A DNA stretch of 64,000 nt from a virus. The notes under the pieces are model-generated. The model worked only from the letters and a program-made list of their open reading frames with translations, made no database searches and was not told the DNA's origin. The stretch covers positions 1-64,000 of the IMG/VR virus record IMGVR_UViG_3300042520_000681, one strand, 5' to 3'. This document shows, piece after piece, positions 1-64,000 of the stretch. The translations under genes and the position numbers were made by a program. Position 1 is the stretch's first letter. The number at the start of each line of letters is the position of its first letter.

Positions 1-43
1 CCCTGCCCTCCCTCCCGCCGTCCTTGCTAGTGTGTCCTGCCGT

Positions 44-118
44 CCTACCTACCTACCTACCTACCTACCTACCTACCCTACCTACCCTACCTACCCTACC
101 TACCTACCTACCCTACCC
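44..118. repeat. CCTA tetranucleotide microsatellite
   Basis: A near-perfect run of CCTA units with a few CCTACC slips. There is no credible coding. Such simple repeats are unusual in compact phage genomes; it may be a genome or contig-edge feature, or an assembly artefact. Confidence 0.85.
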
Positions 119-126
119 TTGCTACG

Positions 127-198
127 CTGTCCGCTGTCCGCTGTCCCATGCTGTCCTGTCCTGTCCTGTCCTGTCCTGTCCTGTCCTGTCCTGTCCTG
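127..198. repeat. CTGTC pentanucleotide microsatellite
   Basis: Starts as spaced CTGTCCG units and becomes about nine uninterrupted CTGTC copies from 151. It follows the CCTA array directly. The strand is strongly pyrimidine rich. No coding function is seen. Confidence 0.85.
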
Positions 199-540
199 CA
201 CTAATGAGACTAGGGCAAGGTATACGCATGGCATCGCTTACCTACTTGTGTAAGTCCTTGGTCATCAAGATAACTTCTTATAACAGCACTAGAAGATAGT
301 GGAACCAATGCCATTGTTGCAAATGGCTTGCAAGTAAATTGCGCGAGGATGGCGCAGGAATCGTTTTTATTGTAAGGGAGGGTAAACCATGCGGGAGGAA
401 TTGCCCTGCATTCTACGGGGCGGGAAATGCGTTGCCTGTCTTGCGCCATGGTTCGCCAGTTCATTCCATGCCCTGCCCCTACCTTTCCCCTTCCCTCATT
501 TCATTTTGTTCAGAAATAAATGAACAAACAACCCCAAGAA
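199..540. other. gene-free stretch
   Basis: No reading frame here has convincing composition, a start site or a recognisable domain; the short open frames on both strands look random. No promoter or RNA could be recognised. It separates the microsatellites from the terminator of the leftward operon. Confidence 0.6.
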
Positions 541-541
541 A

Positions 542-569
542 AAGCGGGAGGATTTTCGCCCTCCCGCTT
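542..569 (-). terminator. rho-independent terminator of leftward operon
   Basis: Perfect 10-bp stem AAGCGGGAGG/CCTCCCGCTT with an 8-nt loop. Read leftward it is followed by CTTTTTCTT. It sits 22 nt past the stop of the 591-968 gene. Confidence 0.85.
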
Positions 570-590
570 GTCTTGCTTCTCTCGCTTGTC

Positions 591-968
591 CTATAGCTGG
601 CGCATCGCTTCCCGTATCGCTTTAAGGATTCGTTTTTGGATGCCTGATCGGTTCAGCCTAAAGGCTCCGGTTTGCATTGCAACCATCCCGCCGATTGAAC
701 CGCCGTCCGTCCCCCACACAGAGCCGCAACCGCCGGGCAGATCGTATATGACAGAGCAATCGCTTTCCGCATCTGCGAACGCTAACCCGTCGCCGATAGG
801 GATGCGCTTGGAGAGTGTGAGGATGTCCGCTCCTCTTACCTCTATTGCCACTTGGTTGCTTCTGCATCTTTGCACGAATCGCTTGGCAATGTCGGCGGGT
901 TTCGGTTTTTCGGTTTCCTGTGTCATTTGCATGATGGGCTTTTGCGTGTGGATTGTGTGCGTTCTCAT
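591..968 (-). CDS. hypothetical protein (125 aa), left operon
   Basis: No family recognised. The middle is rich in Gly, Asp and Ser with a Cys pair (SDCSVIYDLPGGCGSVWG near residues 68-85), and the C-terminus is a basic amphipathic helix. The start at 968 overlaps the stop of the upstream gene as ATGA, which suggests translational coupling; an alternative Met lies about 12 codons further in. It is followed by a strong terminator at 542-569. The SDCSVIYD segment loosely resembles GGCSLIYD in the 1677-2024 gene, which may be chance or a distant relationship. Confidence 0.65.
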   Translation of the reverse strand: MRTHTIHTQKPIMQMTQETEKPKPADIAKRFVQRCRSNQVAIEVRGADILTLSKRIPIGDGLAFADAESDCSVIYDLPGGCGSVWGTDGGSIGGMVAMQTGAFRLNRSGIQKRILKAIREAMRQL

Positions 969-1144
969 TTCGTGCGGATGTTTGCTAGGGCAGCGTTTTC
1001 GGTGCGGGTGATCCTGCTTTTCATGGCGCGGATGCGGTTCGATTGATTGACTAGGGCGTCAAGGGGCATCTCGGAAAATGCCATTGCGTGAAGATCGTCC
1101 CGCATTTGATCTAGTTTTTGTTTCAGGTTTTCGATGGTTTCCAT
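965..1144 (-). CDS. small coiled-coil protein (59 aa)
   Basis: A 59-codon frame that starts METIENLKQKLDQMRDDLH and continues as a highly charged helix, so probably a small coiled coil. It ends in an ATGA overlap with the 591-968 gene and is the first gene of the leftward operon. A sigma54-like element (1205-1223) and a copy of the dispersed palindrome (1235-1249) lie upstream. The function is unknown. Operon coupling and codon use support a real gene. Confidence 0.65.
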   Translation of the reverse strand: METIENLKQKLDQMRDDLHAMAFSEMPLDALVNQSNRIRAMKSRITRTENAALANIRTK

Positions 1145-1204
1145 TGTGTGTCTTTTGGTTTTTTGTTTGTCGGGCTTGGCGTCTTGCCTGCCCTTGCCTA
1201 TTGT

Positions 1205-1223
1205 ATAGCATCCCGCGTGCCAA
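1205..1223 (-). promoter_or_regulatory. sigma54-type promoter-like element, leftward
   Basis: Reads TTGGCACGCGGGATGCTAT on the minus strand. It has the -24 GG and -12 GC exactly 10 nt apart, and differs from the RpoN consensus TGGCACG-N4-TTGCW at one base. It lies about 60 nt upstream of the 1144 start. No enhancer-binding site has been identified. Confidence 0.6.
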
Positions 1224-1234
1224 CTTTCCCGCCC

Positions 1235-1249
1235 TATTGTTAAACAGTA
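1235..1249. promoter_or_regulatory. dispersed palindrome copy 1
   Basis: TATTGTTAAACAGTA, one mismatch to TATTGTTnAACAATA. It lies in the divergent control region, upstream of the leftward operon. Confidence 0.7.
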
Positions 1250-1274
1250 GCCTCTCCCCTCCTATCGGCAAACC

Positions 1275-1292
1275 TTGCCTAGCACTAGGCAA
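1275..1292. promoter_or_regulatory. 18-bp operator-like palindrome
   Basis: Perfect inverted repeat TTGCCTAG-CA-CTAGGCAA, centred between the divergent operons. The 2-nt spacer suits a dimeric DNA-binding protein better than an RNA hairpin. Its regulator is unknown. Confidence 0.5.
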
Positions 1293-1322
1293 TCTTTTCC
1301 CTAAAAGCGGCAAAATCTTCCC

Positions 1323-1341
1323 ATGGCACGGAAAATGCTGT
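1323..1341 (+). promoter_or_regulatory. sigma54-type promoter-like element, rightward (distal)
   Basis: ATGGCACGGAAAATGCTGT carries the GG-N10-GC signature and the same TGGCACG...ATGCT core as the elements at 1205 and 1377. It lies about 100 nt upstream of the first rightward start. Confidence 0.5.
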
Positions 1342-1376
1342 GCAGGGTTTCGGGCCTTTTGTGGGGTGCGCTGGAC

Positions 1377-1395
1377 TTGGCACGGGGGATGCTAT
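1377..1395 (+). promoter_or_regulatory. sigma54-type promoter-like element, rightward (proximal)
   Basis: TTGGCACGGGGGATGCTAT matches the opposite-strand element at 1205-1223 at 18 of 19 positions. A transcript would begin near 1407, about 35 nt before the ATG at 1442. This position is why 1442 is preferred over the in-frame ATG at 1394. Confidence 0.6.
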
Positions 1396-1441
1396 GGCTA
1401 AAGGTGCGGCAATCAAGCCGCGAAAAACCAAACAAAAAACC

Positions 1442-1663
1442 ATGACAATAAATCAAGCAATCCAAGAAACCGCGCATCACTTCGCAAGTGTAGGGGAATA
1501 CTCCCCCTCGCATTGTGATGTTAGATGCCTCATTAACGAATTGACCCAAGACAATGAAAGGATCGTTCGTGATGGATACAACCAAGACCTCGCCTTTAAG
1601 CGGGTGAGAAATATCCTTAAAACAGCATCCCTTCTTTATGTCGAATCTTATTTCCAACAATAG
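1442..1663 (+). CDS. hypothetical early protein (73 aa)
   Basis: First gene of the rightward cluster, starting MTINQAIQETAHHFASVGEY. It is predicted to be mostly helical, with a mixed-charge C-terminal half. No family recognised. The start at 1442 was chosen because it follows the proximal sigma54-like element at a sensible distance. It is separated by 13 nt from the next gene, so the two are probably cotranscribed. Confidence 0.6.
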   Translation: MTINQAIQETAHHFASVGEYSPSHCDVRCLINELTQDNERIVRDGYNQDLAFKRVRNILKTASLLYVESYFQQ

Positions 1664-1676
1664 AAAAGCCCACACA

Positions 1677-2024
1677 ATGAAAAACCTATCGCTTTATAAT
1701 AAAATAGAATCCTTAAAATCCCGCTCCGCTTGGAGGCGCGGTGTTAATTCCTACGCTCTGGAATTAGTGGAATCAGCCGAAAACGAATTGAACCCCGAAA
1801 ATGTGAAAGCCGAACTTTTGAACGGCGCACAAAGCTGGAAGCAATACAGCGAGGGCGGTTGCTCCCTCATATATGACGCCGATATCGCCGAACGGCTTTG
1901 CTCCCCTTCTGAGCTAAAGAAGAAGAAGGGCGGGGAATTGCAACCTAATTCCCGCGAAAACTGGCTTGATGTTCAAGCCCGTGCCTTATTCCAAGCCTTT
2001 AACCTTGTCCGCCGCTCCCTCTGA
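1677..2024 (+). CDS. conserved phage hypothetical protein (115 aa)
   Basis: A helical N-terminal half with a Leu/Glu pattern, then the segment WKQYSEGGCSLIYDADIAERLCSP (about 60-83) and the closing SRENWLDVQARAL motif. From memory, this combination is conserved in a widespread family of unknown function in phages and mobile elements. The start at 1677 has an A-rich leader and no clear Shine-Dalgarno sequence, like many genes in this cluster. The next gene starts 2 nt after the stop. Confidence 0.75.
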   Translation: MKNLSLYNKIESLKSRSAWRRGVNSYALELVESAENELNPENVKAELLNGAQSWKQYSEGGCSLIYDADIAERLCSPSELKKKKGGELQPNSRENWLDVQARALFQAFNLVRRSL

Positions 2025-2026
2025 AC

Positions 2027-2137
2027 ATGAATAAGCTCCGCTCACGCATCCAATATAACAACGCAAAAGAATCCTTTTTCCTGCGCCTGTTAATCCTCAC
2101 GCTCACCCTTGCAACTCTCACCTTTATTATCCTATGA
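2027..2137 (+). CDS. small single-pass membrane protein (36 aa)
   Basis: MNKLRSRIQYNNAKESFF followed by a hydrophobic run of about 17 residues (Leu/Ile/Thr rich) to the C-terminus. It would be an inner-membrane microprotein with a basic N-terminus inside the cell. Its stop overlaps the next start as ATGA (2134-2137) and it begins right after the previous gene, so the reading frame is well supported by its position. The function is unknown. Confidence 0.55.
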   Translation: MNKLRSRIQYNNAKESFFLRLLILTLTLATLTFIIL

Positions 2138-2454
2138 CAAAATCCCAAGAAATCGAAACACTCCGCGAATGTGCGGAAAAACTAGGCTCAAACTCCTATT
2201 GTGGTGATTGGTTAATTGACCAGCTCCCATTTATAGAAAACGACATGCGGTCTGATTTCCTCCCGCAAATGGGATGGGCAGACACGCGAAAACTGGAACA
2301 GAACACCCTTGCCCTTGCAAAGGAACAAGCGGCCCGAATCCTTAAGGATGCGGAGGAACAAGCGGAGCGCATCAAGAAAGACGCGCAAGAAAGAGCCGAT
2401 CTTATTCGCCACACATTGAGACGCGAATTAGAAAAGGCTCTCGACACTCTGTGA
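2134..2454 (+). CDS. coiled-coil protein (106 aa)
   Basis: The N-terminal ~55 residues look globular (CGDWLIDQLPFIENDM). The C-terminal half is a long charged helix with an ~11-residue periodicity (EQAARILKDAEEQAERIKKDA), typical of coiled coils. It starts by ATGA overlap with the 36-aa membrane protein, so the pair might work together at the membrane (inference). The family is not recognised. Confidence 0.65.
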   Translation: MTKSQEIETLRECAEKLGSNSYCGDWLIDQLPFIENDMRSDFLPQMGWADTRKLEQNTLALAKEQAARILKDAEEQAERIKKDAQERADLIRHTLRRELEKALDTL

Positions 2455-2456
2455 TG

Positions 2457-2495
2457 TTCCAACCCCGCGCATCTTAACGGGTGCGCGGCATGGAA
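2457..2495 (+). other. stable intercistronic hairpin
   Basis: A two-part stem, TTCCA/TGGAA enclosing CCGCGCA/TGCGCGG with a 10-nt loop, lies just after the coiled-coil gene. There is no T-run, so it is more likely an mRNA processing or stability element, or an attenuator, than a simple terminator. Confidence 0.5.
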
Positions 2496-2536
2496 CGGCA
2501 CAACGCCGAGCCGAAAAACACACAACACAACACAAC

Positions 2537-2953
2537 ATGAAAACAGACACACACGAATTCTTATCCGCTCTTCTTTTCGGTCAAGCACCGGATGAAGATG
2601 GCAACTATTCCATGGATCAAAAAACACCGGATGATTTCTCTCCCGCTTTCATCGAAGGCGCGGAGCAATTTATTGATGGATTCCGCGACTATTTAACACT
2701 CCGCGAAATTGAGGTTCCAGAATCAGATCGGAGCTTCGGCGCGAATGTTTATTTCTCCCTCTCGGGACACGGCGTGGGCTTTTGGGATTCCAGCGACACG
2801 GAACACTTGCAAGCGCATCTTGAATGCTATTCGGGCAGGAAATACCGCTTTGAAGAAATAGACCTGTCCGAAGATGAAAACGGAAAACTTGACCTTTCCT
2901 TCATTCCGTCCGCCATAGCTGAATATCGCACCCGCCTATTCTCCACAAAGTAA
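2537..2953 (+). CDS. conserved acidic phage protein (138 aa)
   Basis: A strongly acidic protein. The central FSLSGHGVGFWDSSDTEHL (about 75-93) recalls the GHG.GFWD motif of small early phage proteins of unknown function. Preceded by an 82-nt gap with a hairpin and an A/C-rich leader; no Shine-Dalgarno sequence. No catalytic motif is evident. Confidence 0.7.
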   Translation: MKTDTHEFLSALLFGQAPDEDGNYSMDQKTPDDFSPAFIEGAEQFIDGFRDYLTLREIEVPESDRSFGANVYFSLSGHGVGFWDSSDTEHLQAHLECYSGRKYRFEEIDLSEDENGKLDLSFIPSAIAEYRTRLFSTK

Positions 2954-2978
2954 AACACACAAAAAAACACACACAAAA

Positions 2979-3257
2979 ATGAATAAAACACTCCACACTC
3001 CCGCCCCTTGGGGATTCAAGCCAGTTGAAACCTGCAATGATAATTATGTGCATCATTACACGGAACAGGCTTGCAGTAGTTGCGGGTGCGAGCGTAACGA
3101 ATCCCCAGATTCTCGATTAAATGAGATCGGAATCGACGATATTCTTCACCCTCACACGCCAGAAAGAAACGCACATATCTTGCAAAAGCTAATTGATTTT
3201 ATTAACGAGGAACAAATGACGATGTTTGTTCAAAAAATCATATCGGAGGAACAATAA
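2979..3257 (+). CDS. small phage protein with TPAPW motif and Cys pair (92 aa)
   Basis: Opens with HTPAPWGF, an N-terminal signature common to small early phage proteins of unknown role. A CSSCGC segment near residue 33 could bind a metal. The C-terminal half is a mixed-charge helix. It is cotranscribed with the flanking genes and the next ATG lies 1 nt past its stop. Confidence 0.65.
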   Translation: MNKTLHTPAPWGFKPVETCNDNYVHHYTEQACSSCGCERNESPDSRLNEIGIDDILHPHTPERNAHILQKLIDFINEEQMTMFVQKIISEEQ

Positions 3258-3258
3258 A

Positions 3259-3432
3259 ATGAACACACTATTAAACGAAATCCACGATCTCATGTCTTTT
3301 GAGGTCAAGAACTCCAACCGCCACAACCTAGACGAAATCCGCATCACCATTCCACGCGCAAAAGCTCTCTGCAACGCAATCCGTGTTGCTAGGCACAACG
3401 CGAGAATGTCAGTCAGTATTGTTAAACGATAA
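3259..3432 (+). CDS. small basic protein (57 aa)
   Basis: Start 3259 is preferred over the longer frame because a strong Shine-Dalgarno sequence (GGAGGA at 3245-3250) sits upstream. The sequence is Arg/Asn rich (NSNRHNLDEIRITIPRAKAL), compatible with nucleic-acid binding but not recognised. Its last codons and stop lie within a copy of the dispersed palindrome (3417-3431). Confidence 0.6.
   Translation: MNTLLNEIHDLMSFEVKNSNRHNLDEIRITIPRAKALCNAIRVARHNARMSVSIVKR
3417..3431. promoter_or_regulatory. dispersed palindrome copy 2
   Basis: TATTGTTAAACGATA, one mismatch. It spans the stop codon of the 3259-3432 gene and ends 18 nt before the next ATG (3449). Confidence 0.7.
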
Positions 3433-3448
3433 ACCATAACCTAACACA

Positions 3449-3586
3449 ATGAACGCAATCGAAAAAACAGAACACACCTGCCTCCCTCCAGAGGCATACA
3501 TTCGCCTAGCTAAAACCTGCGAAAACTACACGCCGAAATTCCGGTCATCCTTCTACCCACAACCTAAACCTAAAAAAACAAAATGA
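3449..3586 (+). CDS. hypothetical microprotein (45 aa)
   Basis: MNAIEKTEHTCLPPEAYIRL, then a Pro/Lys-rich tail (PQPKPKKTK). It contains two Cys and is basic at the C-terminus. It starts just after a copy of the dispersed palindrome and ends in an ATGA overlap with the next gene. The family is unknown; the tight packing supports it being real. Confidence 0.5.
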   Translation: MNAIEKTEHTCLPPEAYIRLAKTCENYTPKFRSSFYPQPKPKKTK

Positions 3587-3762
3587 AACCAACACAAACC
3601 AACTGGACAAAACACACACGCAAACGGGGCATGACCTCCCGCGAGAAAAGACTGCTAACAGCATTGCAGGACATTGCCGCTATTGCTGTCGGCCCGAACG
3701 ATGCACAGGCACGGGCAGAAATCATCAGCATTTCACTTAAAGCTATCGGAGTGTTAAAATGA
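3583..3762 (+). CDS. hypothetical small basic protein (59 aa)
   Basis: A basic N-terminus (NWTKHTRKRGMTSREKRLL) is followed by an Ala/Ile-rich amphipathic helix. Both ends are fixed by ATGA overlaps with neighbours (3583 and 3759). A short DNA- or RNA-binding protein is possible, but no motif proves it. Confidence 0.55.
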   Translation: MKPTQTNWTKHTRKRGMTSREKRLLTALQDIAAIAVGPNDAQARAEIISISLKAIGVLK

Positions 3763-3974
3763 ACATTAAAATATCAAACAACTATCTATCATTCGACGGA
3801 AATCCTAGCGATGCAATTCGCTTCGTTGATGAAATACGCGAAACATACGATGAAGCTGGCAGAGATATGGGTAAAACGCTGAATGATTTTATATTCGCTA
3901 TCGAAGTATCATTGCAAAACGCAGGATATTTAGACGAAGACTTCAACAAAACACAACAACCAAACCAACACTAA
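3759..3974 (+). CDS. hypothetical acidic protein (71 aa)
   Basis: Starts MNIKISNNYLSFDGNPSDAI and has an acidic helical middle; the tail is Gln/Asn rich. It is coupled to the upstream gene by ATGA overlap and is followed by the next ATG 1 nt after its stop. No family recognised. Confidence 0.6.
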   Translation: MNIKISNNYLSFDGNPSDAIRFVDEIRETYDEAGRDMGKTLNDFIFAIEVSLQNAGYLDEDFNKTQQPNQH

Positions 3975-3975
3975 T

Positions 3976-4338
3976 ATGAACAAACCAGACATCATCGACC
4001 ACGACATCAACAACCCTATCGAACCCCGTCCCTGCGACCACTTCACGGACATCTACACCCTTGAAGCGGAGCTATACGATACGGGAAACTACGCAACCAT
4101 TGCGGAAGCCCGTCAGCATAAGGCTACCCACTTCACAGGGCTAATGGACATGGGCTATTCTGCCATCCTTGACGGATTGTGGGCTATTAAAGCCGCCCTC
4201 AACTGCGTTGGAACCAAACCTAACGAAATCGGATGCGAAATCATCGTCAATGGCAATCGTTGCTTCACCGACATTCGGCTGAATCAAATCGACGATGCCC
4301 TCAACACCCTCATCAAACCAAACCGATTCAACAGCTAA
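3976..4338 (+). CDS. hypothetical protein (120 aa)
   Basis: A soluble acidic/neutral protein beginning MNKPDIIDHDINNPIEPRPCDHF, with four Cys spread through the chain and no membrane segment. It lies within the early cluster with 1-6 nt spacing on both sides. No recognised domain. Confidence 0.65.
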   Translation: MNKPDIIDHDINNPIEPRPCDHFTDIYTLEAELYDTGNYATIAEARQHKATHFTGLMDMGYSAILDGLWAIKAALNCVGTKPNEIGCEIIVNGNRCFTDIRLNQIDDALNTLIKPNRFNS

Positions 4339-4344
4339 ACAAAT

Positions 4345-4743
4345 ATGGAACCGCAACTATACATTCGATTCAGTATCCGTGGAGCAGTAGGTAGCCGAGA
4401 AAGAATGAATATAACATTCCCGCTCCGTGGTGCTTGGCAAGAAGGCTCTAACGACCTTCATGTTGCCTTTGCATACAAAGGGGCAGACCCCGAAGACGGG
4501 TGCTGGTATCACCCAGCAGTTGACAAGAAAACTGGCGATTACCTGCTACCTGTCCCCGATTGGGCGAAAGACGAATATGCGATTGTTTGCCGCAAGTCTC
4601 CACAAACCGGAGCTACGACAAAGTGCGTTCTTGCTTACTGCATGGAATGGGTAGGATTTCTTCCGCACATAGATAACGAAGAACTTGCTACACCATTATA
4701 CATAAAGCAGGTAGAAAGGTTCTGGCATTCACCAAACATCTAA
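4345..4743 (+). CDS. hypothetical protein (132 aa)
   Basis: A beta-rich composition with many aromatic residues (FAYKGADPEDGCWYHPAVD at about 41-59). No signal peptide, membrane span or catalytic motif. Separated by 11 nt from the exported protein downstream. The family is unknown. Confidence 0.65.
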   Translation: MEPQLYIRFSIRGAVGSRERMNITFPLRGAWQEGSNDLHVAFAYKGADPEDGCWYHPAVDKKTGDYLLPVPDWAKDEYAIVCRKSPQTGATTKCVLAYCMEWVGFLPHIDNEELATPLYIKQVERFWHSPNI

Positions 4744-4754
4744 ATAAACACACT

Positions 4755-5015
4755 ATGAAAAAGATACTAACAGCACTAGCCTTATCACTCATCACCCTAA
4801 ATGCAGACGCTAGATTCTATGAACGGATATGCGATCCGGTCTTCACGGACTACTGGCAACGCAAAGCGTATGACCAAGGATTCAAAGACGGCTACGAATG
4901 CGGATTCAATTACAACGATTACCGCAAGGAACTAGACAGAATCGCATACGAGATTGGTTTCATCGACGGATGCGAGATGTTTGATCGTGTCCACAGGATC
5001 ATCAGAATTAAATAA
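4755..5015 (+). CDS. exported small protein with signal peptide (86 aa)
   Basis: MKKILTALALSLITLNADA is a typical Sec signal peptide: a basic N-terminus, a hydrophobic core, and a likely cleavage after an Ala near residue 19. The mature ~67 residues hold a Tyr/Asp-rich repeat-like segment (DQGFKDGYECGFNYNDY) and three Cys, so a disulfide in the periplasm is possible. An early exported phage protein could act in superinfection exclusion or envelope takeover (inference). Confidence 0.65.
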   Translation: MKKILTALALSLITLNADARFYERICDPVFTDYWQRKAYDQGFKDGYECGFNYNDYRKELDRIAYEIGFIDGCEMFDRVHRIIRIK

Positions 5016-5016
5016 A

Positions 5017-5205
5017 ATGGTTATCCTATCTACAACCTACGAGAATCGGGCGTTTGATTCCCTGCCACTCGCCGAGATTTACGGAGTCGAGCGCATCAAG
5101 GACAACTGCTGTATTATGACAGAAGACGGCAAGGTTCTGGCATACAAACGGAAAGGAGGAACGAATGAGTTCACGCGCATCAAGCGGGATTCGCAGGAAG
5201 ATTGA
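5017..5205 (+). CDS. hypothetical small protein (62 aa)
   Basis: A compact beta-rich protein (VILSTTYENRAFDSLPLAEIYGVERI, a two-Cys segment, then KVLAYKRKGG). Start 5017 lies 1 nt after the previous stop. The last 41 nt overlap the next gene in another frame. The family is unknown. Confidence 0.55.
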   Translation: MVILSTTYENRAFDSLPLAEIYGVERIKDNCCIMTEDGKVLAYKRKGGTNEFTRIKRDSQED

Positions 5206-5323
5206 ACTGATAATAAAACTCAAACAGAAAATCGGATTGCCGATAGGTGATGTCTGGAACTACCGAGAATCCGATGCAGATAAAGTAATCTGCCTGCTAA
5301 AAAACTACGCAAGAAAAATATAA
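5165..5323 (+). CDS. hypothetical basic microprotein (52 aa)
   Basis: A strong Shine-Dalgarno sequence (AAAGGAGG ending near 5158) precedes the ATG at 5165, although the start lies inside the previous gene. The product is a basic helical protein (SGIRRKIELIIKLKQKIGLP). It is the last gene before the terminator at 5337. The family is unknown. Confidence 0.6.
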   Translation: MSSRASSGIRRKIELIIKLKQKIGLPIGDVWNYRESDADKVICLLKNYARKI

Positions 5324-5336
5324 CACACAACAAAAC

Positions 5337-5367
5337 GGGGATTGGCCTTAAAAACCAATCCCCTTTT
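5337..5367 (+). terminator. rho-independent terminator between convergent operons
   Basis: Perfect 9-bp stem GGGGATTGG/CCAATCCCC with a 9-nt loop, followed by TTTTGCTTTT. It ends the rightward early cluster and, read the other way, lies just past the stop of the leftward 5372 gene. Confidence 0.85.
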
Positions 5368-5371
5368 GCTT

Positions 5372-5521
5372 TTACTTCTTGGCAGTCTTCGCTGACTGCT
5401 TAAACGCTTTCGCGGTAGGTGCGCCCTTACTCCCAACCTGCCGCATCCTCTCGTTACTTCCAGCCGCGATACGATCACGCTTGGCGTTGATGTTTGCGTA
5501 TAGTCCTTTATTACTCTTCAA
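5372..5521 (-). CDS. small basic conserved phage protein, TTG start (49 aa)
   Basis: The frame has no ATG at its 5' end; the TTG at 5521 has an excellent Shine-Dalgarno sequence (GGGGGAGGTGAAGG) inside the end of the small terminase gene. The product is small and Lys/Arg rich (GLYANINAKRDRIAAGS, then GSKGAPTAKAF and SAKTAKK). This pattern recurs in small proteins of many tailed phages, from memory. It may be a virion-associated DNA-binding peptide; the function is unproven. Confidence 0.65.
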   Translation of the reverse strand: MKSNKGLYANINAKRDRIAAGSNERMRQVGSKGAPTAKAFKQSAKTAKK

Positions 5522-6008
5522 TTTCCTTCACCTCCCCCATGCTTGGCATTTCCAGCCTGTCATTAACAAGCTGGATCAAAATTTGGTTCTTCTGATCGTC
5601 GCCGGAAAGCTCACCGGAAAGTCGGCTGTCTAGCTCGATAGCTTTTAGTTTGTCCCCAATCTTCGGGCCTTGCAAACTCCGATTACCCTCTCCATCCACG
5701 GACAAAGATGCAATCGGAGACTCCTCGGTGATGTCTGCTGGCTTTGATCTTGCAACATCAGCAAGCAAAGAACGCTTCTCGGCGATGCTCATTGCGTTCT
5801 GAACCCAAACAGACTCCTTCAACTCCTCCATATACTTCTGCACATGAGGTCTGTTTTCAATCTTCGCACCACGGATTGCCGCATATTTTCCATGCGTAGC
5901 GGCGTAACCAGACGCTTCGTATGCCTTGGCGAGACTCTTCCCGCGAACTCTCTCCATGCAGTATCGCTTCTCTCCCTCTGTCAACTCTCCGTTCTTTCGT
6001 TTAGGCAT
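5511..6008 (-). CDS. terS: terminase small subunit (165 aa)
   Basis: Has the Terminase_2-type layout: an N-terminal helix-turn-helix region (GEKRYCMERVRGKSLAKAYEASGYAATHG), a conserved RPHVQKYMEEL helix, and the C-terminal GDKLKAIELDSRLSGEL oligomerisation segment. It would recognise packaging sites on viral DNA and load the large subunit. It is about 30 kb from and opposite in strand to the large subunit, an uncommon separation. Its 3' end overlaps the TTG-start gene by 11 nt and its start overlaps the next upstream gene by 8 nt. Confidence 0.82.
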   Translation of the reverse strand: MPKRKNGELTEGEKRYCMERVRGKSLAKAYEASGYAATHGKYAAIRGAKIENRPHVQKYMEELKESVWVQNAMSIAEKRSLLADVARSKPADITEESPIASLSVDGEGNRSLQGPKIGDKLKAIELDSRLSGELSGDDQKNQILIQLVNDRLEMPSMGEVKEIEE

Positions 6009-6612
6009 CTTGTGTAATTGCAGTATCTTGTGGGTTGATCAGGTTAGGAGACTCGCAATGCCAAGTCAAATTCGCCATGACCTTGTATTTGGGAAGGGGA
6101 GATTCGCTATTCGCAAATGACGGATCATGCCAACGGATTCGATTGTTAGGCATGGCCGCGATCTGCGAGCTTCCATCCTCCAGAAGAAGAAGATGGTAAC
6201 ACTTATGCTGAACTGGCGAGAGGCTGTATCCGTTGTCGGTATGATCTAATGTGAACCAATATCGTGCAGGAATCTCTTTACCGCTCCTGCTACTAAATGT
6301 GCAGGACATCTCGCGGAAGTAGGAATACTGGCAAACTGAAAACTCCCAGCCCATGCAATCCCACATTTGCAGGTCTTCAAGCGGATGGTATTCATCACCC
6401 GGTTTGTCGTGATACAGGTAGTGCAATGGTATCCTTGCCCATTGCGCTCCGCTTTCGCACAGGATGGAGAAATGCAAGGCGCGAGACGGGATGGATGTAA
6501 CACCCGTTATAACGCACGGCTCTGTCCCTGCCTCCATATCAAGCCCGTAAAGAATTTCCTTCTCCACGAACCCGTAAATGTGTTGAGGAACAGATGCGTT
6601 GAGCGTGTGCAT
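6001..6612 (-). CDS. hypothetical phage protein (203 aa)
   Basis: A soluble, beta-rich protein with many aromatic, Cys and His residues, but no recognisable catalytic motif. It overlaps the small terminase by 8 nt and the upstream gene as TAATG, so it belongs to the same translational unit. The N-terminal MHTLNASVPQHIYGFVEKEI is clean and the start is fixed by that overlap. Structural, DNA-packaging or regulatory roles are all possible. Confidence 0.65.
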   Translation of the reverse strand: MHTLNASVPQHIYGFVEKEILYGLDMEAGTEPCVITGVTSIPSRALHFSILCESGAQWARIPLHYLYHDKPGDEYHPLEDLQMWDCMGWEFSVCQYSYFREMSCTFSSRSGKEIPARYWFTLDHTDNGYSLSPVQHKCYHLLLLEDGSSQIAAMPNNRIRWHDPSFANSESPLPKYKVMANLTWHCESPNLINPQDTAITQDA

Positions 6613-6932
6613 TACTTCAAGCCAGACTTAATCTTTTCCAGATTTTCTAGGAAAGACTGAACACTCTGGTTGCCTTGGAAGAACTCCGCGAACGATGTCA
6701 GGTATGCGTCTGTTAGCAGGCACAGGAAACGAGCCTCATCGAACTTCTCGATTATCTCTTTCGGGAATTGATAGCCAAGCGGTGTGCCGTCTTTGTCTGA
6801 CAACTCACTATCGTTCAGCTCGATTGTCTTTTGGATGCTTGCCGCAATGTCTTTGAGCGACAAGATTCCAGCCTCGCCCATCGGGCCTGTTTCAATTTCA
6901 ATTTGTTTGCTTTTGTTTTTATTTGTCTTCAT
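6612..6932 (-). CDS. hypothetical protein (106 aa)
   Basis: A charged, helical, acidic protein (SIQKTIELNDSELSDKDG, then a C-terminal EFFQGNQSVQSFLENLEKIKSG helix). It is coupled on both sides by TAATG and ATGA overlaps. Its position directly after the HTH protein suggests a partner subunit (inference). Confidence 0.6.
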   Translation of the reverse strand: MKTNKNKSKQIEIETGPMGEAGILSLKDIAASIQKTIELNDSELSDKDGTPLGYQFPKEIIEKFDEARFLCLLTDAYLTSFAEFFQGNQSVQSFLENLEKIKSGLK

Positions 6933-7990
6933 TTGGAAAGTTTCTTTAGTTCTTGAATTGTATCCTCGTCAAACAAACCAGCCTTGCCAGACTTCTCTAG
7001 AGATTCATGTTCCTTTAGACGATCTCCGATGATTAACTTGATTGCTGATCTAGTTTCTTCGCGCAACTGGTGGAAAATCTTCACCAGTTTACCGACGAAG
7101 TGATACTGGTCCAGCTCGCCTGCTCCACCGCCGATGTTGTATTGGCTGGCAACGATCAGCAATTCCTCCGCACTACCGAACTCCTTAATCCACGGAGCTT
7201 GCTTGGGAGCCTTGCCTAGCGGTTCCTTTCCCTGCTCCATGCGGACATGGGAGCGAGCTTCTAGTGCCGTCCAGCCTTCCTTGCAGGCTTTCTCTACCAA
7301 TTCGATAACCTTCTTGTTGTTCTCTTTTTCATCTTCCGAGTATTTAGAACAAGCAATCTCGACTGCTACTGTTGGAGAAATCTCCGAACGATACTTAATA
7401 GGAATGCGTTGCGCTGTCCTTGCCCATGCGGATACATGAGAGTAAGACAGCTTTAGGTTAGCCGCGATTTGGGTTACGACATTTTCGTATCCGAGCGCAT
7501 ACAGATGACGAATGCCTTCTCCAGCAAGCCACATACCTTTGCTGGACATATCCACACCGAGTCCGATAGCCGCCGCATAATCCTCTGGACATGGGATAAC
7601 GCCTTCGCGTGGGGTGAATTGAGTTAGATTGTTGAACTCATAGCGTTCTGCCAAGGCCGAATAACCATTGTGCATTCCGGTTGTGATCGCTGCCTCCAGA
7701 ATACTCTGCTCTGTTCCTTGCTTTAATTCTTCCTTAACGATTGTCATCTTTAGTTCCCTTGCGTCGATCTCCCCGCGATCAAATGCGAGGATTGCACAGG
7801 CTTCTTCCAGCAACTCAAAATGATTTGGTGGTGCGTCCTCGTCAATCATATCGTCTTGTTCGCAGACCTTGATAAGACGGAGTGCTGTCTTCACATCTGT
7901 TTTGTATTTAGCAGAAAGCATTTCCGCTAATTGTGTGCGCTCGATTATTCCTTTAGGGGTTTGGAATGAACCCTTTAGTGTTGTTGTCAT
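6929..7990 (-). CDS. DNA-binding protein with ParB/KorB-like HTH (353 aa)
   Basis: The central segment (about 175-205) TQIAANLKLSYSHVSAWARTA has the pattern of a ParB/KorB-type helix-turn-helix. An acidic N-terminal domain (1-110) precedes it, and Lys/Glu-rich helices follow. No ParB N-terminal CTPase boxes are evident, so it is not a standard partition protein. It could be a regulator, a replication accessory or a packaging factor, and is one candidate reader of the dispersed palindrome (inference). It is transcribed with the small terminase genes downstream. Confidence 0.6.
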   Translation of the reverse strand: MTTTLKGSFQTPKGIIERTQLAEMLSAKYKTDVKTALRLIKVCEQDDMIDEDAPPNHFELLEEACAILAFDRGEIDARELKMTIVKEELKQGTEQSILEAAITTGMHNGYSALAERYEFNNLTQFTPREGVIPCPEDYAAAIGLGVDMSSKGMWLAGEGIRHLYALGYENVVTQIAANLKLSYSHVSAWARTAQRIPIKYRSEISPTVAVEIACSKYSEDEKENNKKVIELVEKACKEGWTALEARSHVRMEQGKEPLGKAPKQAPWIKEFGSAEELLIVASQYNIGGGAGELDQYHFVGKLVKIFHQLREETRSAIKLIIGDRLKEHESLEKSGKAGLFDEDTIQELKKLSK

Positions 7991-8000
7991 GTGTTGGTTT

Positions 8001-8159
8001 TTATTTTGGTTTTTGTTTACTCAGGTATCGTTCAACAATAACGCGAACCATACCGGAAAGGCTTCTGTGTTCAGACTTTGCTATCTTGCCAAGCGATTTC
8101 TTAATATCGTTGGTGACATAAAGTCCAAGGAAAGAATCGTTGTTATTCGTTTTCTTCAT
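8001..8159 (-). CDS. ribbon-helix-helix DNA-binding protein (52 aa)
   Basis: A short frame beginning MKKTNNNDSFLGLYVTNDIK. It has a beta strand (FLGLYVTNDIK), then two helices (KSLGKIAKSEH and SLSGMVRVIVERYL) as in CopG/Arc/MetJ repressors. Such proteins bind palindromic operators as dimers. The gene itself contains a copy of the dispersed palindrome (8026-8040), which would suit autoregulation (inference). The start overlaps the end of the upstream gene by 17 nt. Confidence 0.65.
   Translation of the reverse strand: MKKTNNNDSFLGLYVTNDIKKSLGKIAKSEHRSLSGMVRVIVERYLSKQKPK
8026..8040. promoter_or_regulatory. dispersed palindrome copy 3
   Basis: TATCGTTCAACAATA, one mismatch. It lies inside the RHH gene and 36 nt before the start of the ParB-like HTH gene (7990). 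Confidence 0.65.
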
Positions 8160-8385
8160 CAATCATTACTGCGTTGCGAACATCTATGTAGGTATCAATC
8201 AAATCTTCGTCATCAAAATCATGCGTCACCTTGAGATTGCTTTCGGAAATTACACGGATGTCTCTTTGAAATTTGTCTTGAGGGGTTGATTGGATATGGT
8301 CAACAACCTCGTCTTCGCCCTTAAAGAACTTGGCGAATGTGTAGTGATCTTCGTTGATCTGCTTCGTTAAGACTAGGTATTCCAT
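8143..8385 (-). CDS. hypothetical acidic protein (80 aa)
   Basis: The start at 8385 (MEYLVLTKQINEDHY) is chosen over longer frames because a strong hairpin lies immediately upstream (8402-8435). A small acidic alpha/beta protein with a Glu/Asp-rich tail. It overlaps the RHH gene start by 17 nt, so the pair is coupled. The acidic/basic pairing raises the possibility of a regulator and its modulator (weak inference). Confidence 0.55.
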   Translation of the reverse strand: MEYLVLTKQINEDHYTFAKFFKGEDEVVDHIQSTPQDKFQRDIRVISESNLKVTHDFDDEDLIDTYIDVRNAVMIDEENE

Positions 8386-8401
8386 AGGATTATTGCGAAG
8401 T

Positions 8402-8435
8402 GTGGGCGGGAGGAAAACCATTAACTCCCGCCCAC
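8402..8435 (-). terminator. intercistronic hairpin/terminator
   Basis: Perfect 11-bp stem GTGGGCGGGAG/CTCCCGCCCAC with a 12-nt loop, between the stop at 8451 and the start at 8385 on the leftward strand. No clear T-run follows, so termination may be partial. Confidence 0.6.
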
Positions 8436-8450
8436 TTGTCGCACAACAAA

Positions 8451-8645
8451 TTAGAATGCTTCAGGCTGTTGTTGCCGAGGCTCCGAGAGTTTCAAGGAAT
8501 AATACTTCCCGTTATCGTTTGTCTTCTCCCAGCCTGCAAGCTCGTAATCCTTACCGCCGACATTGATTTTACCTTTGATGTCGGGATGTTTGTCTTCCTT
8601 CTTGAACTTGTTCTTCGATAGGAATCCGCTGTTTTCTTTAGCCAT
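8451..8645 (-). CDS. small protein next to ssDNA-annealing gene (64 aa)
   Basis: MAKENSGFLSKNKFKKEDKH, followed by a beta-rich KGKINVGGKDYELAGWEKT core. From memory, similar short proteins with the KGKI.VGGK.Y.L.GW motif occur next to recombinase genes in many phages; the role is unknown. It lies 19 nt downstream of the ERF gene and ends at the strong hairpin. Confidence 0.65.
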   Translation of the reverse strand: MAKENSGFLSKNKFKKEDKHPDIKGKINVGGKDYELAGWEKTNDNGKYYSLKLSEPRQQQPEAF

Positions 8646-8664
8646 ATATTTGATTTAGTTAATG

Positions 8665-9396
8665 TTACTCTGCAATAGCTTTGTAAGCTACGATTGTTTT
8701 CTTGATAGCATCCATGCCATCGAAAAGGAATAGTGATGAAGTGTTGTCGCTCATCTTGAAGAAGTCTTTAGCCTGCGCTGGAACACGCTCGTCTTTGGCC
8801 CACTTGTGAGATTCAAGAAACTCTTCTGGCGTGTAACCGAGCTTCATCAACTCTTGGAAGAGTGCCTGATGATTCTCTCCGTTGAATTTAGATGCCACTT
8901 CTTTCGCTTTAGGAGCCTCTGTAGGCTTCTTTTCCTGCGGCTTGGCTGGCTCTGCCTTCTGGACGGGCTTCGGAGATTCTACGGGCTTCTGAGCTGGAGC
9001 GTTCCGACCCATTGCCGCTTCCCCATCGTCGTCGTCAGGGCAAACCATAGTGACAGCTTGCAACGCATAACGGCGAGCATACGAAATCAGCGAACCGATT
9101 CCTTGCGGATCGTCTTTCGCTGGCTTCATGTATGTCCGGCTCTTGATCCATTGTCCCGAGCCGTGCATCAACATGGTTTCGACATAGTATCCAGACTCGT
9201 CGTGAGACGGAAGCTGGACAACACTCAAGCCATGCTTTGACAGGATAGGACGGGTAGCTTCCCATACTGCCGCGAGAGAAGCGTAGTTTGATTTGAAGAA
9301 CGGATTCGCGGAATCCTTGTGGACTGTGCCAACCTCCGCTTGCGCCTTTGCTAAAGCGGCTGCGAGGTCGCCGATGTTTTCAGATTGTGTGTTCAT
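8665..9396 (-). CDS. erf: ERF-family single-strand annealing protein (243 aa)
   Basis: The N-terminal ERF domain is clear: FFKSNYASLAAVWEATRPIL (about 34-53), GLSVVQ, then GSLISYARRYALQAV (about 102-116). A Pro/Lys/Ala-rich linker follows (to ~165) and then a C-terminal helical domain. ERF proteins anneal complementary single strands during phage recombination and genome circularisation. It is encoded with a PD-(D/E)XK exonuclease upstream (9892-10650), giving a two-component recombination system. The acidic tail may recruit partners (inference). Confidence 0.9.
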   Translation of the reverse strand: MNTQSENIGDLAAALAKAQAEVGTVHKDSANPFFKSNYASLAAVWEATRPILSKHGLSVVQLPSHDESGYYVETMLMHGSGQWIKSRTYMKPAKDDPQGIGSLISYARRYALQAVTMVCPDDDDGEAAMGRNAPAQKPVESPKPVQKAEPAKPQEKKPTEAPKAKEVASKFNGENHQALFQELMKLGYTPEEFLESHKWAKDERVPAQAKDFFKMSDNTSSLFLFDGMDAIKKTIVAYKAIAE

Positions 9397-9441
9397 TGAG
9401 CATTCAGATTAGTTTTTCTATCGGTAATGTCAAAATAATTT

Positions 9442-9579
9442 TTAAGATTTTTTTTCTTGAGGCAAAGATTCCATCACCTTTGCATACTTTAAAGCCCAAT
9501 CGTCTCTCTGCTTGAGAGCTGATGTGAGCCTGCGTTTCAAAGATGCGATTTCTTTTTTTAGTTCTTCGTTTGTTTCCAT
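9442..9579 (-). CDS. small coiled-coil protein (45 aa)
   Basis: METNEELKKEIASLKRRLTS with heptad spacing of Leu/Ile and a Lys-rich C-terminus. The short frame fits exactly between two leftward genes (2 nt after the upstream stop). No functional assignment. Confidence 0.5.
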   Translation of the reverse strand: METNEELKKEIASLKRRLTSALKQRDDWALKYAKVMESLPQEKKS

Positions 9580-9581
9580 AA

Positions 9582-9890
9582 TTAGTCGTGCGATTCCCCA
9601 TCGTGGATGGTGTCAATACCGAAAGACAGGTTGAGTTTTGTCCAAGGCCCATCCTTATCTGTTCCGTCAGTAACCCAAGCTCGGAAGCCACCAGTAGCGC
9701 AATCTTCTCCTGCGATTGCTTGCTTCATCAATCTCCTAGCCTCTTGCCGCAACTCACGCTGATCTGGAACACCATTTTCTGATCGCGCCCATATCCAATC
9801 GGTGGCTGACATCATTTTCCCGACTTGATAGAAATCAAAGGTGTCCATGATCTCGTCCAGTTGGTTGTTCAATACTTCTTGTCTTGTCAT
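9582..9890 (-). CDS. hypothetical protein (102 aa)
   Basis: The start at 9890 lies 1 nt after the exonuclease stop. The sequence has an acidic helical N-terminus (QEVLNNQLDEIMDTFDFYQV) and a Trp-containing beta-rich C-terminus ending in IHDGESHD. Probably a recombination or replication accessory by context; the family is not recognised. Confidence 0.6.
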   Translation of the reverse strand: MTRQEVLNNQLDEIMDTFDFYQVGKMMSATDWIWARSENGVPDQRELRQEARRLMKQAIAGEDCATGGFRAWVTDGTDKDGPWTKLNLSFGIDTIHDGESHD

Positions 9891-9891
9891 G

Positions 9892-10650
9892 TTATTTCTT
9901 TGGGGGTTGATAGCCTGTGCTGAACTGCCAATACTTGCAGATGTGGGTGAAGGCTTCGTAGTTTTCGTTAAGAGTTTTCTCGTCATACCAAGCCTCACCG
10001 ATACGCCCCGGCTCGGTTGTCGAGATGTAAAGGTTGACTCCTCTTACTGCGCCAGCGACCTTGGCGTATGCGGCGATCTGCATTGGCTCCTTTGCCCAAG
10101 GCTTGATGTCAAAGTCTGGCTTGGTCTTGCGGCTCTTGTAATCCAAGATATGCAACACACCATCCTTCATAATAAGTGCGTCTGTTGTGCCAGCGTAGCC
10201 AACTTCGGGAGACACTAAACGCAGTTCGTGCTGTAGGAAGGTGACATTATTCTTCTCCACCCACTTCTTGACTGGCTCGACATAGCACTCCATTACGGGA
10301 TCGTATGGCTCGCCTTGGAAGTGGTTCTCTAGTGCCTTGTGGATGTTCGTTCCGAGGTCTGCTGCATCGTCAACCTGCTTGAATGCGTCTTGCATAATGC
10401 GGGAACAATACTCTTCGTCGCTCTCGTCTTGCTGGCGAGGAAGGGTAAGACTTGCCATCAGAACCTGCTGTTGTTTCCAACGGTCAAGCTCCGGTGATGC
10501 GAGGCACTTGAAGATTGTTGTGACTGACGGCAGTAAACCGAGTCCTTTTGCGTCTCGCAATGTTGTCTTGCGGTATCCGCCTTTAGTTTTATTTGGGACT
10601 TCAAAGACTGCTTTGCCTTTTAGGTCGTAGTAGTGTCCTGATTCGTTCAT
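9892..10650 (-). CDS. PD-(D/E)XK exonuclease, RecB/Cas4-like (252 aa)
   Basis: The nuclease core is visible: GTTDALIMKDGVLHILDYKSRK (about 153-174), with the metal-binding Asp and the D-x-K motif, followed by a QIAAYAKV helix with the conserved Gln. An upstream His/Glu segment (IHKALENHFQGEPYD) completes a RecB-type fold. It would resect DNA ends and feed single strands to the ERF annealase, much as lambda Exo works with Beta. No helicase domain and no obvious Cas4-type four-Cys iron-sulfur cluster. Confidence 0.82.
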   Translation of the reverse strand: MNESGHYYDLKGKAVFEVPNKTKGGYRKTTLRDAKGLGLLPSVTTIFKCLASPELDRWKQQQVLMASLTLPRQQDESDEEYCSRIMQDAFKQVDDAADLGTNIHKALENHFQGEPYDPVMECYVEPVKKWVEKNNVTFLQHELRLVSPEVGYAGTTDALIMKDGVLHILDYKSRKTKPDFDIKPWAKEPMQIAAYAKVAGAVRGVNLYISTTEPGRIGEAWYDEKTLNENYEAFTHICKYWQFSTGYQPPKK

Positions 10651-10692
10651 GTGTGTGTTTCTTTTTTTTGTTATTTACAAAATTTAATGGAA

Positions 10693-11040
10693 TTATCGTT
10701 CAACAATAGCGCCACAAGTATCAGTCTCAAAGACAGTAACCTTTGACACATTGCCCAATTGATCGTTTGCTTGCTTAAATATCCAAGACGCAATGTATTC
10801 AGATGTTGTTGTTCCAACAAGTATATCGTTTATAACCGAGTGATCTAGTTTATTAATTATTGGATTAATTCTTTTTTTGATCTCGTTGAAATCAATGACC
10901 ATTCCGAGTGCGTTTACTTGCCCAGAGCATTCTATCCTCACCTTGTAATTGTGTCCATGCATTACAGAGCATTGGTGATCTGGTATATTTAGATAATGCG
11001 CCGCGCTAAATGTGAAGTCTTTGAATACTGTAGTTTTCAT
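10693..11040 (-). CDS. queD: QueD, 6-carboxytetrahydropterin synthase (115 aa)
   Basis: Shows the full active-site set: zinc ligands His15 (AAHYL), His28 and His30 (MHGHNY), catalytic Cys24 (QCSVMHGH), Asp66-His67 (LDHSV) and Glu105 (VFETDT). The family converts 7,8-dihydroneopterin triphosphate to 6-carboxytetrahydropterin on the way to preQ0. Translationally coupled to a small gene and a DpdA-like transglycosylase upstream, it probably feeds 7-deazaguanine modification of phage DNA. FolE, QueE and QueC are not in the window, so they would come from the host or from elsewhere in the genome. Confidence 0.88.
   Translation of the reverse strand: MKTTVFKDFTFSAAHYLNIPDHQCSVMHGHNYKVRIECSGQVNALGMVIDFNEIKKRINPIINKLDHSVINDILVGTTTSEYIASWIFKQANDQLGNVSKVTVFETDTCGAIVER
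10694..10708. promoter_or_regulatory. dispersed palindrome copy 4
   Basis: TATCGTTCAACAATA, one mismatch, identical to the copy at 8026. It spans the stop codon of queD and lies 44 nt before the exonuclease start. Confidence 0.7.
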
Positions 11041-11279
11041 TCTCTTGTGCAGGTTATTTTGATTCTGTAGTGCCATCCGATTACTTCTACCTTTGCTCCG
11101 ATCTTGGCGCGGAGATGGTCTGCCAAGTCTTCTTGGTAGATTTCTTTTGGCGAGTTAGCGAGGATTTCCATCAAATCCTCAACGATGAGCGTGTTGTGGC
11201 TCGTTATCTTGATCTCGTAAGTATCTATCAGTTTTCCGTTCGGGCAAGCAGCCCGGTGCGTAGTCTCGTAGGTGTTCAT
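11037..11279 (-). CDS. small protein inside the queD-dpdA cassette (80 aa)
   Basis: Begins MNTYETTHRAACPNGKLIDTY and ends in a KVEVIGWHYRIKITC strand pattern; a compact alpha/beta fold with three Cys. ATGA overlaps join it to both queD and the dpdA-like gene, so it is probably part of the same pathway. It is too short and divergent to call QueF, and no known 7-deazaguanine enzyme can be assigned. Confidence 0.6.
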   Translation of the reverse strand: MNTYETTHRAACPNGKLIDTYEIKITSHNTLIVEDLMEILANSPKEIYQEDLADHLRAKIGAKVEVIGWHYRIKITCTRE

Positions 11280-11866
11280 ATTAGCTTGGGTTGGTTGTGA
11301 AGTTCGTAGATTGCTTTTCGCATGTGGGTGTATCTGCCGAGTCCTGTTCCGTCCAGACTATCAACGCCGAAATTCTCGAAATACTCAAATCGTCCGGGCG
11401 TGTTTACTCTTCCGACATGAACCCACTTTTCTAGGGCTTGTGCAGCTTTTATGATTTGAACGACATGGTTTGACATCTTCCATTGGGTTGTGCCGCCGAT
11501 GAAGATAGCCGATACTTCATCCCAAGGAATCTCCAAGTCTTCCTGACCATCTTGGCACACGAACGCAAGAGGAAAATCTATTCTATTCTTCCACCTATGA
11601 AATACCTCAATGGTTCTCCGTGCGCTACCAACTATATCTGGAACAGCTACCCATCGACATAGATGCTTTTCCGGTTTTTGCCTTTCCAATAAAGTAAGGA
11701 AACCTTTTAATTCAAATGTAGCGAATGCTCCATTGTCGATACAATAATGTTTATTTGGTGCTTGGATGGCGCGTCTAGTTAATGGAGTTATCAATTGTTC
11801 TACCTCGCATCCAATCTCGTCTTGCGCTTTTTGTAAGCTCCCAGATGTATCCAGCATTACAATCAT
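11276..11866 (-). CDS. dpdA: DpdA-like 7-deazaguanine DNA transglycosylase (196 aa)
   Basis: The sequence fits the short phage branch of the tRNA-guanine transglycosylase superfamily. It has CIDNGAF (Asp44, proposed catalytic), WVAVPDIVG (about 72-80), FVCQDG, FIGGTTQWK (about 121-129), VHVGRVNT and a closing SLDGTG. These enzymes exchange guanine for preQ0-type bases, in DNA for DpdA. The start at 11866 is preferred to far upstream starts because the membrane protein gene ends at 11872. At 196 aa it is short for the family. A tRNA-directed or other base-exchange role cannot be excluded. Confidence 0.72.
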   Translation of the reverse strand: MIVMLDTSGSLQKAQDEIGCEVEQLITPLTRRAIQAPNKHYCIDNGAFATFELKGFLTLLERQKPEKHLCRWVAVPDIVGSARRTIEVFHRWKNRIDFPLAFVCQDGQEDLEIPWDEVSAIFIGGTTQWKMSNHVVQIIKAAQALEKWVHVGRVNTPGRFEYFENFGVDSLDGTGLGRYTHMRKAIYELHNQPKLI

Positions 11867-11871
11867 ATACT

Positions 11872-12060
11872 TTATTTGCGTAGGATAAAATTGGTGATGT
11901 TTCCGAGAATAGTGACGAATATGAGTTGTGCTATATACCATTCCCGCTTGATGTAGAGCCATGTCATCTTGCCTGCGTATTTGAGTTGGATACCCACAAG
12001 TTTGAGGGTCGTGTGTTTCATAGGTTTCATTACTTTGGTTGGTTTGTTTTGGTTGGTCAA
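11872..12060 (-). CDS. small membrane protein (62 aa)
   Basis: A basic N-terminal half (NQNKPTKVMKPMKHTTLKL) and a C-terminal hydrophobic segment (YIAQLIFVTILGNITNFIL, about 42-60). It is predicted as a single-pass inner-membrane protein. It sits between the replication initiator (6 nt) and the dpdA-like gene (5 nt). The function is unknown. Confidence 0.55.
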   Translation of the reverse strand: MTNQNKPTKVMKPMKHTTLKLVGIQLKYAGKMTWLYIKREWYIAQLIFVTILGNITNFILRK

Positions 12061-12066
12061 CGAAAA

Positions 12067-12966
12067 TTAAAAATATCCGTTGGTTTTTTTGAATGCGATG
12101 AACTCGACTAGCCAGCGGTCTTCTACCGTGGTTAGGTAATCCCGCTGAATATCCGTTCTGTCCATGATTCCGTGGAGCCATGTCCAGAACTCGTCTGTCC
12201 ATCCGTTTTGTCTGACTGCTTCTGCTGGTGTCATCCTGCCTTTCGGCGCGGAAGATTCTTGTTTAACAATAGTCTCGTCCTCCCATCTGCGTTGGTTAAG
12301 CCATGTCGCAGGGTGGGGAATAAATTGAGGATCGCTCCAAGTCTTCTTGTGCTTCTCTAGGGCTGGTAGAACTTGCTCTAGGTTGCACTTGTTTTTGTCC
12401 CATGCTTTCCGAGCATTTGGCTTGGCTACTTTCTTCGGGTATGAGGAATAGAATGAATCAAATTCCTCGCTTGAGGCTTTCAATTCTTTCTTCTTTTCAT
12501 CACGCTCTTGTATTTGTTTACCATTAAAAGGTATTTCATTTACCATTAAAGGGTATTTGTCTGAGGTTTTTCCACCCTGTGGGATTTCCGTAGTGTGGAA
12601 TTTCCCTAGGGTGGAATTCATGGCGTATCGAACCTTTACATACCATCCATCTATTCGGTTTTCTTCAGTCCTAACTTTTACATCCGAAATAAACCCCTCC
12701 TCTACAAGTTGGCTTTTTGCTCTTGAGAACCTATCTCTTCCCCAGTCTAAGGCTTTCATGGCATACTCAGAGGTGGCAAACACATTGCTGTTCTTCTGCC
12801 ATTTTCTCACATAACAATAAAAGGCATACAGAGCAATGCAGTCTCCGGGGCTTTGCATCTTGAGCAGCCTGTCCATTGATGGCTTCGTAACTCCGATCAG
12901 TATATCTTCAATGCTTCCATCGTGCATTGTTTCGCATCGTTCGTATTGCTCAATTTTATATTCCAT
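12067..12966 (-). CDS. replication initiator / helicase loader-type protein (299 aa)
   Basis: The N-terminal ~110 residues look like a winged-helix replication domain (NVFATSEYAMKALDWGRDRF, then LVEEGFISDVKV). The C-terminal part has the FDSFYSSYPKKVAKPNARKAW and PHPATWLNQRRWEDE signatures of phage replication proteins that recruit the replicative helicase. The ATG at 12966 is preferred over a GTG five codons upstream. It probably loads the DnaB-type helicase encoded at 60727. It is the first gene of the leftward operon and carries a palindrome copy at 12257. Confidence 0.75.
   Translation of the reverse strand: MEYKIEQYERCETMHDGSIEDILIGVTKPSMDRLLKMQSPGDCIALYAFYCYVRKWQKNSNVFATSEYAMKALDWGRDRFSRAKSQLVEEGFISDVKVRTEENRIDGWYVKVRYAMNSTLGKFHTTEIPQGGKTSDKYPLMVNEIPFNGKQIQERDEKKKELKASSEEFDSFYSSYPKKVAKPNARKAWDKNKCNLEQVLPALEKHKKTWSDPQFIPHPATWLNQRRWEDETIVKQESSAPKGRMTPAEAVRQNGWTDEFWTWLHGIMDRTDIQRDYLTTVEDRWLVEFIAFKKTNGYF
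12257..12271. promoter_or_regulatory. dispersed palindrome copy 5
   Basis: TCTTGTTTAACAATA, one mismatch. It lies inside the replication initiator gene. Confidence 0.6.
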
Positions 12967-12985
12967 ACAAAGAGGGGCCACCCCC

Positions 12986-13034
12986 CGCTACGGTTGAAGA
13001 CCGATTGATTGTCGGGTGGAAATATTCCGTAGCG
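12986..13034. other. long inverted repeat in leader region
   Basis: Perfect 8-bp arms CGCTACGG (12986-12993) and CCGTAGCG (13027-13034) enclose 33 nt, directly upstream of the replication initiator. It could form a leader RNA stem or flank an operator. Confidence 0.5.
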
Positions 13035-13044
13035 GAGAGGTGAT

Positions 13045-13157
13045 ATATTTATATTTCGATTTAATCTTCAGTTGGCATCCGTTTCCACACGGACGACTGT
13101 ATCGCTACAGCAACTCAGACTCTACACTCTCTCGGTGTAGTGTCCAATCTTTTTTTT
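13045..13157 (+). ncRNA. candidate small RNA with three hairpins and terminator
   Basis: Plus-strand hairpins TCCGT/ACGGA (13078-13093), CTGTA/TACAG closing a 4-nt loop (13097-13110), and GAC-CTACAC/GTGTAG-GTC (13118-13144), followed by eight T residues (13150-13157). This is the arrangement of a short terminated RNA antisense to the gap between two leftward genes. No promoter could be assigned with confidence and the 5' end is a guess. It could instead be a leftward leader structure. Confidence 0.4.
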
Positions 13158-13329
13158 ACAGGTCGGAATATTCTCTGGCGATTGCGTATGCCTGCATGAT
13201 CTTCTCGTTGGCAAGATCAATTTCATCAGCGGCATAATTGATCTGATCTCGCACGGTGTAGAGCATGGCAGACTCAATGAGTCGAATAGATTCTTCTAGG
13301 TAGGTTTTAATTTTTTCTTCTGGCTTCAT
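13156..13329 (-). CDS. small helical protein (57 aa)
   Basis: The start at 13329 (MKPEEKIKTYLEESIRLIES) is chosen because the longer frame would run into the divergent control region. Almost entirely charged helix, probably dimeric. Its stop overlaps the T-run of the candidate small RNA on the other strand. The function is unknown. Confidence 0.5.
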   Translation of the reverse strand: MKPEEKIKTYLEESIRLIESAMLYTVRDQINYAADEIDLANEKIMQAYAIAREYSDL

Positions 13330-13334
13330 AGAAT

Positions 13335-13367
13335 TTGAATGTTGACACAACATGAAGTGGCATTCAA
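13335..13367. promoter_or_regulatory. divergent control region with inverted repeat
   Basis: Arms TTGAATG (13335-13341) and CATTCAA (13361-13367) flank a good -35 hexamer TTGACA on the plus strand. It lies between the divergent starts at 13329 and 13377. No convincing -10 is seen. Confidence 0.4.
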
Positions 13368-13376
13368 GTTGGATGT

Positions 13377-13781
13377 ATGAACACATACGAAACATCCTGC
13401 ATAATGTCTATGCCGGAATCCGAAGAAGGCTGGAAATATAATGTCCGTCCAGCCGATGAGCCAGAACTAGCCAGCCCCGGACTGCTGACTATTTGCGAGA
13501 TGGATTCTTTACGATCCGAGCTACGCAACGAAAGGTATAAGCGAATGCTCGCAGAAGGTGAGGTTGCACGAATGAAGTTTGAACAGGCATGGACTCCACA
13601 CCAATCGTTTCTTGGGTTCCCGCTCCGCTCATACGACTCAAGCGATGACGACTGCAAGCGCACTAGCTATGAGGTCAAAATTGATGGCGTCTGGTGCGAG
13701 GTTGTCACTTCTGGACTGAATTTCGATACACAAGAAGCAGTCGCCACGATCTGTCAAATCCTAAAGAATAAAGCGAAATGA
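13377..13781 (+). CDS. hypothetical protein (134 aa)
   Basis: First gene of the rightward metabolism block. Acidic N-terminus (MPESEEGWKYNVRPADEPEL), a central charged helix, and a beta-rich C-terminus (SYEVKIDGVWCEVVTSGL). No known domain recognised. It ends in an ATGA overlap with the next gene. Confidence 0.6.
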   Translation: MNTYETSCIMSMPESEEGWKYNVRPADEPELASPGLLTICEMDSLRSELRNERYKRMLAEGEVARMKFEQAWTPHQSFLGFPLRSYDSSDDDCKRTSYEVKIDGVWCEVVTSGLNFDTQEAVATICQILKNKAK

Positions 13782-14050
13782 AAACCGCAAGCGATCCAGT
13801 AATAAAATTACTGGCTGGGATGATGCTTTATGCGGTGGATGATGTTCGCAAGAAAGTTCCCTCTGCATGCCCAAGGAACGAGAGAGAAGAAGCGAAGCGA
13901 ACTGCAAGAGATTTTTTCAACACAAAATTCTACGAGGCGTGTTGCGATATGCTGAACATCCCAGCAGACCGAGCCAGAACCAAGGTTCTCTCGGAAGAAT
14001 CAACCGAGGAATGGAAGCCAAACGATGAACTGCCCGAACTGCCAATCTAA
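13778..14050 (+). CDS. hypothetical protein (90 aa)
   Basis: Helical protein with a basic middle (ACPRNEREEAKRTARDFF) and an acidic Pro-rich tail (EEWKPNDELPELPI). Coupled upstream by ATGA overlap; its last 26 nt overlap the zinc-ribbon gene. The family is unknown. Confidence 0.6.
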   Translation: MKTASDPVIKLLAGMMLYAVDDVRKKVPSACPRNEREEAKRTARDFFNTKFYEACCDMLNIPADRARTKVLSEESTEEWKPNDELPELPI

Positions 14051-14309
14051 AACTAAAGTCATCGACTCTCGCATTGCTGGAGACAGGACCGTTGTTTCAT
14101 CCGAGCATGAATATAGCGGCCCCAAGATTCGTCGCAGGCACAAATGCGACAAGTGCAACACTAGATTTTCCACGATAGAAATTATCTGTGAAATCATCCC
14201 CCCGAAATACAATCGAAATCGAAGGCTCGATTGGAAAGAACAAAGAACAAAAGCAACACCCGAACCATCCGACTGGTTGGAACGGATCAACCAGAAACTA
14301 AAAGAATGA
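14025..14309 (+). CDS. NrdR-like zinc-ribbon protein (94 aa)
   Basis: CPNCQSKTKVIDSR (3-16) and RRRHKCDKCNTRFSTIE (36-52) match the four-Cys zinc ribbon and IRRR.C..C..RF.T.E signature of the NrdR ribonucleotide reductase repressor. The ATP-cone that follows in NrdR is absent; a short basic tail takes its place. It may be a stand-alone DNA-binding remnant that competes at NrdR boxes to raise host dNTP synthesis (inference). It is coupled to the MazG gene by ATGA overlap. Confidence 0.72.
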   Translation: MNCPNCQSKTKVIDSRIAGDRTVVSSEHEYSGPKIRRRHKCDKCNTRFSTIEIICEIIPPKYNRNRRLDWKEQRTKATPEPSDWLERINQKLKE

Positions 14310-14653
14310 AATACGAAGAGTTCGTTACAGCCCTTGTTAAAGACGGGGATAAGATTAAATCAGAACTAACAGGCAACGAGTGCCACACAATCCACATGAT
14401 TATGGGAATCTGCGGTGAGGCAGGGGAGCTACTGGATGCGGTGAAAAAAGCAGTCATCTACCGCAAGCCGCTTGACCGAGTTAATGTCATTGAAGAACTA
14501 GGTGACATTGAGTTTTACCTTGAAGGATTCCGTCAGTCAGTTGGAATCTCGCGTGATGAGACAATTAAAGAGAACATGGACAAACTTTCCAAAAGGTATT
14601 CCAAAATCCAATACACAGATGAAGACGCACAAACCCGCGCCGATAAGCCCTGA
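14306..14653 (+). CDS. mazG: MazG-like nucleotide pyrophosphohydrolase (115 aa)
   Basis: GEAGELLDAVKKAV (about 37-50) and NVIEELGDIEFYLE (about 60-73) form the metal-binding E-x2-E...E-x2-D four-helix motif of the all-alpha NTP pyrophosphatases. Phage members hydrolyse dNTPs or (p)ppGpp-like nucleotides and help keep the host in a productive state. Start 14306 is fixed by the ATGA overlap with the zinc-ribbon gene. The ~20-residue tail is acidic and probably disordered. Confidence 0.85.
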   Translation: MKYEEFVTALVKDGDKIKSELTGNECHTIHMIMGICGEAGELLDAVKKAVIYRKPLDRVNVIEELGDIEFYLEGFRQSVGISRDETIKENMDKLSKRYSKIQYTDEDAQTRADKP

Positions 14654-14714
14654 TACGGTCCTATTGGTATCAGTTGTTTTTATTTGCGTTATTTATAAAG
14701 TTTTCTTGGAATGA
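14619..14714 (+). CDS. possible single-pass membrane microprotein (31 aa)
   Basis: MKTHKPAPISPDTVLLVSVV continues as a hydrophobic span and ends in VIYKVFLE. It overlaps the end of mazG by 35 nt and ends in an ATGA overlap with the next gene, as other genes in this block do. It is very short, so coding is plausible but unproven. Confidence 0.4.
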   Translation: MKTHKPAPISPDTVLLVSVVFICVIYKVFLE

Positions 14715-14926
14715 TTCTACATCCGTTTATTGGCTTGGATGATTCTGGAAAACTACGAATACATATATCGCCGTTCAAACTTTACCCATTGAGTCCAATG
14801 CACAAGCGCAAGGATGACTTCCCTTCTGGATGCGATGGTATTGTTGAACAAGACATTGAAGAAGTATTACAGAAGATGAAGGATTACTTTCAAGAACATG
14901 AAGCGAGGAAGCCTAAAAAGAAATAA
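14711..14926 (+). CDS. hypothetical protein (71 aa)
   Basis: Starts MILHPFIGLDDSGKLRIHIS, with a C-terminal amphipathic helix and a Lys-rich end (EARKPKKK). A palindrome copy lies within its coding sequence (14839-14853). It overlaps the HNH gene by 29 nt. The family is unknown. Confidence 0.55.
   Translation: MILHPFIGLDDSGKLRIHISPFKLYPLSPMHKRKDDFPSGCDGIVEQDIEEVLQKMKDYFQEHEARKPKKK
14839..14853. promoter_or_regulatory. dispersed palindrome copy 6
   Basis: TATTGTTGAACAAGA, one mismatch. It lies inside the 14711 gene and ends 45 nt before the HNH start. Confidence 0.65.
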
Positions 14927-15173
14927 GCCGCTCAACAAAATCTCCGACAGGCAGAGAGGTAAGCTAAAGGAGTATTCTGTTGTAAGGAAAGAATATATGA
15001 TGCTTCATCCGTTCTGCGAAGTCTGCGGACAACCAGCAACAGACATACATCACAAGGCAAAGCGAGGAGCCAACCTGTGCAACAAGGATACCTTCTTGGC
15101 GATTTGCCGTATATGTCATACAAAAGCGCACGACAATCCAGCTTGGGCAAAAGAAAATGGCTACACATCCTAA
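14898..15173 (+). CDS. HNH endonuclease (91 aa)
   Basis: The HNH core is CEVCGQPATDIHHKAKRG (about 40-57), followed by CRICHTKAH (about 71-79). The two Cys pairs form a structural zinc site and the IHH and H-x4-H-type residues the metal-binding active site. The N-terminus is very basic, for DNA binding. Adjacent to a RuvC-like resolvase, it may act in recombination or genome processing, or be a free-standing homing-type nuclease. Phage packaging-associated HNH proteins are similar in size. Confidence 0.78.
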   Translation: MKRGSLKRNKPLNKISDRQRGKLKEYSVVRKEYMMLHPFCEVCGQPATDIHHKAKRGANLCNKDTFLAICRICHTKAHDNPAWAKENGYTS

Positions 15174-15618
15174 AACAATATTCGCAATAGACCCCGGCCC
15201 AGAGAAGTCAGCATTCGTTCAATGGAACGGAAAGGTTATCGACCACGGACACATCGACAACTTTGATATGCGGCAACTCTTGATCGGAAGGGAGTATGAC
15301 ATCGTAGCCTGCGAGATGGTAGCCAGCTACGGCATGGCGGTAGGAGCCAGCGTGTTTGATACTTGCCGATGGGTAGGTAGATTCACTGAGGTTGCTAGGA
15401 CGGATACAATCCTGTGCTACAGGAAGGACATCAAGATGTTCCTATGCAAAACGATGAGGTCTAAAGATAAAGACATCCGACAAGCATTACTGAACCTAGT
15501 AGGACAACAAGGGACTAAAGATAATCAAGGTCCAACCTACGGATTAAAATCTCACACTTGGTCAGCACTAGCCGTTGCGGTGTATGCAGAAAACAAATTG
15601 ACTACGCTAAAGCATTAG
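15157..15618 (+). CDS. ruvC: RuvC-like Holliday junction resolvase (153 aa)
   Basis: An RNase H-like fold: FAIDPGPEKSAFVQWNG (first catalytic Asp, about 9-25), then IVACEMVASYGMAVG (second acidic residue, about 48-62), and a C-terminal SHTWSALAVAVYA helix. In canonical RuvC this last helix carries a catalytic DxxDA; here His/Trp replace the Asp residues, though KDKDIRQAL just upstream could provide acidic ligands. It probably resolves branched DNA before packaging. Last gene before the terminator at 15673. Confidence 0.72.
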   Translation: MATHPKTIFAIDPGPEKSAFVQWNGKVIDHGHIDNFDMRQLLIGREYDIVACEMVASYGMAVGASVFDTCRWVGRFTEVARTDTILCYRKDIKMFLCKTMRSKDKDIRQALLNLVGQQGTKDNQGPTYGLKSHTWSALAVAVYAENKLTTLKH

Positions 15619-15672
15619 TTAATGTTGTCTCACCCCTCGTTCAGCGTGGGTGTTTCATGTGTGTTCATAGGT

Positions 15673-15700
15673 GAAGAGGGGGGCGCAAGCTCCCCTCTTC
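15673..15700 (+). terminator. terminator between convergent operons
   Basis: Stem GAAGAGGGG/CCCCTCTTC, extended by a GC pair step capped with a GCAA loop, followed by TATTTTAG. It lies between the convergent resolvase gene (+) and the HTH gene (-) and probably works in both directions. Confidence 0.8.
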
Positions 15701-15960
15701 TATTTTAGTCTGTAGAAAATAATTTGACGGACTGAATTATCGCTTACAACCGAGAATATCTTTTTATCAATTTTTAACTTCTTCATTCTATGTGTCGCTC
15801 CACCTATCGACAGCTTGAGGTTCTCAGCTATTTCATATACATCAATCCACCCCTTATCCCTTAATTCTTCCTTTTCGTATGTTTTGTTTTGATTGAAAAA
15901 CTCCTGCCAAGCATTCTTTATATTGGCAACATCCACGGGTTGTTTCGTTTTCTTTCGCAT
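15700..15960 (-). CDS. winged-helix-like DNA-binding protein (86 aa)
   Basis: The start at 15960 (MRKKTKQPVDVANIKNAW) is the first ATG with good composition. DKGWIDVYEIAENLKLSIGGATHRMKKL (about 42-69) resembles a helix-turn-helix with a following wing. A small transcription factor is likely; its target is unknown. It overlaps the phosphoesterase gene by 43 nt and ends at the bidirectional terminator. Confidence 0.6.
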   Translation of the reverse strand: MRKKTKQPVDVANIKNAWQEFFNQNKTYEKEELRDKGWIDVYEIAENLKLSIGGATHRMKKLKIDKKIFSVVSDNSVRQIIFYRLK

Positions 15961-16682
15961 AGGTTTACTGTTATTTGTGTGTCTGAATAATATCCGTAGC
16001 CAAACCCTTGGCTCCAAGAAAGTGTCTGTCTTTTCGTCTTAGCGTAGTCCGCATCAAATCGCATAAGCATTCCAACGGAATATCCGGCAGCTCCGTTAAG
16101 CGTTCTAGCCTGCTCTATACCGACTCGGTGGATGTGTCCCATTACACAGGAGCCAAATGTTTCAGCATGATCTCGGATAGCCGCAACATTAAACATGAAG
16201 CCGTGGATGAATCTTGTTCCTCCAATGATAGGATGGGATTGCATATCGTATGAATACAGCCTCGCCTTGAGGTTCTTTGCCGTCTTCTCGATCTCTTGTA
16301 TGACAAGTGTGGATGCATGGGCAGCTAGAGCATTCGGCGAGCTAGCGAGGCGAAACAAGCGATCTTCGTGGTTTCCGTAAAGGATGTGGTTAGGTCTAAA
16401 CTCCTGAAGGAAGTCAACACCAGCCGCCAAATCTTCAGCTACAGATGCAGCCCTGTCCGAAGCATTAGGATCATTCATCGCGCCAGAGCGAGCTGCTGCC
16501 ATATCCACGAAGTCTCCAAGGTGAATCGTTGTATCAGGCTTGAACCTGTCCTTAAAAGCAAGGACAGCATCCCTAGCCTCTGGGTCAATGTGATCTCCGT
16601 GGGAACAGCTAACCGCCATCCACTTCTTCCATTTCTTTGTGATGTTGAACGGCTGGAACCGCTCGCTAGTCTTAGCTTTCAT
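15918..16682 (-). CDS. calcineurin-like metallophosphoesterase (254 aa)
   Basis: Metallophosphoesterase motifs in order: SHGDHID (about 27-33), GDFVD (about 56-60), GNHED (about 106-110) and, near the end, GHIH (about 190), which bind a two-metal centre. The substrate could be a nucleotide, a cyclic nucleotide, or a nucleic acid end. In phages such enzymes are often linked to DNA repair or nucleotide-signal removal. The ATG at 16682 is preferred to an upstream TTG. Confidence 0.8.
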   Translation of the reverse strand: MKAKTSERFQPFNITKKWKKWMAVSCSHGDHIDPEARDAVLAFKDRFKPDTTIHLGDFVDMAAARSGAMNDPNASDRAASVAEDLAAGVDFLQEFRPNHILYGNHEDRLFRLASSPNALAAHASTLVIQEIEKTAKNLKARLYSYDMQSHPIIGGTRFIHGFMFNVAAIRDHAETFGSCVMGHIHRVGIEQARTLNGAAGYSVGMLMRFDADYAKTKRQTLSWSQGFGYGYYSDTQITVNLCERKRNNPWMLPI

Positions 16683-16884
16683 TTGGTATCTTTGGGCATT
16701 CAAAGTCGTCTTGGCTGAAGACTGGTTTGCCAGTCTCGTCCAAGTGCGGGAAGTGACGCAGGCAGCTATAGGCTCGGTCTGAAATCTCAGTCACGGTCTT
16801 TGGCCTAGTAGTGTGATGGAGTAGATCGCGGAGGAATTTACGAGTCTTGTATAGCGAATACTGCTGTTCGTAGCGTAGGCTCAT
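16672..16884 (-). CDS. hypothetical protein (70 aa)
   Basis: A basic helical N-terminus (MSLRYEQQYSLYKTRKFLRD) and a short acidic C-terminus. It overlaps the phosphoesterase start by 11 nt and the upstream gene as ATGA. No family recognised. Confidence 0.55.
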   Translation of the reverse strand: MSLRYEQQYSLYKTRKFLRDLLHHTTRPKTVTEISDRAYSCLRHFPHLDETGKPVFSQDDFECPKIPNES

Positions 16885-17078
16885 TGTATCTCCTTGTGTT
16901 GTTTTATTTCCGTTGGAGTGAATAACTTTAAGAATAATTCAGTAGAGCCAATCCATGAGAATCCTTCTCCCCATGAAATTGTTTCGCCTGAACTCGACAT
17001 AACTACCTGCTGGTCTTTTCCGCGTCCAGATTGATCTCCACGGAATGTCCACCAGCTACTAGGCTTGGGTATCATCAT
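16881..17078 (-). CDS. hypothetical protein (65 aa)
   Basis: The start at 17078 (MMIPKPSSWWTFRGDQSGRG) is the best in-frame ATG. Trp- and Gly-rich, beta-type composition, with no known motif. It overlaps the HExxH gene by 20 nt and the next gene by ATGA. Confidence 0.5.
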   Translation of the reverse strand: MMIPKPSSWWTFRGDQSGRGKDQQVVMSSSGETISWGEGFSWIGSTELFLKLFTPTEIKQHKEIQ

Positions 17079-17361
17079 GTAATAGTTCTTGTGGGAATTT
17101 GTGAAGCAAGTCAACCAAGGCATCTTCCCCGTCGATAATCGCATCCTCGCTCAACTGAGGGTAAACAGCATGTAGCACTTCGTGGATGGCGGTTGATAGG
17201 ACGGAAGAAGGGTCTGGATCAACAAGTATCTTCTTTTCTTCTTCGACGCACAACCCAATGTCATCCTCTTCCACTCCGATATAATCGTCTTCAGTTGGCT
17301 TCTTGAAAAGAACCTTCCAAGTTTCCGATTTGACACGAACACTTATCCGTTTGGGTCGCAC
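17059..17361 (-). CDS. small HExxH putative metalloprotein (100 aa)
   Basis: STAIHEVLHAVYP (about 56-68) carries the HExxH zinc-binding motif of metallopeptidases. Acidic stretches before and after (VEEDDIGLCVEEEKK and EDAIIDGEDALVDLL) may supply the third ligand. The start at 17361 is a GTG without a clear Shine-Dalgarno sequence. A tiny minimal-gluzincin or ImmA-like fold is possible; the catalytic role is unproven. Confidence 0.6.
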   Translation of the reverse strand: MRPKRISVRVKSETWKVLFKKPTEDDYIGVEEDDIGLCVEEEKKILVDPDPSSVLSTAIHEVLHAVYPQLSEDAIIDGEDALVDLLHKFPQELLHDDTQA

Positions 17362-17428
17362 AACAATAGAATTTCAGATTGTTTTAAGAAGTCAAAAGAT
17401 ATTTTTATATGCCAGTGTAAGTTGCTTA

Positions 17429-17713
17429 CTACCATTTAGTCACACAACTCCAGTATCGAGCAGAAAATTTATCTTTGGCCGAAGAACATTTATGACGAGC
17501 CTTGAAGCTCTCTCTACGCTTGCGGTCAGCAGCAGACTCGCCTTCGCGTTTGGGAGAACCTGATACACCTTGTTGCCCGAACCTGACAGTCTTTGTCTTT
17601 CCATTTTGACTTGCCAAAACTACATGGGATTTCTTGGCTCCCGGCGTTCTCTTGGGTTTATTAACACCAGAAACACCGAGCCTTTTCATTGCAGATTTAA
17701 TTGCCTCGCTCAT
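17429..17713 (-). CDS. basic phage protein, possibly virion-associated (94 aa)
   Basis: The start at 17713 (MSEAIKSAMKRLGVSGVNKP) lies 1 nt after the upstream stop. Very basic, ending RRESFKARHKCSSAKDKFSA and a terminal Tyr-Trp-containing segment. From memory this tail motif occurs in small proteins of many large aquatic phages and is thought to be virion associated. The function is unknown. Confidence 0.62.
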   Translation of the reverse strand: MSEAIKSAMKRLGVSGVNKPKRTPGAKKSHVVLASQNGKTKTVRFGQQGVSGSPKREGESAADRKRRESFKARHKCSSAKDKFSARYWSCVTKW

Positions 17714-17714
17714 G

Positions 17715-18017
17715 TTATTTGCCCTTGTAGAATTCCGCTTGTTGATTGTGAAGTGACTCGGCATACTTATCCGCTGACGCTCTATCCTTAAAAATGCCAA
17801 GATGCTTTTTGTTTTTCATTGCATAGGAAATTGCATCCTTGGGATTCATTACAGTTCCATCATCAGCGATTGTAGGAACCAATACAACTCCTCTGTCTGT
17901 ATCAAAGCTCATTGATTTGACGGTGCTGATACTGCCATCTGGATTCTTAACAATCGGTCTATTAAATAAGTCTATGTTACCAAACTCTACTATGCCATCA
18001 ATCTCTTCCTTACTCAT
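17715..18017 (-). CDS. conserved phage protein (100 aa)
   Basis: Contains NIDLFNRPIVKNPDGSIS (about 14-31), followed by VLVPTIADDG and KHLGIFKDRASADKYAESLH. From memory, this motif set recurs in small phage proteins and as a domain inside large internal virion proteins. The biochemical role is unknown. It overlaps the small coiled-coil gene upstream by 8 nt. Confidence 0.7.
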   Translation of the reverse strand: MSKEEIDGIVEFGNIDLFNRPIVKNPDGSISTVKSMSFDTDRGVVLVPTIADDGTVMNPKDAISYAMKNKKHLGIFKDRASADKYAESLHNQQAEFYKGK

Positions 18018-18141
18018 TGCTCAATGCCTCCCTGATAATTTGTTTTACATGGTTGATCTGTCTCGCCTTCAAGCATTGTCTCAAAATGCTTTTTAGTTTT
18101 GCGTTCTCTTTTTTTAGTTTTTCAATTTCTTCTTCAGACAT
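18010..18141 (-). CDS. small leucine-zipper-like protein (43 aa)
   Basis: MSEEEIEKLKKENAKLKSIL has heptad-spaced hydrophobics and is followed by a basic helix. The start lies within the end of the 30-aa membrane protein gene. Short but well packed between neighbours. Confidence 0.5.
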   Translation of the reverse strand: MSEEEIEKLKKENAKLKSILRQCLKARQINHVKQIIREALSNE

Positions 18142-18226
18142 AAATCATTTTAGCAATTACATATAAAGAAAGTAACGAAACGATCATTACAATAGCGGCT
18201 AGTATCCATAGATTTACTTTATGCAT
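18134..18226 (-). CDS. single-pass membrane microprotein (30 aa)
   Basis: MHKVNLWILAAIVMIVSLLS followed by a short hydrophobic end: one transmembrane span with almost nothing outside it. It lies beside the lysis genes, so a lysis-regulating or pinholin-like peptide is possible (inference). It starts by TAATG overlap with the upstream gene. Confidence 0.5.
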   Translation of the reverse strand: MHKVNLWILAAIVMIVSLLSLYVIAKMIYV

Positions 18227-18387
18227 TATCGTTTATTTTTGTAGTAATCCGTAAGCGTTCCTTTACGACGAGCTTCGTTCTCATCCCACCAATCAGAAAC
18301 ACCTTCTTTTACTTTCTCCCAAATACTTTTTTCCTTGTAGCGTTCTAATAACGCTTGTTTTTTTTTCTTATATTCATCCGATTCCAT
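18226..18387 (-). CDS. small charged protein (53 aa)
   Basis: MESDEYKKKKQALLERYKEK, then a Trp-rich middle (SIWEKVKEGVSDWWDENEAR) and a basic tail. An amphipathic helix is likely. It lies 3 nt downstream of the endolysin; its stop overlaps the membrane microprotein start by TAATG. Confidence 0.5.
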   Translation of the reverse strand: MESDEYKKKKQALLERYKEKSIWEKVKEGVSDWWDENEARRKGTLTDYYKNKR

Positions 18388-18390
18388 AAT

Positions 18391-18966
18391 TCAAGAGATA
18401 AATTTTTTACTGAACTCAAGAGCGTTGTCCCACCTATTCTTTAGGCCGTTCCAGAACTTAGCCCTAGCGCCAACTGGAGGAGCAACACGAATCTCGTATG
18501 TTTCCCTAGCGATACGAAGATGGTTGAGAAGGTCTGGAATGTTCTTCATTGCTTTAGCAAGAGTAGCTTTGGTAATAGGTCCGAACTTTCCGTCATCGGC
18601 GATCTGTAGCGCAATCTGTAAGATTCTTAACGCACCTTTAGGGCCGCGATTAAAAGCAGTATCCCGAAGGAATGATTCAATAGCAGGCTCCTCTGTCCAA
18701 GCCTTAACGACATCAGTGTATTCCACTAGATACTTCTTGATATAATTCTCAGCGTGAGCGTGTCTATTGTTATCCAATAATGACTTGATATGGTTAGCCG
18801 CTTTAGGATGATACCTATCGTTGATCCCAGCTATCTCAAATGTTCCACCGCCATCAGCTTTGGGTAGTAGATATACTTTAAGTCTGCCTAGTTTGTCACG
18901 CCTAGCCTCTGACTTCAGAATAAAGTCAGCCATCTCTAGCCGTTCTGCTGTCGTAGAAATTCTCAT
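18391..18966 (-). CDS. endolysin, GH108-like N-acetylmuramidase (191 aa)
   Basis: The layout resembles GH108 muramidases: an early Glu (FILKSEARRD, about 14-23) in the place of the catalytic residue, the ADGGGTFEIAGI segment, and RDTAFNRGPKGAL (about 104-116). The C-terminal DGKFGPITKATL is a peptidoglycan-binding-type motif, followed by a GLKNRW helix. No signal peptide, so it needs a holin. It overlaps the holin-like gene upstream by 1 nt. Confidence 0.78.
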   Translation of the reverse strand: MRISTTAERLEMADFILKSEARRDKLGRLKVYLLPKADGGGTFEIAGINDRYHPKAANHIKSLLDNNRHAHAENYIKKYLVEYTDVVKAWTEEPAIESFLRDTAFNRGPKGALRILQIALQIADDGKFGPITKATLAKAMKNIPDLLNHLRIARETYEIRVAPPVGARAKFWNGLKNRWDNALEFSKKFIS

Positions 18967-19427
18967 TAGAAGTCAGCCTGCCCTTTAATTTCCCCTTTGA
19001 TCGGAAGGATGGATATACTCACCCAAAGGCTATCAATTAAACGAATCAAGAATGGGCGATCATCCACGATGGGAGTAACCCTAATTGGATTCTCATACCA
19101 AACATGGCTAGGATACGGCATAGCTGACATGCTTGTTGCGGCAAAGATTAGGAAGATGCCTAGAAACTTTTTAACTGGCTTGGCCTTTCTTACTTCAGCA
19201 TTAGGGTTAAACAATCCCCCCGGCCTTGTTCGTCTGATATTCTTTCTAGCCTTAACCCTCCCGTAAACAGCAAGCCCAGCACCAACAGCTTCCATCGCTA
19301 TCGTTACAATATCCGTCAACTCTTCATTAATAATATCAACCCTGAACCACTTCAGGGCTTGAGCTAATAGCATAACAACGATTCCGATAATCGTCCGGCT
19401 CTGCCACCATGCCTTCTCCTCGTTCAT
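18966..19427 (-). CDS. holin-like membrane protein (153 aa)
   Basis: WWQSRTIIGIVVMLLAQALK (5-24) and LTDIVTIAMEAVGAGLAVYG (about 37-56) give two transmembrane spans with a short connector, as in phage holins. A basic linker (RVKARKNIRRTRPGG) follows, and FLGIFLIFAATSMSA (about 89-103) may be a third hydrophobic segment. Located between the endolysin and two further small genes in one coupled unit. It may be the pore former that releases the endolysin. Confidence 0.65.
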   Translation of the reverse strand: MNEEKAWWQSRTIIGIVVMLLAQALKWFRVDIINEELTDIVTIAMEAVGAGLAVYGRVKARKNIRRTRPGGLFNPNAEVRKAKPVKKFLGIFLIFAATSMSAMPYPSHVWYENPIRVTPIVDDRPFLIRLIDSLWVSISILPIKGEIKGQADF

Positions 19428-19717
19428 TTATCGGTCAGCTTGGCAAGAGCAAGCTCGATAGCAAGGTTGACCGTGCGATTGGAGGCATTGATACCCTCCT
19501 TAACAGCGGCATCTTTAATCTTATCTACAGCAATCTTACGCTTCTCATCGCCGCTCTTATCTGAGGTTAGCAATGAAGACACGACTTCCATAGCGATAGG
19601 CAGAAGTTCTTTCAATAAAGAAGTAGCAGACTCCCGAAGGATCGGGATGATGAATTCAATAACAGACTTGGACGCTCCAGTAATAGCGGAGATGGCTTTA
19701 ATAAGTAGTGCTTTCAT
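19424..19717 (-). CDS. lysis-cassette amphipathic protein (97 aa)
   Basis: A chain of amphipathic helices (MKALLIKAISAITGASKSVI, IIPILRESATSLLKELLPIA), then a charged segment (SDKSGDEKRKIAVDKIKDAA). Coupled to its neighbours by ATGA overlaps on both sides. It may be a holin modulator or a membrane-peripheral protein; no known family. Confidence 0.55.
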   Translation of the reverse strand: MKALLIKAISAITGASKSVIEFIIPILRESATSLLKELLPIAMEVVSSLLTSDKSGDEKRKIAVDKIKDAAVKEGINASNRTVNLAIELALAKLTDK

Positions 19718-19914
19718 TTGTCTTTTTTATCGTTGTTTCGTTTCTCTATCATTACAATAATTGATACGATAGCTGCAATCGTCCCGAATGCAAGTGAGCT
19801 AATACGCAACCACTGCTCTACATGCGGCAAGATAGAGATAACTACAGCTAGTAAACTTGTGATGGAACCCATAATTCCAGTGTGATGAGGGTAAGATTGC
19901 GGATCAAGATTCAT
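19714..19914 (-). CDS. two-span membrane protein, holin candidate (66 aa)
   Basis: GSITSLLAVVISILPHV (16-32) and SSLAFGTIAAIVSIIVMI (39-56) form two transmembrane spans with a basic tail (EKRNNDKKDK), the classic small class II holin shape. First gene of the lysis cassette, coupled to 19424-19717. It and the 18966 gene are the two candidate holins. Confidence 0.65.
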   Translation of the reverse strand: MNLDPQSYPHHTGIMGSITSLLAVVISILPHVEQWLRISSLAFGTIAAIVSIIVMIEKRNNDKKDK

Positions 19915-19957
19915 TTCGCATTATTTTATTTGTATGTAATTCTAATATTTATTTCAA

Positions 19958-20200
19958 TTAAGTAACAGGTAATGAGGAAAAATACTCTTCCTCTGTTATT
20001 TCTGTTGCTCCAGAAACATCGAAATGTGAAGCAATAATTGGAATTGCGGCTATGAGGCAACGATCTTCGGCATCACGGGGAGCTTCGTTGGATGGAACGA
20101 ACCAAGTTGATGCTATGGAATTCGGGAATCCGCTGGAGGAGTCCATTGCAGCACGAATGGTTTCATATGATTCTTGAGATGATCGGAAGAAGCGCCTCAT
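19958..20200 (-). CDS. small protein at the end of the fibre operon (80 aa)
   Basis: The start at 20200 makes an ATGA overlap with the fibre gene upstream and is preferred over the Met five codons earlier. Small mixed protein with no recognised motif ([19 protein letters not shown], ending [11 protein letters not shown]). It could be a fibre assembly factor by position. Confidence 0.55.
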
Positions 20201-21648
20201 ATAGCAATTCCCCATTTGGCGCTCAAGTAGCTCTCGACTTGTTGGCGCTCGACGGTGGTGAGGAGGCGGTCGTAAAAAATAAGCTCAGCCAATTCGATGT
20301 TGCAAGTTACACCGATTGAGATTGTTGCAACATCCGTATCGCTTGTTGTTCCAGCCGTTCCTTGAGGATTCTGATAAATCAGAACGCCATTTTTATACAT
20401 AAAAACTGTTGACTCAGAATAATCTACAGCGTCTGCGATCAACTCAAAATCTAGCGAAACACTCCCACTAGGCGACCTCGAATCAGATGTTGGATCGGAA
20501 TCTAGTCTTCGTGTCACGATTGAGCGTTGCGCCATGCCAATTCGGCGAGATTCAAAGCGCCTAAGGCCACCTACGCGAAAAATAGCCTTCCCAGCCGTGG
20601 AAAGTATTTCTTTGTGTTTTAATACAGCAAGAAAAGTTGCCCCTGTTTTTGAACGCAAGAGTCCGGGCGCACTCACTAATGAAAGAGAATCATCCGTGCC
20701 GTCAAAAGAGATGGTGTTCTTTCCGTTAAGCGATGCGGTAGACAGGATCGGTCGGCTGTTGACGGTGCTTTGAGTGAAATTTCTAGAGTTAGTTGAAAGG
20801 TCTTCCCATCGTCCAATCGCCGCCCCATTGGTTGTGACAATTGAACCTCCACTTGTGGAGTCATAAATGCCGTTTGTGGCATCAAGCCAAATAGCCAGAG
20901 ATGTAATAGAATTTGGATCGAATCCGCCGCTCCTATCAGCTACAACAGAATCGTCTGAAAACTTCTTCCAAAACCCGTTCCAAAAATAAACTGGTATCTC
21001 AAGAGTTGAATCAAACGCAAAATTGCCTGTAGATGGGAGAGATGTTGTTGCGTATGATTGTATCTGGAAACTTGGTCCTGTGGCTCCAGTTGACCCTGAA
21101 ACTCCAGCCGCTCCGGTTGCTCCCGTTGCTCCTGCTATACCATTCTCTCCAGAAATACCCGTAGCTCCTGTAGCGCCATTCACCCCATTAACTCCCGTTG
21201 CCCCCGTAGCTCCGTTCACTCCGTTTGGACCAGTTGAACCAGTTGCCCCAGTCGCTCCACCCGGACTTCCAGCGGGTCCAGTCGCTCCAGTCGCACCATC
21301 ACTCAAGTCTCCAGCATATAGCCAATCAGAAAGATTTCCGTTATTTGCTATTCGCGTATAGAGTCCAGATGGATGCCTATTGATTAATGGGATTCCAGTT
21401 GACTCAAGAACGATATAAACAGAACGAAGCGGAGGATTGTTAAGCGTTATAGGAAGATCGTTGTAGGTTTGAACTTCGCCAGAGATTCTTCCGCTTCCAC
21501 TAACAGCAGTCTCGTATGTATTCTGGACTACCTTGTATAAAAGATTCCACCTTCCATCTCCGCGAGTTGGCGGATTAGGACCAGTGTTAATTGCAATCTT
21601 GGCGATTAGATTGTTTTCGGAATCTCCGAATTGTGGAAGAAGTGGCAT
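20197..21648 (-). CDS. collagen-like tail fibre with LamG-type head (483 aa)
   Basis: Three parts. The N-terminal ~45 residues ([27 protein letters not shown]) match the N-terminus of the 25975 fibre and probably anchor both to the virion. A middle GAT-type collagen triple-helix stretch (about 118-198). The C-terminal ~260 residues form a concanavalin/LamG-like jelly roll ([38 protein letters not shown]) that may bind glycans. The jelly-roll type is common in Planctomycetota and Verrucomicrobiota secreted proteins. Confidence 0.8.
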
Positions 21649-21679
21649 TGGTTTATAGTATTAACATACACTATTTTAA

Positions 21680-23341
21680 TTATTTAGCTTCAAGTTCAGC
21701 AACTTTAGCAGAGAGTTCTTGAACTGCTTTGATAAGAGGAGCAATCAATTCTTCGTATCCAATTGAAAGAACATCGTCGCCTCCTTTGACAGAGTGATCT
21801 TGGAAACCGCCAAAATCAATGCCTTTAGCGTCAAGAACTGCTTTCACTTCTTGAGCAATCAAACCATGATGGAAACGACTGCGCTTCTTGCTACCATCGT
21901 GAGTGATGTTGGAAAGTTTAACATCTTCAAGCCACTTATCTCTTTCAACAACATAAGCGTTGTATGCGGCAAGTTCTTGAGCGTATTTTGCTTTTTCTTC
22001 TTCAGTAGCACCATCTTCAAGATCAATGGGCTTATTAATAGTAGCTGGTGCTTCCGGGCGATAATCCTCGCGCATATCCCACTTGAAATCGACGGGACGA
22101 AGTGCGTTTACGAAATCAAGACCAAGTTCAGTATCACGGACATCAGCTTTGTCTCGGATGTCGGAACGATTTTGAACTGCTCCGTAGGCATAAGTTGTAG
22201 TAGCAGAATTGCCAAGTTGAACTTGATTTGATCCTGTTACAGCAGACGAATGACCAATTCCTGTTGAATTATTAATATCATCATTTTCATGCAACGCATA
22301 TCTTCCAAGTGCTGTATTGTATGAACCAGTAACCAGATCACGCAATGCCGAGGCTCCACACGCAGTATTTTCAATACCACCAATACTTTCTAATAAAGAA
22401 TTATAACCAATTGCACAATTGTAGCCATTAGGCCCAGATGCAATATTGTTTTGTAATGCATATCTTCCAACTGCTGTATTATTTACTCCGTCAGTATTAG
22501 AATAAAGTGCAAGATAACCAAGTGCTGTGTTCCCATTTCCTTGTGTATTTAACGCCCCTGCTTGAACTCCAACTGCGGTATTTTGGGTTCCGCCTACATT
22601 ATTTCGTAATGAATTAATTCCAATTGCCGTATTATTCACTGCATTATTAAAATATAACGCTCCAGCTCCAATAGCTGTATTATTAATACCAACAATATTT
22701 TGATTTAATGCACCATTACCAACGGCAGTATTGTTATTTGCTGTTTCGTTATTTGTTAAAGCTCCAGCCCCAACTGATGTATTGTTAATTCCAGTTGTGT
22801 TAGCAAAAAGCGCATTTACACCAACTGCGGCATTATTGTTTCCAGTAGTATTTGATTGAAGCGCATCTAAACCAACTGCTGTGTTGTTACCTCCAGTTGT
22901 GTTGTCTTTAAGTGAACCATAACCAACTGCCGTATTGCTGTTACCAGTTGTGTTTAAATTTAAAGAAGCCCACCCGATTCCTGTATTTTTACTTGAAGAA
23001 GTGCTATTTGCAATTGCGCCATATCCAATTCCTGTATTATTGCTTCCGCTAATGTTGGCATCAAGCGCAAATGAACCAATAGCGGTATTTTCAACACCTG
23101 TCGTATTTAATTCAAGCGCATGAAATCCAACTGCTGTGTTATTAGATGCAGTTGTATTATTTTGCAATGCATCACGGCCAAGTGCTGTGTTATTACCTCC
23201 AGTTGTGTTTACTGAAAGTGCATTTTGACCAAATACAGTATTGCCTACAATATTTCCAGACCCCTTTCCAGCGGTGAGTCCGTTGATAAGCGTATCTTTG
23301 TCGAGGTTGACTACATTAGTTGTTGCTTTAGTTAGTGGCAT
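21680..23341 (-). CDS. repeat fibre with S74 autoprocessing chaperone (553 aa)
   Basis: About 20 tandem repeats of a 17-residue unit (NTTGGNNTALGRDALQN type) run from ~35 to ~375 and should form a trimeric beta-helical shaft like YadA heads. The C-terminus is an S74 intramolecular chaperone: SDIRDKADVRD, GLDFVNALRPVDFKW, HHGLIAQEV and a terminal coiled coil. In the S74 family the domain trimerises the fibre and then cleaves itself off, usually before a Ser at its N-terminal border. This predicts a mature shaft of roughly 390 residues. Confidence 0.85.
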   Translation of the reverse strand: MPLTKATTNVVNLDKDTLINGLTAGKGSGNIVGNTVFGQNALSVNTTGGNNTALGRDALQNNTTASNNTAVGFHALELNTTGVENTAIGSFALDANISGSNNTGIGYGAIANSTSSSKNTGIGWASLNLNTTGNSNTAVGYGSLKDNTTGGNNTAVGLDALQSNTTGNNNAAVGVNALFANTTGINNTSVGAGALTNNETANNNTAVGNGALNQNIVGINNTAIGAGALYFNNAVNNTAIGINSLRNNVGGTQNTAVGVQAGALNTQGNGNTALGYLALYSNTDGVNNTAVGRYALQNNIASGPNGYNCAIGYNSLLESIGGIENTACGASALRDLVTGSYNTALGRYALHENDDINNSTGIGHSSAVTGSNQVQLGNSATTTYAYGAVQNRSDIRDKADVRDTELGLDFVNALRPVDFKWDMREDYRPEAPATINKPIDLEDGATEEEKAKYAQELAAYNAYVVERDKWLEDVKLSNITHDGSKKRSRFHHGLIAQEVKAVLDAKGIDFGGFQDHSVKGGDDVLSIGYEELIAPLIKAVQELSAKVAELEAK

Positions 23342-23376
23342 AATTTAAGTTTGTTTAATTTTTTGTTAAAGTTATT

Positions 23377-24162
23377 CTATGCTGTAGATAATGAAACAAC
23401 TACAAGGGAGCTTCCACTTGGAACTGTTGATATTGTAATCGTTCTTGGAGATACATTGTTTATTGTATAATTTGCTGGAGCCTGCATAACCCCGTCAGCA
23501 TGGACAATGTATAATGCTGACACCAAACTTCCACTCGTATTTCCAGTCAATGTCCAAGTATTCGTTGTCCCATCCCCGGAAAATGTCCAAACATTCCCTG
23601 CATTTGATGCCGGAATAACACCAGTAGCACCTGTAAGACCAGTTGCGCCAGTAAGCCCCGTAGCTCCAGTCGATCCGATATCACCCGTAGCTCCGACAAC
23701 ACCAGTTGCTCCTTCAGGGCCAGTCGAACCTGCGGCTCCGATGTCTCCCGTAGCTCCTTGCAATCCTGTGGCTCCGGGGATTCCAGTAGCACCAGTTGCT
23801 CCGATGTCTCCTGTAGCGCCTTGCAAGCCAGTTGCTCCTTCAGGGCCAGTCGATCCCGCTGTTCCAGCTTCTCCGGTAGCGCCTTGAACACCTGTAGAAC
23901 CTTGAGGCCCAGTAGCACCTTCGCCACCAACATCACCAGTAGCACCCTGCAAACCCGTTGCACCCTGAATTCCAGTAGCACCTTGAGGGCCGACATCGCC
24001 AGTAGCTCCAATACCCGTAGCGCCTTGAGAACCAGTAGCACCAGTTGCACCAACAGCGGTTTCAGTCACGGCATCCCATGCGTAACCATTCCACATCCAT
24101 GTCTTGCCTGCGGCGGTAAACAACTCGCCTATAAATGTTGGTATCGGGAAATTAATTGGCAT
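23377..24162 (-). CDS. short collagen-like fibre (261 aa)
   Basis: The N-terminal ~35 residues contain [22 protein letters not shown], a short beta module often found at the base of phage fibres. A GAT/GXT collagen-like stretch (about 38-180) and a C-terminal beta-rich ~80-residue tip follow. No S74 or LamG domain. It lies in the leftward fibre array and may form an auxiliary fibre. Confidence 0.78.
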
Positions 24163-24171
24163 AATATTTTA

Positions 24172-24261
24172 TTAAATCTTATTTGGTGTTATTGTCGTGT
24201 CAAGACTAGTAAAACTTGTAGTCGTTACTAAAATACCTGTCAATGTTGCGTTGTCGTTCAT
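24172..24261 (-). CDS. possible 29-aa microprotein
   Basis: A short Thr-rich frame (MNDNATLTGILVTTTSFTSL) that starts by ATGA overlap with the 24258 gene and ends before the next fibre. Coding support is positional only. Confidence 0.35.
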   Translation of the reverse strand: MNDNATLTGILVTTTSFTSLDTTITPNKI

Positions 24262-24470
24262 TCTGTTTCCTCGGTTTCTGGGAAATGTAAGCCCAGTTGG
24301 GATATGTGTATTTCGCATTCTTCGTGAGTCCCTACAAATAATGTGCCTCCAGTTGCTATTGATTGGTCTGTTTGCTCGTAGAAAATAATAATTTTATCTT
24401 CATATGCCAATTTCCACATTCCAACAGAATCGTCGTATGACCAACCATTTGCGTTTGGAGAAATTATCAT
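24258..24470 (-). CDS. hypothetical small protein (70 aa)
   Basis: NANGWSYDDSVGMWKLAYED, then a His/Glu-rich C-terminus. A small soluble alpha/beta protein between two fibre genes, overlapping the upstream gene by 4 nt. Could be a fibre cap or chaperone by context. Confidence 0.55.
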   Translation of the reverse strand: MIISPNANGWSYDDSVGMWKLAYEDKIIIFYEQTDQSIATGGTLFVGTHEECEIHISQLGLHFPETEETE

Positions 24471-25974
24471 GGGACTGTTACAGAAAGGGTTGAGGTTGCA
24501 GAAGTATAGGTTGCTGTGGTTCCAACTGGAACGCCTGACAAGGAGATAACTCCCGGTGCGTAAGACTGAGTTGTTGTTCCTTGGAAGAAACGGAAATTGG
24601 TTGTTGCTCCCGATGGAGGTGAAACATTGAATGAGACTGAAAGTGCGCTTGTGGTGAATGTTGCCGTTGCCGTTGAAGAACCATTTGTTTTTGATGCGCG
24701 AAGTGTCCCCGCTGAAATACTAGTCGCTCCCGTGTATGTGTTATTTCCGCTGAGAGTTAGCGTTCCAGTCCCTGATTTTGTTAGTCCTCCAGAGCCGCTG
24801 ATCACGGCACTGATCGTGAGGTCTGAAGTCGCCGCAGTCGAATTACCTATTGTAAAGGTTCTGGTGGTAGCACCAAGGTTGAGGTTTCCGCTAATGCTTG
24901 CTCCGTTGGCGTTGTTCGTGGCCGAGAAGGTCACATTTCCGCCCAGAGTAAGAGTGCCGCTTCCAGTTGTAACTGCCGCTGTAGTGCCTGACGAACCGCC
25001 GCCCAGAGCGAGCGTGGTGATGGACTGGTTGATTCCATTCAGGTCGAGTGTGCCGTTGAATATGTTAGTGGCGGCAGTTGATATTTTACCCGATCCACTG
25101 AGCCGCAATGTGCCAGCATTTGAGGAATTTGAAAATCCAAGGTTTGTTGATCCACTGTAGGTGTTGTTACCGGAGAGTATCTGCGTGCCGCTTCCGGTTT
25201 TCACAAGGTTCAATGTTCCCGTGGTGACACCAGTGTAGCTGTCTGGACCTTTGATCACCCCGGAGAAAGTCGCTGTATTGCCCGAAACACCGTAGGCGGC
25301 GTTGTTGGTTGTGTTGCTGACTCCCAAGGTGATCGTAATAATTCCGTTGTAAGCATTAGCAAGCGTGCCTGAACCCGTGAGTGCGTCGAACTGAATTGCG
25401 AGGTCCGAACTCCGGTATTCGGCTCCGGAGGCGACATTGAGCGATCCGAGATTTGTCGCGGTCGAAGCACGACCATAGCCCCATGCCCAGCTTCCGCTTT
25501 GCACATCCAGCACCGCCCCTGCGGAGAGGTTGGTTTTCATGGTTCCGCCGCTTCCTCCGGCACTAATAAAATTGGTTCCGTTAAGAGCGACAACTCCCCC
25601 CCCAGTGATGGAAGCGTTCACGGAATTAAATGAAGTCCATGTTCCTGCGGTGTTTGCACCCAAGGAAGTCGCATTGCCAGTCATGGTGATGCCGAGCGTG
25701 GCTCCCGAGGCGACCGAGAGGTCGGTGGTTTTGTAGCCGCTCACGCCTGTCATACTTAGGGTTCCGGTGCTGACCGTGGTTGTGCCAGTGTAGGTGTTGT
25801 TGCCAGTAAGAGTAAGCTGTGCCGCGCCATTTTTAATAATTCCAATTGCGCCTGTAATCGTTTGCGAAATCGTAAGTGCGGCGTAGCACATGAATTGGCG
25901 AAAAGTCGCCGTTGCAGACGCTATTGCCGTAACATCGCTAGTTCCCACTTCTCCCGCGTTGGAATCAGTCAGTT

Positions 25975-25978
<4 letters not shown>
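24467..25978 (-). CDS. autotransporter-type beta-strand-repeat protein (503 aa)
   Basis: Repeats of the passenger-associated type ([55 protein letters not shown]) indicate a right-handed beta-helix, as in autotransporter passengers. There is no signal peptide and no beta-barrel translocator, so it is not an autotransporter; it is placed as a virion fibre. The middle of the gene is visibly GC richer than its neighbours, which suggests recent capture from a host. It overlaps the 25975 fibre by ATGA. Confidence 0.75.
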
Positions 25979-28945
<2,967 letters not shown>

Positions 28946-28956
28946 TAGCTTTAGGT

Positions 28957-28989
28957 TTAAGTGCGGTGGGGGATAGAACCCCACCACAC
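28957..28989 (-). terminator. hairpin after the major capsid gene
   Basis: A 13-bp stem AAGTGCGGTGGGG/CCCCACCACACTT with one mismatch and a 7-nt loop. It lies between the capsid stop and the 28945 start. No T-run follows leftward, so it may protect or process capsid mRNA rather than stop transcription fully. Confidence 0.6.
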
Positions 28990-28993
28990 TTAT

Positions 28994-29008
28994 TATTGTT
29001 TAACCAGA
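28994..29008. promoter_or_regulatory. dispersed palindrome, weaker copy
   Basis: TATTGTTTAACCAGA, two mismatches. It lies between the capsid stop codon and the downstream hairpin. Confidence 0.45.
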
Positions 29009-29015
29009 CCGACTC

Positions 29016-30203
29016 TTACGAGCAGGATTGATAAAGCGTAGCAGGCGAGCAACGGAGATGCATAAGAGCATAACCCCACTCGACACGCTTCGGCTGAGAA
29101 CCTTGCATGAACAAGGCGTAGAAGTAGCCATTAACACCAAGGATGTTATTAGCATTGTCCTTGTTGTTGATCCACATGAACTCACCGCGATAGTTGACAG
29201 GATCGAACTTCAGACCCGAACCGGGGCTGGTGATGACCTGCGCAACACGGGAAGTGAACACATGAGGGTTGTAGATGAAGCTGACTTCATAAGCGGCAGA
29301 GCGATATTCTGGGTTCACGATAGCCTTGTTGCCAGTGCTGGCAGGGCTGGTTGTGAAGAACGGAACACGCACAAACGCGCCATCAACGAAGTTGTAGCGA
29401 GGAGCTTGACGATCAACCAAGTGGACATAACCACTGTAGCTGAAGGCTGCACCGAATGGCTTGATAAGCTCGTCAACCTGCGAAGAGAAGCGCAAATCCT
29501 GACGGATGTCAGCGTTCTGCTTCTTGAGGTAGTTGCTCGTTTCAGGCGAGCAGATGAGAGCGTATTGAGGCTCACCGTCAACCATTGCGTAATTGCCTTC
29601 AGCGGCATCACGGGAAAGGTCGAGGTAGAACTGATCAAGGATACCTTGGTCAAGCGCATAGGCAGGAGCCACAGCAGGGAACGCTTGGTTGGTTCCGCTG
29701 CTGGACATCGCCAGCGTATCAGGCACATCAAGAACAACCTTGTTGCCAGCGAGACGAGAGAACTCATCACGGTAGCGGTTGCTCCAGAACCACTGACTGT
29801 TTTCTTTGAGGACTTTGACCTCACCAGCCAATTGCTCTTCAGCCTTCCATGCAGTGCGAAGATCGTTCACACAGAAACCGGGCGAACGAATAGCAGCCTG
29901 TTGGAGGTTGTAGGAACGAAGGGTGCGAGCAAACTCAACAACCTGAGGAGTCGGGTTGCAGTTGTTGCCAGAACCATCGTTAGTTCCCACATCAGCCCAA
30001 GCAGTGCTGGAGGCGTTAGGAACGGTGGTGCGCTCTTGAATGAGCGTTTGGATGGATTCGCCCATGCCAGCAGGGAATGTGTCCTGCTTGATGAGACGGT
30101 TCCAAGGGTCGGTAGCAATGAGCTTGGCGGCGATCATCTCGCCGATACGCCCTGCTTCCTGTTGAAGCTGATTGTTTACATCAGCAATATTGTATTGAGA
30201 CAT
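29016..30203 (-). CDS. major capsid protein (395 aa)
   Basis: Assigned as major capsid from length, composition and position: directly after a scaffold-type gene and upstream of the head genes, with its own promoter and terminator features. The N-terminal helix (NIADVNNQLQQEAGRIGEMIA) is followed by a mixed alpha/beta body typical of the HK97 fold and a C-terminal aromatic strand (NILGVNGYFYALFMQG). A delta-domain-like N-terminal propeptide is not obvious. The opposite strand is also open for 425 codons, but this looks like a codon-bias shadow. Confidence 0.8.
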   Translation of the reverse strand: MSQYNIADVNNQLQQEAGRIGEMIAAKLIATDPWNRLIKQDTFPAGMGESIQTLIQERTTVPNASSTAWADVGTNDGSGNNCNPTPQVVEFARTLRSYNLQQAAIRSPGFCVNDLRTAWKAEEQLAGEVKVLKENSQWFWSNRYRDEFSRLAGNKVVLDVPDTLAMSSSGTNQAFPAVAPAYALDQGILDQFYLDLSRDAAEGNYAMVDGEPQYALICSPETSNYLKKQNADIRQDLRFSSQVDELIKPFGAAFSYSGYVHLVDRQAPRYNFVDGAFVRVPFFTTSPASTGNKAIVNPEYRSAAYEVSFIYNPHVFTSRVAQVITSPGSGLKFDPVNYRGEFMWINNKDNANNILGVNGYFYALFMQGSQPKRVEWGYALMHLRCSPATLYQSCS

Positions 30204-30450
30204 ATTATTATCTTTCTATTTAAGTTAAATTTAGTTTTGAATCCAAGTCGTCGTTTAGTTGCCCAACTTAAACTCGGTTTATTTTCCTTTACTGAGCCAG
30301 TGTAAAAGCCTTTCGGTGTTTATAAGCTCGGATTTATTTTGTTACTGATGTTGAGGAATCAGCGATCCATAACATTTTTTTCAACAGCTTAGTTATGCTG
30401 CATCGCAACTAATATGTGAACAAAGCAATATTTGCAAGTTAATTTTAAAT
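30204..30450. other. capsid gene leader region, no gene
   Basis: A 5' region of about 250 nt between the scaffold terminator and the capsid start. It holds a candidate promoter at 30409-30437 and AT-rich sequence; no coding frame or stable hairpin was recognised. A long leader would suit strong late expression of the capsid gene. Confidence 0.5.
30409..30437 (-). promoter_or_regulatory. candidate sigma70-type promoter for capsid gene
   Basis: Minus-strand TTGCAA, 17-nt spacer, TATTAG. It lies just downstream of the scaffold-operon terminator and about 200 nt before the capsid start. Confidence 0.5.
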
Positions 30451-30482
30451 AAAAAAAAGGACTGCCTAATTAAAGCAGTCCT
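30451..30482 (-). terminator. rho-independent terminator after scaffold gene
   Basis: Perfect 8-bp stem AGGACTGC/GCAGTCCT with a 9-nt loop; read leftward it is followed by seven T residues. It separates the scaffold and capsid transcription units. Confidence 0.85.
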
Positions 30483-30508
30483 CTTTTATTTTGTGAATGC
30501 TTATTTAA

Positions 30509-31693
30509 TTAAGCAACCATTCTTCCGACAAGATTCTTAACGAAGTCGTCTGTATCCATCTTTGCGTAGTTGGTCGGCTTGTTTGATTCTGCTGGAGTTC
30601 TGGGGGAATTCCCACCAGCAGCAGGAGCAGAGCCACCGCGAAGTTTAACATTATTCTCCTTAGTTTCCTTCAGCTCGTTCTGTAATGACTTAACTGTATC
30701 AATCAAGTCTGGAAGAACAGCGGCTCCAAGGATGCCATATACTTTAAGGTTTTCAGGCCACTCGTCGTAGCTCATTACTTCTTGCTGAAGTTTAGCGATG
30801 TCTGGTCGCTTGTCTTCTGGAAGAAGATTGTAAACCTTTTCAGTCATCTTCGGAACAACCTCTTGAATTGCTGATTCCCGTTGAGCGAAATACTGTTTGT
30901 AGAACGCTTGCTCTTCTTGCTGCTGTCGCTCCATAGAAGCCTTATATGCCTCTTTAGAATTAGCCTCCAACTCCTCCTTGCGTTTCTCAATCTGAAGCAG
31001 GTTGTCAGCAAGATTCCAAATCTTCGTCTTATCTCGCTCCGACCAATCAGCCATCAACGCTTCAAGTTTCTGAGGATCGCCGTTTGTGTCTGCTTGTAGG
31101 GCATCAATCAAATCAGAGGTTTCAACTTTATTCCTTTGAGCAAAGAATTCAGCGCCCTCGATAATCTCGTTGATAGGTTCGGAAACATACTGCTTCCATT
31201 CCTTTGTAGCCTGAACACGGGTCATGTATAGCTCGCCATCCACGGCTTCACGCTCACGCTGAATTTCTTCAATCTGAGTCTTTAGGTCTTGGACTTCCTT
31301 ACTGGCTTGCTCGTATTCGCTTCCTTTAGCCTTGAGTTCAGCAAGCTCTTTCTGAGCCAACTTGAGTTCCTTTTCAGCCGACTTCAGTTCCTTCCAGCGA
31401 ATCTTTTCTTTTTCGCCAGTTGGCTCTACCTCGGCAGGAGCATCTGTATTAGCTTCTTCAGTTTTTGCCCCCTCATTAGTTCCAGATTTGTCAGTATTTT
31501 CGACCTCTTTTTTAGGGGCTTCTGTATTTTCTGGAGCAGGCTGAGTTGGATTTGACTTCGGCTCTTCCTTGGGAGGGGTGACGCTGAGATCATTGGATGC
31601 AATAGAATCAAGCGCACTGCGGAGATTTGTGATCGCCGAGTCCGTTGATGCTGGTTCTGTTGGTGTGGGTGTCGGTGTTGCTTGGTCGGACAT
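30509..31693 (-). CDS. scaffolding protein (394 aa)
   Basis: A Pro/Thr/Glu-rich disordered N-terminus (~1-90), a long charged coiled coil (about 95-290, e.g. KELKLAQKELAELKAKGSEY), and a short C-terminal basic hairpin region (DTDDFVKNLVGRMVA). This is the usual composition of phage scaffolds that template the procapsid and then leave. It lies directly upstream of the capsid gene in the direction of transcription. Confidence 0.8.
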   Translation of the reverse strand: MSDQATPTPTPTEPASTDSAITNLRSALDSIASNDLSVTPPKEEPKSNPTQPAPENTEAPKKEVENTDKSGTNEGAKTEEANTDAPAEVEPTGEKEKIRWKELKSAEKELKLAQKELAELKAKGSEYEQASKEVQDLKTQIEEIQREREAVDGELYMTRVQATKEWKQYVSEPINEIIEGAEFFAQRNKVETSDLIDALQADTNGDPQKLEALMADWSERDKTKIWNLADNLLQIEKRKEELEANSKEAYKASMERQQQEEQAFYKQYFAQRESAIQEVVPKMTEKVYNLLPEDKRPDIAKLQQEVMSYDEWPENLKVYGILGAAVLPDLIDTVKSLQNELKETKENNVKLRGGSAPAAGGNSPRTPAESNKPTNYAKMDTDDFVKNLVGRMVA

Positions 31694-31708
31694 ATAAGAT
31701 AATAATTT

Positions 31709-31831
31709 TTACTTAATCTTGGCACGATGACGCTCACCCCAAGATTTCTTAGTGGTAGCTGTCTTCTTGCCAGATGTTGCCATTGGTTTCTTTGCTGCTG
31801 GTGCAATGCGTTTTTCTGTTGCCATTTTCAT
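31709..31831 (-). CDS. small Lys/Ala-rich basic protein (40 aa)
   Basis: MKMATEKRIAPAAKKPMATS, followed by a Lys/Thr-rich end (KSWGERHRAKIK). Start 31831 has a Shine-Dalgarno sequence (AGGAG) 7-8 nt upstream. Histone-tail-like composition suggests DNA binding inside the head (inference). Confidence 0.55.
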   Translation of the reverse strand: MKMATEKRIAPAAKKPMATSGKKTATTKKSWGERHRAKIK

Positions 31832-31835
31832 ATTT

Positions 31836-32171
31836 TTACTCCTGTTGGTTGTTTGTTTGTGAAAGCCTCTCAGCTTCCATGATTTCGTCCTCGGTGTATA
31901 ACCCTGTGGACAAAAGTTTCCTACGAGCTTGAATGATATATTCCTTATCCAGATCATTCAACTTCTTTGGATTGATTCTAATCAATGAATTAAGTTTGTT
32001 TTGAAACTCTTCGGAACCGATGGCTTTAGCGGCCTCAATATCCGTTGGAGCTTTAGGGGCGCATTCTTGTCTAACAATAATAAATGCTTCTTTAAGAACT
32101 GGGTTGTCTAGTAGTTTCTCCAATTGAGATACCTTGTCGGCATTCATTTGGAATAGTTGTCTTTGTGTCAT
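31836..32171 (-). CDS. head-module helical protein (111 aa)
   Basis: A fully helical protein beginning MTQRQLFQMNADKVSQLEKL with a conserved-looking AFIIVRQEC segment and an acidic C-terminus. It overlaps the portal stop by 4 nt and precedes the small basic gene. Probably a head assembly factor. A weak palindrome copy lies inside (32065-32079). Confidence 0.6.
   Translation of the reverse strand: MTQRQLFQMNADKVSQLEKLLDNPVLKEAFIIVRQECAPKAPTDIEAAKAIGSEEFQNKLNSLIRINPKKLNDLDKEYIIQARRKLLSTGLYTEDEIMEAERLSQTNNQQE
32065..32079. promoter_or_regulatory. dispersed palindrome, weaker copy
   Basis: TCTTGTCTAACAATA, two mismatches. It lies inside the 31836 gene. Confidence 0.45.
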
Positions 32172-34480
32172 ATTCTAATTCCCTGCGATTGTATCTTGCT
32201 GGCTGCTTCTGCGTCACGGATTGCCATCTTTTGGTTGGCATCCTGCTGGCGCATAATCATTCTCTGCTGGTGCATTTGCATATCCATATCAAGTTTCGCC
32301 TGCCGCTCGGCTCTCTGTGCCTCTATTTTAGCAAGCGTGGCTGGATCAATTTGCTGTTGACCTTGCGCCAAATTCGCATCTTCCATTCCGCTCAACATGG
32401 ATTGCTGTTCTTGTTCAGCCATTAGCTTCTGAACTTTCAGCGTTCCGTTGTGCAAAATTTCGTCTGCGTTTTGAAGAACCTTGCGGTATAGCGCGGATTC
32501 CTCACGCATTGCAGGGTCGCCAGACAACCTCTCGACATGCTGTGCGACATGGGCATTAAGAGCATTGATTCCCTCAAGCATCGGAGCAAGTTGCATTGGG
32601 TCAACTTGCAAGGCTTCTTGCGCCTTTTCAATAATCGGGTTGAGTGCTTCGATGTGAACCTTTGCGTGAACCAAGTCATTCTGCCCATCAAGAACCATGA
32701 TCTGACCACCAGTAAGGAGTGAGTTATTTTCGAGTTGAGCAATAGAAGCATCCATTGTTGGCTTCTCTGATTCACCGGGCTGGATAGCATATCTCGACGC
32801 ATTCTCGTAGCCAGCAGTCTCGGAAGCAATATCCCAAATAAGGTTCTGCTTTCCGTAGTCTGGAAGGCTACCAAAGATTCCCATCAATCTATCAAAGGCT
32901 ACCATTCTGGCTGCTTCCGATCCAGCCCCAACAGGTTTAACTACTCTGAGTCTATCTGTATCCAAGTTGAAAAAGGCTTGCAGGTAACGATCTTTTGCAC
33001 CGAATCCTTCAGCACCACGGCGAAGGAGGCGTTTATGGAGTTCAATGATATAATTGCCACCCGGCTCCCGTGCATCGTAATCTTTGCGCTTCATTCGGCG
33101 AATCATTTCGCGCATCAGGGATTCCCAAGGATCGAAGAAAAGATTCAAAGCTGACACGCTCATTTTAGCAATATTGCTAAGTTCAGCACGCACTTGTGTT
33201 GCAGACTTCTCAACCGATGTATTGACTAGGGATTCTGTATTGTATGCAGATGTTCTTTCTCTGAACAACTGTGTAAACGCGCTAACAATCGGCAATGTTC
33301 CGTTAGATACATTGGGAACTATAGTATCCTTAATGACCTCAATTCCCGGTGAAAGCAAATTATAAACTCCATTCGGGATAAACTGCATCTCTTGCAAAGC
33401 AGTCTCGTCTTTAGGTTGGAATGTAGGCGCACTACCGAAGGATGCGATCTCAAGAAGCGAACAGTATGCACGATTCAATGCGCCGTTAATTGCAAAGACA
33501 TCGTAGCCCTGACCACGAACTCCGTGATAGTATCCGTTAGTTCCAACTCCATAGGTAAAGACAGTGTAGGCTTCGTAGCTGTTATCAAATCTACCGATCT
33601 TTTTATACAAGAAGTCCTGCACTCCATTGTCATCGTTAATCATGTAGTGCGAAACCTTGCCGTCAAATTCAGTTACCCACAAATGGACAACACGAATTGA
33701 CTGCTGGTTCGCGGCTTGAGTCGTAAAGAACAGGTCGTTATTACGAAGCTCCATCTCTAGCTTCTCCCAATCATACTGACGGAAGTTGTAATAATTGTTA
33801 TTATTATTTACAGAAGATGTAATTGCTTTACGGCAAGCCTGAATATTGAATCCGTTAATCTGTGCTGTCTCTTCGTCTTTAATCAACTGGTAAAGTTGCG
33901 TAGGGGAATAGAATCGCAAGCAAGCGGCAACATCAATATTGTCCTGACCGATCTCAGTCTTACGAGGAATCTTGAAGTCAGACATATCCGTTGACTTCCA
34001 ACGCCAGTCCCACTCATCATTGAACAACGACACACCAACTCCATGCTTAATAAAGCTATTGCAGAGCTTGAGATATGTAGGGAAGAAGTTGCGCCAAGAG
34101 CGAACAGCAGCGGTTACTTCCTGTGCTACAACTTGCTCAAGTTCGTCACGCTCCGTCTGGCTCCCGTAAAGAGTCGGGCAACGGAAGAATGTTTGAGGCG
34201 CATTAATGATGTCAACATACCCAGCAAGTGCCGTATCAAGAACTTGCTTCGCAAACCCCCACGACACATTGACTCGGTAGGATTGCCCTGCATTGATAAG
34301 CGCCCTTTCGTCGTAGGGTCGTTCGTTGTCGTAAGCAGCGTCAATCTTGCTACGGTCAAAAGCTGAGACGGCATCCGCTCGTCGTAGAGTCTCCCAAATC
34401 TCATAAGCTGATTTAGCGTCCTTAATGCGAGAAACCGGAGGCTTCCCGCTGTTTGAAATTGTTTCTAGTCGATCACTCAT
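32168..34480 (-). CDS. portal protein (770 aa)
   Basis: Long portal of the podovirus type. The N-terminal part (RPYDERALINAGQSYRVNVS, about 51-70) and the wing/stem region with a Trp/Tyr-rich core (GTNGYYHGVRGQGYDVFAIN, about 310-329) are typical of such portals. The C-terminal ~110 residues are Gln/Met-rich helices (AQGQQQIDPATLAKIEAQRA), as in long portal barrels. It forms the dodecameric DNA channel. Its start overlaps the glycosyltransferase-like gene upstream by 8 nt. Confidence 0.8.
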   Translation of the reverse strand: MSDRLETISNSGKPPVSRIKDAKSAYEIWETLRRADAVSAFDRSKIDAAYDNERPYDERALINAGQSYRVNVSWGFAKQVLDTALAGYVDIINAPQTFFRCPTLYGSQTERDELEQVVAQEVTAAVRSWRNFFPTYLKLCNSFIKHGVGVSLFNDEWDWRWKSTDMSDFKIPRKTEIGQDNIDVAACLRFYSPTQLYQLIKDEETAQINGFNIQACRKAITSSVNNNNNYYNFRQYDWEKLEMELRNNDLFFTTQAANQQSIRVVHLWVTEFDGKVSHYMINDDNGVQDFLYKKIGRFDNSYEAYTVFTYGVGTNGYYHGVRGQGYDVFAINGALNRAYCSLLEIASFGSAPTFQPKDETALQEMQFIPNGVYNLLSPGIEVIKDTIVPNVSNGTLPIVSAFTQLFRERTSAYNTESLVNTSVEKSATQVRAELSNIAKMSVSALNLFFDPWESLMREMIRRMKRKDYDAREPGGNYIIELHKRLLRRGAEGFGAKDRYLQAFFNLDTDRLRVVKPVGAGSEAARMVAFDRLMGIFGSLPDYGKQNLIWDIASETAGYENASRYAIQPGESEKPTMDASIAQLENNSLLTGGQIMVLDGQNDLVHAKVHIEALNPIIEKAQEALQVDPMQLAPMLEGINALNAHVAQHVERLSGDPAMREESALYRKVLQNADEILHNGTLKVQKLMAEQEQQSMLSGMEDANLAQGQQQIDPATLAKIEAQRAERQAKLDMDMQMHQQRMIMRQQDANQKMAIRDAEAASKIQSQGIRI

Positions 34481-35432
34481 TATTGTCTTCCTTTGTTGGT
34501 TTCTTTTGGAAGAACCTTAAGTTGGCTATTCGCTTCTGATAAATCCTCATCTTTTTCTCAAGTTCAGATTCATCAATATCTTCAATGCCTTCAGCGATCT
34601 CTTGCGCTTCCTCAACTGTTAAGTTCTTTGCAACTTTCATATCGTCATTATTTATATTGTTCAACAATAACTTAACAAGTGAGCTATCCTTGCACCCGTG
34701 AACGAGAACTGCGTCCTCGCTTACAGATTTGTTCCAATGGACATCCCACGCTAAATTAGAGATAGAATCACATACCATTTCTCCGTTAATATTGCGATAC
34801 TTTTCTGTCCTCCAGTTGTTTTGGATGAGATTAGATTCTTTCATCCGATTAACTACATACCACTGGATGATGTGGGTCCAATGCCTGTTAGATATAGAAA
34901 GGGAATTCAATACAGGTGCAGAACAGATTTTTGTGGAATACACTCCAACTTGAGCCATCCTGTGTCCTGTGACAGACTCAGGAACGAGTTCCCCGTTCTT
35001 GCCTTCATACACTCGTTCTTTAACTCCAAGATAAATCAATGGTTCACGCTTCTCCTTAACCGCCCTAGTCGTGTCTGCGTAATATTCAAACGCAATTAGA
35101 TCAAGCCAATTCTCTCGCATTGGAACGGTGTCTAACTCAAACCAAAGAAACGCATCCGTCTCTTCATCCTTACGGAGATGAGCGCAAGTCTGCTGGAAAT
35201 AGAAGTTGCAAGACATAGGCCAACCCATCATCGTGTCTGGAATAATGCAAGCCTCAGAAGATTTGAACAAATGTTTAATTTGCTTTTCAAATCCAATGAT
35301 GACTTCCTCGTTTTCTCTTGACCCAATAACTAGTAGGTCGTGTTCTTCGCCTACTGGAAATTTATTAATCGCACTGATGAAATCAGGGATCAAATGCCGA
35401 TCATGTTTTGATACAGGAATAACTAGCTTCAT
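34473..35432 (-). CDS. GT-A-like glycosyltransferase coupled to portal (319 aa)
   Basis: Starts MKLVIPVSKHDRHLIPDFIS, a GT-A-like opening strand, and has AFLWFELDTVPMRENWLDLI (about 93-112) with the acidic D-x-P segment in the place of a DxD metal motif. The same FxWxExDxxPxxxxWL pattern occurs in the 37661 gene. The C-terminal ~60 residues are charged helices. An odd partner for the portal: it could glycosylate a virion protein. It carries the only perfect palindrome copy (34655-34669). Confidence 0.6.
   Translation of the reverse strand: MKLVIPVSKHDRHLIPDFISAINKFPVGEEHDLLVIGSRENEEVIIGFEKQIKHLFKSSEACIIPDTMMGWPMSCNFYFQQTCAHLRKDEETDAFLWFELDTVPMRENWLDLIAFEYYADTTRAVKEKREPLIYLGVKERVYEGKNGELVPESVTGHRMAQVGVYSTKICSAPVLNSLSISNRHWTHIIQWYVVNRMKESNLIQNNWRTEKYRNINGEMVCDSISNLAWDVHWNKSVSEDAVLVHGCKDSSLVKLLLNNINNDDMKVAKNLTVEEAQEIAEGIEDIDESELEKKMRIYQKRIANLRFFQKKPTKEDNNE
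34655..34669. promoter_or_regulatory. dispersed palindrome copy 7 (perfect)
   Basis: TATTGTTCAACAATA, a perfect 15-bp palindrome, inside the GT-A-like gene and about 175 nt upstream of the portal start. Confidence 0.75.
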
Positions 35433-35433
35433 A

Positions 35434-35787
35434 TTAAAAAATCATCTCAAACTCAGCCGTGAATTTAATCGGCCTAGAAGGAATCGCATCGTCAAATTCA
35501 AACCCACTTACCTTCCTCCACACCCTCCGAGGCATAAAGAAACAATACTCGTAAATACCGCGAGAAATAACGAGAACTTTAAAACCCGCTCTTTCCACCC
35601 GATACGGAGTTCCCTCAACTGCCCTTTGCAAAGCCAGAGCAAGAGGAGATTTTGTAGGGTTGCACTTAGTTCCATTGACATAATCTTCGGGTTTAACAAT
35701 CACATCAAATAAAACAGATTGCCGATGTTCGTCAATATAAAGTTCTGCCCTCGTTTTTTGAAAACCAAGTTCCTTTAGTATGTTCAT
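35434..35787 (-). CDS. hypothetical protein (117 aa)
   Basis: The ATG at 35787 has a GGGGGAAG Shine-Dalgarno sequence 5 nt upstream, better than the Met at 35799. A small alpha/beta protein with a helical N-terminus (MNILKELGFQKTRAELYIDE) and beta-rich remainder. First gene of the leftward head operon, facing the divergent large terminase. No family recognised. Confidence 0.55.
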   Translation of the reverse strand: MNILKELGFQKTRAELYIDEHRQSVLFDVIVKPEDYVNGTKCNPTKSPLALALQRAVEGTPYRVERAGFKVLVISRGIYEYCFFMPRRVWRKVSGFEFDDAIPSRPIKFTAEFEMIF

Positions 35788-35867
35788 CACTTCCCCCATA
35801 CTATTATAATATGACTTATTTTCAAGAAATAATTGAAAGAGTTTTATATTTTTGTAAAGTGAGCTAG

Positions 35868-37664
35868 ATGAATTCAGCACCAATTTACGGTGATCCACTT
35901 GATGGATACCTTCACCTTTACGGGTTTAACTGGAAAAAAGGGACACACCAAATCGCAATCGAACTTGCGATGTTCAGAGAAAAGATTAAAGGGAGGATTC
36001 CTAAAGATACTGGTGGATACGATATATTCCATCACTTCCAAAGAATCGCCAAGGCTCTCTGGCCTGAGAAAGATAGCAAGTCAACAGTAAACTTCATCTG
36101 GCATCCTTGGGCAGAACGAATGATCCGAGCTGCTTGCAATCACGAATACCTTGCAATCGCTGGCTCTGGTGGTTGCGGTAAATCGGAGGCTTACGCAATA
36201 TGGGCAATCGTGAACTACCTAGCCGATCCAGAGAACACAACAGTCCTTGCTACCTCCACGACAATCAAGGCATCCAAGCAGCGTATCTGGGGTAAGATTA
36301 CTAGGTATTGGGGAGTATGCGAACAGCTAGGTTTGCCGGGGCATCTTGTGGATTCGGAGAATAAGATCAGTTATGTAGGCAAGGATGGCAAGCGTTCTGA
36401 CTTGTCTGGCATTGTTCTTATCCCCGGTGAAAAGAAGAAGGAGCGTGACGCTACTGGCAAGATGCAGGGTATCCACAACAAGAATGTTATCTTTGTTGCT
36501 GACGAGTTATCTGAGCTATCTGAGGCTATTACAGAGGTTGCATTCTTCAACTTGTCCAAGGGTTGCGAACGCTTTCAGTTCATCGGAATCTCCAACCCTG
36601 CCTCGTATGTGGATGCGTTTGGAAAGTTCGCCAAGCCTAAAGATGGATGGGAAACTATTACTGTTGACGATGAAGAATGGGCCACTTCCCGTGGAGTATG
36701 CTTGCACTTCGATGGGTTGAAAAACCCAAACATGATAGCCAAGAAAAAGATTTATTCTTGGATGGAGGGTCCGCAGGATTTTGAGAAGATTCCAGAAGAG
36801 GCTAAGAATACATCCTCGTTTTGGCGAATGTATCGTGGCTTCTGGTGTCCTGCTGGTATTACAGATCAGATTTATTCCGAGGTCGAGATACTTAACTCTA
36901 AGGCTACCGACAAAGCCGTATGGCTTGATAACGAGAAAACCAAGGTCGCCTTCCTCGATCCATCCTTCACTAATGGTGGAGATAGAACGGTTCTTTACTT
37001 TGGGACGGTTGGCAAGCTGGCAGAGCCACATGGATACAAGGGTCTGCAATACGATGAGTTCTTGGTCTTCCAAGAGGATGTCACAGACCAATCCATGACT
37101 CGTTCTCAGCAGGTAGTTCAATGGTTCCGTAATGAGTGTCTAGCTAGGGGTGTTCAGCCTCGTAATGCAGGATACGATAAGTCCGGCGCTGGTGGGCCTC
37201 TAGGCGACTTTATATCCGTTGCTTGGTCAAAGGATGTGTATGGCTTGCAGTTCGGCGGCAGGGCTTCAGATCAGCCTGTATCGGCATACGATCCAACCCC
37301 GTCACACGAAAGGTATGTCAACTCGGTTTCCGAGATTTGGTATTCCTGCAAGGAGTATATGCGGACTGGTCAAGTCAAGGGTATCGGCGATGAGTTGATG
37401 CGAGAGATGTGTATGCGGAAACTTGATCCTAATGGAGAGAAGAACCTAGCATTACGCATTAAGGTTCTGCCTAAGTCTGAGATGAAACAACGATTCGGCA
37501 TATCTCCTGACATTGCAGATGCGGGGATGGGACTACTCGCCTTGGCTAGAGAGAGGCTTAACCTAGATAGCAGCACAGCTACAAAGGCTCTTAATCCTAA
37601 CAATAAGTCTGACTCTAAAGGCTGGAAGCAAGCCTTCAGTAAGTTTAAGGCTATTTATGGTTAA
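35868..37664 (+). CDS. terL: terminase large subunit (598 aa)
   Basis: The N-terminal ATPase has Walker A GSGGCGKS (about 98-105) and Walker B VIFVADEL (about 207-214). The C-terminal nuclease starts near VAFLDPSFTNGGDR (about 360-373), with further acidic residues later, as in the RNase H-like packaging nuclease. It would translocate DNA into the head and cut it. It is the only plus-strand gene in this part, far from the small subunit. A weak TTGAAA-N16-TAAAGT promoter-like sequence precedes the start. Confidence 0.9.
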   Translation: MNSAPIYGDPLDGYLHLYGFNWKKGTHQIAIELAMFREKIKGRIPKDTGGYDIFHHFQRIAKALWPEKDSKSTVNFIWHPWAERMIRAACNHEYLAIAGSGGCGKSEAYAIWAIVNYLADPENTTVLATSTTIKASKQRIWGKITRYWGVCEQLGLPGHLVDSENKISYVGKDGKRSDLSGIVLIPGEKKKERDATGKMQGIHNKNVIFVADELSELSEAITEVAFFNLSKGCERFQFIGISNPASYVDAFGKFAKPKDGWETITVDDEEWATSRGVCLHFDGLKNPNMIAKKKIYSWMEGPQDFEKIPEEAKNTSSFWRMYRGFWCPAGITDQIYSEVEILNSKATDKAVWLDNEKTKVAFLDPSFTNGGDRTVLYFGTVGKLAEPHGYKGLQYDEFLVFQEDVTDQSMTRSQQVVQWFRNECLARGVQPRNAGYDKSGAGGPLGDFISVAWSKDVYGLQFGGRASDQPVSAYDPTPSHERYVNSVSEIWYSCKEYMRTGQVKGIGDELMREMCMRKLDPNGEKNLALRIKVLPKSEMKQRFGISPDIADAGMGLLALARERLNLDSSTATKALNPNNKSDSKGWKQAFSKFKAIYG

Positions 37665-37670
37665 ACAATA
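37656..37670. promoter_or_regulatory. dispersed palindrome copy 8
   Basis: TATGGTTAAACAATA, one mismatch. It spans the stop codons of the convergent large terminase and GT-A-like genes. Confidence 0.65.
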
Positions 37671-38218
37671 AGTCCTTGAAACTTATCTCGGTGGAATATA
37701 ACTGATTCACTTCTAATCATATTCCTATCTCTTGGAAACATATGAGGATTTAACCCATTCGTGTAATCTCCGTAAGAGTGCTGTATTAGGTTGGTGAATG
37801 AAACAAGTGGTTTTATATTCTTGATAATCCATCCATCCCATCCGTCTCTTTCAATTCCCTTTGGGATTAATTTCCTAGCAATACCTCCATACACACCGAT
37901 CCCGCCAATCATATCGTGAGGTGGATGAGAATCTGACGATAGCATTATTGGCTTTCCGAGTTTCGTATATTCTCGCTCAAGCGCATAAAGCCATCCAACC
38001 TTTAGAGGTATGCTATCAGGCTCTAACCACGCAAATGGTTCTGAACCCATAGCATTAAATGCCTGCTGTAATGCGTGATTATTTCTTTCTGGATATGACA
38101 CTACAAGCCCATCATTTATGATAACTTTTACTTCAGTCCCATCCAATCGCCTGCAATGCTCGATAAGTTTATCAACCTCTTTAACCTGTGAAGCGGCTTT
38201 AACTATTACAGCTTGCAT
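37661..38218 (-). CDS. GT-A-like glycosyltransferase (185 aa)
   Basis: Short GT-A-type protein: PFAWLEPDSIPLKVGWLYAL (about 60-79) has the acidic motif shared with 34473, followed by MLSSDSHPPHDMIGGIGVYG. Too short for a full two-domain enzyme, but similar mini-glycosyltransferases are common in phages. It lies in a block with a methyltransferase and a GT-B gene. It converges with terL, sharing the last 4 nt. Confidence 0.6.
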   Translation of the reverse strand: MQAVIVKAASQVKEVDKLIEHCRRLDGTEVKVIINDGLVVSYPERNNHALQQAFNAMGSEPFAWLEPDSIPLKVGWLYALEREYTKLGKPIMLSSDSHPPHDMIGGIGVYGGIARKLIPKGIERDGWDGWIIKNIKPLVSFTNLIQHSYGDYTNGLNPHMFPRDRNMIRSESVIFHRDKFQGLIV

Positions 38219-38784
38219 AAAACTATTTCTATAAATGCCTCCACTCCATTTGATTCAATGAATGTTTGATCTACGCTTGATTCGATCTTGTAATCGTAAT
38301 TAGTATCCACAAGCATAGCTCTCTTCGCGTAGCAGTGTGGCTTCAAGTAATCCAAGAACTTGTAGATGTTCACATGATACTTTGCTGGACTCGTTTCATG
38401 CGTGAAACTCCAAGTGCTTTTATGGTCTGGATTGTATCTTGAGGGCCACTTGTTTCCTTCATACAAATCCCAATCAGGAATAGATACAATTAAATGCCCA
38501 CCACTCTTAACAATCTTAATCCACTCAATGATTGCTTCGTATGGATTGTGCATGTGTTCAAGGCATTGAGAGGCGTGTAGGTAATCAAACTTTGCAGGAA
38601 AGTATTTTGAAATACAATTAGCATCTCCGTCATTCATATCAAACGGGATGCAATTGTCATACCAAATCTTATCATCCCCACACCCTACATCAATTCCTTT
38701 ACCACTAAAAATTTCAGACCAGTTGAATACTTGAAGCTCATTTTCAATCAATCTCCTTCGCATTGCCTTACTCGTTTCATTCAT
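38206..38784 (-). CDS. SAM-dependent methyltransferase (192 aa)
   Basis: Class I methyltransferase: motif I KGIDVGCGDD (about 29-38), then FDYLHASQCLEHMHNPYEAI (about 65-84) and SGGHLIVSIPDWDLYE (about 94-109). Similar to Methyltransf_11-type enzymes that act on small molecules, sugars or glycans; no DNA methyltransferase motif (such as DPPY) is visible. It overlaps the neighbouring glycosyltransferase genes, suggesting modification of a glycan (inference). Confidence 0.75.
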   Translation of the reverse strand: MNETSKAMRRRLIENELQVFNWSEIFSGKGIDVGCGDDKIWYDNCIPFDMNDGDANCISKYFPAKFDYLHASQCLEHMHNPYEAIIEWIKIVKSGGHLIVSIPDWDLYEGNKWPSRYNPDHKSTWSFTHETSPAKYHVNIYKFLDYLKPHCYAKRAMLVDTNYDYKIESSVDQTFIESNGVEAFIEIVLCKL

Positions 38785-39728
38785 CCGATCAGTTCCTTTA
38801 CTTTCTGTATGGATACAAGCAATCGTTCTGTAATTGGATCAAGAGCAACGAAAGGAAGCGTCTCTGCTACAACCATCTTTTCTATCTCAGATTTAGGCTT
38901 CTCCATTCCCGCTGATTGAGCCTGAATTACCAGCACATCAATTGAGTAACTATTTAATGTTTTTCCGTTTATAGTTAATCTCCAACCGCCGCTTGGGGTA
39001 TGCGACTTGTCTATATATCGCTCTGGAGTTTTGGCCGAAACTTGTATGCGTTTTTCTGACAAAACTGTGTCGATCTTTCCATCGTAGCAAAATGTAGCAT
39101 TGTCTCGTTTATAGATACAATCTGGAGTCCATAAACAGACTTCTTGTATCGTCCGATGCTTTAGCCCTTCAGCTACGCAATTCGCTGAACTCTGATTCCC
39201 GATAAAGCATTCCGAGCTATTGATAGCAATCGCAAGTTCAAGATAGTCCTTAACGATCAATCGCTCAACCTTTCCAAATCTCCTACAGAACAAGTCATAC
39301 TCGTTGTCGTGTCCAACAAATAGAATTGATTCACCGAGTTGATTAACTATTTCTTTCCACGGGAATAACGGATTAGCATATCTATTCGTCTTGTTAACAA
39401 TAATCCTGCCTTTGAACTTATTATCCTTTGGACAAAAAAGCCACTGTTTATTTAAATCTGTATGCTGTTTTATCCATCTGGCGTGTAGCTCTGCAAGCGG
39501 AACGCCATACGGGAGTCCGCCATTTCTGAAATCAACAAAGGATTTATCTATTTTATATATAAGTTTCTTGCCACACTTGTTTATATATGGCTGATGCTCG
39601 ATTAGTGGGGCAAGCATCCTTATAGCATTTGGATTATTTTGAATGTAGTAGTTCCCGCCACCTGCTGCTTGGACTGATGCCAAGCTAAGAATAATATCCC
39701 CTAAATCTCGTTCATGTAAAAAGTTCAT
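38781..39728 (-). CDS. GT-B glycosyltransferase, heptosyltransferase-like (315 aa)
   Basis: Fold cues include LFPWKEIVNQLGESILFVGHD (about 124-144) and the donor-site-like SSECFIGNQSSANCVAEGL, as in GT9-type enzymes. A homologue is encoded at 57925, sharing FFPWK/LFPWK, LFVG and FIGNQSS motifs. The C-terminal ~90 residues include a PSGGWRLTING segment that also appears at the N-terminus of the 39731 protein. The ATG at 39728 is preferred to a TTG upstream. Confidence 0.7.
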   Translation of the reverse strand: MNFLHERDLGDIILSLASVQAAGGGNYYIQNNPNAIRMLAPLIEHQPYINKCGKKLIYKIDKSFVDFRNGGLPYGVPLAELHARWIKQHTDLNKQWLFCPKDNKFKGRIIVNKTNRYANPLFPWKEIVNQLGESILFVGHDNEYDLFCRRFGKVERLIVKDYLELAIAINSSECFIGNQSSANCVAEGLKHRTIQEVCLWTPDCIYKRDNATFCYDGKIDTVLSEKRIQVSAKTPERYIDKSHTPSGGWRLTINGKTLNSYSIDVLVIQAQSAGMEKPKSEIEKMVVAETLPFVALDPITERLLVSIQKVKELIG

Positions 39729-39730
39729 TA

Positions 39731-40357
39731 CTATCCTTTCTTCCAGCAATAATTTATATCGTCAAAATCTTTCTTAATATCCTCGCTCAATCCCTGCCTC
39801 TGAATGTCAATCGGAACATGAACAGCCGCCTTGAGAGAACAACTGCAAACAAGGCAGGCTCCAAGCCTATCATCGTATTGTGTCTTTCTTTTGCCTATAA
39901 CGCCCTGTATGAGCGTTAGCACCGCACCCATGCAAGCACCGCAGGAGAACTGCAAAGTCGTGTTAAACGGGCAACCAACGCAAATGCCAGCCCTTCTATC
40001 AGCCTCCTCTTGAGATACGAAGGCATCCTTGCCGGATAAGGTTGATTGCACCCAGATTCGCATCATGTTCAAGAACGAAAGAACGGCAGTCAAAGATAGC
40101 CTTCTGCGGGTTACTTTTTTAGAGCTATTCGGAATGCACTTTGATCCCCAGCTTGGATTCTGTTTACACATTTCAGATAAGAATTCTTCCTCCCAGTTTG
40201 GAGACAGCAAAATCCCATTAGCGTTGCAGTGGGATTTGTATGCATTGGTTATCGCTCGATAGTCGTAGTGTTTAAACTCAACCCCAGTTTGTGGAACTTT
40301 AATTCTCCAGTTCCCAGAAGGGGAACTAGACTTGTCTATCAGTTCATATTCGATCAT
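39731..40357 (-). CDS. Cys-rich protein with shared PSGxWR domain (208 aa)
   Basis: The N-terminal ~55 residues (DKSSSPSGNWRIKVPQTG...) match the C-terminal domain of the adjacent GT-B gene. The C-terminal half is Cys rich: ICVGCPFNT, FSCGACMG (about 125-143) and LGACLVCSCSL (about 167-177), which could form one or two zinc knuckles. The function is unknown. It overlaps the giant protein gene by ATGA. Confidence 0.6.
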   Translation of the reverse strand: MIEYELIDKSSSPSGNWRIKVPQTGVEFKHYDYRAITNAYKSHCNANGILLSPNWEEEFLSEMCKQNPSWGSKCIPNSSKKVTRRRLSLTAVLSFLNMMRIWVQSTLSGKDAFVSQEEADRRAGICVGCPFNTTLQFSCGACMGAVLTLIQGVIGKRKTQYDDRLGACLVCSCSLKAAVHVPIDIQRQGLSEDIKKDFDDINYCWKKG

Positions 40358-43300
40358 TGTCTCATGCGCTTAACCGCTTGGACTGCCATATCCGATGCAC
40401 CCTTCACTTTGAAGTCACCAGCGGAGTAGCCTCTTGCGTATTTTTCAAGCTCATCATCGTAATCGCTTGGCTTCATTCTTTCAAGTTTTGATCTGTTTTT
40501 AAACATTCGATCCGACATTACTTTCCCGTATTCACGGACATATGACTCAAACTCATCATCTGTAAGAATGTCTCCGAATCTCTTTTGAGCATTTGTTCTA
40601 GTTGGGATTGAGGGTCCACCACCTTGCTTTAGAATAAGCTCATTCAGTTCGTTCATTGGTGTATTTTTCGGGAACGAGAATACAACAGGAACTCCTAGCT
40701 TAAATAGCTTGTCGCCCCAGTCATCAGCCCTGACTGGTTGGCCTAGAGCGTTAAGAGCTTTAGCGCCCATCCACGGCCCAACAATCGGTGTATTTGCGTA
40801 GATAGCTCCCTCGACTGAAGACCTATCGACTGGATCGTTTATGAAATCAGTAATGTTCCTTGCGACAGATGTTCCGAGAAACGGGATAAATGTCTTTCCA
40901 AAGTATCCAGCTTGGCTCGCAAGTTCCTCTGTTACTCTTCCGTCTTTAGATGCATCGAACAGTGGTTTGGTGAAAGCAGCATACGGGCCTCTCTGTGCAA
41001 GAGCAAAGAATGATGATCCAAGCATGGATGCCATTGCGCTTAAATCTTCAGGCTCTTTCTTCGTGTCGTTCTGCTTCTTCTTAATTTCCCAGTCATCCAT
41101 AGCTCCAGCAAGCATGATCGGGAAGAATAAAGCTTCACCACCGCGCCCGATGTTAATTGGGATAATTGTATCTCCAACTACAATATGGATGCTGTATGGC
41201 TTCCACTTCTTGTTCCATGAGTCAAAGTATTGCCTGTCCGTTGTGGCACTGGGGCCGTTACCTGTAATAACAATCCTAAACTGCCTGTCGTCTTCATCGT
41301 CGGATGATCCAGCTCTCAATGCGGCAAGGCCAAGCATAACGATTGAACCCGCAATAGCTTCTGTTAGCCTTTGCTTGAATTGAGCGTCTGTTTGAAGAGA
41401 CATTGCGTATGGAGAGTCTTGTCCTTTATTCTTTTTCATGTTATCAACCCAGAGTCTAACGAACCCATACGGACTAAACCAAGCAACATTGTGAAACACT
41501 CTAGCTGGAACCAATGCGAATCCGTAAAGCATCTTTGAGAAAATCTGCATTCCAGAACCTTGTCTTGCTGCACCAGAAGCTATTGTTTGCAAGAATGAAA
41601 TCGGAAGATATGACAACATTCCTTCGTCAGAAAGGTTTGTGGTTTCATTTTCTGCGCCCTTGATTGTAATCGCCTTGTTTCTACCTACAGAAAGAAGCGC
41701 ATCATTGATCGAGGCATCAAGAGTATCTATCGGGCTTATTCCTTCTGAAGATAGGGCAGAGATAACTTCAGATTTAACCGCCAAGTCTGCCAGCACTCCA
41801 GCACGATCCCTTGGCATCCCGCTGGCTATGCTTTCTGCAATAACTCTCCGCTTTGTATGGAGAACCATATTCGCAAACTCTTTCAGCTTATCTTTAGGAA
41901 TCTTGCCTTTAGTGTTGGCAGCTAGAGCCTCCATCGCATATCGAGTAATATTCTGATTCTCCAGCATGGCGATTGCGCCTTGGTCAAGAGATGAAAGGAC
42001 TCGCCCTGTAATCTGCGTCATACCTACAGCCATGTTCACAAATCCAGCGGCATACTCTCCGTTAGCCCACTGCTTCTTGCCTTTATCGAAAAGCTCCCTC
42101 AATACATTCTGACCTTGCAAATATTCGACAACATCATTTAAGTAAATTTGATTCTTGAAAGCGTAAGATGTCTGGTCATACCAAGACCTCATGCTGTCGA
42201 GGAATGATTCAAATGCTATTGGAATTCTAGCTGGATCGGTGAAAGCGTATTTACCGATGTCAGTCATCATATTCCTAACGGTAAATCCAATCGGAGATGC
42301 AATGTTGACAGTTACTGTCGGGATACCCATCAGTGCGTTTCCAACATAATAAGCACCTAGAGCATCCTTAAATCTTACGGGAAGTTTAGCATCAACGATA
42401 ATCTTGTTAAGGTCACTCATCGCTTCGCGGCGAGTCACATCATCGTTATCTGGGTTGTTGATTATATTGTCTAGCTGGACGATCTTCTCAAATTGTTCCT
42501 TCGTAAATCCATCCCATCCGTTCTCTTTCGCAATAACGCTTTCAATAGTTTTAGAAGGATCGAGAACACCAGTTCTAATTGCGACTTGAATCTTCTTCAG
42601 CGAGTCTTTCGCCATGCGACTGTTTCTTGAAAGATAGTTATTCCAAGGTGCTGATCTTCCTAGAGTTTCTTCAAATGCCTTTTGTTTCGCTGCAACGAAT
42701 CTCTCGGACAGAATACTGTCGTATAGTTTAGCGGCAGTCGTAGCGGCATCTCCAGTAAGCCCTGCTTGCTCAAGGTAGCCTTTGATAACTTTCTCTATCC
42801 AGCCGGGAGTCTGCTGTTCCTCAAGCGGGGTATTCTTAATGCTCGCAATCATCTCCTTGAGCGAACCTTTCTTGAGAAGGGTTTCCAGCTTCTTCGTTAT
42901 GTTCCTCTTGGTGCGCTTTTCAATTTTCTCTACATCAGAAGCAACCTCTTCTGGAGTTCCAATCGTTGCGTTATCAGCGGCATCTATCGCATCGGATACA
43001 GCATCAACCTGCTCCTTGGTAGGATTCCCTCTTGCAAATATCTCTGCGGCTGTTCTGTCTCTCTTGGCTTTCTGCTCAACTTTAAGTGCGCCGTATCCAT
43101 CAATGTCGTATTCTCTGGCAGCTCTCAATGCCTCGCCAGCTTCCTTTCTTCCTCCAGCCCTGTTATCTACTGGCATACGATTAATTCTGCGAACCAAGAA
43201 TGAAAGCATTGTAGAGTCACCCAAGGCTGCTAATTTCGCGGAGTAATTCGCTAGAGATACAGAGAACAAACTAGCACCCATCCTAGAATCGGAATTCGTC

Positions 43301-46300
43301 TCAACATCTACAAGATCGTTAATCTGACCAGCCAAATTGTTTGCTTCTCCAGATTTAATGTCTAGCAATCTGGATATGTATAGCCAAGCATTCTTAGTTG
43401 CCTCATCAGATACAGTCGTTCCGTCAAAGAAGTTCTTTCTCAAGACTTCATTCGTTTGTTTGATGATTCCAACTGGAGTCGTGATGATGGGAGTCCCGCG
43501 ATCAGTTCTTCCTGCTACTTGTTCCGTGCGAGGCTCTGCTTCTACCGCCATCATTCTTGGCCCTTCAACTTCTCCTTCTCTGACAATCTCCTCGCCAGCG
43601 GCAAAGCGTCTCTTAGCCGTGGATAGGATAGCAAGTGCCGTCCTATTCGGATCGGACATTTGGAAGTTCTTACCAAATACTTTATTTGCGAATGCCTTCA
43701 GCGCATCAAGCACAGCATTCCAAAGGCTTCTGCGTTGCGGATTAACGATTGTATAGGAAGTGAATGCAATAACTTTACTCTCTTCGATTTGGGATTCTTC
43801 AGTCTCCTCGTTATAGCTTTCTTCTACGATCTTATCTATCTTCGCTTTGTCTTCTGGTGAAAGAGAGTTGTAGAAATTATCGAATGCCGCCTTAAATTTC
43901 TTATCTCCGAATGCGTAGTGACCTAGTTCGTGAGCGATGATGTCTCCAACATTCGCGTTCTTTTTAATGTAAGCATTGTTTACAATAAGGATTCCCAAGT
44001 CAGGGTAGTATGCCGCTTGGTATTTTTTCTCTTTATCTACTGCGTCATCCACTACATATACTCGGTCTGGAATCTTTCCACCGAAATACCTTTGGATTCT
44101 TTGGTTCAGTTTAACCTGCCCGTATCTTTCATTCTCTGGAAGCGGGTCTGGCTCTGATGCCATCTTGCGCCTTCTGCTACTGACAGGCTTCATGTCGTTC
44201 TTCTCGACTACTTGCGTCTCGCCTGTCTTCTCGTTCTTTACATTGTAATACTGCTCGCCGAACTTCTTGTCGTTGGCACTCTGCGGGATTACTTCTTCGA
44301 TGGTGTATGTCTGCGGACTCTTGCCTAACTTGACTCGGTTGCCTACTGCGATGCCTTCCGGTTGAGCTGGTGTAGTCGTTTGTTTAGATACAATATATCC
44401 TTTTGTGCCAATTTCGGCCCTGCCTTCTTGAACATCTAAAATATCAGAAGCGGTTTGATCTATTTGAGAATCCGAATAATTTTCGTTGATCTGCCAATTA
44501 ACATCGCCTTTTCTTTTTGCGTTATGACTTTTAATCATTTCGCGGGATGATGCTTTAGCCAAAGATGCAGCATCTTGAAGACTTGCTCCATTATCAATTG
44601 CTTTACGCATTTCAACAAGACTTGCTGCTTCTATCTGTTCTCTCACGCCTCCAGAGCCAACGGAAGTTCCTCTGCCTCCAGACACTTGATTTGCTTGTTC
44701 GTAAAGACGACCGACTCTTCCTGTTATTAAAGAATCGGATATTGATTTTATATCTGACGCAGGCGCAACCTCTGGCGCGGGAGCTTCTGCGGGTGCAGCT
44801 TCGACGGATTGAGCTTTAGGCTTGAAACTTCTAATATCAACAATCTCGCTTGTGTAAGCTGGTCTGTTTGGCCCCTTTGAAGGTTCAATAGTTACAATCC
44901 CATCGTAACCTGCATCTCGTATTGCTTGAGATAATTCAGCGCCTGTCTTACCTCCATACTGATTTGATAGAATGTTTTTCCAGTTGGATGAATCGCCATA
45001 TCCACCACCAAATTCAACAACAAGCGGGTTTTCAAAACGAACTGTTCCTTTTTCAAATCTTGAGTCAAGATTTTGAGATGCACTTGGCGTTGACTCAACC
45101 ATGTATTTCCCACTAGGTTCAATATCTTGTCCAAATCGTGATCCAAGTTGTGGAGATTTCTCTGTGTTTCGTATTGAGAAAAATTCAAATGGATTACCTG
45201 TAGTTGGAGTGGTTACAGCTTCTGTTGGTGCAGCTTCCCGCTCAGTAACAACTTGCTCTTCGGCGGTTATGGCAGGCTCTGTTATTCCCGTTCGGGAAGG
45301 TTCTACTACTGGCTCGGTGACTGGTGCGGTTGGTGCAATGGTTGGTTCTGCTTGCTGAGTAGCGATCCTTGCTTGGAATGCAGATGAAGCCGGATCGTTT
45401 TTAGCGTCCCATGCGCTAACAGTCTGATCTGTAACTCTGTCTGTAATGTCACCGATAGCCATTTCCCTATCTCTTGCCACTCTATCGCCATCTGTAACAA
45501 GACTTCTTCCAGACTCTGTTAGTTTTGGAACTTTTGTTTTTGTAACTAGTCCCGCTTCTTTCGCTGCGGTTATATTTTCTTCCGTTAGAGCGTCAGCGTT
45601 GTATGGTCGGCGACCTGCTTTATCTGAAATTGCTTTAACGATCTCGTATTCAGCAGAAGGTGGTGGAGGTAGCGATGGGTCAAGTGCTGCGAAATCACGA
45701 CCTATTTGACTAGCTTCTTCTCTAGTTGCTGCGCTTTCTGCGCGTTGAATTAGATTTTCAATTTCTGGAGAAACCTGCGGTTCTTCCGCGATAGTAGGTG
45801 TTGGAGTTATCTCGGAAACTTGCGCTCCTTCTTCTGAGACAACAGGTGCTTCAGCAATAGGTGCTGGTGTAACGGCTTCTTCTAGTGCTGGAGTCGTTAC
45901 GGGTTCTTGTTCAACAATAGCGGGGGCCGCTGGCTGCGCTAGGATCGCCGCTCCGTCTTCGTTAATAACAGGCTTGCCTTTGACTATATCGACCAGTCCT
46001 GCTTCGGATAGCGCGGAAATCTGTTCGCGGGTTGCCGTGTTATCCGCGACAGACCGCAAACCAAATATTACTTGCCCTTCTTCTTCGCCTCTCGCTGGAG
46101 GCTGTAGGCCACCGCTAACGCCTGCTTCTTCGGTTTCGACTTGAGTTCCGTCTTGAGGTTCTTGACGAACGCCTTCTTGCTGGATGATTTCTTGAGTGGC
46201 ATCTGTTGGTATGGGTTGTGCAGTTGGTTCTGCGGGTTGTGTAATATCTAAAGGCTTTCTTCTTATTCCAGAAAATACATCGTATATTCCTTCTTCTCTT

Positions 46301-47820
46301 CCGTATGTAGCTCCGGGCGTCTCTACTGGTAAAAAATCAGTTGGCAGTTTTCCAGCTTTAGCAGGCTTTGCTTCTGGCGCGGCTACCCTAGTTGCTTTAA
46401 CTTCTTTAATCGCTTCTAGGGCGTTCTGTGCGTTAGCACGGGCTTCTTCTGTAGCAGCAGTAGCGAGTTCGCTTGTGAATGATTGCTCTGCTCTTGTAAG
46501 CTCTTCTGGCGCGACCTGTGCAATTGCGGAATACCTTGCAACATAATCATCCTTTGTAGGGATCGCTGTTGGAGGTGCTTCAGTTGTCTTTACGGCTTCT
46601 AGCTGCTCGTCCAACTGCCTAGCAAGCTCGTCTTGGCGCAAGATACTTGAGGATTTATCCTGCAAAACACTTGCAGTAAGCGGTGCGCCATTCTCTGCAA
46701 CTTTTCTTGCAATGTCGTTTGTAGCCTCAAAGTTCTCTTCGGTTAATGTTTTTTGCTTGATAGGAGACGGACGCTCTAAGCCTCCAACAACTCCACCCAT
46801 TGCGGCTCCAGCGATGCCTTCCATCGTTCCAGCAGAGACAACGCCACGCATTGTCGGGACATCAAAGCCTTCCCTCTGTAGGGCAATGTTTGTCGCTAGT
46901 TGCTCTTGGGCGGCTTGTGCTGTTTCTGGAATAGCTTCAGTAATACCGCCCTTTAGAACGCGAGAAACCATGCCTGCTGTTGGCGCTGTTCCTTGCTTGG
47001 TAAGCATTCTAGTAATGATAGATTCAGCACCTATTGTAGATGCGGCTCCAAGCCCCGCTCCAAGCAGAATCTGATCTAGGTTCTTTCCTCCGTAAGATTG
47101 TGCATCTACCGCTGCCTTTTCTGCCTCTTGCTCTCCGATGCCAGCCTTGACTAGCTCATCCTTAACCTCACTGTAAATATTCCCCTTCGTCATACCAGCA
47201 CCCATGCCAGCACCAACACCAGTTTGAACCGCTCTAATTCCCAAAGAACCTAATTTAGCAGCACTTCCCGCAAGCCCAGTAGCCAGCACGGGAGCCATCG
47301 TTCCCAAGGCTTGAGAGAGTGTATCAACGGGAGCAATGCTGAATGCCTTGATACCTGCCTTAACTTGCTCGCCGAATCCTTTGTCCTCGGCATCCTGCAT
47401 GATCCTAGCAATCTCAGTTTGATCTTCCTTGGCTTGCGCCGAAAGAAGGTCTGCCATATACCCCTCAACTCCAGACAATGATTTCGATACAGGATTATCA
47501 GCACCGAGAATATCGGTCATCATCTTGATTCCCTGCACCCCACCTCTTGCGATGTTTACAGGAATATCGAGGGCTTGGCGGAATACGCTCTCTTCTTCTA
47601 CCTTAGGCTTGGCTCCTAGTGCAGTTGCGCCTTTAGGCCGAAAACGAGATTTATCGTATTGGTATGGAATTGACGCTTGGGTTCCAATACTGGATTCATC
47701 AACTTCTTCAAATGGTTGATTTATATCAAAGGATGAAGCGGCAGGTTTTACAATAGGTTCCTCATTGATGGGTTCAAGCTCATCAACTTCTTCAAATGGT
47801 AAGGTAGGATCAAAAGCCAT
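40354..47820 (-). CDS. giant internal virion/polyvalent protein (2488 aa)
   Basis: A multidomain protein probably ejected with the DNA. The N-terminus has two PFEEVDE repeats and Gly/Ala-rich membrane-active-looking segments (about 150-340). Disordered acidic linkers follow. FFSIRNTEKSPQLGSRFG (about 880) to the IVDIRSF segment (about 1000) resembles an ADP-ribosyltransferase-like PolyVal domain. A metallopeptidase-type motif IIAHELGHYAFG lies near 1295. The rest (~1400-2488) is long helices with a hydrophobic stretch near 2155. Comparable to T7 gp16-like ejection proteins; the enzymatic roles are inferred only. Confidence 0.75.
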   Translation of the reverse strand: MAFDPTLPFEEVDELEPINEEPIVKPAASSFDINQPFEEVDESSIGTQASIPYQYDKSRFRPKGATALGAKPKVEEESVFRQALDIPVNIARGGVQGIKMMTDILGADNPVSKSLSGVEGYMADLLSAQAKEDQTEIARIMQDAEDKGFGEQVKAGIKAFSIAPVDTLSQALGTMAPVLATGLAGSAAKLGSLGIRAVQTGVGAGMGAGMTKGNIYSEVKDELVKAGIGEQEAEKAAVDAQSYGGKNLDQILLGAGLGAASTIGAESIITRMLTKQGTAPTAGMVSRVLKGGITEAIPETAQAAQEQLATNIALQREGFDVPTMRGVVSAGTMEGIAGAAMGGVVGGLERPSPIKQKTLTEENFEATNDIARKVAENGAPLTASVLQDKSSSILRQDELARQLDEQLEAVKTTEAPPTAIPTKDDYVARYSAIAQVAPEELTRAEQSFTSELATAATEEARANAQNALEAIKEVKATRVAAPEAKPAKAGKLPTDFLPVETPGATYGREEGIYDVFSGIRRKPLDITQPAEPTAQPIPTDATQEIIQQEGVRQEPQDGTQVETEEAGVSGGLQPPARGEEEGQVIFGLRSVADNTATREQISALSEAGLVDIVKGKPVINEDGAAILAQPAAPAIVEQEPVTTPALEEAVTPAPIAEAPVVSEEGAQVSEITPTPTIAEEPQVSPEIENLIQRAESAATREEASQIGRDFAALDPSLPPPPSAEYEIVKAISDKAGRRPYNADALTEENITAAKEAGLVTKTKVPKLTESGRSLVTDGDRVARDREMAIGDITDRVTDQTVSAWDAKNDPASSAFQARIATQQAEPTIAPTAPVTEPVVEPSRTGITEPAITAEEQVVTEREAAPTEAVTTPTTGNPFEFFSIRNTEKSPQLGSRFGQDIEPSGKYMVESTPSASQNLDSRFEKGTVRFENPLVVEFGGGYGDSSNWKNILSNQYGGKTGAELSQAIRDAGYDGIVTIEPSKGPNRPAYTSEIVDIRSFKPKAQSVEAAPAEAPAPEVAPASDIKSISDSLITGRVGRLYEQANQVSGGRGTSVGSGGVREQIEAASLVEMRKAIDNGASLQDAASLAKASSREMIKSHNAKRKGDVNWQINENYSDSQIDQTASDILDVQEGRAEIGTKGYIVSKQTTTPAQPEGIAVGNRVKLGKSPQTYTIEEVIPQSANDKKFGEQYYNVKNEKTGETQVVEKNDMKPVSSRRRKMASEPDPLPENERYGQVKLNQRIQRYFGGKIPDRVYVVDDAVDKEKKYQAAYYPDLGILIVNNAYIKKNANVGDIIAHELGHYAFGDKKFKAAFDNFYNSLSPEDKAKIDKIVEESYNEETEESQIEESKVIAFTSYTIVNPQRRSLWNAVLDALKAFANKVFGKNFQMSDPNRTALAILSTAKRRFAAGEEIVREGEVEGPRMMAVEAEPRTEQVAGRTDRGTPIITTPVGIIKQTNEVLRKNFFDGTTVSDEATKNAWLYISRLLDIKSGEANNLAGQINDLVDVETNSDSRMGASLFSVSLANYSAKLAALGDSTMLSFLVRRINRMPVDNRAGGRKEAGEALRAAREYDIDGYGALKVEQKAKRDRTAAEIFARGNPTKEQVDAVSDAIDAADNATIGTPEEVASDVEKIEKRTKRNITKKLETLLKKGSLKEMIASIKNTPLEEQQTPGWIEKVIKGYLEQAGLTGDAATTAAKLYDSILSERFVAAKQKAFEETLGRSAPWNNYLSRNSRMAKDSLKKIQVAIRTGVLDPSKTIESVIAKENGWDGFTKEQFEKIVQLDNIINNPDNDDVTRREAMSDLNKIIVDAKLPVRFKDALGAYYVGNALMGIPTVTVNIASPIGFTVRNMMTDIGKYAFTDPARIPIAFESFLDSMRSWYDQTSYAFKNQIYLNDVVEYLQGQNVLRELFDKGKKQWANGEYAAGFVNMAVGMTQITGRVLSSLDQGAIAMLENQNITRYAMEALAANTKGKIPKDKLKEFANMVLHTKRRVIAESIASGMPRDRAGVLADLAVKSEVISALSSEGISPIDTLDASINDALLSVGRNKAITIKGAENETTNLSDEGMLSYLPISFLQTIASGAARQGSGMQIFSKMLYGFALVPARVFHNVAWFSPYGFVRLWVDNMKKNKGQDSPYAMSLQTDAQFKQRLTEAIAGSIVMLGLAALRAGSSDDEDDRQFRIVITGNGPSATTDRQYFDSWNKKWKPYSIHIVVGDTIIPINIGRGGEALFFPIMLAGAMDDWEIKKKQNDTKKEPEDLSAMASMLGSSFFALAQRGPYAAFTKPLFDASKDGRVTEELASQAGYFGKTFIPFLGTSVARNITDFINDPVDRSSVEGAIYANTPIVGPWMGAKALNALGQPVRADDWGDKLFKLGVPVVFSFPKNTPMNELNELILKQGGGPSIPTRTNAQKRFGDILTDDEFESYVREYGKVMSDRMFKNRSKLERMKPSDYDDELEKYARGYSAGDFKVKGASDMAVQAVKRMRQ
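45905..45919. promoter_or_regulatory. dispersed palindrome copy 9
   Basis: TCTTGTTCAACAATA, one mismatch. It lies inside the giant protein gene. Confidence 0.55.
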
Positions 47821-47832
47821 ATTTCACGAATT

Positions 47833-48639
47833 CTAGGGCAATTCAACAAATTGTCCATTCGTGTATCTATACATCTTTCCGCCCTGCCTGTAAACCTTTC
47901 CTTCTTTAACCTGTGAATTAGTTGGCGTTGATGCAGTAGATGGCATTGATGGTTCTGGAATTCCTTGCTGTTTTGGTGTTGGCTGATTTACTGCTCCCAT
48001 TCTAGCTTTCGCCGCATCCATCCTTTGAGCTTGTATGCTCATATATATTTCATCTTCTGAAGTAAATTCACTTTTATCCTTAGATGCCGTTAGTGCATTC
48101 ATGTTCTTATATGCATCCTCGTATTCCTTGTATGCATCTCCTGAAGTTGGCGGCTTAATCTTGTTGATATATCTCTCGTTGATTCTATCCAGCCTGCCAA
48201 CAGTTCTTGACATGAATTCCTTACTATCCTCGATCATCGGATATTTAATCAAAAGCTGATCCCGCTTTTCCTGATAGTCAGGGTCTTGAGGATTAAGCGA
48301 TGCAAACTCTGGCCTTGCTTGTATAACTTGTTCGGCAATAGACCTATCTTCATTAAGTTTTGAATCGTAAGTATTCAATTGTGCTTCACGGACTCTCAAA
48401 GCTACTTCGTTGGATTTCCTAGCAAGGTTCTCCTCGTCTAGCTGATTCTGAATATACGAAGGAACCATCGGCATAACCTGCCTAGTAGGATACTTCTCTT
48501 CAAGCGATCCGTAATTAAATGCCTCAGGTGTTCTTGATAAAGCAGATTGACTAGCCCTTTCCCAAGGCGTGTATCCGCCTTCGTAAAGATCGACATCTCT
48601 AATGCTTGTCTGACCACCGTATCTTCTATCTCTTGGCAT
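47833..48639 (-). CDS. internal virion/tail helical protein (268 aa)
   Basis: A Tyr/Arg/Gly-rich N-terminus (MPRDRRYGGQTSIRDVDLYE), a long charged helical middle, and a Pro/Ser/Thr-rich C-terminus ending in a KMYRYTNGQFVELP strand motif. Placed between the giant protein and another helical virion protein, so probably an ejection or tail-internal protein. No known family recognised. Confidence 0.6.
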   Translation of the reverse strand: MPRDRRYGGQTSIRDVDLYEGGYTPWERASQSALSRTPEAFNYGSLEEKYPTRQVMPMVPSYIQNQLDEENLARKSNEVALRVREAQLNTYDSKLNEDRSIAEQVIQARPEFASLNPQDPDYQEKRDQLLIKYPMIEDSKEFMSRTVGRLDRINERYINKIKPPTSGDAYKEYEDAYKNMNALTASKDKSEFTSEDEIYMSIQAQRMDAAKARMGAVNQPTPKQQGIPEPSMPSTASTPTNSQVKEGKVYRQGGKMYRYTNGQFVELP

Positions 48640-48641
48640 AA

Positions 48642-49841
48642 TTATAAGTTTGAAAATGTTATATTATTTGCGAATTGTTCTGGATATGAATTTCGCTGAT
48701 ATGTAGGCTGTGAATTAAATTGGTAATAGTCAGGATTCGCTCTGCTTGTTCTTTCAGCTGCGATTCTAGCTTCCCTATCTCTTCTGACCTTTTCGGCAAG
48801 CTCTTTATTTCTAGCTTCGATCATACCTCTTTGTGATGCCTTCTGTCTAGCTCCCATTTCTTTAGGAATTCCAGCAGTATATGAGTTGATAAAATCACCA
48901 AGCCTGTATTGCTCTACATAATCTCCAGCCATACCAGCATTACGATATGCTTTCTTTAGAGATGATAGCTGTTTATTATATTGGTTTAATTGATCTTCAC
49001 TAGACCTTTTAGCAGCAATATCCGAGGCGAATTGTGAATAACGCTGCTTTGATTCAGCTTCTCTTTCTTTTCTGCCAGAGCTAAGTCTTTCTAGATTCTG
49101 AAAATATTTATCTTGCTGTTCTTTTGTTGCGCCTAGATTTTGCAATTTGCTACGCAATACATCTTCTTTTGATTTTGGTTGTGCAGTGACATTTCCAATA
49201 GCTGCATTCTGCATGTATTGATCTCTAAGAGCCTCTTCTTCTGTTGCGGTTTTTGCCGGGAATTTAATCCCTGCAATAGCTCCAATATTCTTTTTTTCCT
49301 TACCAAGTCTTTTATTTGTTTCTTTTTCTCCAATGGTTTGCACCATGTAATCTCGTTCAGCTTTTCTTCTAGCTCGCTCCCTATCTAACGCATCTTTAGC
49401 TGCTTTTTCTGAACCATAGAATTTATCTTGTGATGGTTCGCCACCCTCAAACATTACGCGCCAAATTTTACTTGATTCAGCTTTTGGAATTGAAGTGGTA
49501 ATTGCAGGAGTTTCCTCTCGCTCAACTTTAACTGGCTCCTCTTCAGTTTTCTGCGGTTCAGCCTGTTCGTCAAATTGAGTTGGGATATTGTAATACGGAT
49601 ACCTTCCAAAACTAGCTGGCTTTCCCGCAAGTCCATAAGCTGCCTCAGTTCCAGCAGCAGTAAGGTTTACAGATTGCGGATATAAATTAAGAAGTGGCTC
49701 TTGACCATATTCCTTAACAACATCCTCGATGAAGTTATATCCGCGCCCGATTCCGCTTTTAGCAGAACGGTATGCGCTGCCTAATGCAGATCGTGCTTTT
49801 CTACCGAGTTCTCCTGCTTCTGTGAATTCTTGTTCAGCCAT
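48642..49841 (-). CDS. internal virion helical protein (399 aa)
   Basis: A predominantly coiled-coil, Lys/Glu/Gln-rich protein (ALDRERARRKAERDYMVQTI, KLQNLGATKEQQDKYFQNL) with a Tyr/Ser-rich N-terminus. No enzymatic motif. Gene order before the giant ejected protein resembles T7-like internal core protein loci (inference). A palindrome copy lies 13 nt upstream of its start. Confidence 0.6.
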   Translation of the reverse strand: MAEQEFTEAGELGRKARSALGSAYRSAKSGIGRGYNFIEDVVKEYGQEPLLNLYPQSVNLTAAGTEAAYGLAGKPASFGRYPYYNIPTQFDEQAEPQKTEEEPVKVEREETPAITTSIPKAESSKIWRVMFEGGEPSQDKFYGSEKAAKDALDRERARRKAERDYMVQTIGEKETNKRLGKEKKNIGAIAGIKFPAKTATEEEALRDQYMQNAAIGNVTAQPKSKEDVLRSKLQNLGATKEQQDKYFQNLERLSSGRKEREAESKQRYSQFASDIAAKRSSEDQLNQYNKQLSSLKKAYRNAGMAGDYVEQYRLGDFINSYTAGIPKEMGARQKASQRGMIEARNKELAEKVRRDREARIAAERTSRANPDYYQFNSQPTYQRNSYPEQFANNITFSNL

Positions 49842-49854
49842 ATCTTTAATCTTT

Positions 49855-49869
49855 TATTGTTTAACAGTA
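49855..49869. promoter_or_regulatory. dispersed palindrome copy 10
   Basis: TATTGTTTAACAGTA, one mismatch. It is intergenic and 13 nt upstream of the 49841 start. Confidence 0.7.
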
Positions 49870-49907
49870 TTATAGACTACTTGATTTAATTTCAATGTAT
49901 AAAATAG

Positions 49908-51002
49908 TTACTTCGGAGATGCGTTGTAATAAGAGGATAGCAATACATTTTTATTGAATCCAGTATTGCCTCCGTAAGCTCTTGATCTAGAACTAAGCGA
50001 GTCATCAGTTAGCAGAACCTTCCCATTTGGTAATGATGTATATATTGGATATTTATTTGATCCTGATGGGAAAACAACAGACGATGTAGTTAGTGCATCT
50101 AGATTAGCATCGTAAATTTGAGCAGATGTGGCGCTATTAGGGACAAGAAATATCTTTCCGTCCGGTAAAAGAATACTTCCATTCAGCCCAGAAATCGGAG
50201 TTGCTGATGATATAATAGATATATCAAGGTTTGGGTAATATATTTTAATTGATACTCCATTAAAAATAAACACTCTTCCATCTTGGAGTAATAATGAACG
50301 CCCACCGCCAGAAACATTTGGCGTTACAATTGTATTAGATACTGGATCATAAATTCTGCAAGAAGACCCTGATAAAAAAATCCTGCCATCCTTTAGTAGT
50401 ATTGCGTTATTTATGGAAAAATTTATTGTTCCTCCTGCGCTTGAATATGTATTGTTTACTGTATTAAAAATACTTGCGGTGTTTGAAGAAGCACCATCTG
50501 GATAGCAATAAACATTCCCACTCGTCATCAATACGCCACCTCTAAGGTAATTAGGAGCGCCACCAATTATCTGTGATGGATATGAACGCGGAACATAAAT
50601 ATTTGTATTTCCGCCGTAATATGGTATAAGGAATATACTCCTATTTTTTAATAGGACTCCACCGGAAAATCTTATATTGTATGTATATTGAAAGCCAAAC
50701 GCTTCATCAATTGAAAACGAGTTAGTTGATGGATCATATATGTATCCATTTATTGCCGGGAAGCCCTCAAACCAAAACGGAATCATATACACCTTTAAAT
50801 TACCAGAATTATCCGGAAATGAAACGCATCCATTCACAAAAACGCTTCCGCCTGCGGCAGTAATGGCTGTAGCAGAATCAGAAACGGTAGCAGTTGCTAT
50901 CGTTGAATTCATTGAATTCTCGAAAGCACTCCAATATGCAGGACCGATTAATCTCCAGTCTAATGCAGAGCCAGCGCCACTATAGTTTCTTGCCGCGAAC
51001 AT
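49908..51002 (-). CDS. kelch-like beta-propeller virion protein (364 aa)
   Basis: About six to seven repeats of the type SGGVLLKNRSIFLIPYY, LLKDGRIFLSGSSCRIYDP, LLPDGKIFLVPNSA indicate blades of a kelch/galactose-oxidase-like beta-propeller. The N-terminus (ARNYSGAGSALDWRLIGPAY) is a short anchor. In a phage tail locus this probably makes a receptor- or glycan-binding tip. No copper-ligand set for oxidase activity is recognisable. Confidence 0.7.
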   Translation of the reverse strand: MFAARNYSGAGSALDWRLIGPAYWSAFENSMNSTIATATVSDSATAITAAGGSVFVNGCVSFPDNSGNLKVYMIPFWFEGFPAINGYIYDPSTNSFSIDEAFGFQYTYNIRFSGGVLLKNRSIFLIPYYGGNTNIYVPRSYPSQIIGGAPNYLRGGVLMTSGNVYCYPDGASSNTASIFNTVNNTYSSAGGTINFSINNAILLKDGRIFLSGSSCRIYDPVSNTIVTPNVSGGGRSLLLQDGRVFIFNGVSIKIYYPNLDISIISSATPISGLNGSILLPDGKIFLVPNSATSAQIYDANLDALTTSSVVFPSGSNKYPIYTSLPNGKVLLTDDSLSSRSRAYGGNTGFNKNVLLSSYYNASPK

Positions 51003-51004
51003 TT

Positions 51005-52774
<1,770 letters not shown>

Positions 52775-52777
52775 AAT

Positions 52778-53758
52778 TTATCTTCCGGGCCAAAGGTTTT
52801 CAAACTGCATAGTTGATCTGTCAATGTTTAGCCTCCATTGTGATCCTCCGCGAACTTCACGGCTTTCTCCATTTAAAAGTTGTAACGCTTTCATGAAATA
52901 CATTTCTGATCTATCCATATCACCCTCGTCTTCCCATTTCAATGACATTAGCATGTTTTTGAGTGCGCCGAGGTTTGATACGATAACTTCGTCTGTATCG
53001 TAAACGCATGGAACGAAGCGAATCTTGCACAGAACATCAAGATAATCTACAGTTGGCTCGTTAGGAACTGCGTAACGGTGATAGCTTGCGGTTGTCTCCG
53101 TGGACTCGTATGCGCCGATCTGTTCTTCGCTTGCTCCGCTAACAGCATAAAGGTTCACATTGCCAACGGTCATCGGCTTACTGAAGAATGTAATTGGCCC
53201 CTTGAATACTTGGGCGTTTGTTGCTGTTGGATTAGCAAGCATCACTTGAATTGTAACATCGTTATTATTCTCGTCCTTGCCTTTAATAACAACAGACTCA
53301 TCTGCATCACTAACATTCTCAATCTCCAGCTTGAGCGTGTATGTCTCGTATGTCGTGTTAGCGAATGTCACGAATCCATCTCCAAGGTCATCAAAGAATG
53401 TTTCGTTGTAGCCATATCTAGGCCAATACGAAGCTGTCCACAAATCAGAGATAGGATTAAGGTATGAGAACCATCCGTTGCGAATCTTAATTGGTCCGGT
53501 AGCCCAGCTATCCGCTCCCGTGTTCTTATTCCACTTCGCAGCGAGTGCAGATACGAACCTGCGAGGAAGTGTAATCATCCCGCTAGGTGAGTAGAATCGG
53601 ACAGGAAGGATCGTGCCGTTCCACTTCCCGCTGTTAATCAATCTTTCCTGCGCTAGATTAAGATATGAATTAAAGCGTTCTATACTAGACTGGCTATCTA
53701 TAGATGGGACGATAGCAGAGTATAGTTGCGATCTTGCCTCTGATAGAGTTATTCGCAT
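52778..53758 (-). CDS. tail/head-tail connector-like protein (326 aa)
   Basis: An N-terminal helical pair (ITLSEARSQLYSAIVPSIDS, FNSYLNLAQERLINSGKWNG), then a long beta-rich middle. The C-terminus has GDMDRSEMYFMKALQLLNGE. The size, composition and position among tail genes suit a T7 gp11-type tail tubular or adaptor protein; this is inference. Confidence 0.6.
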   Translation of the reverse strand: MRITLSEARSQLYSAIVPSIDSQSSIERFNSYLNLAQERLINSGKWNGTILPVRFYSPSGMITLPRRFVSALAAKWNKNTGADSWATGPIKIRNGWFSYLNPISDLWTASYWPRYGYNETFFDDLGDGFVTFANTTYETYTLKLEIENVSDADESVVIKGKDENNNDVTIQVMLANPTATNAQVFKGPITFFSKPMTVGNVNLYAVSGASEEQIGAYESTETTASYHRYAVPNEPTVDYLDVLCKIRFVPCVYDTDEVIVSNLGALKNMLMSLKWEDEGDMDRSEMYFMKALQLLNGESREVRGGSQWRLNIDRSTMQFENLWPGR

Positions 53759-53775
53759 TTAATTAAATCAAATAC

Positions 53776-53790
53776 TATTGTTATGCAATA
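53776..53790. promoter_or_regulatory. dispersed palindrome-like site, weak
   Basis: TATTGTTATGCAATA keeps both outer arms of the dispersed palindrome but has two core mismatches. It spans the stop of the 53781 gene, just before the 53758 start. Confidence 0.35.
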
Positions 53791-54146
53791 CCTTTAAGGT
53801 TTTTAAGATATGCTGAATAATCAGACATACTTTTTTTCATTGTTTCACGGCTTTGCCCTTTTCCAAGTTGACTTGATAATTGATTTTCGTATTGAGATAA
53901 TGCTTTCTTTGGGCCTGCTACAGCAGACCTCGTTGCATCAAGACCTCTCATGGCAATGTTTGTTTGAATCCTAGCCCTTTCAGCCGCAATTTTCTCTTCA
54001 TCTAATTTCCTTTGCTCTTCAAGACTTAAACGCTGCTGAGTAGCTGCGCTCAATTGTGGACCGGGGGTCGTCTGCTTGATTACAGGAGTAGCCCCACCAA
54101 TTCTTTGATACGATGACGATATTGATGTTGTAGGTGTAGTTGCCAT
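53781..54146 (-). CDS. small virion helical protein (121 aa)
   Basis: A Thr/Ser-rich N-terminus (ATTPTTSISSSYQRIGGATP) and a Gln/Glu/Lys-rich coiled coil (LSLEEQRKLDEEKIAAERAR) ending in a Tyr/Ser-rich segment. Probably a minor virion or ejection protein by position. Confidence 0.55.
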   Translation of the reverse strand: MATTPTTSISSSYQRIGGATPVIKQTTPGPQLSAATQQRLSLEEQRKLDEEKIAAERARIQTNIAMRGLDATRSAVAGPKKALSQYENQLSSQLGKGQSRETMKKSMSDYSAYLKNLKGIA

Positions 54147-54204
54147 AATTTATTTATATTTACATGTTGAATTGAAAAAGTAAACAATAAAATGTTTCTG
54201 CGAT

Positions 54205-54684
54205 TTACGGTGTTGGTCCAGTTGCTCCGCAGTCCGTTGTTTGCATCCACTCTAAAACCCCATCAACATATCCCAAAACAAATGTTCCTGTGTCTGATGG
54301 CGATCCCAGTGTTGTCCAATTGCTAATACTAGGATCATAGAAAATTAAAGATTTATTGCTTGCGACAATCCAGCTTGGAACTCCTGCTGTAATTGTTAAT
54401 ATTCCATCTGTTAGTGGTTTAGGAAATGTAATCCAGTCAACTCCATCATTATACAGCATGTCCCCTTGATCTCCCGGAACAAGCTCTCCGGGTGGTCCTT
54501 GAATCCCTTGCGGTCCTTGTCCGCCACCTGAATTATTTCCACCAGCCGATCCATTGACTCCAGCAAAATCAACTACATCTCCAGAAAATCCCCTTGCTCC
54601 CTCGCTTGGATGTCCTCCAAATCCAAATAATCCTTCGTTCTTTAAAGGTAATGGCTTTTGTTGATATTGATAATCGTCTGTCAT
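54205..54684 (-). CDS. short fibre with collagen-like segment (159 aa)
   Basis: Gly/Ser/Asn-rich centre with GGGQGPQGIQGPPGE (about 54-68), true G-x-P/Q collagen triplets rather than the GAT type. C-terminal ~85 residues form a beta-rich tip. Overlaps the 812-aa protein gene upstream by 4 nt. Possibly an appendage of that protein. Confidence 0.65.
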   Translation of the reverse strand: MTDDYQYQQKPLPLKNEGLFGFGGHPSEGARGFSGDVVDFAGVNGSAGGNNSGGGQGPQGIQGPPGELVPGDQGDMLYNDGVDWITFPKPLTDGILTITAGVPSWIVASNKSLIFYDPSISNWTTLGSPSDTGTFVLGYVDGVLEWMQTTDCGATGPTP

Positions 54685-57119
54685 CTTAATGTAACATATC
54701 CAGTTCTTTTAAACCAAATTCCAGACCTGTAATATTCAACATCAGAAAATATAACTTTTTCTAATCCGATCTGAGCTTGATACGAACTTCTCGATGGAAT
54801 TGATGAAGGAAATGTAACAGTTTCACTTAATCCAGAATATCTCATATCAAACGAATTCGCTGTAATTGGACCTATCGTAACATTGTTGCATATCACATCT
54901 CCAAAGTTGAATGAAAATAATGATCCGTTAAATGATATATTTTGCGTTGATATTTGAAAAATAGGATCAGGAGTTGGTTGCGAAGAATAAAAGGTTGTAA
55001 CAATTTTAATTGGAGCCGGAACACTTAAAGCTGCCCTTAGATTTGGTTGAACGGAAACATATTTATTTATTCCTGTTTGATATTGAGATTCATCTACGCT
55101 AATTGGAACCCTTCCAAAACCAAGGTTTAATGATGTTACGACAACTGAATCTAAAATTGCAGGAAATGTAAATTGTTGAGTTTTATATTCCGTTCTAGTT
55201 GGAGGCAAGTTTGCCATCCTGCTAGTAATTCTAAGCGTCTTCCATTGGTCAATCGGCCTATCGTTTGAAGTTAAAACAAGCGGAGGAGCGACATAAGGAG
55301 TATTGTGATCTATTACTGTCCTCTCGTTAATGATAACAACATCAAGTTGCTCATCCAAATCGTATGTCGTCAGATTTGGATACGAAGGAACAGTAACCGT
55401 TTCTCTGCGAGCTTTAGCTGAATCAATGGCGTTGATTTGATCTTGTAAAACAAATTTACCTCCAGCGGGAGTGTCGCCAATTGGAACAATTTTTTGAGCT
55501 ACAGTTGCCTGAACTTGACCAACTGCGCTATCAACAAGAGATGTTGTTTCTAAAACAATTGGCCCAGTTGATTCTACTGTTGTCTTTTTACTCTTTGTTG
55601 AATCAATTGGATCAACAACTGAAGAAACGATTGTTTCAGTAAGTGTATCTGGTTCTGTTCCTGCCGCAACTATTTCTTCAGTAACAGTTGTCTCTCCAAG
55701 AAGACCATCTTTCTTTTGCCCACCAGAAAGAGTAGTTGGGCCTATTGAAGTAATAGTAACCTTTCTACTTTTAGCGGAATCAATAGGCTCGATTACAGAG
55801 GAAACCACTGTTTGGCTTAATGCGTCAGGATTTGATCCTGCGGTAACGATTGATTCTGCAACGGTAGTCTCTCCAAGCAAACCATCCTTGTTTTGACCAC
55901 CAGACAATGTTAATGGCCCTAAAGATGATACTGTTACTTTCCTGCTTCTAACAGAATCTATCGGTTCAACAGCAGACGAAATAACGGATAATGATAATGG
56001 GTCTTCTGAAGTTCCTGCTGGAACAATACTTTCAACCGTTGATTTAAGCCCAAGCAACCCTTGCTCCCCTTGTTTTCCTGAAAGAGTCGGGGTGCTATTT
56101 ATCACAACATTCTGCTTGATAGCCTTGCCGGAATCAACCTGCCTCACCTCGCTTGATAGAATGGTTGAGCTTACTGCATCAGGATTGGAACTTGGAGAAA
56201 CAACGCTCTGAGTAGATGTAATGTCTCCTAACAGCTTCCCGTCTTTACTTTTTTGAGTAAGGCTAGTCGGGCCGCTTGAAGTAGTCGTTCTCTTCCTAGC
56301 TTTAGTTGCAGAAAATTGTTCAACAACAGATGAAACGATTGTCTGCGATAACGCATCTGGGTTTGTAGATGGCGCAACAATATCATCCGTTGTTATTGTT
56401 TCTCCGAGCAACCCCTCCTTCTTTTCTTTAATCTGAAGAAGCGAGTGGTCTTGAACTGTAGATGTTGTCTTTACTCCCTTGCCCATCTCTTCCTGCACAA
56501 CTTGCGATCCAGTTACAAGCAAGCCATCTGGGTCTGGAGGGGTAAATGGAGGAACAGTCTGAACGATTACAGTCTCCAAGTCTCCACGCTCATTATATCT
56601 CTTCGTCGGAACTTCTGGCCCCGGCAATGTCTCGTAAACTCTGGTTACGCTGACATACTTGGAATCAAGTTCTCCTTCAATTCGATTAGCTTCTTCATCT
56701 ACAAGAACTGCCGTAGGGAATAGCGGATCAGGAGTCCCGTCAGGCAGGGGAGCGTAACCTTCTCTAGGGACAACATATGTCCTGATGTAGATCGGGTGCT
56801 GTTGCGAACCCGCACTATACTTAATAGCATAGTTATACGAGTCTTGATTTACACGATCATTAACCCAAATGCGTTTGATCCATTGCCCATCCTCGCTAGT
56901 GGGCTGCTGATAAACCAGCTTGTGTTCTGGGAAGCTGCCTTGATTTGGCGCGTGGCTTACATCCTTCCAGAGCGTTCCGTATTCTAGCTTTTGGTAATCG
57001 CCCTTCCACGAATTGACTACCTCCGCAATAACAACATCGTCTATTACTGGAGTTGGAAATGATTCAATGCCCTTTGCTGGAGCTGGGTTCATTGCGTTCG
57101 TTGTTTTAATCGGCTGCAT
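54681..57119 (-). CDS. large tail protein with 59-residue repeats (812 aa)
   Basis: N-terminal ~210 residues look like a tail-base domain (WVNDRVNQDSYNYAIKYSAG, YVVPREGYAPLPDG). Five to six tandem copies of a ~59-residue unit follow (GLLGETTVTEEIV, TVSSVVDPIDSTK, GPTTLSGGQKKDG type, about 230-590). The C-terminal ~220 residues are beta-rich. It may form a long rod at the tail or neck. Confidence 0.7.
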   Translation of the reverse strand: MQPIKTTNAMNPAPAKGIESFPTPVIDDVVIAEVVNSWKGDYQKLEYGTLWKDVSHAPNQGSFPEHKLVYQQPTSEDGQWIKRIWVNDRVNQDSYNYAIKYSAGSQQHPIYIRTYVVPREGYAPLPDGTPDPLFPTAVLVDEEANRIEGELDSKYVSVTRVYETLPGPEVPTKRYNERGDLETVIVQTVPPFTPPDPDGLLVTGSQVVQEEMGKGVKTTSTVQDHSLLQIKEKKEGLLGETITTDDIVAPSTNPDALSQTIVSSVVEQFSATKARKRTTTSSGPTSLTQKSKDGKLLGDITSTQSVVSPSSNPDAVSSTILSSEVRQVDSGKAIKQNVVINSTPTLSGKQGEQGLLGLKSTVESIVPAGTSEDPLSLSVISSAVEPIDSVRSRKVTVSSLGPLTLSGGQNKDGLLGETTVAESIVTAGSNPDALSQTVVSSVIEPIDSAKSRKVTITSIGPTTLSGGQKKDGLLGETTVTEEIVAAGTEPDTLTETIVSSVVDPIDSTKSKKTTVESTGPIVLETTSLVDSAVGQVQATVAQKIVPIGDTPAGGKFVLQDQINAIDSAKARRETVTVPSYPNLTTYDLDEQLDVVIINERTVIDHNTPYVAPPLVLTSNDRPIDQWKTLRITSRMANLPPTRTEYKTQQFTFPAILDSVVVTSLNLGFGRVPISVDESQYQTGINKYVSVQPNLRAALSVPAPIKIVTTFYSSQPTPDPIFQISTQNISFNGSLFSFNFGDVICNNVTIGPITANSFDMRYSGLSETVTFPSSIPSRSSYQAQIGLEKVIFSDVEYYRSGIWFKRTGYVTLR
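56314..56328. promoter_or_regulatory. dispersed palindrome, weaker copy
   Basis: AATTGTTCAACAACA, two mismatches. It lies inside the 812-aa tail gene. Confidence 0.4.
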
Positions 57120-57147
57120 ATATTAATACTTATTTCATTCAATAGAT

Positions 57148-57387
57148 TCAATCAATGTAATTTTTGGCAGAGTCGCAACATCCACTTACTTTTGGTTTAT
57201 CGCTAGGATGCGATTTGGAGTATCTGTAATTTAATTCATTAGCATAATCTTTATTGTTTTGGCTTGAACTAATACACTGTATGCAATTCCCGATGTATGG
57301 ATGTCCGCCAAACAATCCTATTTTGCAAACAAAAAGATTCTTCGCTTTTGTTTCTATTTGATGTTCGCAAGAAATTCCACTTCTCAT
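57148..57387 (-). CDS. Cys-rich small protein (79 aa)
   Basis: Six Cys in SCEHQ, VCKIGLFGGHPYIGNCIQC (about 20-38) and SGCCDS, a spacing that could make a zinc knuckle or disulfides. ATGA overlap with the upstream gene. Similar C.LG..GG.P..G.C..C proteins occur in other phages, from memory. Confidence 0.6.
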   Translation of the reverse strand: MRSGISCEHQIETKAKNLFVCKIGLFGGHPYIGNCIQCISSSQNNKDYANELNYRYSKSHPSDKPKVSGCCDSAKNYID

Positions 57388-57923
57388 ACATCTTCTAAAT
57401 AAAATTGAATATTTTCAAATCCAACAGCTTCAAGTTCAGCTATACCTGTAAAACTAAATCCCATTGTTATTTTACTTGTTGTATTTATAATTATAGCTTC
57501 AGCCGTTCCTGTTTGAGTATTGGGATTTGATCCGCCGCAATTTTCAGAGTCCTCTAATGAATATCTTATTGTTTTTCCACCATTGCTTATCGTCCAAGGA
57601 TTTCCAGTTGTTCCGCCATATGTAGTAGTCCATGTAATGCTCATGTCTGGGTCTAATGTGTAATTAGCCTGATAATATGATCCAACATGATATAATCCGT
57701 CTCCAGAACTAAAATTAATTCTCAATTTATACTGCTTGTTTTTTATTAAATTATATGGGGGATTTATGAAATATGTCTGAACCGCTGCCCCCATATCGCA
57801 TCCTTGCCCACCACCAGCAGAAGTTGCAGATGCTAATAATCCAAATGGTGTAGCGCAACAAGAACAACTAACTTTCCCTTCTTTCGTAATAACCTTTCCT
57901 CCTTGTAGCGCAATCGTAGCCAT
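57384..57923 (-). CDS. virion-associated hypothetical protein (179 aa)
   Basis: A SCSCCATPFG motif near residues 19-28, a Gly-rich linker, and a ~130-residue beta sandwich-like remainder (YKLRINFSSGDGLYHVGSYY, TISNGGKTIRYSLED). Suits a virion surface or adhesion domain. Downstream of the GT-B gene by 1 nt. Confidence 0.55.
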   Translation of the reverse strand: MATIALQGGKVITKEGKVSCSCCATPFGLLASATSAGGGQGCDMGAAVQTYFINPPYNLIKNKQYKLRINFSSGDGLYHVGSYYQANYTLDPDMSITWTTTYGGTTGNPWTISNGGKTIRYSLEDSENCGGSNPNTQTGTAEAIIINTTSKITMGFSFTGIAELEAVGFENIQFYLEDV

Positions 57924-57924
57924 A

Positions 57925-58797
57925 TCAATATCTCTTCAATCTATTCTCAATATCTTCAACACTATAATTTAATTTACGCAAAAAGCAATCAGCCCGTGTT
58001 AGCGCGATGCAGATATGCTTGTCTTTAGCTCGCATTGTCTTTCCTTCTATTTCGCACTTCCACCCGTTTCTTGGGAAAGTGTTTTCTATAATGCACGGTT
58101 TCCCGTAAAATTGTGCAGTAAGAGTCCCGTCATGCACATATTTAATATTGCCCCGTTCATATATGCAATCAAACGCATATAGGCAAGTTTCTACTATAGA
58201 TGGGGAGCCTAGCCCTACAGCAATCGAGTTAGGCGAGCTTTGATTGCCGATGAATAGGTCAGCACCCGTAATTGCAGTTGCGACATCGTATAGGTCATTT
58301 GTGAGCAAATGCGGGATGGTTCCGAACTCGTTGCAGAACGCTTGATGTTCTTCATTCAGTCCGACGAATAGCATGTGTTCTCCGTAGGCTTCTACTAGCT
58401 GCTTCCACGGAAAGAATTCTCCGTGCCACCTAGCTCCGCGACTGACGATGATATTGCCTTTCGTTTCTAGATTCTTTTCTTCTATGCGAATCCACGGCTT
58501 GGAAAGATCAACCTTAACCCCCATCCACCTAGCTACACGGGTTGCGATGTTGTCTCCGTATCGCATTCCTCCGTTCCTGTATGTCGATAGATCGAAGTCG
58601 ATATGCTCTCCTTCGTGTTTCCTTACAAGTATCCCTTGTGATTCTAGTAGCCTTGAGAACGCTCCAATCCTATTAACAATTGGCTTTGTCCAAGGTCTAT
58701 CGTCTACCAGAAGCGTTGTTGCCCCTAGAGCCTTGATCGTAGGGATAGAGTAAATAATATCCCCGATGCAGCCGGAATGAAATGCGTTCACTTGCAT
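57925..58797 (-). CDS. GT-B glycosyltransferase, heptosyltransferase-like (290 aa)
   Basis: AFHSGCIGDIIYSIPTIKAL (about 5-24) is the Gly-rich N-terminal loop of the GT9-type family. GEFFPWKQLVEAYGEHMLFVG (about 128-148) and LFIGNQSSPNSIAVGLGSPS match the 38781 homologue, including the C-terminal RNGWKCEIEG shared domain. The ATG at 58797 is chosen because it lies 1 nt after a palindrome copy and has the GDIIYS motif in frame. Probably acts on a virion glycan or modified base (inference). Confidence 0.75.
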   Translation of the reverse strand: MQVNAFHSGCIGDIIYSIPTIKALGATTLLVDDRPWTKPIVNRIGAFSRLLESQGILVRKHEGEHIDFDLSTYRNGGMRYGDNIATRVARWMGVKVDLSKPWIRIEEKNLETKGNIIVSRGARWHGEFFPWKQLVEAYGEHMLFVGLNEEHQAFCNEFGTIPHLLTNDLYDVATAITGADLFIGNQSSPNSIAVGLGSPSIVETCLYAFDCIYERGNIKYVHDGTLTAQFYGKPCIIENTFPRNGWKCEIEGKTMRAKDKHICIALTRADCFLRKLNYSVEDIENRLKRY

Positions 58798-58812
58798 TAT
58801 TGTTAAACAAGA
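58798..58812. promoter_or_regulatory. dispersed palindrome copy 11
   Basis: TATTGTTAAACAAGA, one mismatch, immediately upstream of the GT-B start codon. A bound protein here would cover the translation start region of the gene. Confidence 0.7.
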
Positions 58813-58879
58813 CTTGAAAGAATTCAATAGCATTTTTTCTTTCAAAAGATTTGACGCTCGTTGAAAATAGTGTATTGTA

Positions 58880-59400
58880 TTTTCATCTTTCTTGATTCAT
58901 CACAGGATTCGAGACAACAGTTTTCCTTCCCCGAAAATACCCGTCTTGATACTGTGATTATCAAGGCGGGTTTTTCGTTTAGCATGAAGCCTAACGGCAG
59001 TTCCCTAAAATGAGCCTAAAGATGAGCGTAGCACGGCAGGTTCTATCCCTGACTGCGGAACTACCTGAAAAGGACTCCCGTGTGAAGGAGAGGCGTTGGG
59101 AGGGTTAAAAGACTACCGACTTAATGCGTTCTGCCGAAAGGCTAGAAACTGCGAATCAAACTGGCTCTCGCCGCAAGGCGTAAACTAAAGTAAGGCTAGG
59201 CAAAGGACGACCTCTAGGCCGAGTGATTCATAAATGCATACGAACGGCTCCACGCGAGAAAGTGATATGTTGTTTAAGCAGTTTCCTAGAAGTAGGAACT
59301 GCTATGCCCGAAGCTCTCCATCAAGAAAGTGCTAGTTGAATAAACGAATAACCGATTAAATCCTGTTACAAAAATGTATCAATAATTGTAACACCAAGCT
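58880..59400 (+). ncRNA. candidate large structured RNA X
   Basis: About 520 nt with no credible coding. Hairpins include TCTTGA/TCGAGA (58890-58914), a terminator-like stem (58939-58971), GCC-GAAA-GGC (59133-59142), CGCC-GCAA-GGCG (59169-59180), a 10-bp bulged stem GCAGTTTCCTA/TAGGAACTGC (59278-59302) and TGTTACAA/TTGTAACA (59364-59393). GNRA loops point to a folded RNA. Its 5' part resembles RNA Y at 62277. It may be an ornate phage RNA or a long leader of the deaminase operon; the ends and strand are uncertain. Confidence 0.5.
58939..58976 (+). terminator. terminator-like hairpin in RNA X
   Basis: 13-bp stem ACCCGTCTTGATA/TATCAAGGCGGGT with one G-T pair and a 7-nt loop, followed by TTTTTCG. 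It may stop or attenuate a rightward transcript. It could also help to end the leftward tail operon. Confidence 0.6.
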
Positions 59401-59411
59401 AAAGTCTAAAC

Positions 59412-59801
59412 ATGAACTGGAACGAATACGCAATTAAGATTGCTGAAGTAGTCGCACTGAAATCTAAAGACCCGTGGAAGAAAGTTGGGTGTGTTCTGCT
59501 ACGACACGACAACTCTATTGCATCTGTAGGCTACAACGGCTTTCCTCCTAACGCAGAAGAAGACTGGAGCGATAGAGATAAACGCAGAGCATTCGTTATC
59601 CACGCAGAACAGAACGCTCTTAGGTATGTTAGGCCAAATGAATGCAGACTACTTGCCTGCACATTGCTCCCGTGCGGGAATTGTTTACGCATGGCGTCAT
59701 CGTATGGAATTAACGCCGTTGTTTACAAAGAGCATTACGACCACGATTCTTCAGCTATTGAAATAGCTGAAAGGTTCGGGATAAACCTTATTAAGCTGTA
59801 G
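59412..59801 (+). CDS. deoxycytidylate deaminase (129 aa)
   Basis: Zinc-binding motifs IHAEQNAL (about 63-70; His and catalytic Glu) and LPCGNC (about 87-92; two Cys) define the CMP/dCMP deaminase family. Converts dCMP to dUMP for dTTP synthesis. Length and motif order suit phage dCMP deaminases. Its 3' end overlaps a convergent gene by 11 nt. Confidence 0.88.
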   Translation: MNWNEYAIKIAEVVALKSKDPWKKVGCVLLRHDNSIASVGYNGFPPNAEEDWSDRDKRRAFVIHAEQNALRYVRPNECRLLACTLLPCGNCLRMASSYGINAVVYKEHYDHDSSAIEIAERFGINLIKL

Positions 59802-60237
59802 CTCCAATCCGATTGTATGAGCCTTGAAGATAAGACGGGGTGCTGATTCCCATCCCGCGATTTCTTTTCAATTTTTCAGCTTCGCTTCCAACGGATTTCT
59901 CTATTCCCATCGAGCCTTCAGGTTTGAATTTTTTACGAAATTCTTCAGTTCTGGCCTTGGCTTCATCCTTCATTGAGCCTCTTTCTGCCATTTTATCTCT
60001 AGGGCTTTTCTGCCCATTGTATGCATCTAGTGTAGAAGGACGCTTGCTAGGGAATGCAGGCTTGCGTTGAGTTGCTTTTGCCCCATATTTACCTGACTCG
60101 GACTCGTATCTTTCCATGTAATCCCCGTCACCCATATCTTCATCAATATACAAATCTGCACCTCTAGCTTCCCTTCTGGCATTAATTCTAGCCATTTGCT
60201 CTGGACTCCATCCGTGACTTCTTGGTTTTTGACCCAT
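59791..60237 (-). CDS. basic hypothetical protein (148 aa)
   Basis: A Lys/Arg/Gly-rich, low-complexity protein starting MGQKPRSHGWSPEQMARINA, probably disordered. Composition suggests DNA or RNA binding, or a virion protein. Convergent with the deaminase gene. The downstream partner of the 50-aa basic gene, 1 nt apart. Confidence 0.55.
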   Translation of the reverse strand: MGQKPRSHGWSPEQMARINARREARGADLYIDEDMGDGDYMERYESESGKYGAKATQRKPAFPSKRPSTLDAYNGQKSPRDKMAERGSMKDEAKARTEEFRKKFKPEGSMGIEKSVGSEAEKLKRNRGMGISTPSYLQGSYNRIGATA

Positions 60238-60238
60238 A

Positions 60239-60391
60239 TTAGTAATTTAGTTTTCCAAGTTGACTTGCTTTAACTTTTCCGGTTTCACGATTTTTCGTAA
60301 AAGCCTTCTTAGCCTTCTGCTGTTCTTTCGTGATCTTCTTTCCGTCTTTCGGTTGATCGTAGAAAGATTTTAATGAGTTGTATTTTTTCAT
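60239..60391 (-). CDS. small Lys-rich protein (50 aa)
   Basis: MKKYNSLKSFYDQPKDGKKI, then AFTKNRETGKVKASQL. Highly basic microprotein just upstream of another basic gene. The promoter of the opposite-strand gene at 60421 overlaps its start. Confidence 0.55.
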   Translation of the reverse strand: MKKYNSLKSFYDQPKDGKKITKEQQKAKKAFTKNRETGKVKASQLGKLNY

Positions 60392-60406
60392 CGCTTGCAA
60401 TATAAT
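60378..60406 (+). promoter_or_regulatory. sigma70-type promoter
   Basis: TTGTAT, 17-nt spacer, perfect TATAAT (60401-60406). Transcription would start near 60413, about 8 nt before the ATG at 60421, so the mRNA would be nearly leaderless. It drives the helicase operon. Confidence 0.7.
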
Positions 60407-60420
60407 AACAATATATTTTT

Positions 60421-60678
60421 ATGCGTAAAGATAAATTATTTGCATACTACCTGCAAAAGAACCCGTCACTCTTCACTCAACTAGAGAGCGGGAAGGTTAC
60501 GCTAACCGCATCTGGGTTCAGGAAGTTCTTTAATACAACCTACGATGCTGCCTACAAGCAGGGCTTCAGCCAGCTTCCAGATACAGAAGAAGCAGAATTG
60601 GATGAATGTGAAGAGCCGCGAGCATACGGTAATTCTGCTGCATTTAACGATCTGCTGAATATTTTCGGAATGAAGTAA
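60421..60678 (+). CDS. hypothetical protein (85 aa)
   Basis: MRKDKLFAYYLQKNPSLFTQ, then a helical remainder with an acidic segment (TEEAELDECEEPRAYG). First gene of the helicase operon, with a consensus promoter. No family recognised. Confidence 0.6.
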   Translation: MRKDKLFAYYLQKNPSLFTQLESGKVTLTASGFRKFFNTTYDAAYKQGFSQLPDTEEAELDECEEPRAYGNSAAFNDLLNIFGMK

Positions 60679-60726
60679 AATAGTCTTGACGATGGTTCGT
60701 GCGAGAATAAGATTTTTGGCTCGCAC

Positions 60727-61998
60727 ATGAAAAAAGAACTACCGCATGATCTAGATGCGGAGCATGGATTCCTATGCTCCTGCATGAACGAAAATAAGGT
60801 AATCGGGAAAACCGCAGATAGGGTAAACCTAGATTACTTCCACTTCGACGCCAACAAGCACATCTGGCAAGCAATGCTGGATATGTGGGTATCCAAGAAG
60901 CCAATTGACCTCCTGACTCTAACCTGTGAGTTGAGAGGCAAAGGCACACTGGATGAGGTCGGAGGAGAACAGCACATCACGAATGTCTATACATTTGTTC
61001 CATCCCATGTGAACTGGGATTCCTACTTGCACACGATGGAGGACTTGATGGTTCGCAGGAGAATCCTCAATACCTGTAAGAGGATTTTCTTGGATGCATT
61101 CGACAGGACGATTGATACCGAGACGCTACAGGCTTCCGCTAGTAAGGACATCACTGGAATGGTATCTACCAAGACGGAGGTAAGACTAGCTAAAGATGTT
61201 TTGTCTGCCTGCGTTAATCGGTGGGAAGAGGCCGCTAGAACTGGTGGCGAGATTAATCGGGGGCATCCATCAGGTATATCCAAGTGGGATATAGCAACGA
61301 GAGCATTCAGGCCCAAGACACTTCACATCATCGCTGGTGCAGCTAAAGCAGGAAAGACTACATCAGCTCTACAGATGGTTACAAATCCTGTAATCAAATG
61401 TAATGTCCCGATTGCGATTATCAGTATGGAAATGTCCGCTGAAGAGATCATGGACAAGCATATCGCCTCTATATCGCAGATTGCTCTATCTGACCTGCTA
61501 GACGGCAAGCTACGCAAGGAAGACCACGCTAGGCTCTCTAAGGCTATCTCTGAGACGATGAACAGACCGATCCATATCGTTGACGAGGCTTGCATGAATG
61601 TCAGCCAATTCAGGGCTAGATGCAGAAGGCTTGTCGTAGAGAACAAGGTTGAGATTATTATGGTGGACTATGCTCAGTTGATGGAAGGATCGAATGATCC
61701 CAAGAGCCGCGAGCGTGAGGTTGCCGAAGTATCTAGAACAGCAAAGATCGTCGCCAAGGAACTGAATGTATGTATTGTCCTTCTAGCGCAGCTAAACGAG
61801 AACGGGGCCGTCCGTGAATCAAGGACATTCTACATGGACTGCGATTCCTTCACTAAGATCATGCCAGACGAGGAAGGAGATAGTGGAGAGGATTACATAA
61901 TGCATATCACGCATAATCGGCATGGTGGGACATTCTCCATCCCGCTCCGCTTCATCAAGCATCAAGCTAGATTTGAACAGAAGATTGTTGAACAATAA
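60727..61998 (+). CDS. dnaB: DnaB-like replicative helicase (423 aa)
   Basis: The N-terminal domain (EHGFLCSCMNENKVIGKTAD, then YFHFDANKHIWQAMLDMW) matches the DnaB N-terminal helical fold. RecA-type domain: Walker A GAAKAGKTTSAL (about 201-212), Walker B IIMVDYAQLM (about 310-319), then a CIVLLAQLNENG motif III-type segment. It would unwind the fork, loaded by the initiator encoded at 12067. No primase domain is fused. Its stop codon is inside a palindrome copy. Confidence 0.88.
   Translation: MKKELPHDLDAEHGFLCSCMNENKVIGKTADRVNLDYFHFDANKHIWQAMLDMWVSKKPIDLLTLTCELRGKGTLDEVGGEQHITNVYTFVPSHVNWDSYLHTMEDLMVRRRILNTCKRIFLDAFDRTIDTETLQASASKDITGMVSTKTEVRLAKDVLSACVNRWEEAARTGGEINRGHPSGISKWDIATRAFRPKTLHIIAGAAKAGKTTSALQMVTNPVIKCNVPIAIISMEMSAEEIMDKHIASISQIALSDLLDGKLRKEDHARLSKAISETMNRPIHIVDEACMNVSQFRARCRRLVVENKVEIIMVDYAQLMEGSNDPKSREREVAEVSRTAKIVAKELNVCIVLLAQLNENGAVRESRTFYMDCDSFTKIMPDEEGDSGEDYIMHITHNRHGGTFSIPLRFIKHQARFEQKIVEQ
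61983..61997. promoter_or_regulatory. dispersed palindrome copy 12
   Basis: GATTGTTGAACAATA, one mismatch. It spans the helicase stop codon and ends 4 nt before the next start (62002). Confidence 0.7.
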
Positions 61999-62001
61999 CC
62001 C

Positions 62002-62253
62002 ATGAAAACAATACAAGAAAAAGTGGACGAACTAATCGGGGAGGATGAGTCAATCCTACTAGCTGACGGATTCGATTCTGCCTTCATAGGTGTAGCTAGG
62101 CAGTTCAATACTCCGTTTGCTGTTTATGACAGGGAACAATGCATTGAAATCCTAATGGAAAATATGTCTCACGAAGATGCGGAGGAATATTTCCAATACA
62201 ATGTTGAAGGCGCATATGTCGGTGAAAACACCCCAGCGTTTTTGATAAAATAA
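62002..62253 (+). CDS. conserved small phage protein (83 aa)
   Basis: DSAFIGVARQFNTPFAVYDR (about 25-44) and EDAEEYFQYNVEGAYVGENT (about 58-77) give a motif set that recurs in small phage proteins of unknown function, often near replication genes (from memory). It starts 3 nt after the helicase stop. Confidence 0.68.
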   Translation: MKTIQEKVDELIGEDESILLADGFDSAFIGVARQFNTPFAVYDREQCIEILMENMSHEDAEEYFQYNVEGAYVGENTPAFLIK

Positions 62254-62276
62254 ATTACGGTTTATTTTAAAAGAAT

Positions 62277-62870
62277 TTGATTATCAGCCATGCTGTGATA
62301 GTCTAAAAATATAAACACACCCGCTGTTCCTCTAGCACAGCAATGAACATTATGGGCGGGTTAGCTCTTTGAAACATTTTAGGTCTGGGGCGCAGGAGCC
62401 AACGGGATATTCAGTTATCCTGTGAATCTGATTGAATTCAGACAGACTAAATTTAGGATTATTCCGTGACAAATACTACCCATTATTTGTCACGAATAAA
62501 TCTGATTTTAGATTTGTCCGAACGGTTCGATGCATGTCTCCACGGCATGGGCAAAACCGCAGAGGATGAATCTTATTTTGATCGGCGGCGTGGAAGCCAC
62601 TTCCCAATGGGTTGTGCTGTAGCCAAGGGCTATAGAGACACGCAGGTAGAGGATGACGAACACCTCATTAAAAACGGCTATCGAACTAGCTAGGGTAGCG
62701 TCTAGCCCGATCAATAATTTTCAGCAGGTAGGTGTCTAATTACCTGATGAGCGAACTGCGTAGCGGAACGCCACATCGAACTGGGGGAACGCTGGGTCGT
62801 TCACAAGTTTGGCAACCCCCGCCTAAAAAGAGGATGCATACTCGTTCCTGCTGAATATCCTTTATTCAGT
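62277..62870 (+). ncRNA. candidate large structured RNA Y
   Basis: About 590 nt without a convincing gene. Its 5' part copies the order of RNA X: a TTGATT start, a hairpin (GATTATCA/TGATAGTC, 62279-62303), then a stem closed by ACCCGC/GCGGGT (62319-62361). Next come an 11-bp perfect stem CGTGACAAATA/TATTTGTCACG (62465-62494), a 9-bp closing stem TTCAGCAGG/CCTGCTGAA (62720-62855) and inside it GGGGG/CCCCC (62783-62820). A 75-codon GTG frame (62466-62693) crosses it but starts inside the perfect stem. The RNA class is unknown. Confidence 0.5.
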
Positions 62871-62899
62871 ATAAAATATAAATATACAAACTAACGCAT

Positions 62900-63046
62900 A
62901 TGAAACTAAAAAACAGCGAAGATAGAAAAGCCAGAATCAATCAGGTAAAATCTCAAACGACAGGAGCAGGGAAGGGCGATAGGCCAAGACCTGTGACAAG
63001 CAAGTATTGGGATAACTACGATTCCATTGACTGGAAGAAAAAATAA
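62900..63046 (+). CDS. small KGDRPRPV-motif protein (48 aa)
   Basis: MKLKNSEDRKARINQVKSQT, then GAGKGDRPRPV and a YWDNYDSIDWKKK end. From memory, short phage proteins with KGD.PRPV are widespread and of unknown function. Basic N-terminus. Confidence 0.65.
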   Translation: MKLKNSEDRKARINQVKSQTTGAGKGDRPRPVTSKYWDNYDSIDWKKK

Positions 63047-63071
63047 AACATAATAAATAAAGTTATAACAC

Positions 63072-64000
63072 ATGAAACATACATATCATATATTGGGGCT
63101 TCCACATACTGTTACATCTAAAGAGTTTAACGCTTGTGCATATACGCAAAAAGTCGTTAAGTTCGGAAAGATGATGACGGAGCGTGGACATGAAGTCATC
63201 CATTACGGACACGAAGATTCAGACTTGATCTGCACAGAGCATGTATCCGTCCTAACGAACGACGACTTCAAGAAGAGCTACGGATCGCACGACTGGCGCA
63301 AGACATTCTTCAAGTTCAATACGCAAGACCACGCATACCAGACATTCTACCGCAATGCGATTAAGGCTATCGGTCAGCGCAAGAAGAAGAATGACTTTAT
63401 CCTTCCATTCTGGGGCAGCGGAGTCAGGCCGATTTGTGACGCGCATAACGACATGATTGTTGTAGAGCCGGGAATCGGATATGCAGGAGGACACTGGGCA
63501 AGATGGAAGGTATGGGAGAGTTACGCGATTTATCATGCCTATTGTGGCTTGAAGAATGTTGGTCAGTGCAATCAAGATTGGTATGATGTTGTAATTCCTA
63601 ATTATTTCGATGAAGAAGACTTTGAATTTAACGATAAGAAAGAAGATTACTTTTTGTATCTTGGCAGGGTTTATTCAGGCAAAGGCGTTGATGTTGCGAT
63701 TCAAGCCACGGAAAAAGCAGGAGTTAAGCTTGTCATTGCAGGACAGAAAGAAGAAGGCTATAAATTGCCAGCGCATGTTGAATATGTCGGATATGCCGAC
63801 GTGGTAAAGCGCAAGAAATTGATGGCAAATGCGAAGGCTAGTTTTTTACCTTCCATGTATGTTGAGCCATTTGGAGGCGTCCAGATTGAGAACTTGCTTT
63901 GTGGAACTCCCACGATAACGACAGACTGGGGTAGCTTTGCAGAAAATAATTTGCATGGGATTACAGGCTATCGTTGCCGGACTATGGGTGACTTCGTAGA
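63072..64000 (+). CDS. GT4-like glycosyltransferase, partial
   Basis: Cut by the window edge after 309 codons. [20 protein letters not shown] (about 196-215) and [20 protein letters not shown] (about 262-281) with [14 protein letters not shown] are the donor-binding E-x7-E and Gly-rich motifs of GT-B/GT4 glycosyltransferases. The N-terminal half ([20 protein letters not shown]) holds the acceptor domain. Start 63072 follows an AT-rich leader. It may decorate fibres, capsid or host glycans. Confidence 0.82.

Follow-up and report, generated by a model that had tools for sequence, protein, structure and literature searches.

Covariation strongly supports structured RNAs in two gene-free loci of an uncultured phage: an RNA with an exchangeable body and an array of self-closed modules

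Introduction

The abiF RNA (RF03085; e.g., RCd22 of C. difficile) is the antitoxin of AbiF/Abi_2 and works in C. difficile as a trans RNA antitoxin (PMC12373285). GOLLD and ROOL are large, ornate phage-encoded RNAs, often located near tRNA genes, which assemble via kissing loops (PMC12286853). The pRNA of phi29 likewise comes from a phage and has complementary loops that can pair. Boxes B and A make up the leader of rRNA operons, and boxA leads other transcripts as well. Two further precedents, pseudo-ToxI (PMC3475682) and the RNA anti-CRISPRs, Racrs (PMC10651486), embody the proposed principle of a phage RNA mimicking the RNA partner of a defence system.

The window analyzed here, a stretch of phage DNA of 64,000 nucleotides, contains two loci, designated X and Y, with partial likeness to these systems. 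The hairpin preceding the boxA-like signal of Y resembles abiF RNA, canonical copies of which occur in related phages, in its asymmetric pair of stems and its CTCT..AAT loop; however, it is one hairpin among modules of unrelated folds, the Rfam model does not recognize the window copy, and the searched records revealed no Abi_2 gene. With GOLLD and ROOL the loci have in common a large size, ornate folds, a phage origin, frequent nearness to tRNA genes and kissing loops. Neither locus matched GOLLD or ROOL in sequence or structure; X is ~440 nt long, and Y is a string of small units and not a single RNA. Like an rRNA operon, Y starts with a hairpin, a boxA-like CTTTGAA and an A/T linker, followed by stem-closed RNAs and in some relatives by a tRNA downstream, but the array products are phage RNAs, and boxA is variable, with some arrays lacking it. 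With Racrs and pseudo-ToxI the loci would share the principle of action; each array here holds many different modules. The pRNA differs in having no Rfam match here, and the window loci lie by replication genes, not packaging genes.

Results and Discussion

Two outsized gaps encode different RNAs

The intergenic stretch holding X spans 58846-59411 (566 nt) and that holding Y extends from 62254 to about 62900 (~645 nt), compared with a median gap of 31 nt. Even under the deliberately permissive ORF call that gave this median, no gap exceeded the one of 426 nt in these loci, which accounted for two of the top six. The sequence-only reading, which had pointed to two outsized, hairpin-packed gaps, was borne out, as the minimum free energy was below that of shuffled sequences for both X (z=-3.1, 0/100 shuffles as low) and Y (z=-5.1, 0/20 shuffles as low).

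At the gathering score no Rfam family matched X or Y in the window. The GOLLD, ROOL, OLE and HEARO models, suggested earlier as possible families, gave no match in 58800-63080 even at E<=5. The phi29 pRNA model recognized no member in X or Y, the Rfam catalytic RNA models detected no group I/II introns or self-cleaving ribozymes, and neither ARAGORN nor the Rfam tRNA model found a tRNA or tmRNA in either locus. When cultured phages were searched directly for DNA related to X or Y, only a sub-domain in phage Danklef was returned; module B of Y was later traced to cultured phages via L018. Genome scans for a host gave 0 matches with X, and the single match obtained with module E, a family from arrays of other phages, lay in an apparently coding stretch and was discarded as a chance one.

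The suggestion that X and Y are related RNAs did not hold: they share no BLAST similarity, are built differently and are not homologous. Both do start with TTGATT, a hairpin and an ACCCG/CGGGT stem, as had been noticed, but the likeness is superficial, because hairpin 2 of X is symmetric and loop-paired whereas the ACCCGC/GCGGGT hairpin of Y is asymmetric and precedes boxA. Covariation strongly supports + strand structured RNAs in both gaps, which are most likely RNA-gene loci, accessory cassettes of an uncultured tailed-phage group.

X combines a kissing-loop head with an exchangeable body

The features of X are as follows:

58850..58879, + strand: sigma70-type promoter, TTGACG / TATTGT, the TTGAC keeping a constant spacing to the CATC start in 22/23 loci
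58884-59325, + strand: X RNA, ~440 nt, most likely free-standing
58884..59024, + strand: 5' head, termed module I, with CATCTTT/AAAGATG as closing stem (supported by alignment A2 and counts of pairs; z=-5.1)
58899..58905, + strand: kissing loop 1, ATCACAG, two-sided changes in 7/7 pairs
58952..58958, + strand: kissing loop 2, CTGTGAT, at the tip of the 13-bp hairpin 58939-58971 (hairpin 2)
59025..59325, + strand: body of X, family X1, with GCGTAGCA/TGCTATGC as closing stem, 19 relatives of 61-99% identity
59133-59142, + strand: GNRA hairpin GCC-GAAA-GGC in the body, stem covarying in 19 relatives
59169-59180, + strand: GNRA hairpin CGCC-GCAA-GGCG in the body, stem covarying in 19 relatives

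The 300-nt body alone folds only weakly better than shuffles (z=-1.1), and its support is comparative. In the alignment of 19 relatives, 95% of cells were paired, and both GNRA hairpins spotted in the initial reading were retained with covarying stems. The covariation check upheld the proposal of a structured RNA, with 122 two-sided cells in X versus 36.5 +/- 5.2 after shuffling (0/500) and similar outcomes for modules B, C, D and E, although such shuffle controls overstate independence since the covarying relatives share ancestry. The G-U to A-C ratio of 177:24 cells assigned the RNA to the + strand.

The two 7-nt loops of module I are mutually complementary with two-sided changes in all seven pairs, and none of 20000 permutations reached the observed complementarity. 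Such perfect covariation is as compatible with an intermolecular contact as with an intramolecular one, so that X, and perhaps other modules, might oligomerize into a ring or cage in the manner of phi29 pRNA, ROOL and GOLLD, the latter two being phage RNAs that do assemble via kissing loops (PMC12286853). Only ~46 nt separate the loops of X, and both belong to a single closed domain, which makes an intramolecular kiss simpler, and ROOL, GOLLD and pRNA were unmatched in the Rfam scan; we regard a structural scaffold as rather improbable.

Module I is not bound to one body. In L006, L009, L012, L111 and L112 it fronts a different structured body, X2, with two-sided changes in 39/87 pairs. X thus consists of a common head followed by an X1 or X2 body.

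Judging by the promoter motif, X is most likely transcribed on its own as a free-standing ~440-nt RNA. A riboswitch or attenuator of the downstream gene, with the terminator-like hairpin 2 as the switch, would agree with the T-tract found directly 3' of 58939-58971 in most members and with X ending shortly before the start of the dCMP deaminase in L015/L016. However, X is often flanked by opposite-strand genes (both immediate neighbours in L039, L046, L049 and L054-L055, the downstream one in L040), which argues against a 5' leader. Moreover, L017, L022, L047 and L050 lack the T-tract with the rest of X conserved, and the most conserved part is the body downstream of the "terminator". A cis-regulatory role is very unlikely.

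X adjoins the deaminase gene in the window and in L015-L017, L022 and L050, and the AvcI RNA reportedly inhibits a deaminase toxin, which raised the possibility of X being the RNA antitoxin in an AvcID-like type III pair. Yet the deaminase lies 11-16 kb away from X in G024, G025 and G029, the contigs G006 and G016 have deaminase genes but no X, and the gene codes for an ordinary phage dCMP deaminase of short length (PF00383, phrog_174). X–deaminase pairing as a rule was rejected, and we consider an antitoxin of this kind extremely improbable.

Y is an array of interchangeable modules

The features of Y are as follows:

62279-62855, + strand: Y array, modules J, H, A, B and C behind a boxA-like signal
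62279..62303, + strand: leader hairpin 1, seen in the sequence
62319..62361, + strand: abiF-like asymmetric hairpin ACCCGC..CTCTAGCACAGCAAT..GCGGGT, directly before boxA, found by the architecture descriptor
62364..62376, + strand: boxA-like signal GCTCTTTGAAACA, from site enrichment near first modules
62379..62450, + strand: module J, TTAGGTCTG..CAGACTAA, z=-4.4, so far in the window only
62458..62501, + strand: module H hairpin, CGTGACAAATA..TATTTGTCACG, z=-7.8, also in L005 and L032
62510..62573, + strand: module A, outer and inner stems with compensatory AT/GC changes among 7 relatives
62578..62714, + strand: module B, P1-CG-GCGUGGAA..GACACGC-variable domain-P3 (RGUAGCGY loop)-P1', 8 members including cultured phages
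62649..62682, + strand: optional sub-domain inside B, GAGG-AUGACGAACA-CCUC-AUUAAAAACGGCUAUC, also in L065 and Danklef
62720..62855, + strand: module C, 14 members, two-sided changes in 15/30 pairs

A boxA-like site was found at most 35 nt from the first module at 19 of 26 scored sites against a background of 0.66%; the 26 include one chance match (L078), and seven lack such a site. The window copy, GCTCTTTGAAA, has one mismatch to the gammaproteobacterial consensus GYTCTTTAANA. As a marker of arrays boxA alone was rejected: an IMG/VR scan returned 38 stretches, six known arrays and 32 new ones, and it is not diagnostic because those 32 appear to be chance hits lying in unrelated sequence, most of it coding.

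The arrays hold different sets of modules: A+C in L004, H+A+C in L005, B+C in L010, B+D+C in L018, A+E+D in L021, E+F+C in L035 and J+H+A+B+C in the window, with D, E and F found in arrays of other phages. The whole array is absent in the close relatives L006, L008, L009 and L011. None of 500 shuffles matched the covariation of C, D or E, and G-U exceeded A-C cells on the + strand in all three (D 37:14, C 27:12, E 59:9). There is strong support for Y being a string of self-closed modules that come, go and change order as whole units; of the two large RNAs envisaged at first, X stands and Y does not. Altogether, eight or more RNA families that show covariation but are missing from Rfam turned up in this one phage group (module I, X1, X2, A, B, C, D and E). 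We found no precedent for the layout, in which heterogeneous RNA modules behind a boxA-like site are shuffled like cassettes.

Palindromic DNA elements (MITE-, REP- or attC-like) moving as cassettes without RNA function would also yield clean insertions and deletions of modules bounded by inverted repeats, and the short A/T linkers of Y do have AACAAT-type repeats in common. Such an origin is nevertheless highly improbable: the modules always lie in one orientation behind boxA, + strand G-U wobble prevails with few A-C pairs, and the internal helices and the loop–loop contact covary.

Orphan abiF RNAs and a possible role in counter-defence

RF03085, with a membership threshold of 37 bits, scored 43-44.5 bits, above gathering, in six contigs (G013, G024, G031, G033, G034, G035). 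The canonical abiF RNA follows module D at array ends (L020, L026, L065, L074, G033) or lies beside X (L039). In the 26 records searched, several of them fragments, neither an Abi_2 (PF07751) gene nor a type III/AbiF pairing of an antitoxin RNA with an adjacent toxin gene was detected. The window hairpin 62319-62361 did not match RF03085 at E<=10 and is abiF-like by architecture only. A post hoc asymmetric-hairpin descriptor, run on 1.08 Mb of loci, retrieved canonical abiF RNAs, these leader hairpins and nothing else (shuffles, 0), and the combined alignment of leader hairpins was poor between the two leader types.

By analogy, the orphan abiF RNAs that occupy these sites in related phages suggest RNA-based disarming of host defences. 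They also double as intrinsic terminators and may therefore be kept as such.

We propose that X would be made from its own promoter as an RNA of ~440 nt with the kissing-loop head and exchangeable body, and that Y transcripts probably originate in the upstream helicase operon and run through the hairpin and the boxA-like site. Host Nus factors acting there could prevent RNA polymerase from leaving the untranslated RNA and could aid its folding, and the transcript may be processed into several self-closed RNAs (J, H, A, B, C). The X and Y RNAs would then act in trans on host factors. Counter-defence is the best lead, with RNA-regulated host toxins or defence enzymes neutralized by mimics or decoys of their RNA partners; as the model case, the orphan abiF RNAs of related phages would neutralize host AbiF. 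We give about even chances to rRNA-operon-like cassettes of trans-acting RNAs, probably host-defence decoys or antitoxins. The broader reading, still tentative and rather doubtful, is an undescribed class of elements, rRNA-operon-like arrays of interchangeable self-closed RNAs forming a multi-target RNA counter-defence kit of orphan antitoxins and decoys, with X and Y as two such loci and module B as a widespread class. The orphan abiF RNAs at array sites provide a concrete, testable function and, if counter-defence is true, the other modules could serve as baits for finding unknown RNA-regulated defence systems.

Module B occurs beyond this phage group

The eight members of module B include cultured Pseudomonas and Ochrobactrum phages, so it could be tested in laboratory strains. 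Two-sided changes were found in 10/18 pairs (21 versus 5.0 after shuffling, 0/500). In phage POI1126, module B is located between the tRNA-Met and tRNA-Gln genes, and a tRNA-Cys follows the arrays in L035 and L026. Together with the rRNA operon-like leader of Y, these positions would suit stable RNAs for translation or host takeover, similar to the extra RNAs of phage tRNA clusters and aimed at ribosomes, tRNAs or RNA polymerase instead of defences. This is rather unlikely: Rfam and ARAGORN revealed no rRNA, tRNA or 6S similarity in the window, and the speed at which modules are gained, lost and mixed speaks for an arms race rather than housekeeping.

Module B was not found in plasmids or E. 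coli. Six of eight matches in a pattern scan (L057-L062) had no other modules alongside and a coding look, and were set aside as chance. A 22-nt match in Microviridae lies inside a VP1 feature. In the cultured Pseudomonas phage PotUPM1, module B adjoins boxA in an independent instance; in phage Persinger it is ~85 nt long with its own terminator. Polaribacter phage Danklef carries the sub-domain of B in a gap free of genes, where its stem reads AUGG/CCAU.

Sampling of Relatives

The record of this uncultured virus comprises 68,094 bases, of which the window covers 64,000. Between the two gene-free stretches lie genes encoding a dCMP deaminase (PF00383) and a helicase of the DnaB type (PF03796). 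With the helicase as bait, 21 related loci (57–99% identity; designated L) were retrieved, and DNA-pattern scans supplied additional loci for each element. All comparative counts come from relatives of shared ancestry, not independent of one another, and several records are fragments; the Rfam scans detect described families only. On the + strand, G-U wobbles were far commoner than A-C mismatches in paired cells, which argues for RNA of this strand. The gene-free stretches almost certainly encode structured RNA.

Locus X

A 121-pair structure was common to 19 aligned relatives of locus X (58884–59325, + strand; 61–99% identical), with 95.1% of cells paired, and shifting the partners by one column lowered pairing to ~45%. 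Two-sided changes occupied 122 cells vs. 36.5 ± 5.2 after shuffling (0/500), the relatives not being independent. The head of the locus is

58884–59024, + strand: X 5' module, closing helix CATCTTT/AAAGATG and two hairpins with mutually complementary loops

The complementarity of a loop to its own partner exceeded 20,000/20,000 permutations (19 distinct loops), and all 7/7 pairs of the loop-loop helix showed two-sided changes. A predicted promoter (TTGAC/TATnnT) precedes X at constant spacing in 22/23 loci, which puts the start approximately on the first nucleotide of the closing helix. Since both immediate neighbours lie on the opposite strand in L039, L046, L049 and L054–L055 (in L040, the downstream one only), X is, as judged from its sequence context, a free-standing RNA gene.

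Hairpin 2 (58939–58977) has in most members the form of a textbook intrinsic terminator (13 bp and TTTTTC), the T-tract being missing in L017, L022, L047 and L050; the X RNA extends 350 nt beyond it. This hairpin may be an attenuator under kissing-loop control.

The X head was joined to a different body, X2 (compensatory changes in 39/87 pairs), in L006, L009, L012, L111 and L112, and protein genes replaced X in L008, L010, L011, L020 and L021. The alternatives (L007, L008, L010–L012, L020, L021) are of two kinds: a helix-turn-helix gene accompanied by one of HNH- or GIY-YIG-like type, or X2 with an HNH gene behind it. By its gene content, the site is an apparent endonuclease-associated hotspot. 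In the L011 remnant, the head loops are no longer complementary and loop 2 appears inverted, as expected if selection ceased once genes had taken the place of the X body.

Locus Y

Locus Y is very probably an array of separate modules:

62279–62303, + strand: hairpin, first element
62319–62361, + strand: abiF-like hairpin, second element, 5' of the boxA-like site
62364–62376, + strand: boxA-like GCTCTTTGAAACA, third element
62379–62450, + strand: module J
62458–62501, + strand: module H
62510–62573, + strand: module A
62578–62714, + strand: module B
62720–62855, + strand: module C

Every unit is closed by its own stem, with A/T linkers between units (e.g., AAACAATTT). Relatives carry sets including A+C, H+A+C, B+C, B+D+C, A+E+D and E+F+C, always on the same strand. 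Two-sided cells numbered 19 vs. 5.1 shuffled for module D, 51 vs. 20.4 for C and 10 vs. 4.3 for E (0/500 each), again among non-independent relatives. The array is absent from L006, L008, L009 and L011, in which the helicase stop (AACAATAA) is joined directly to downstream AATTTACTGATCGG; in L007, L013 and L014, AATTTACTGATCGG comes after boxA-like ATCTTTGAACAATTT. A common gene-free sequence, ATTATCCCCGGCnACnGCTCTGnCCGAC..ACCGATCCCGAATTnACGGGTGA, adjoins array modules in L036 (5173–5346) and L115 (~400–545), both on the minus strand, and is probably a further module type.

Link to abiF RNA

The abiF RNA is a type III-like RNA antitoxin, trans-active in C. difficile (PMC12373285). The Rfam model (RF03085) scored 43–44.5 bits in six contigs, either directly following module D or in two tandem copies adjoining X. 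The pair in L039/L114 has 13 nt spacing, lies on the strand opposite X and ends in a T-tract. No gene for the Abi_2 toxin domain was found in that contig or in the 26 records searched, several of them fragments. The window hairpin preceding boxA has the same asymmetric architecture as abiF RNA. A descriptor of it, composed after both groups had been seen, matched only canonical abiF RNAs and leader hairpins in 1.08 Mb of loci, with 0 matches in shuffles. The Rfam model rejected the window copy (62319–62361), which is thus a lead, not a family member.

Putative Mechanism and Function

BoxA-like sites occurred at 19/26 scored sites (one of the 26 being the chance match L078) vs. a 0.66% background, and they likely function as boxA. 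Structure, strand, modularity, the X promoter and the boxA-like sites are what can be read from the DNA itself. Nus-dependent antitermination, which operates in rRNA operons (PMC10250234, PMC5725501), would act at Y in the same style; the modules would then be released as individual RNAs working in trans. Three considerations make counter-defence, tentatively, the most economical function: abiF RNA alone among the modules has a known activity, phage RNA decoys against defence systems are established (PMC3475682, PMC10651486), and turnover of the loci resembles that of arms-race genes.

Module B in Cultured Phages

A BLAST search with L018, a relative carrying B+D+C, showed module B to be a broader class, present in cultured Ochrobactrum and Pseudomonas phages: flanked by tRNA-Met and tRNA-Gln in POI1126 (Ochrobactrum), 3' of GAGCTCTTTGACC in PotUPM1 (Pseudomonas), and in Pseudomonas phages Orimi01, Orisa01-03 and Persinger. 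The common plan is P1-CG-GCGUGGAA..GACACGC..P3(RGUAGCGY)-P1', the P1 sequence being nearly unconstrained. With interiors excised by hand and P1 ends assigned from where they lie with respect to the conserved blocks, two-sided changes were counted in 10/18 pairs (covariation score 0.48 vs. 0.12).

Immediately 5' of module B, Orimi01 (L121, ~1300–1455) and phiAH14a (L122, ~985–1085) carry a tRNA-like RNA with a GGGTTCGAATCCC-type T-arm, enclosed in a ~19–20 bp perfect stem and called by neither ARAGORN nor Rfam. Module B in L121 is overlapped by the annotated hypothetical protein Orimi01_00061 (1493–1966), probably an RNA gene mistaken for a coding sequence. In Polaribacter phage Danklef (L003, 3000–3034), the module B sub-domain ATGACGAACA..TTAAAAAACGGCTATC stands alone in a gene-free gap.
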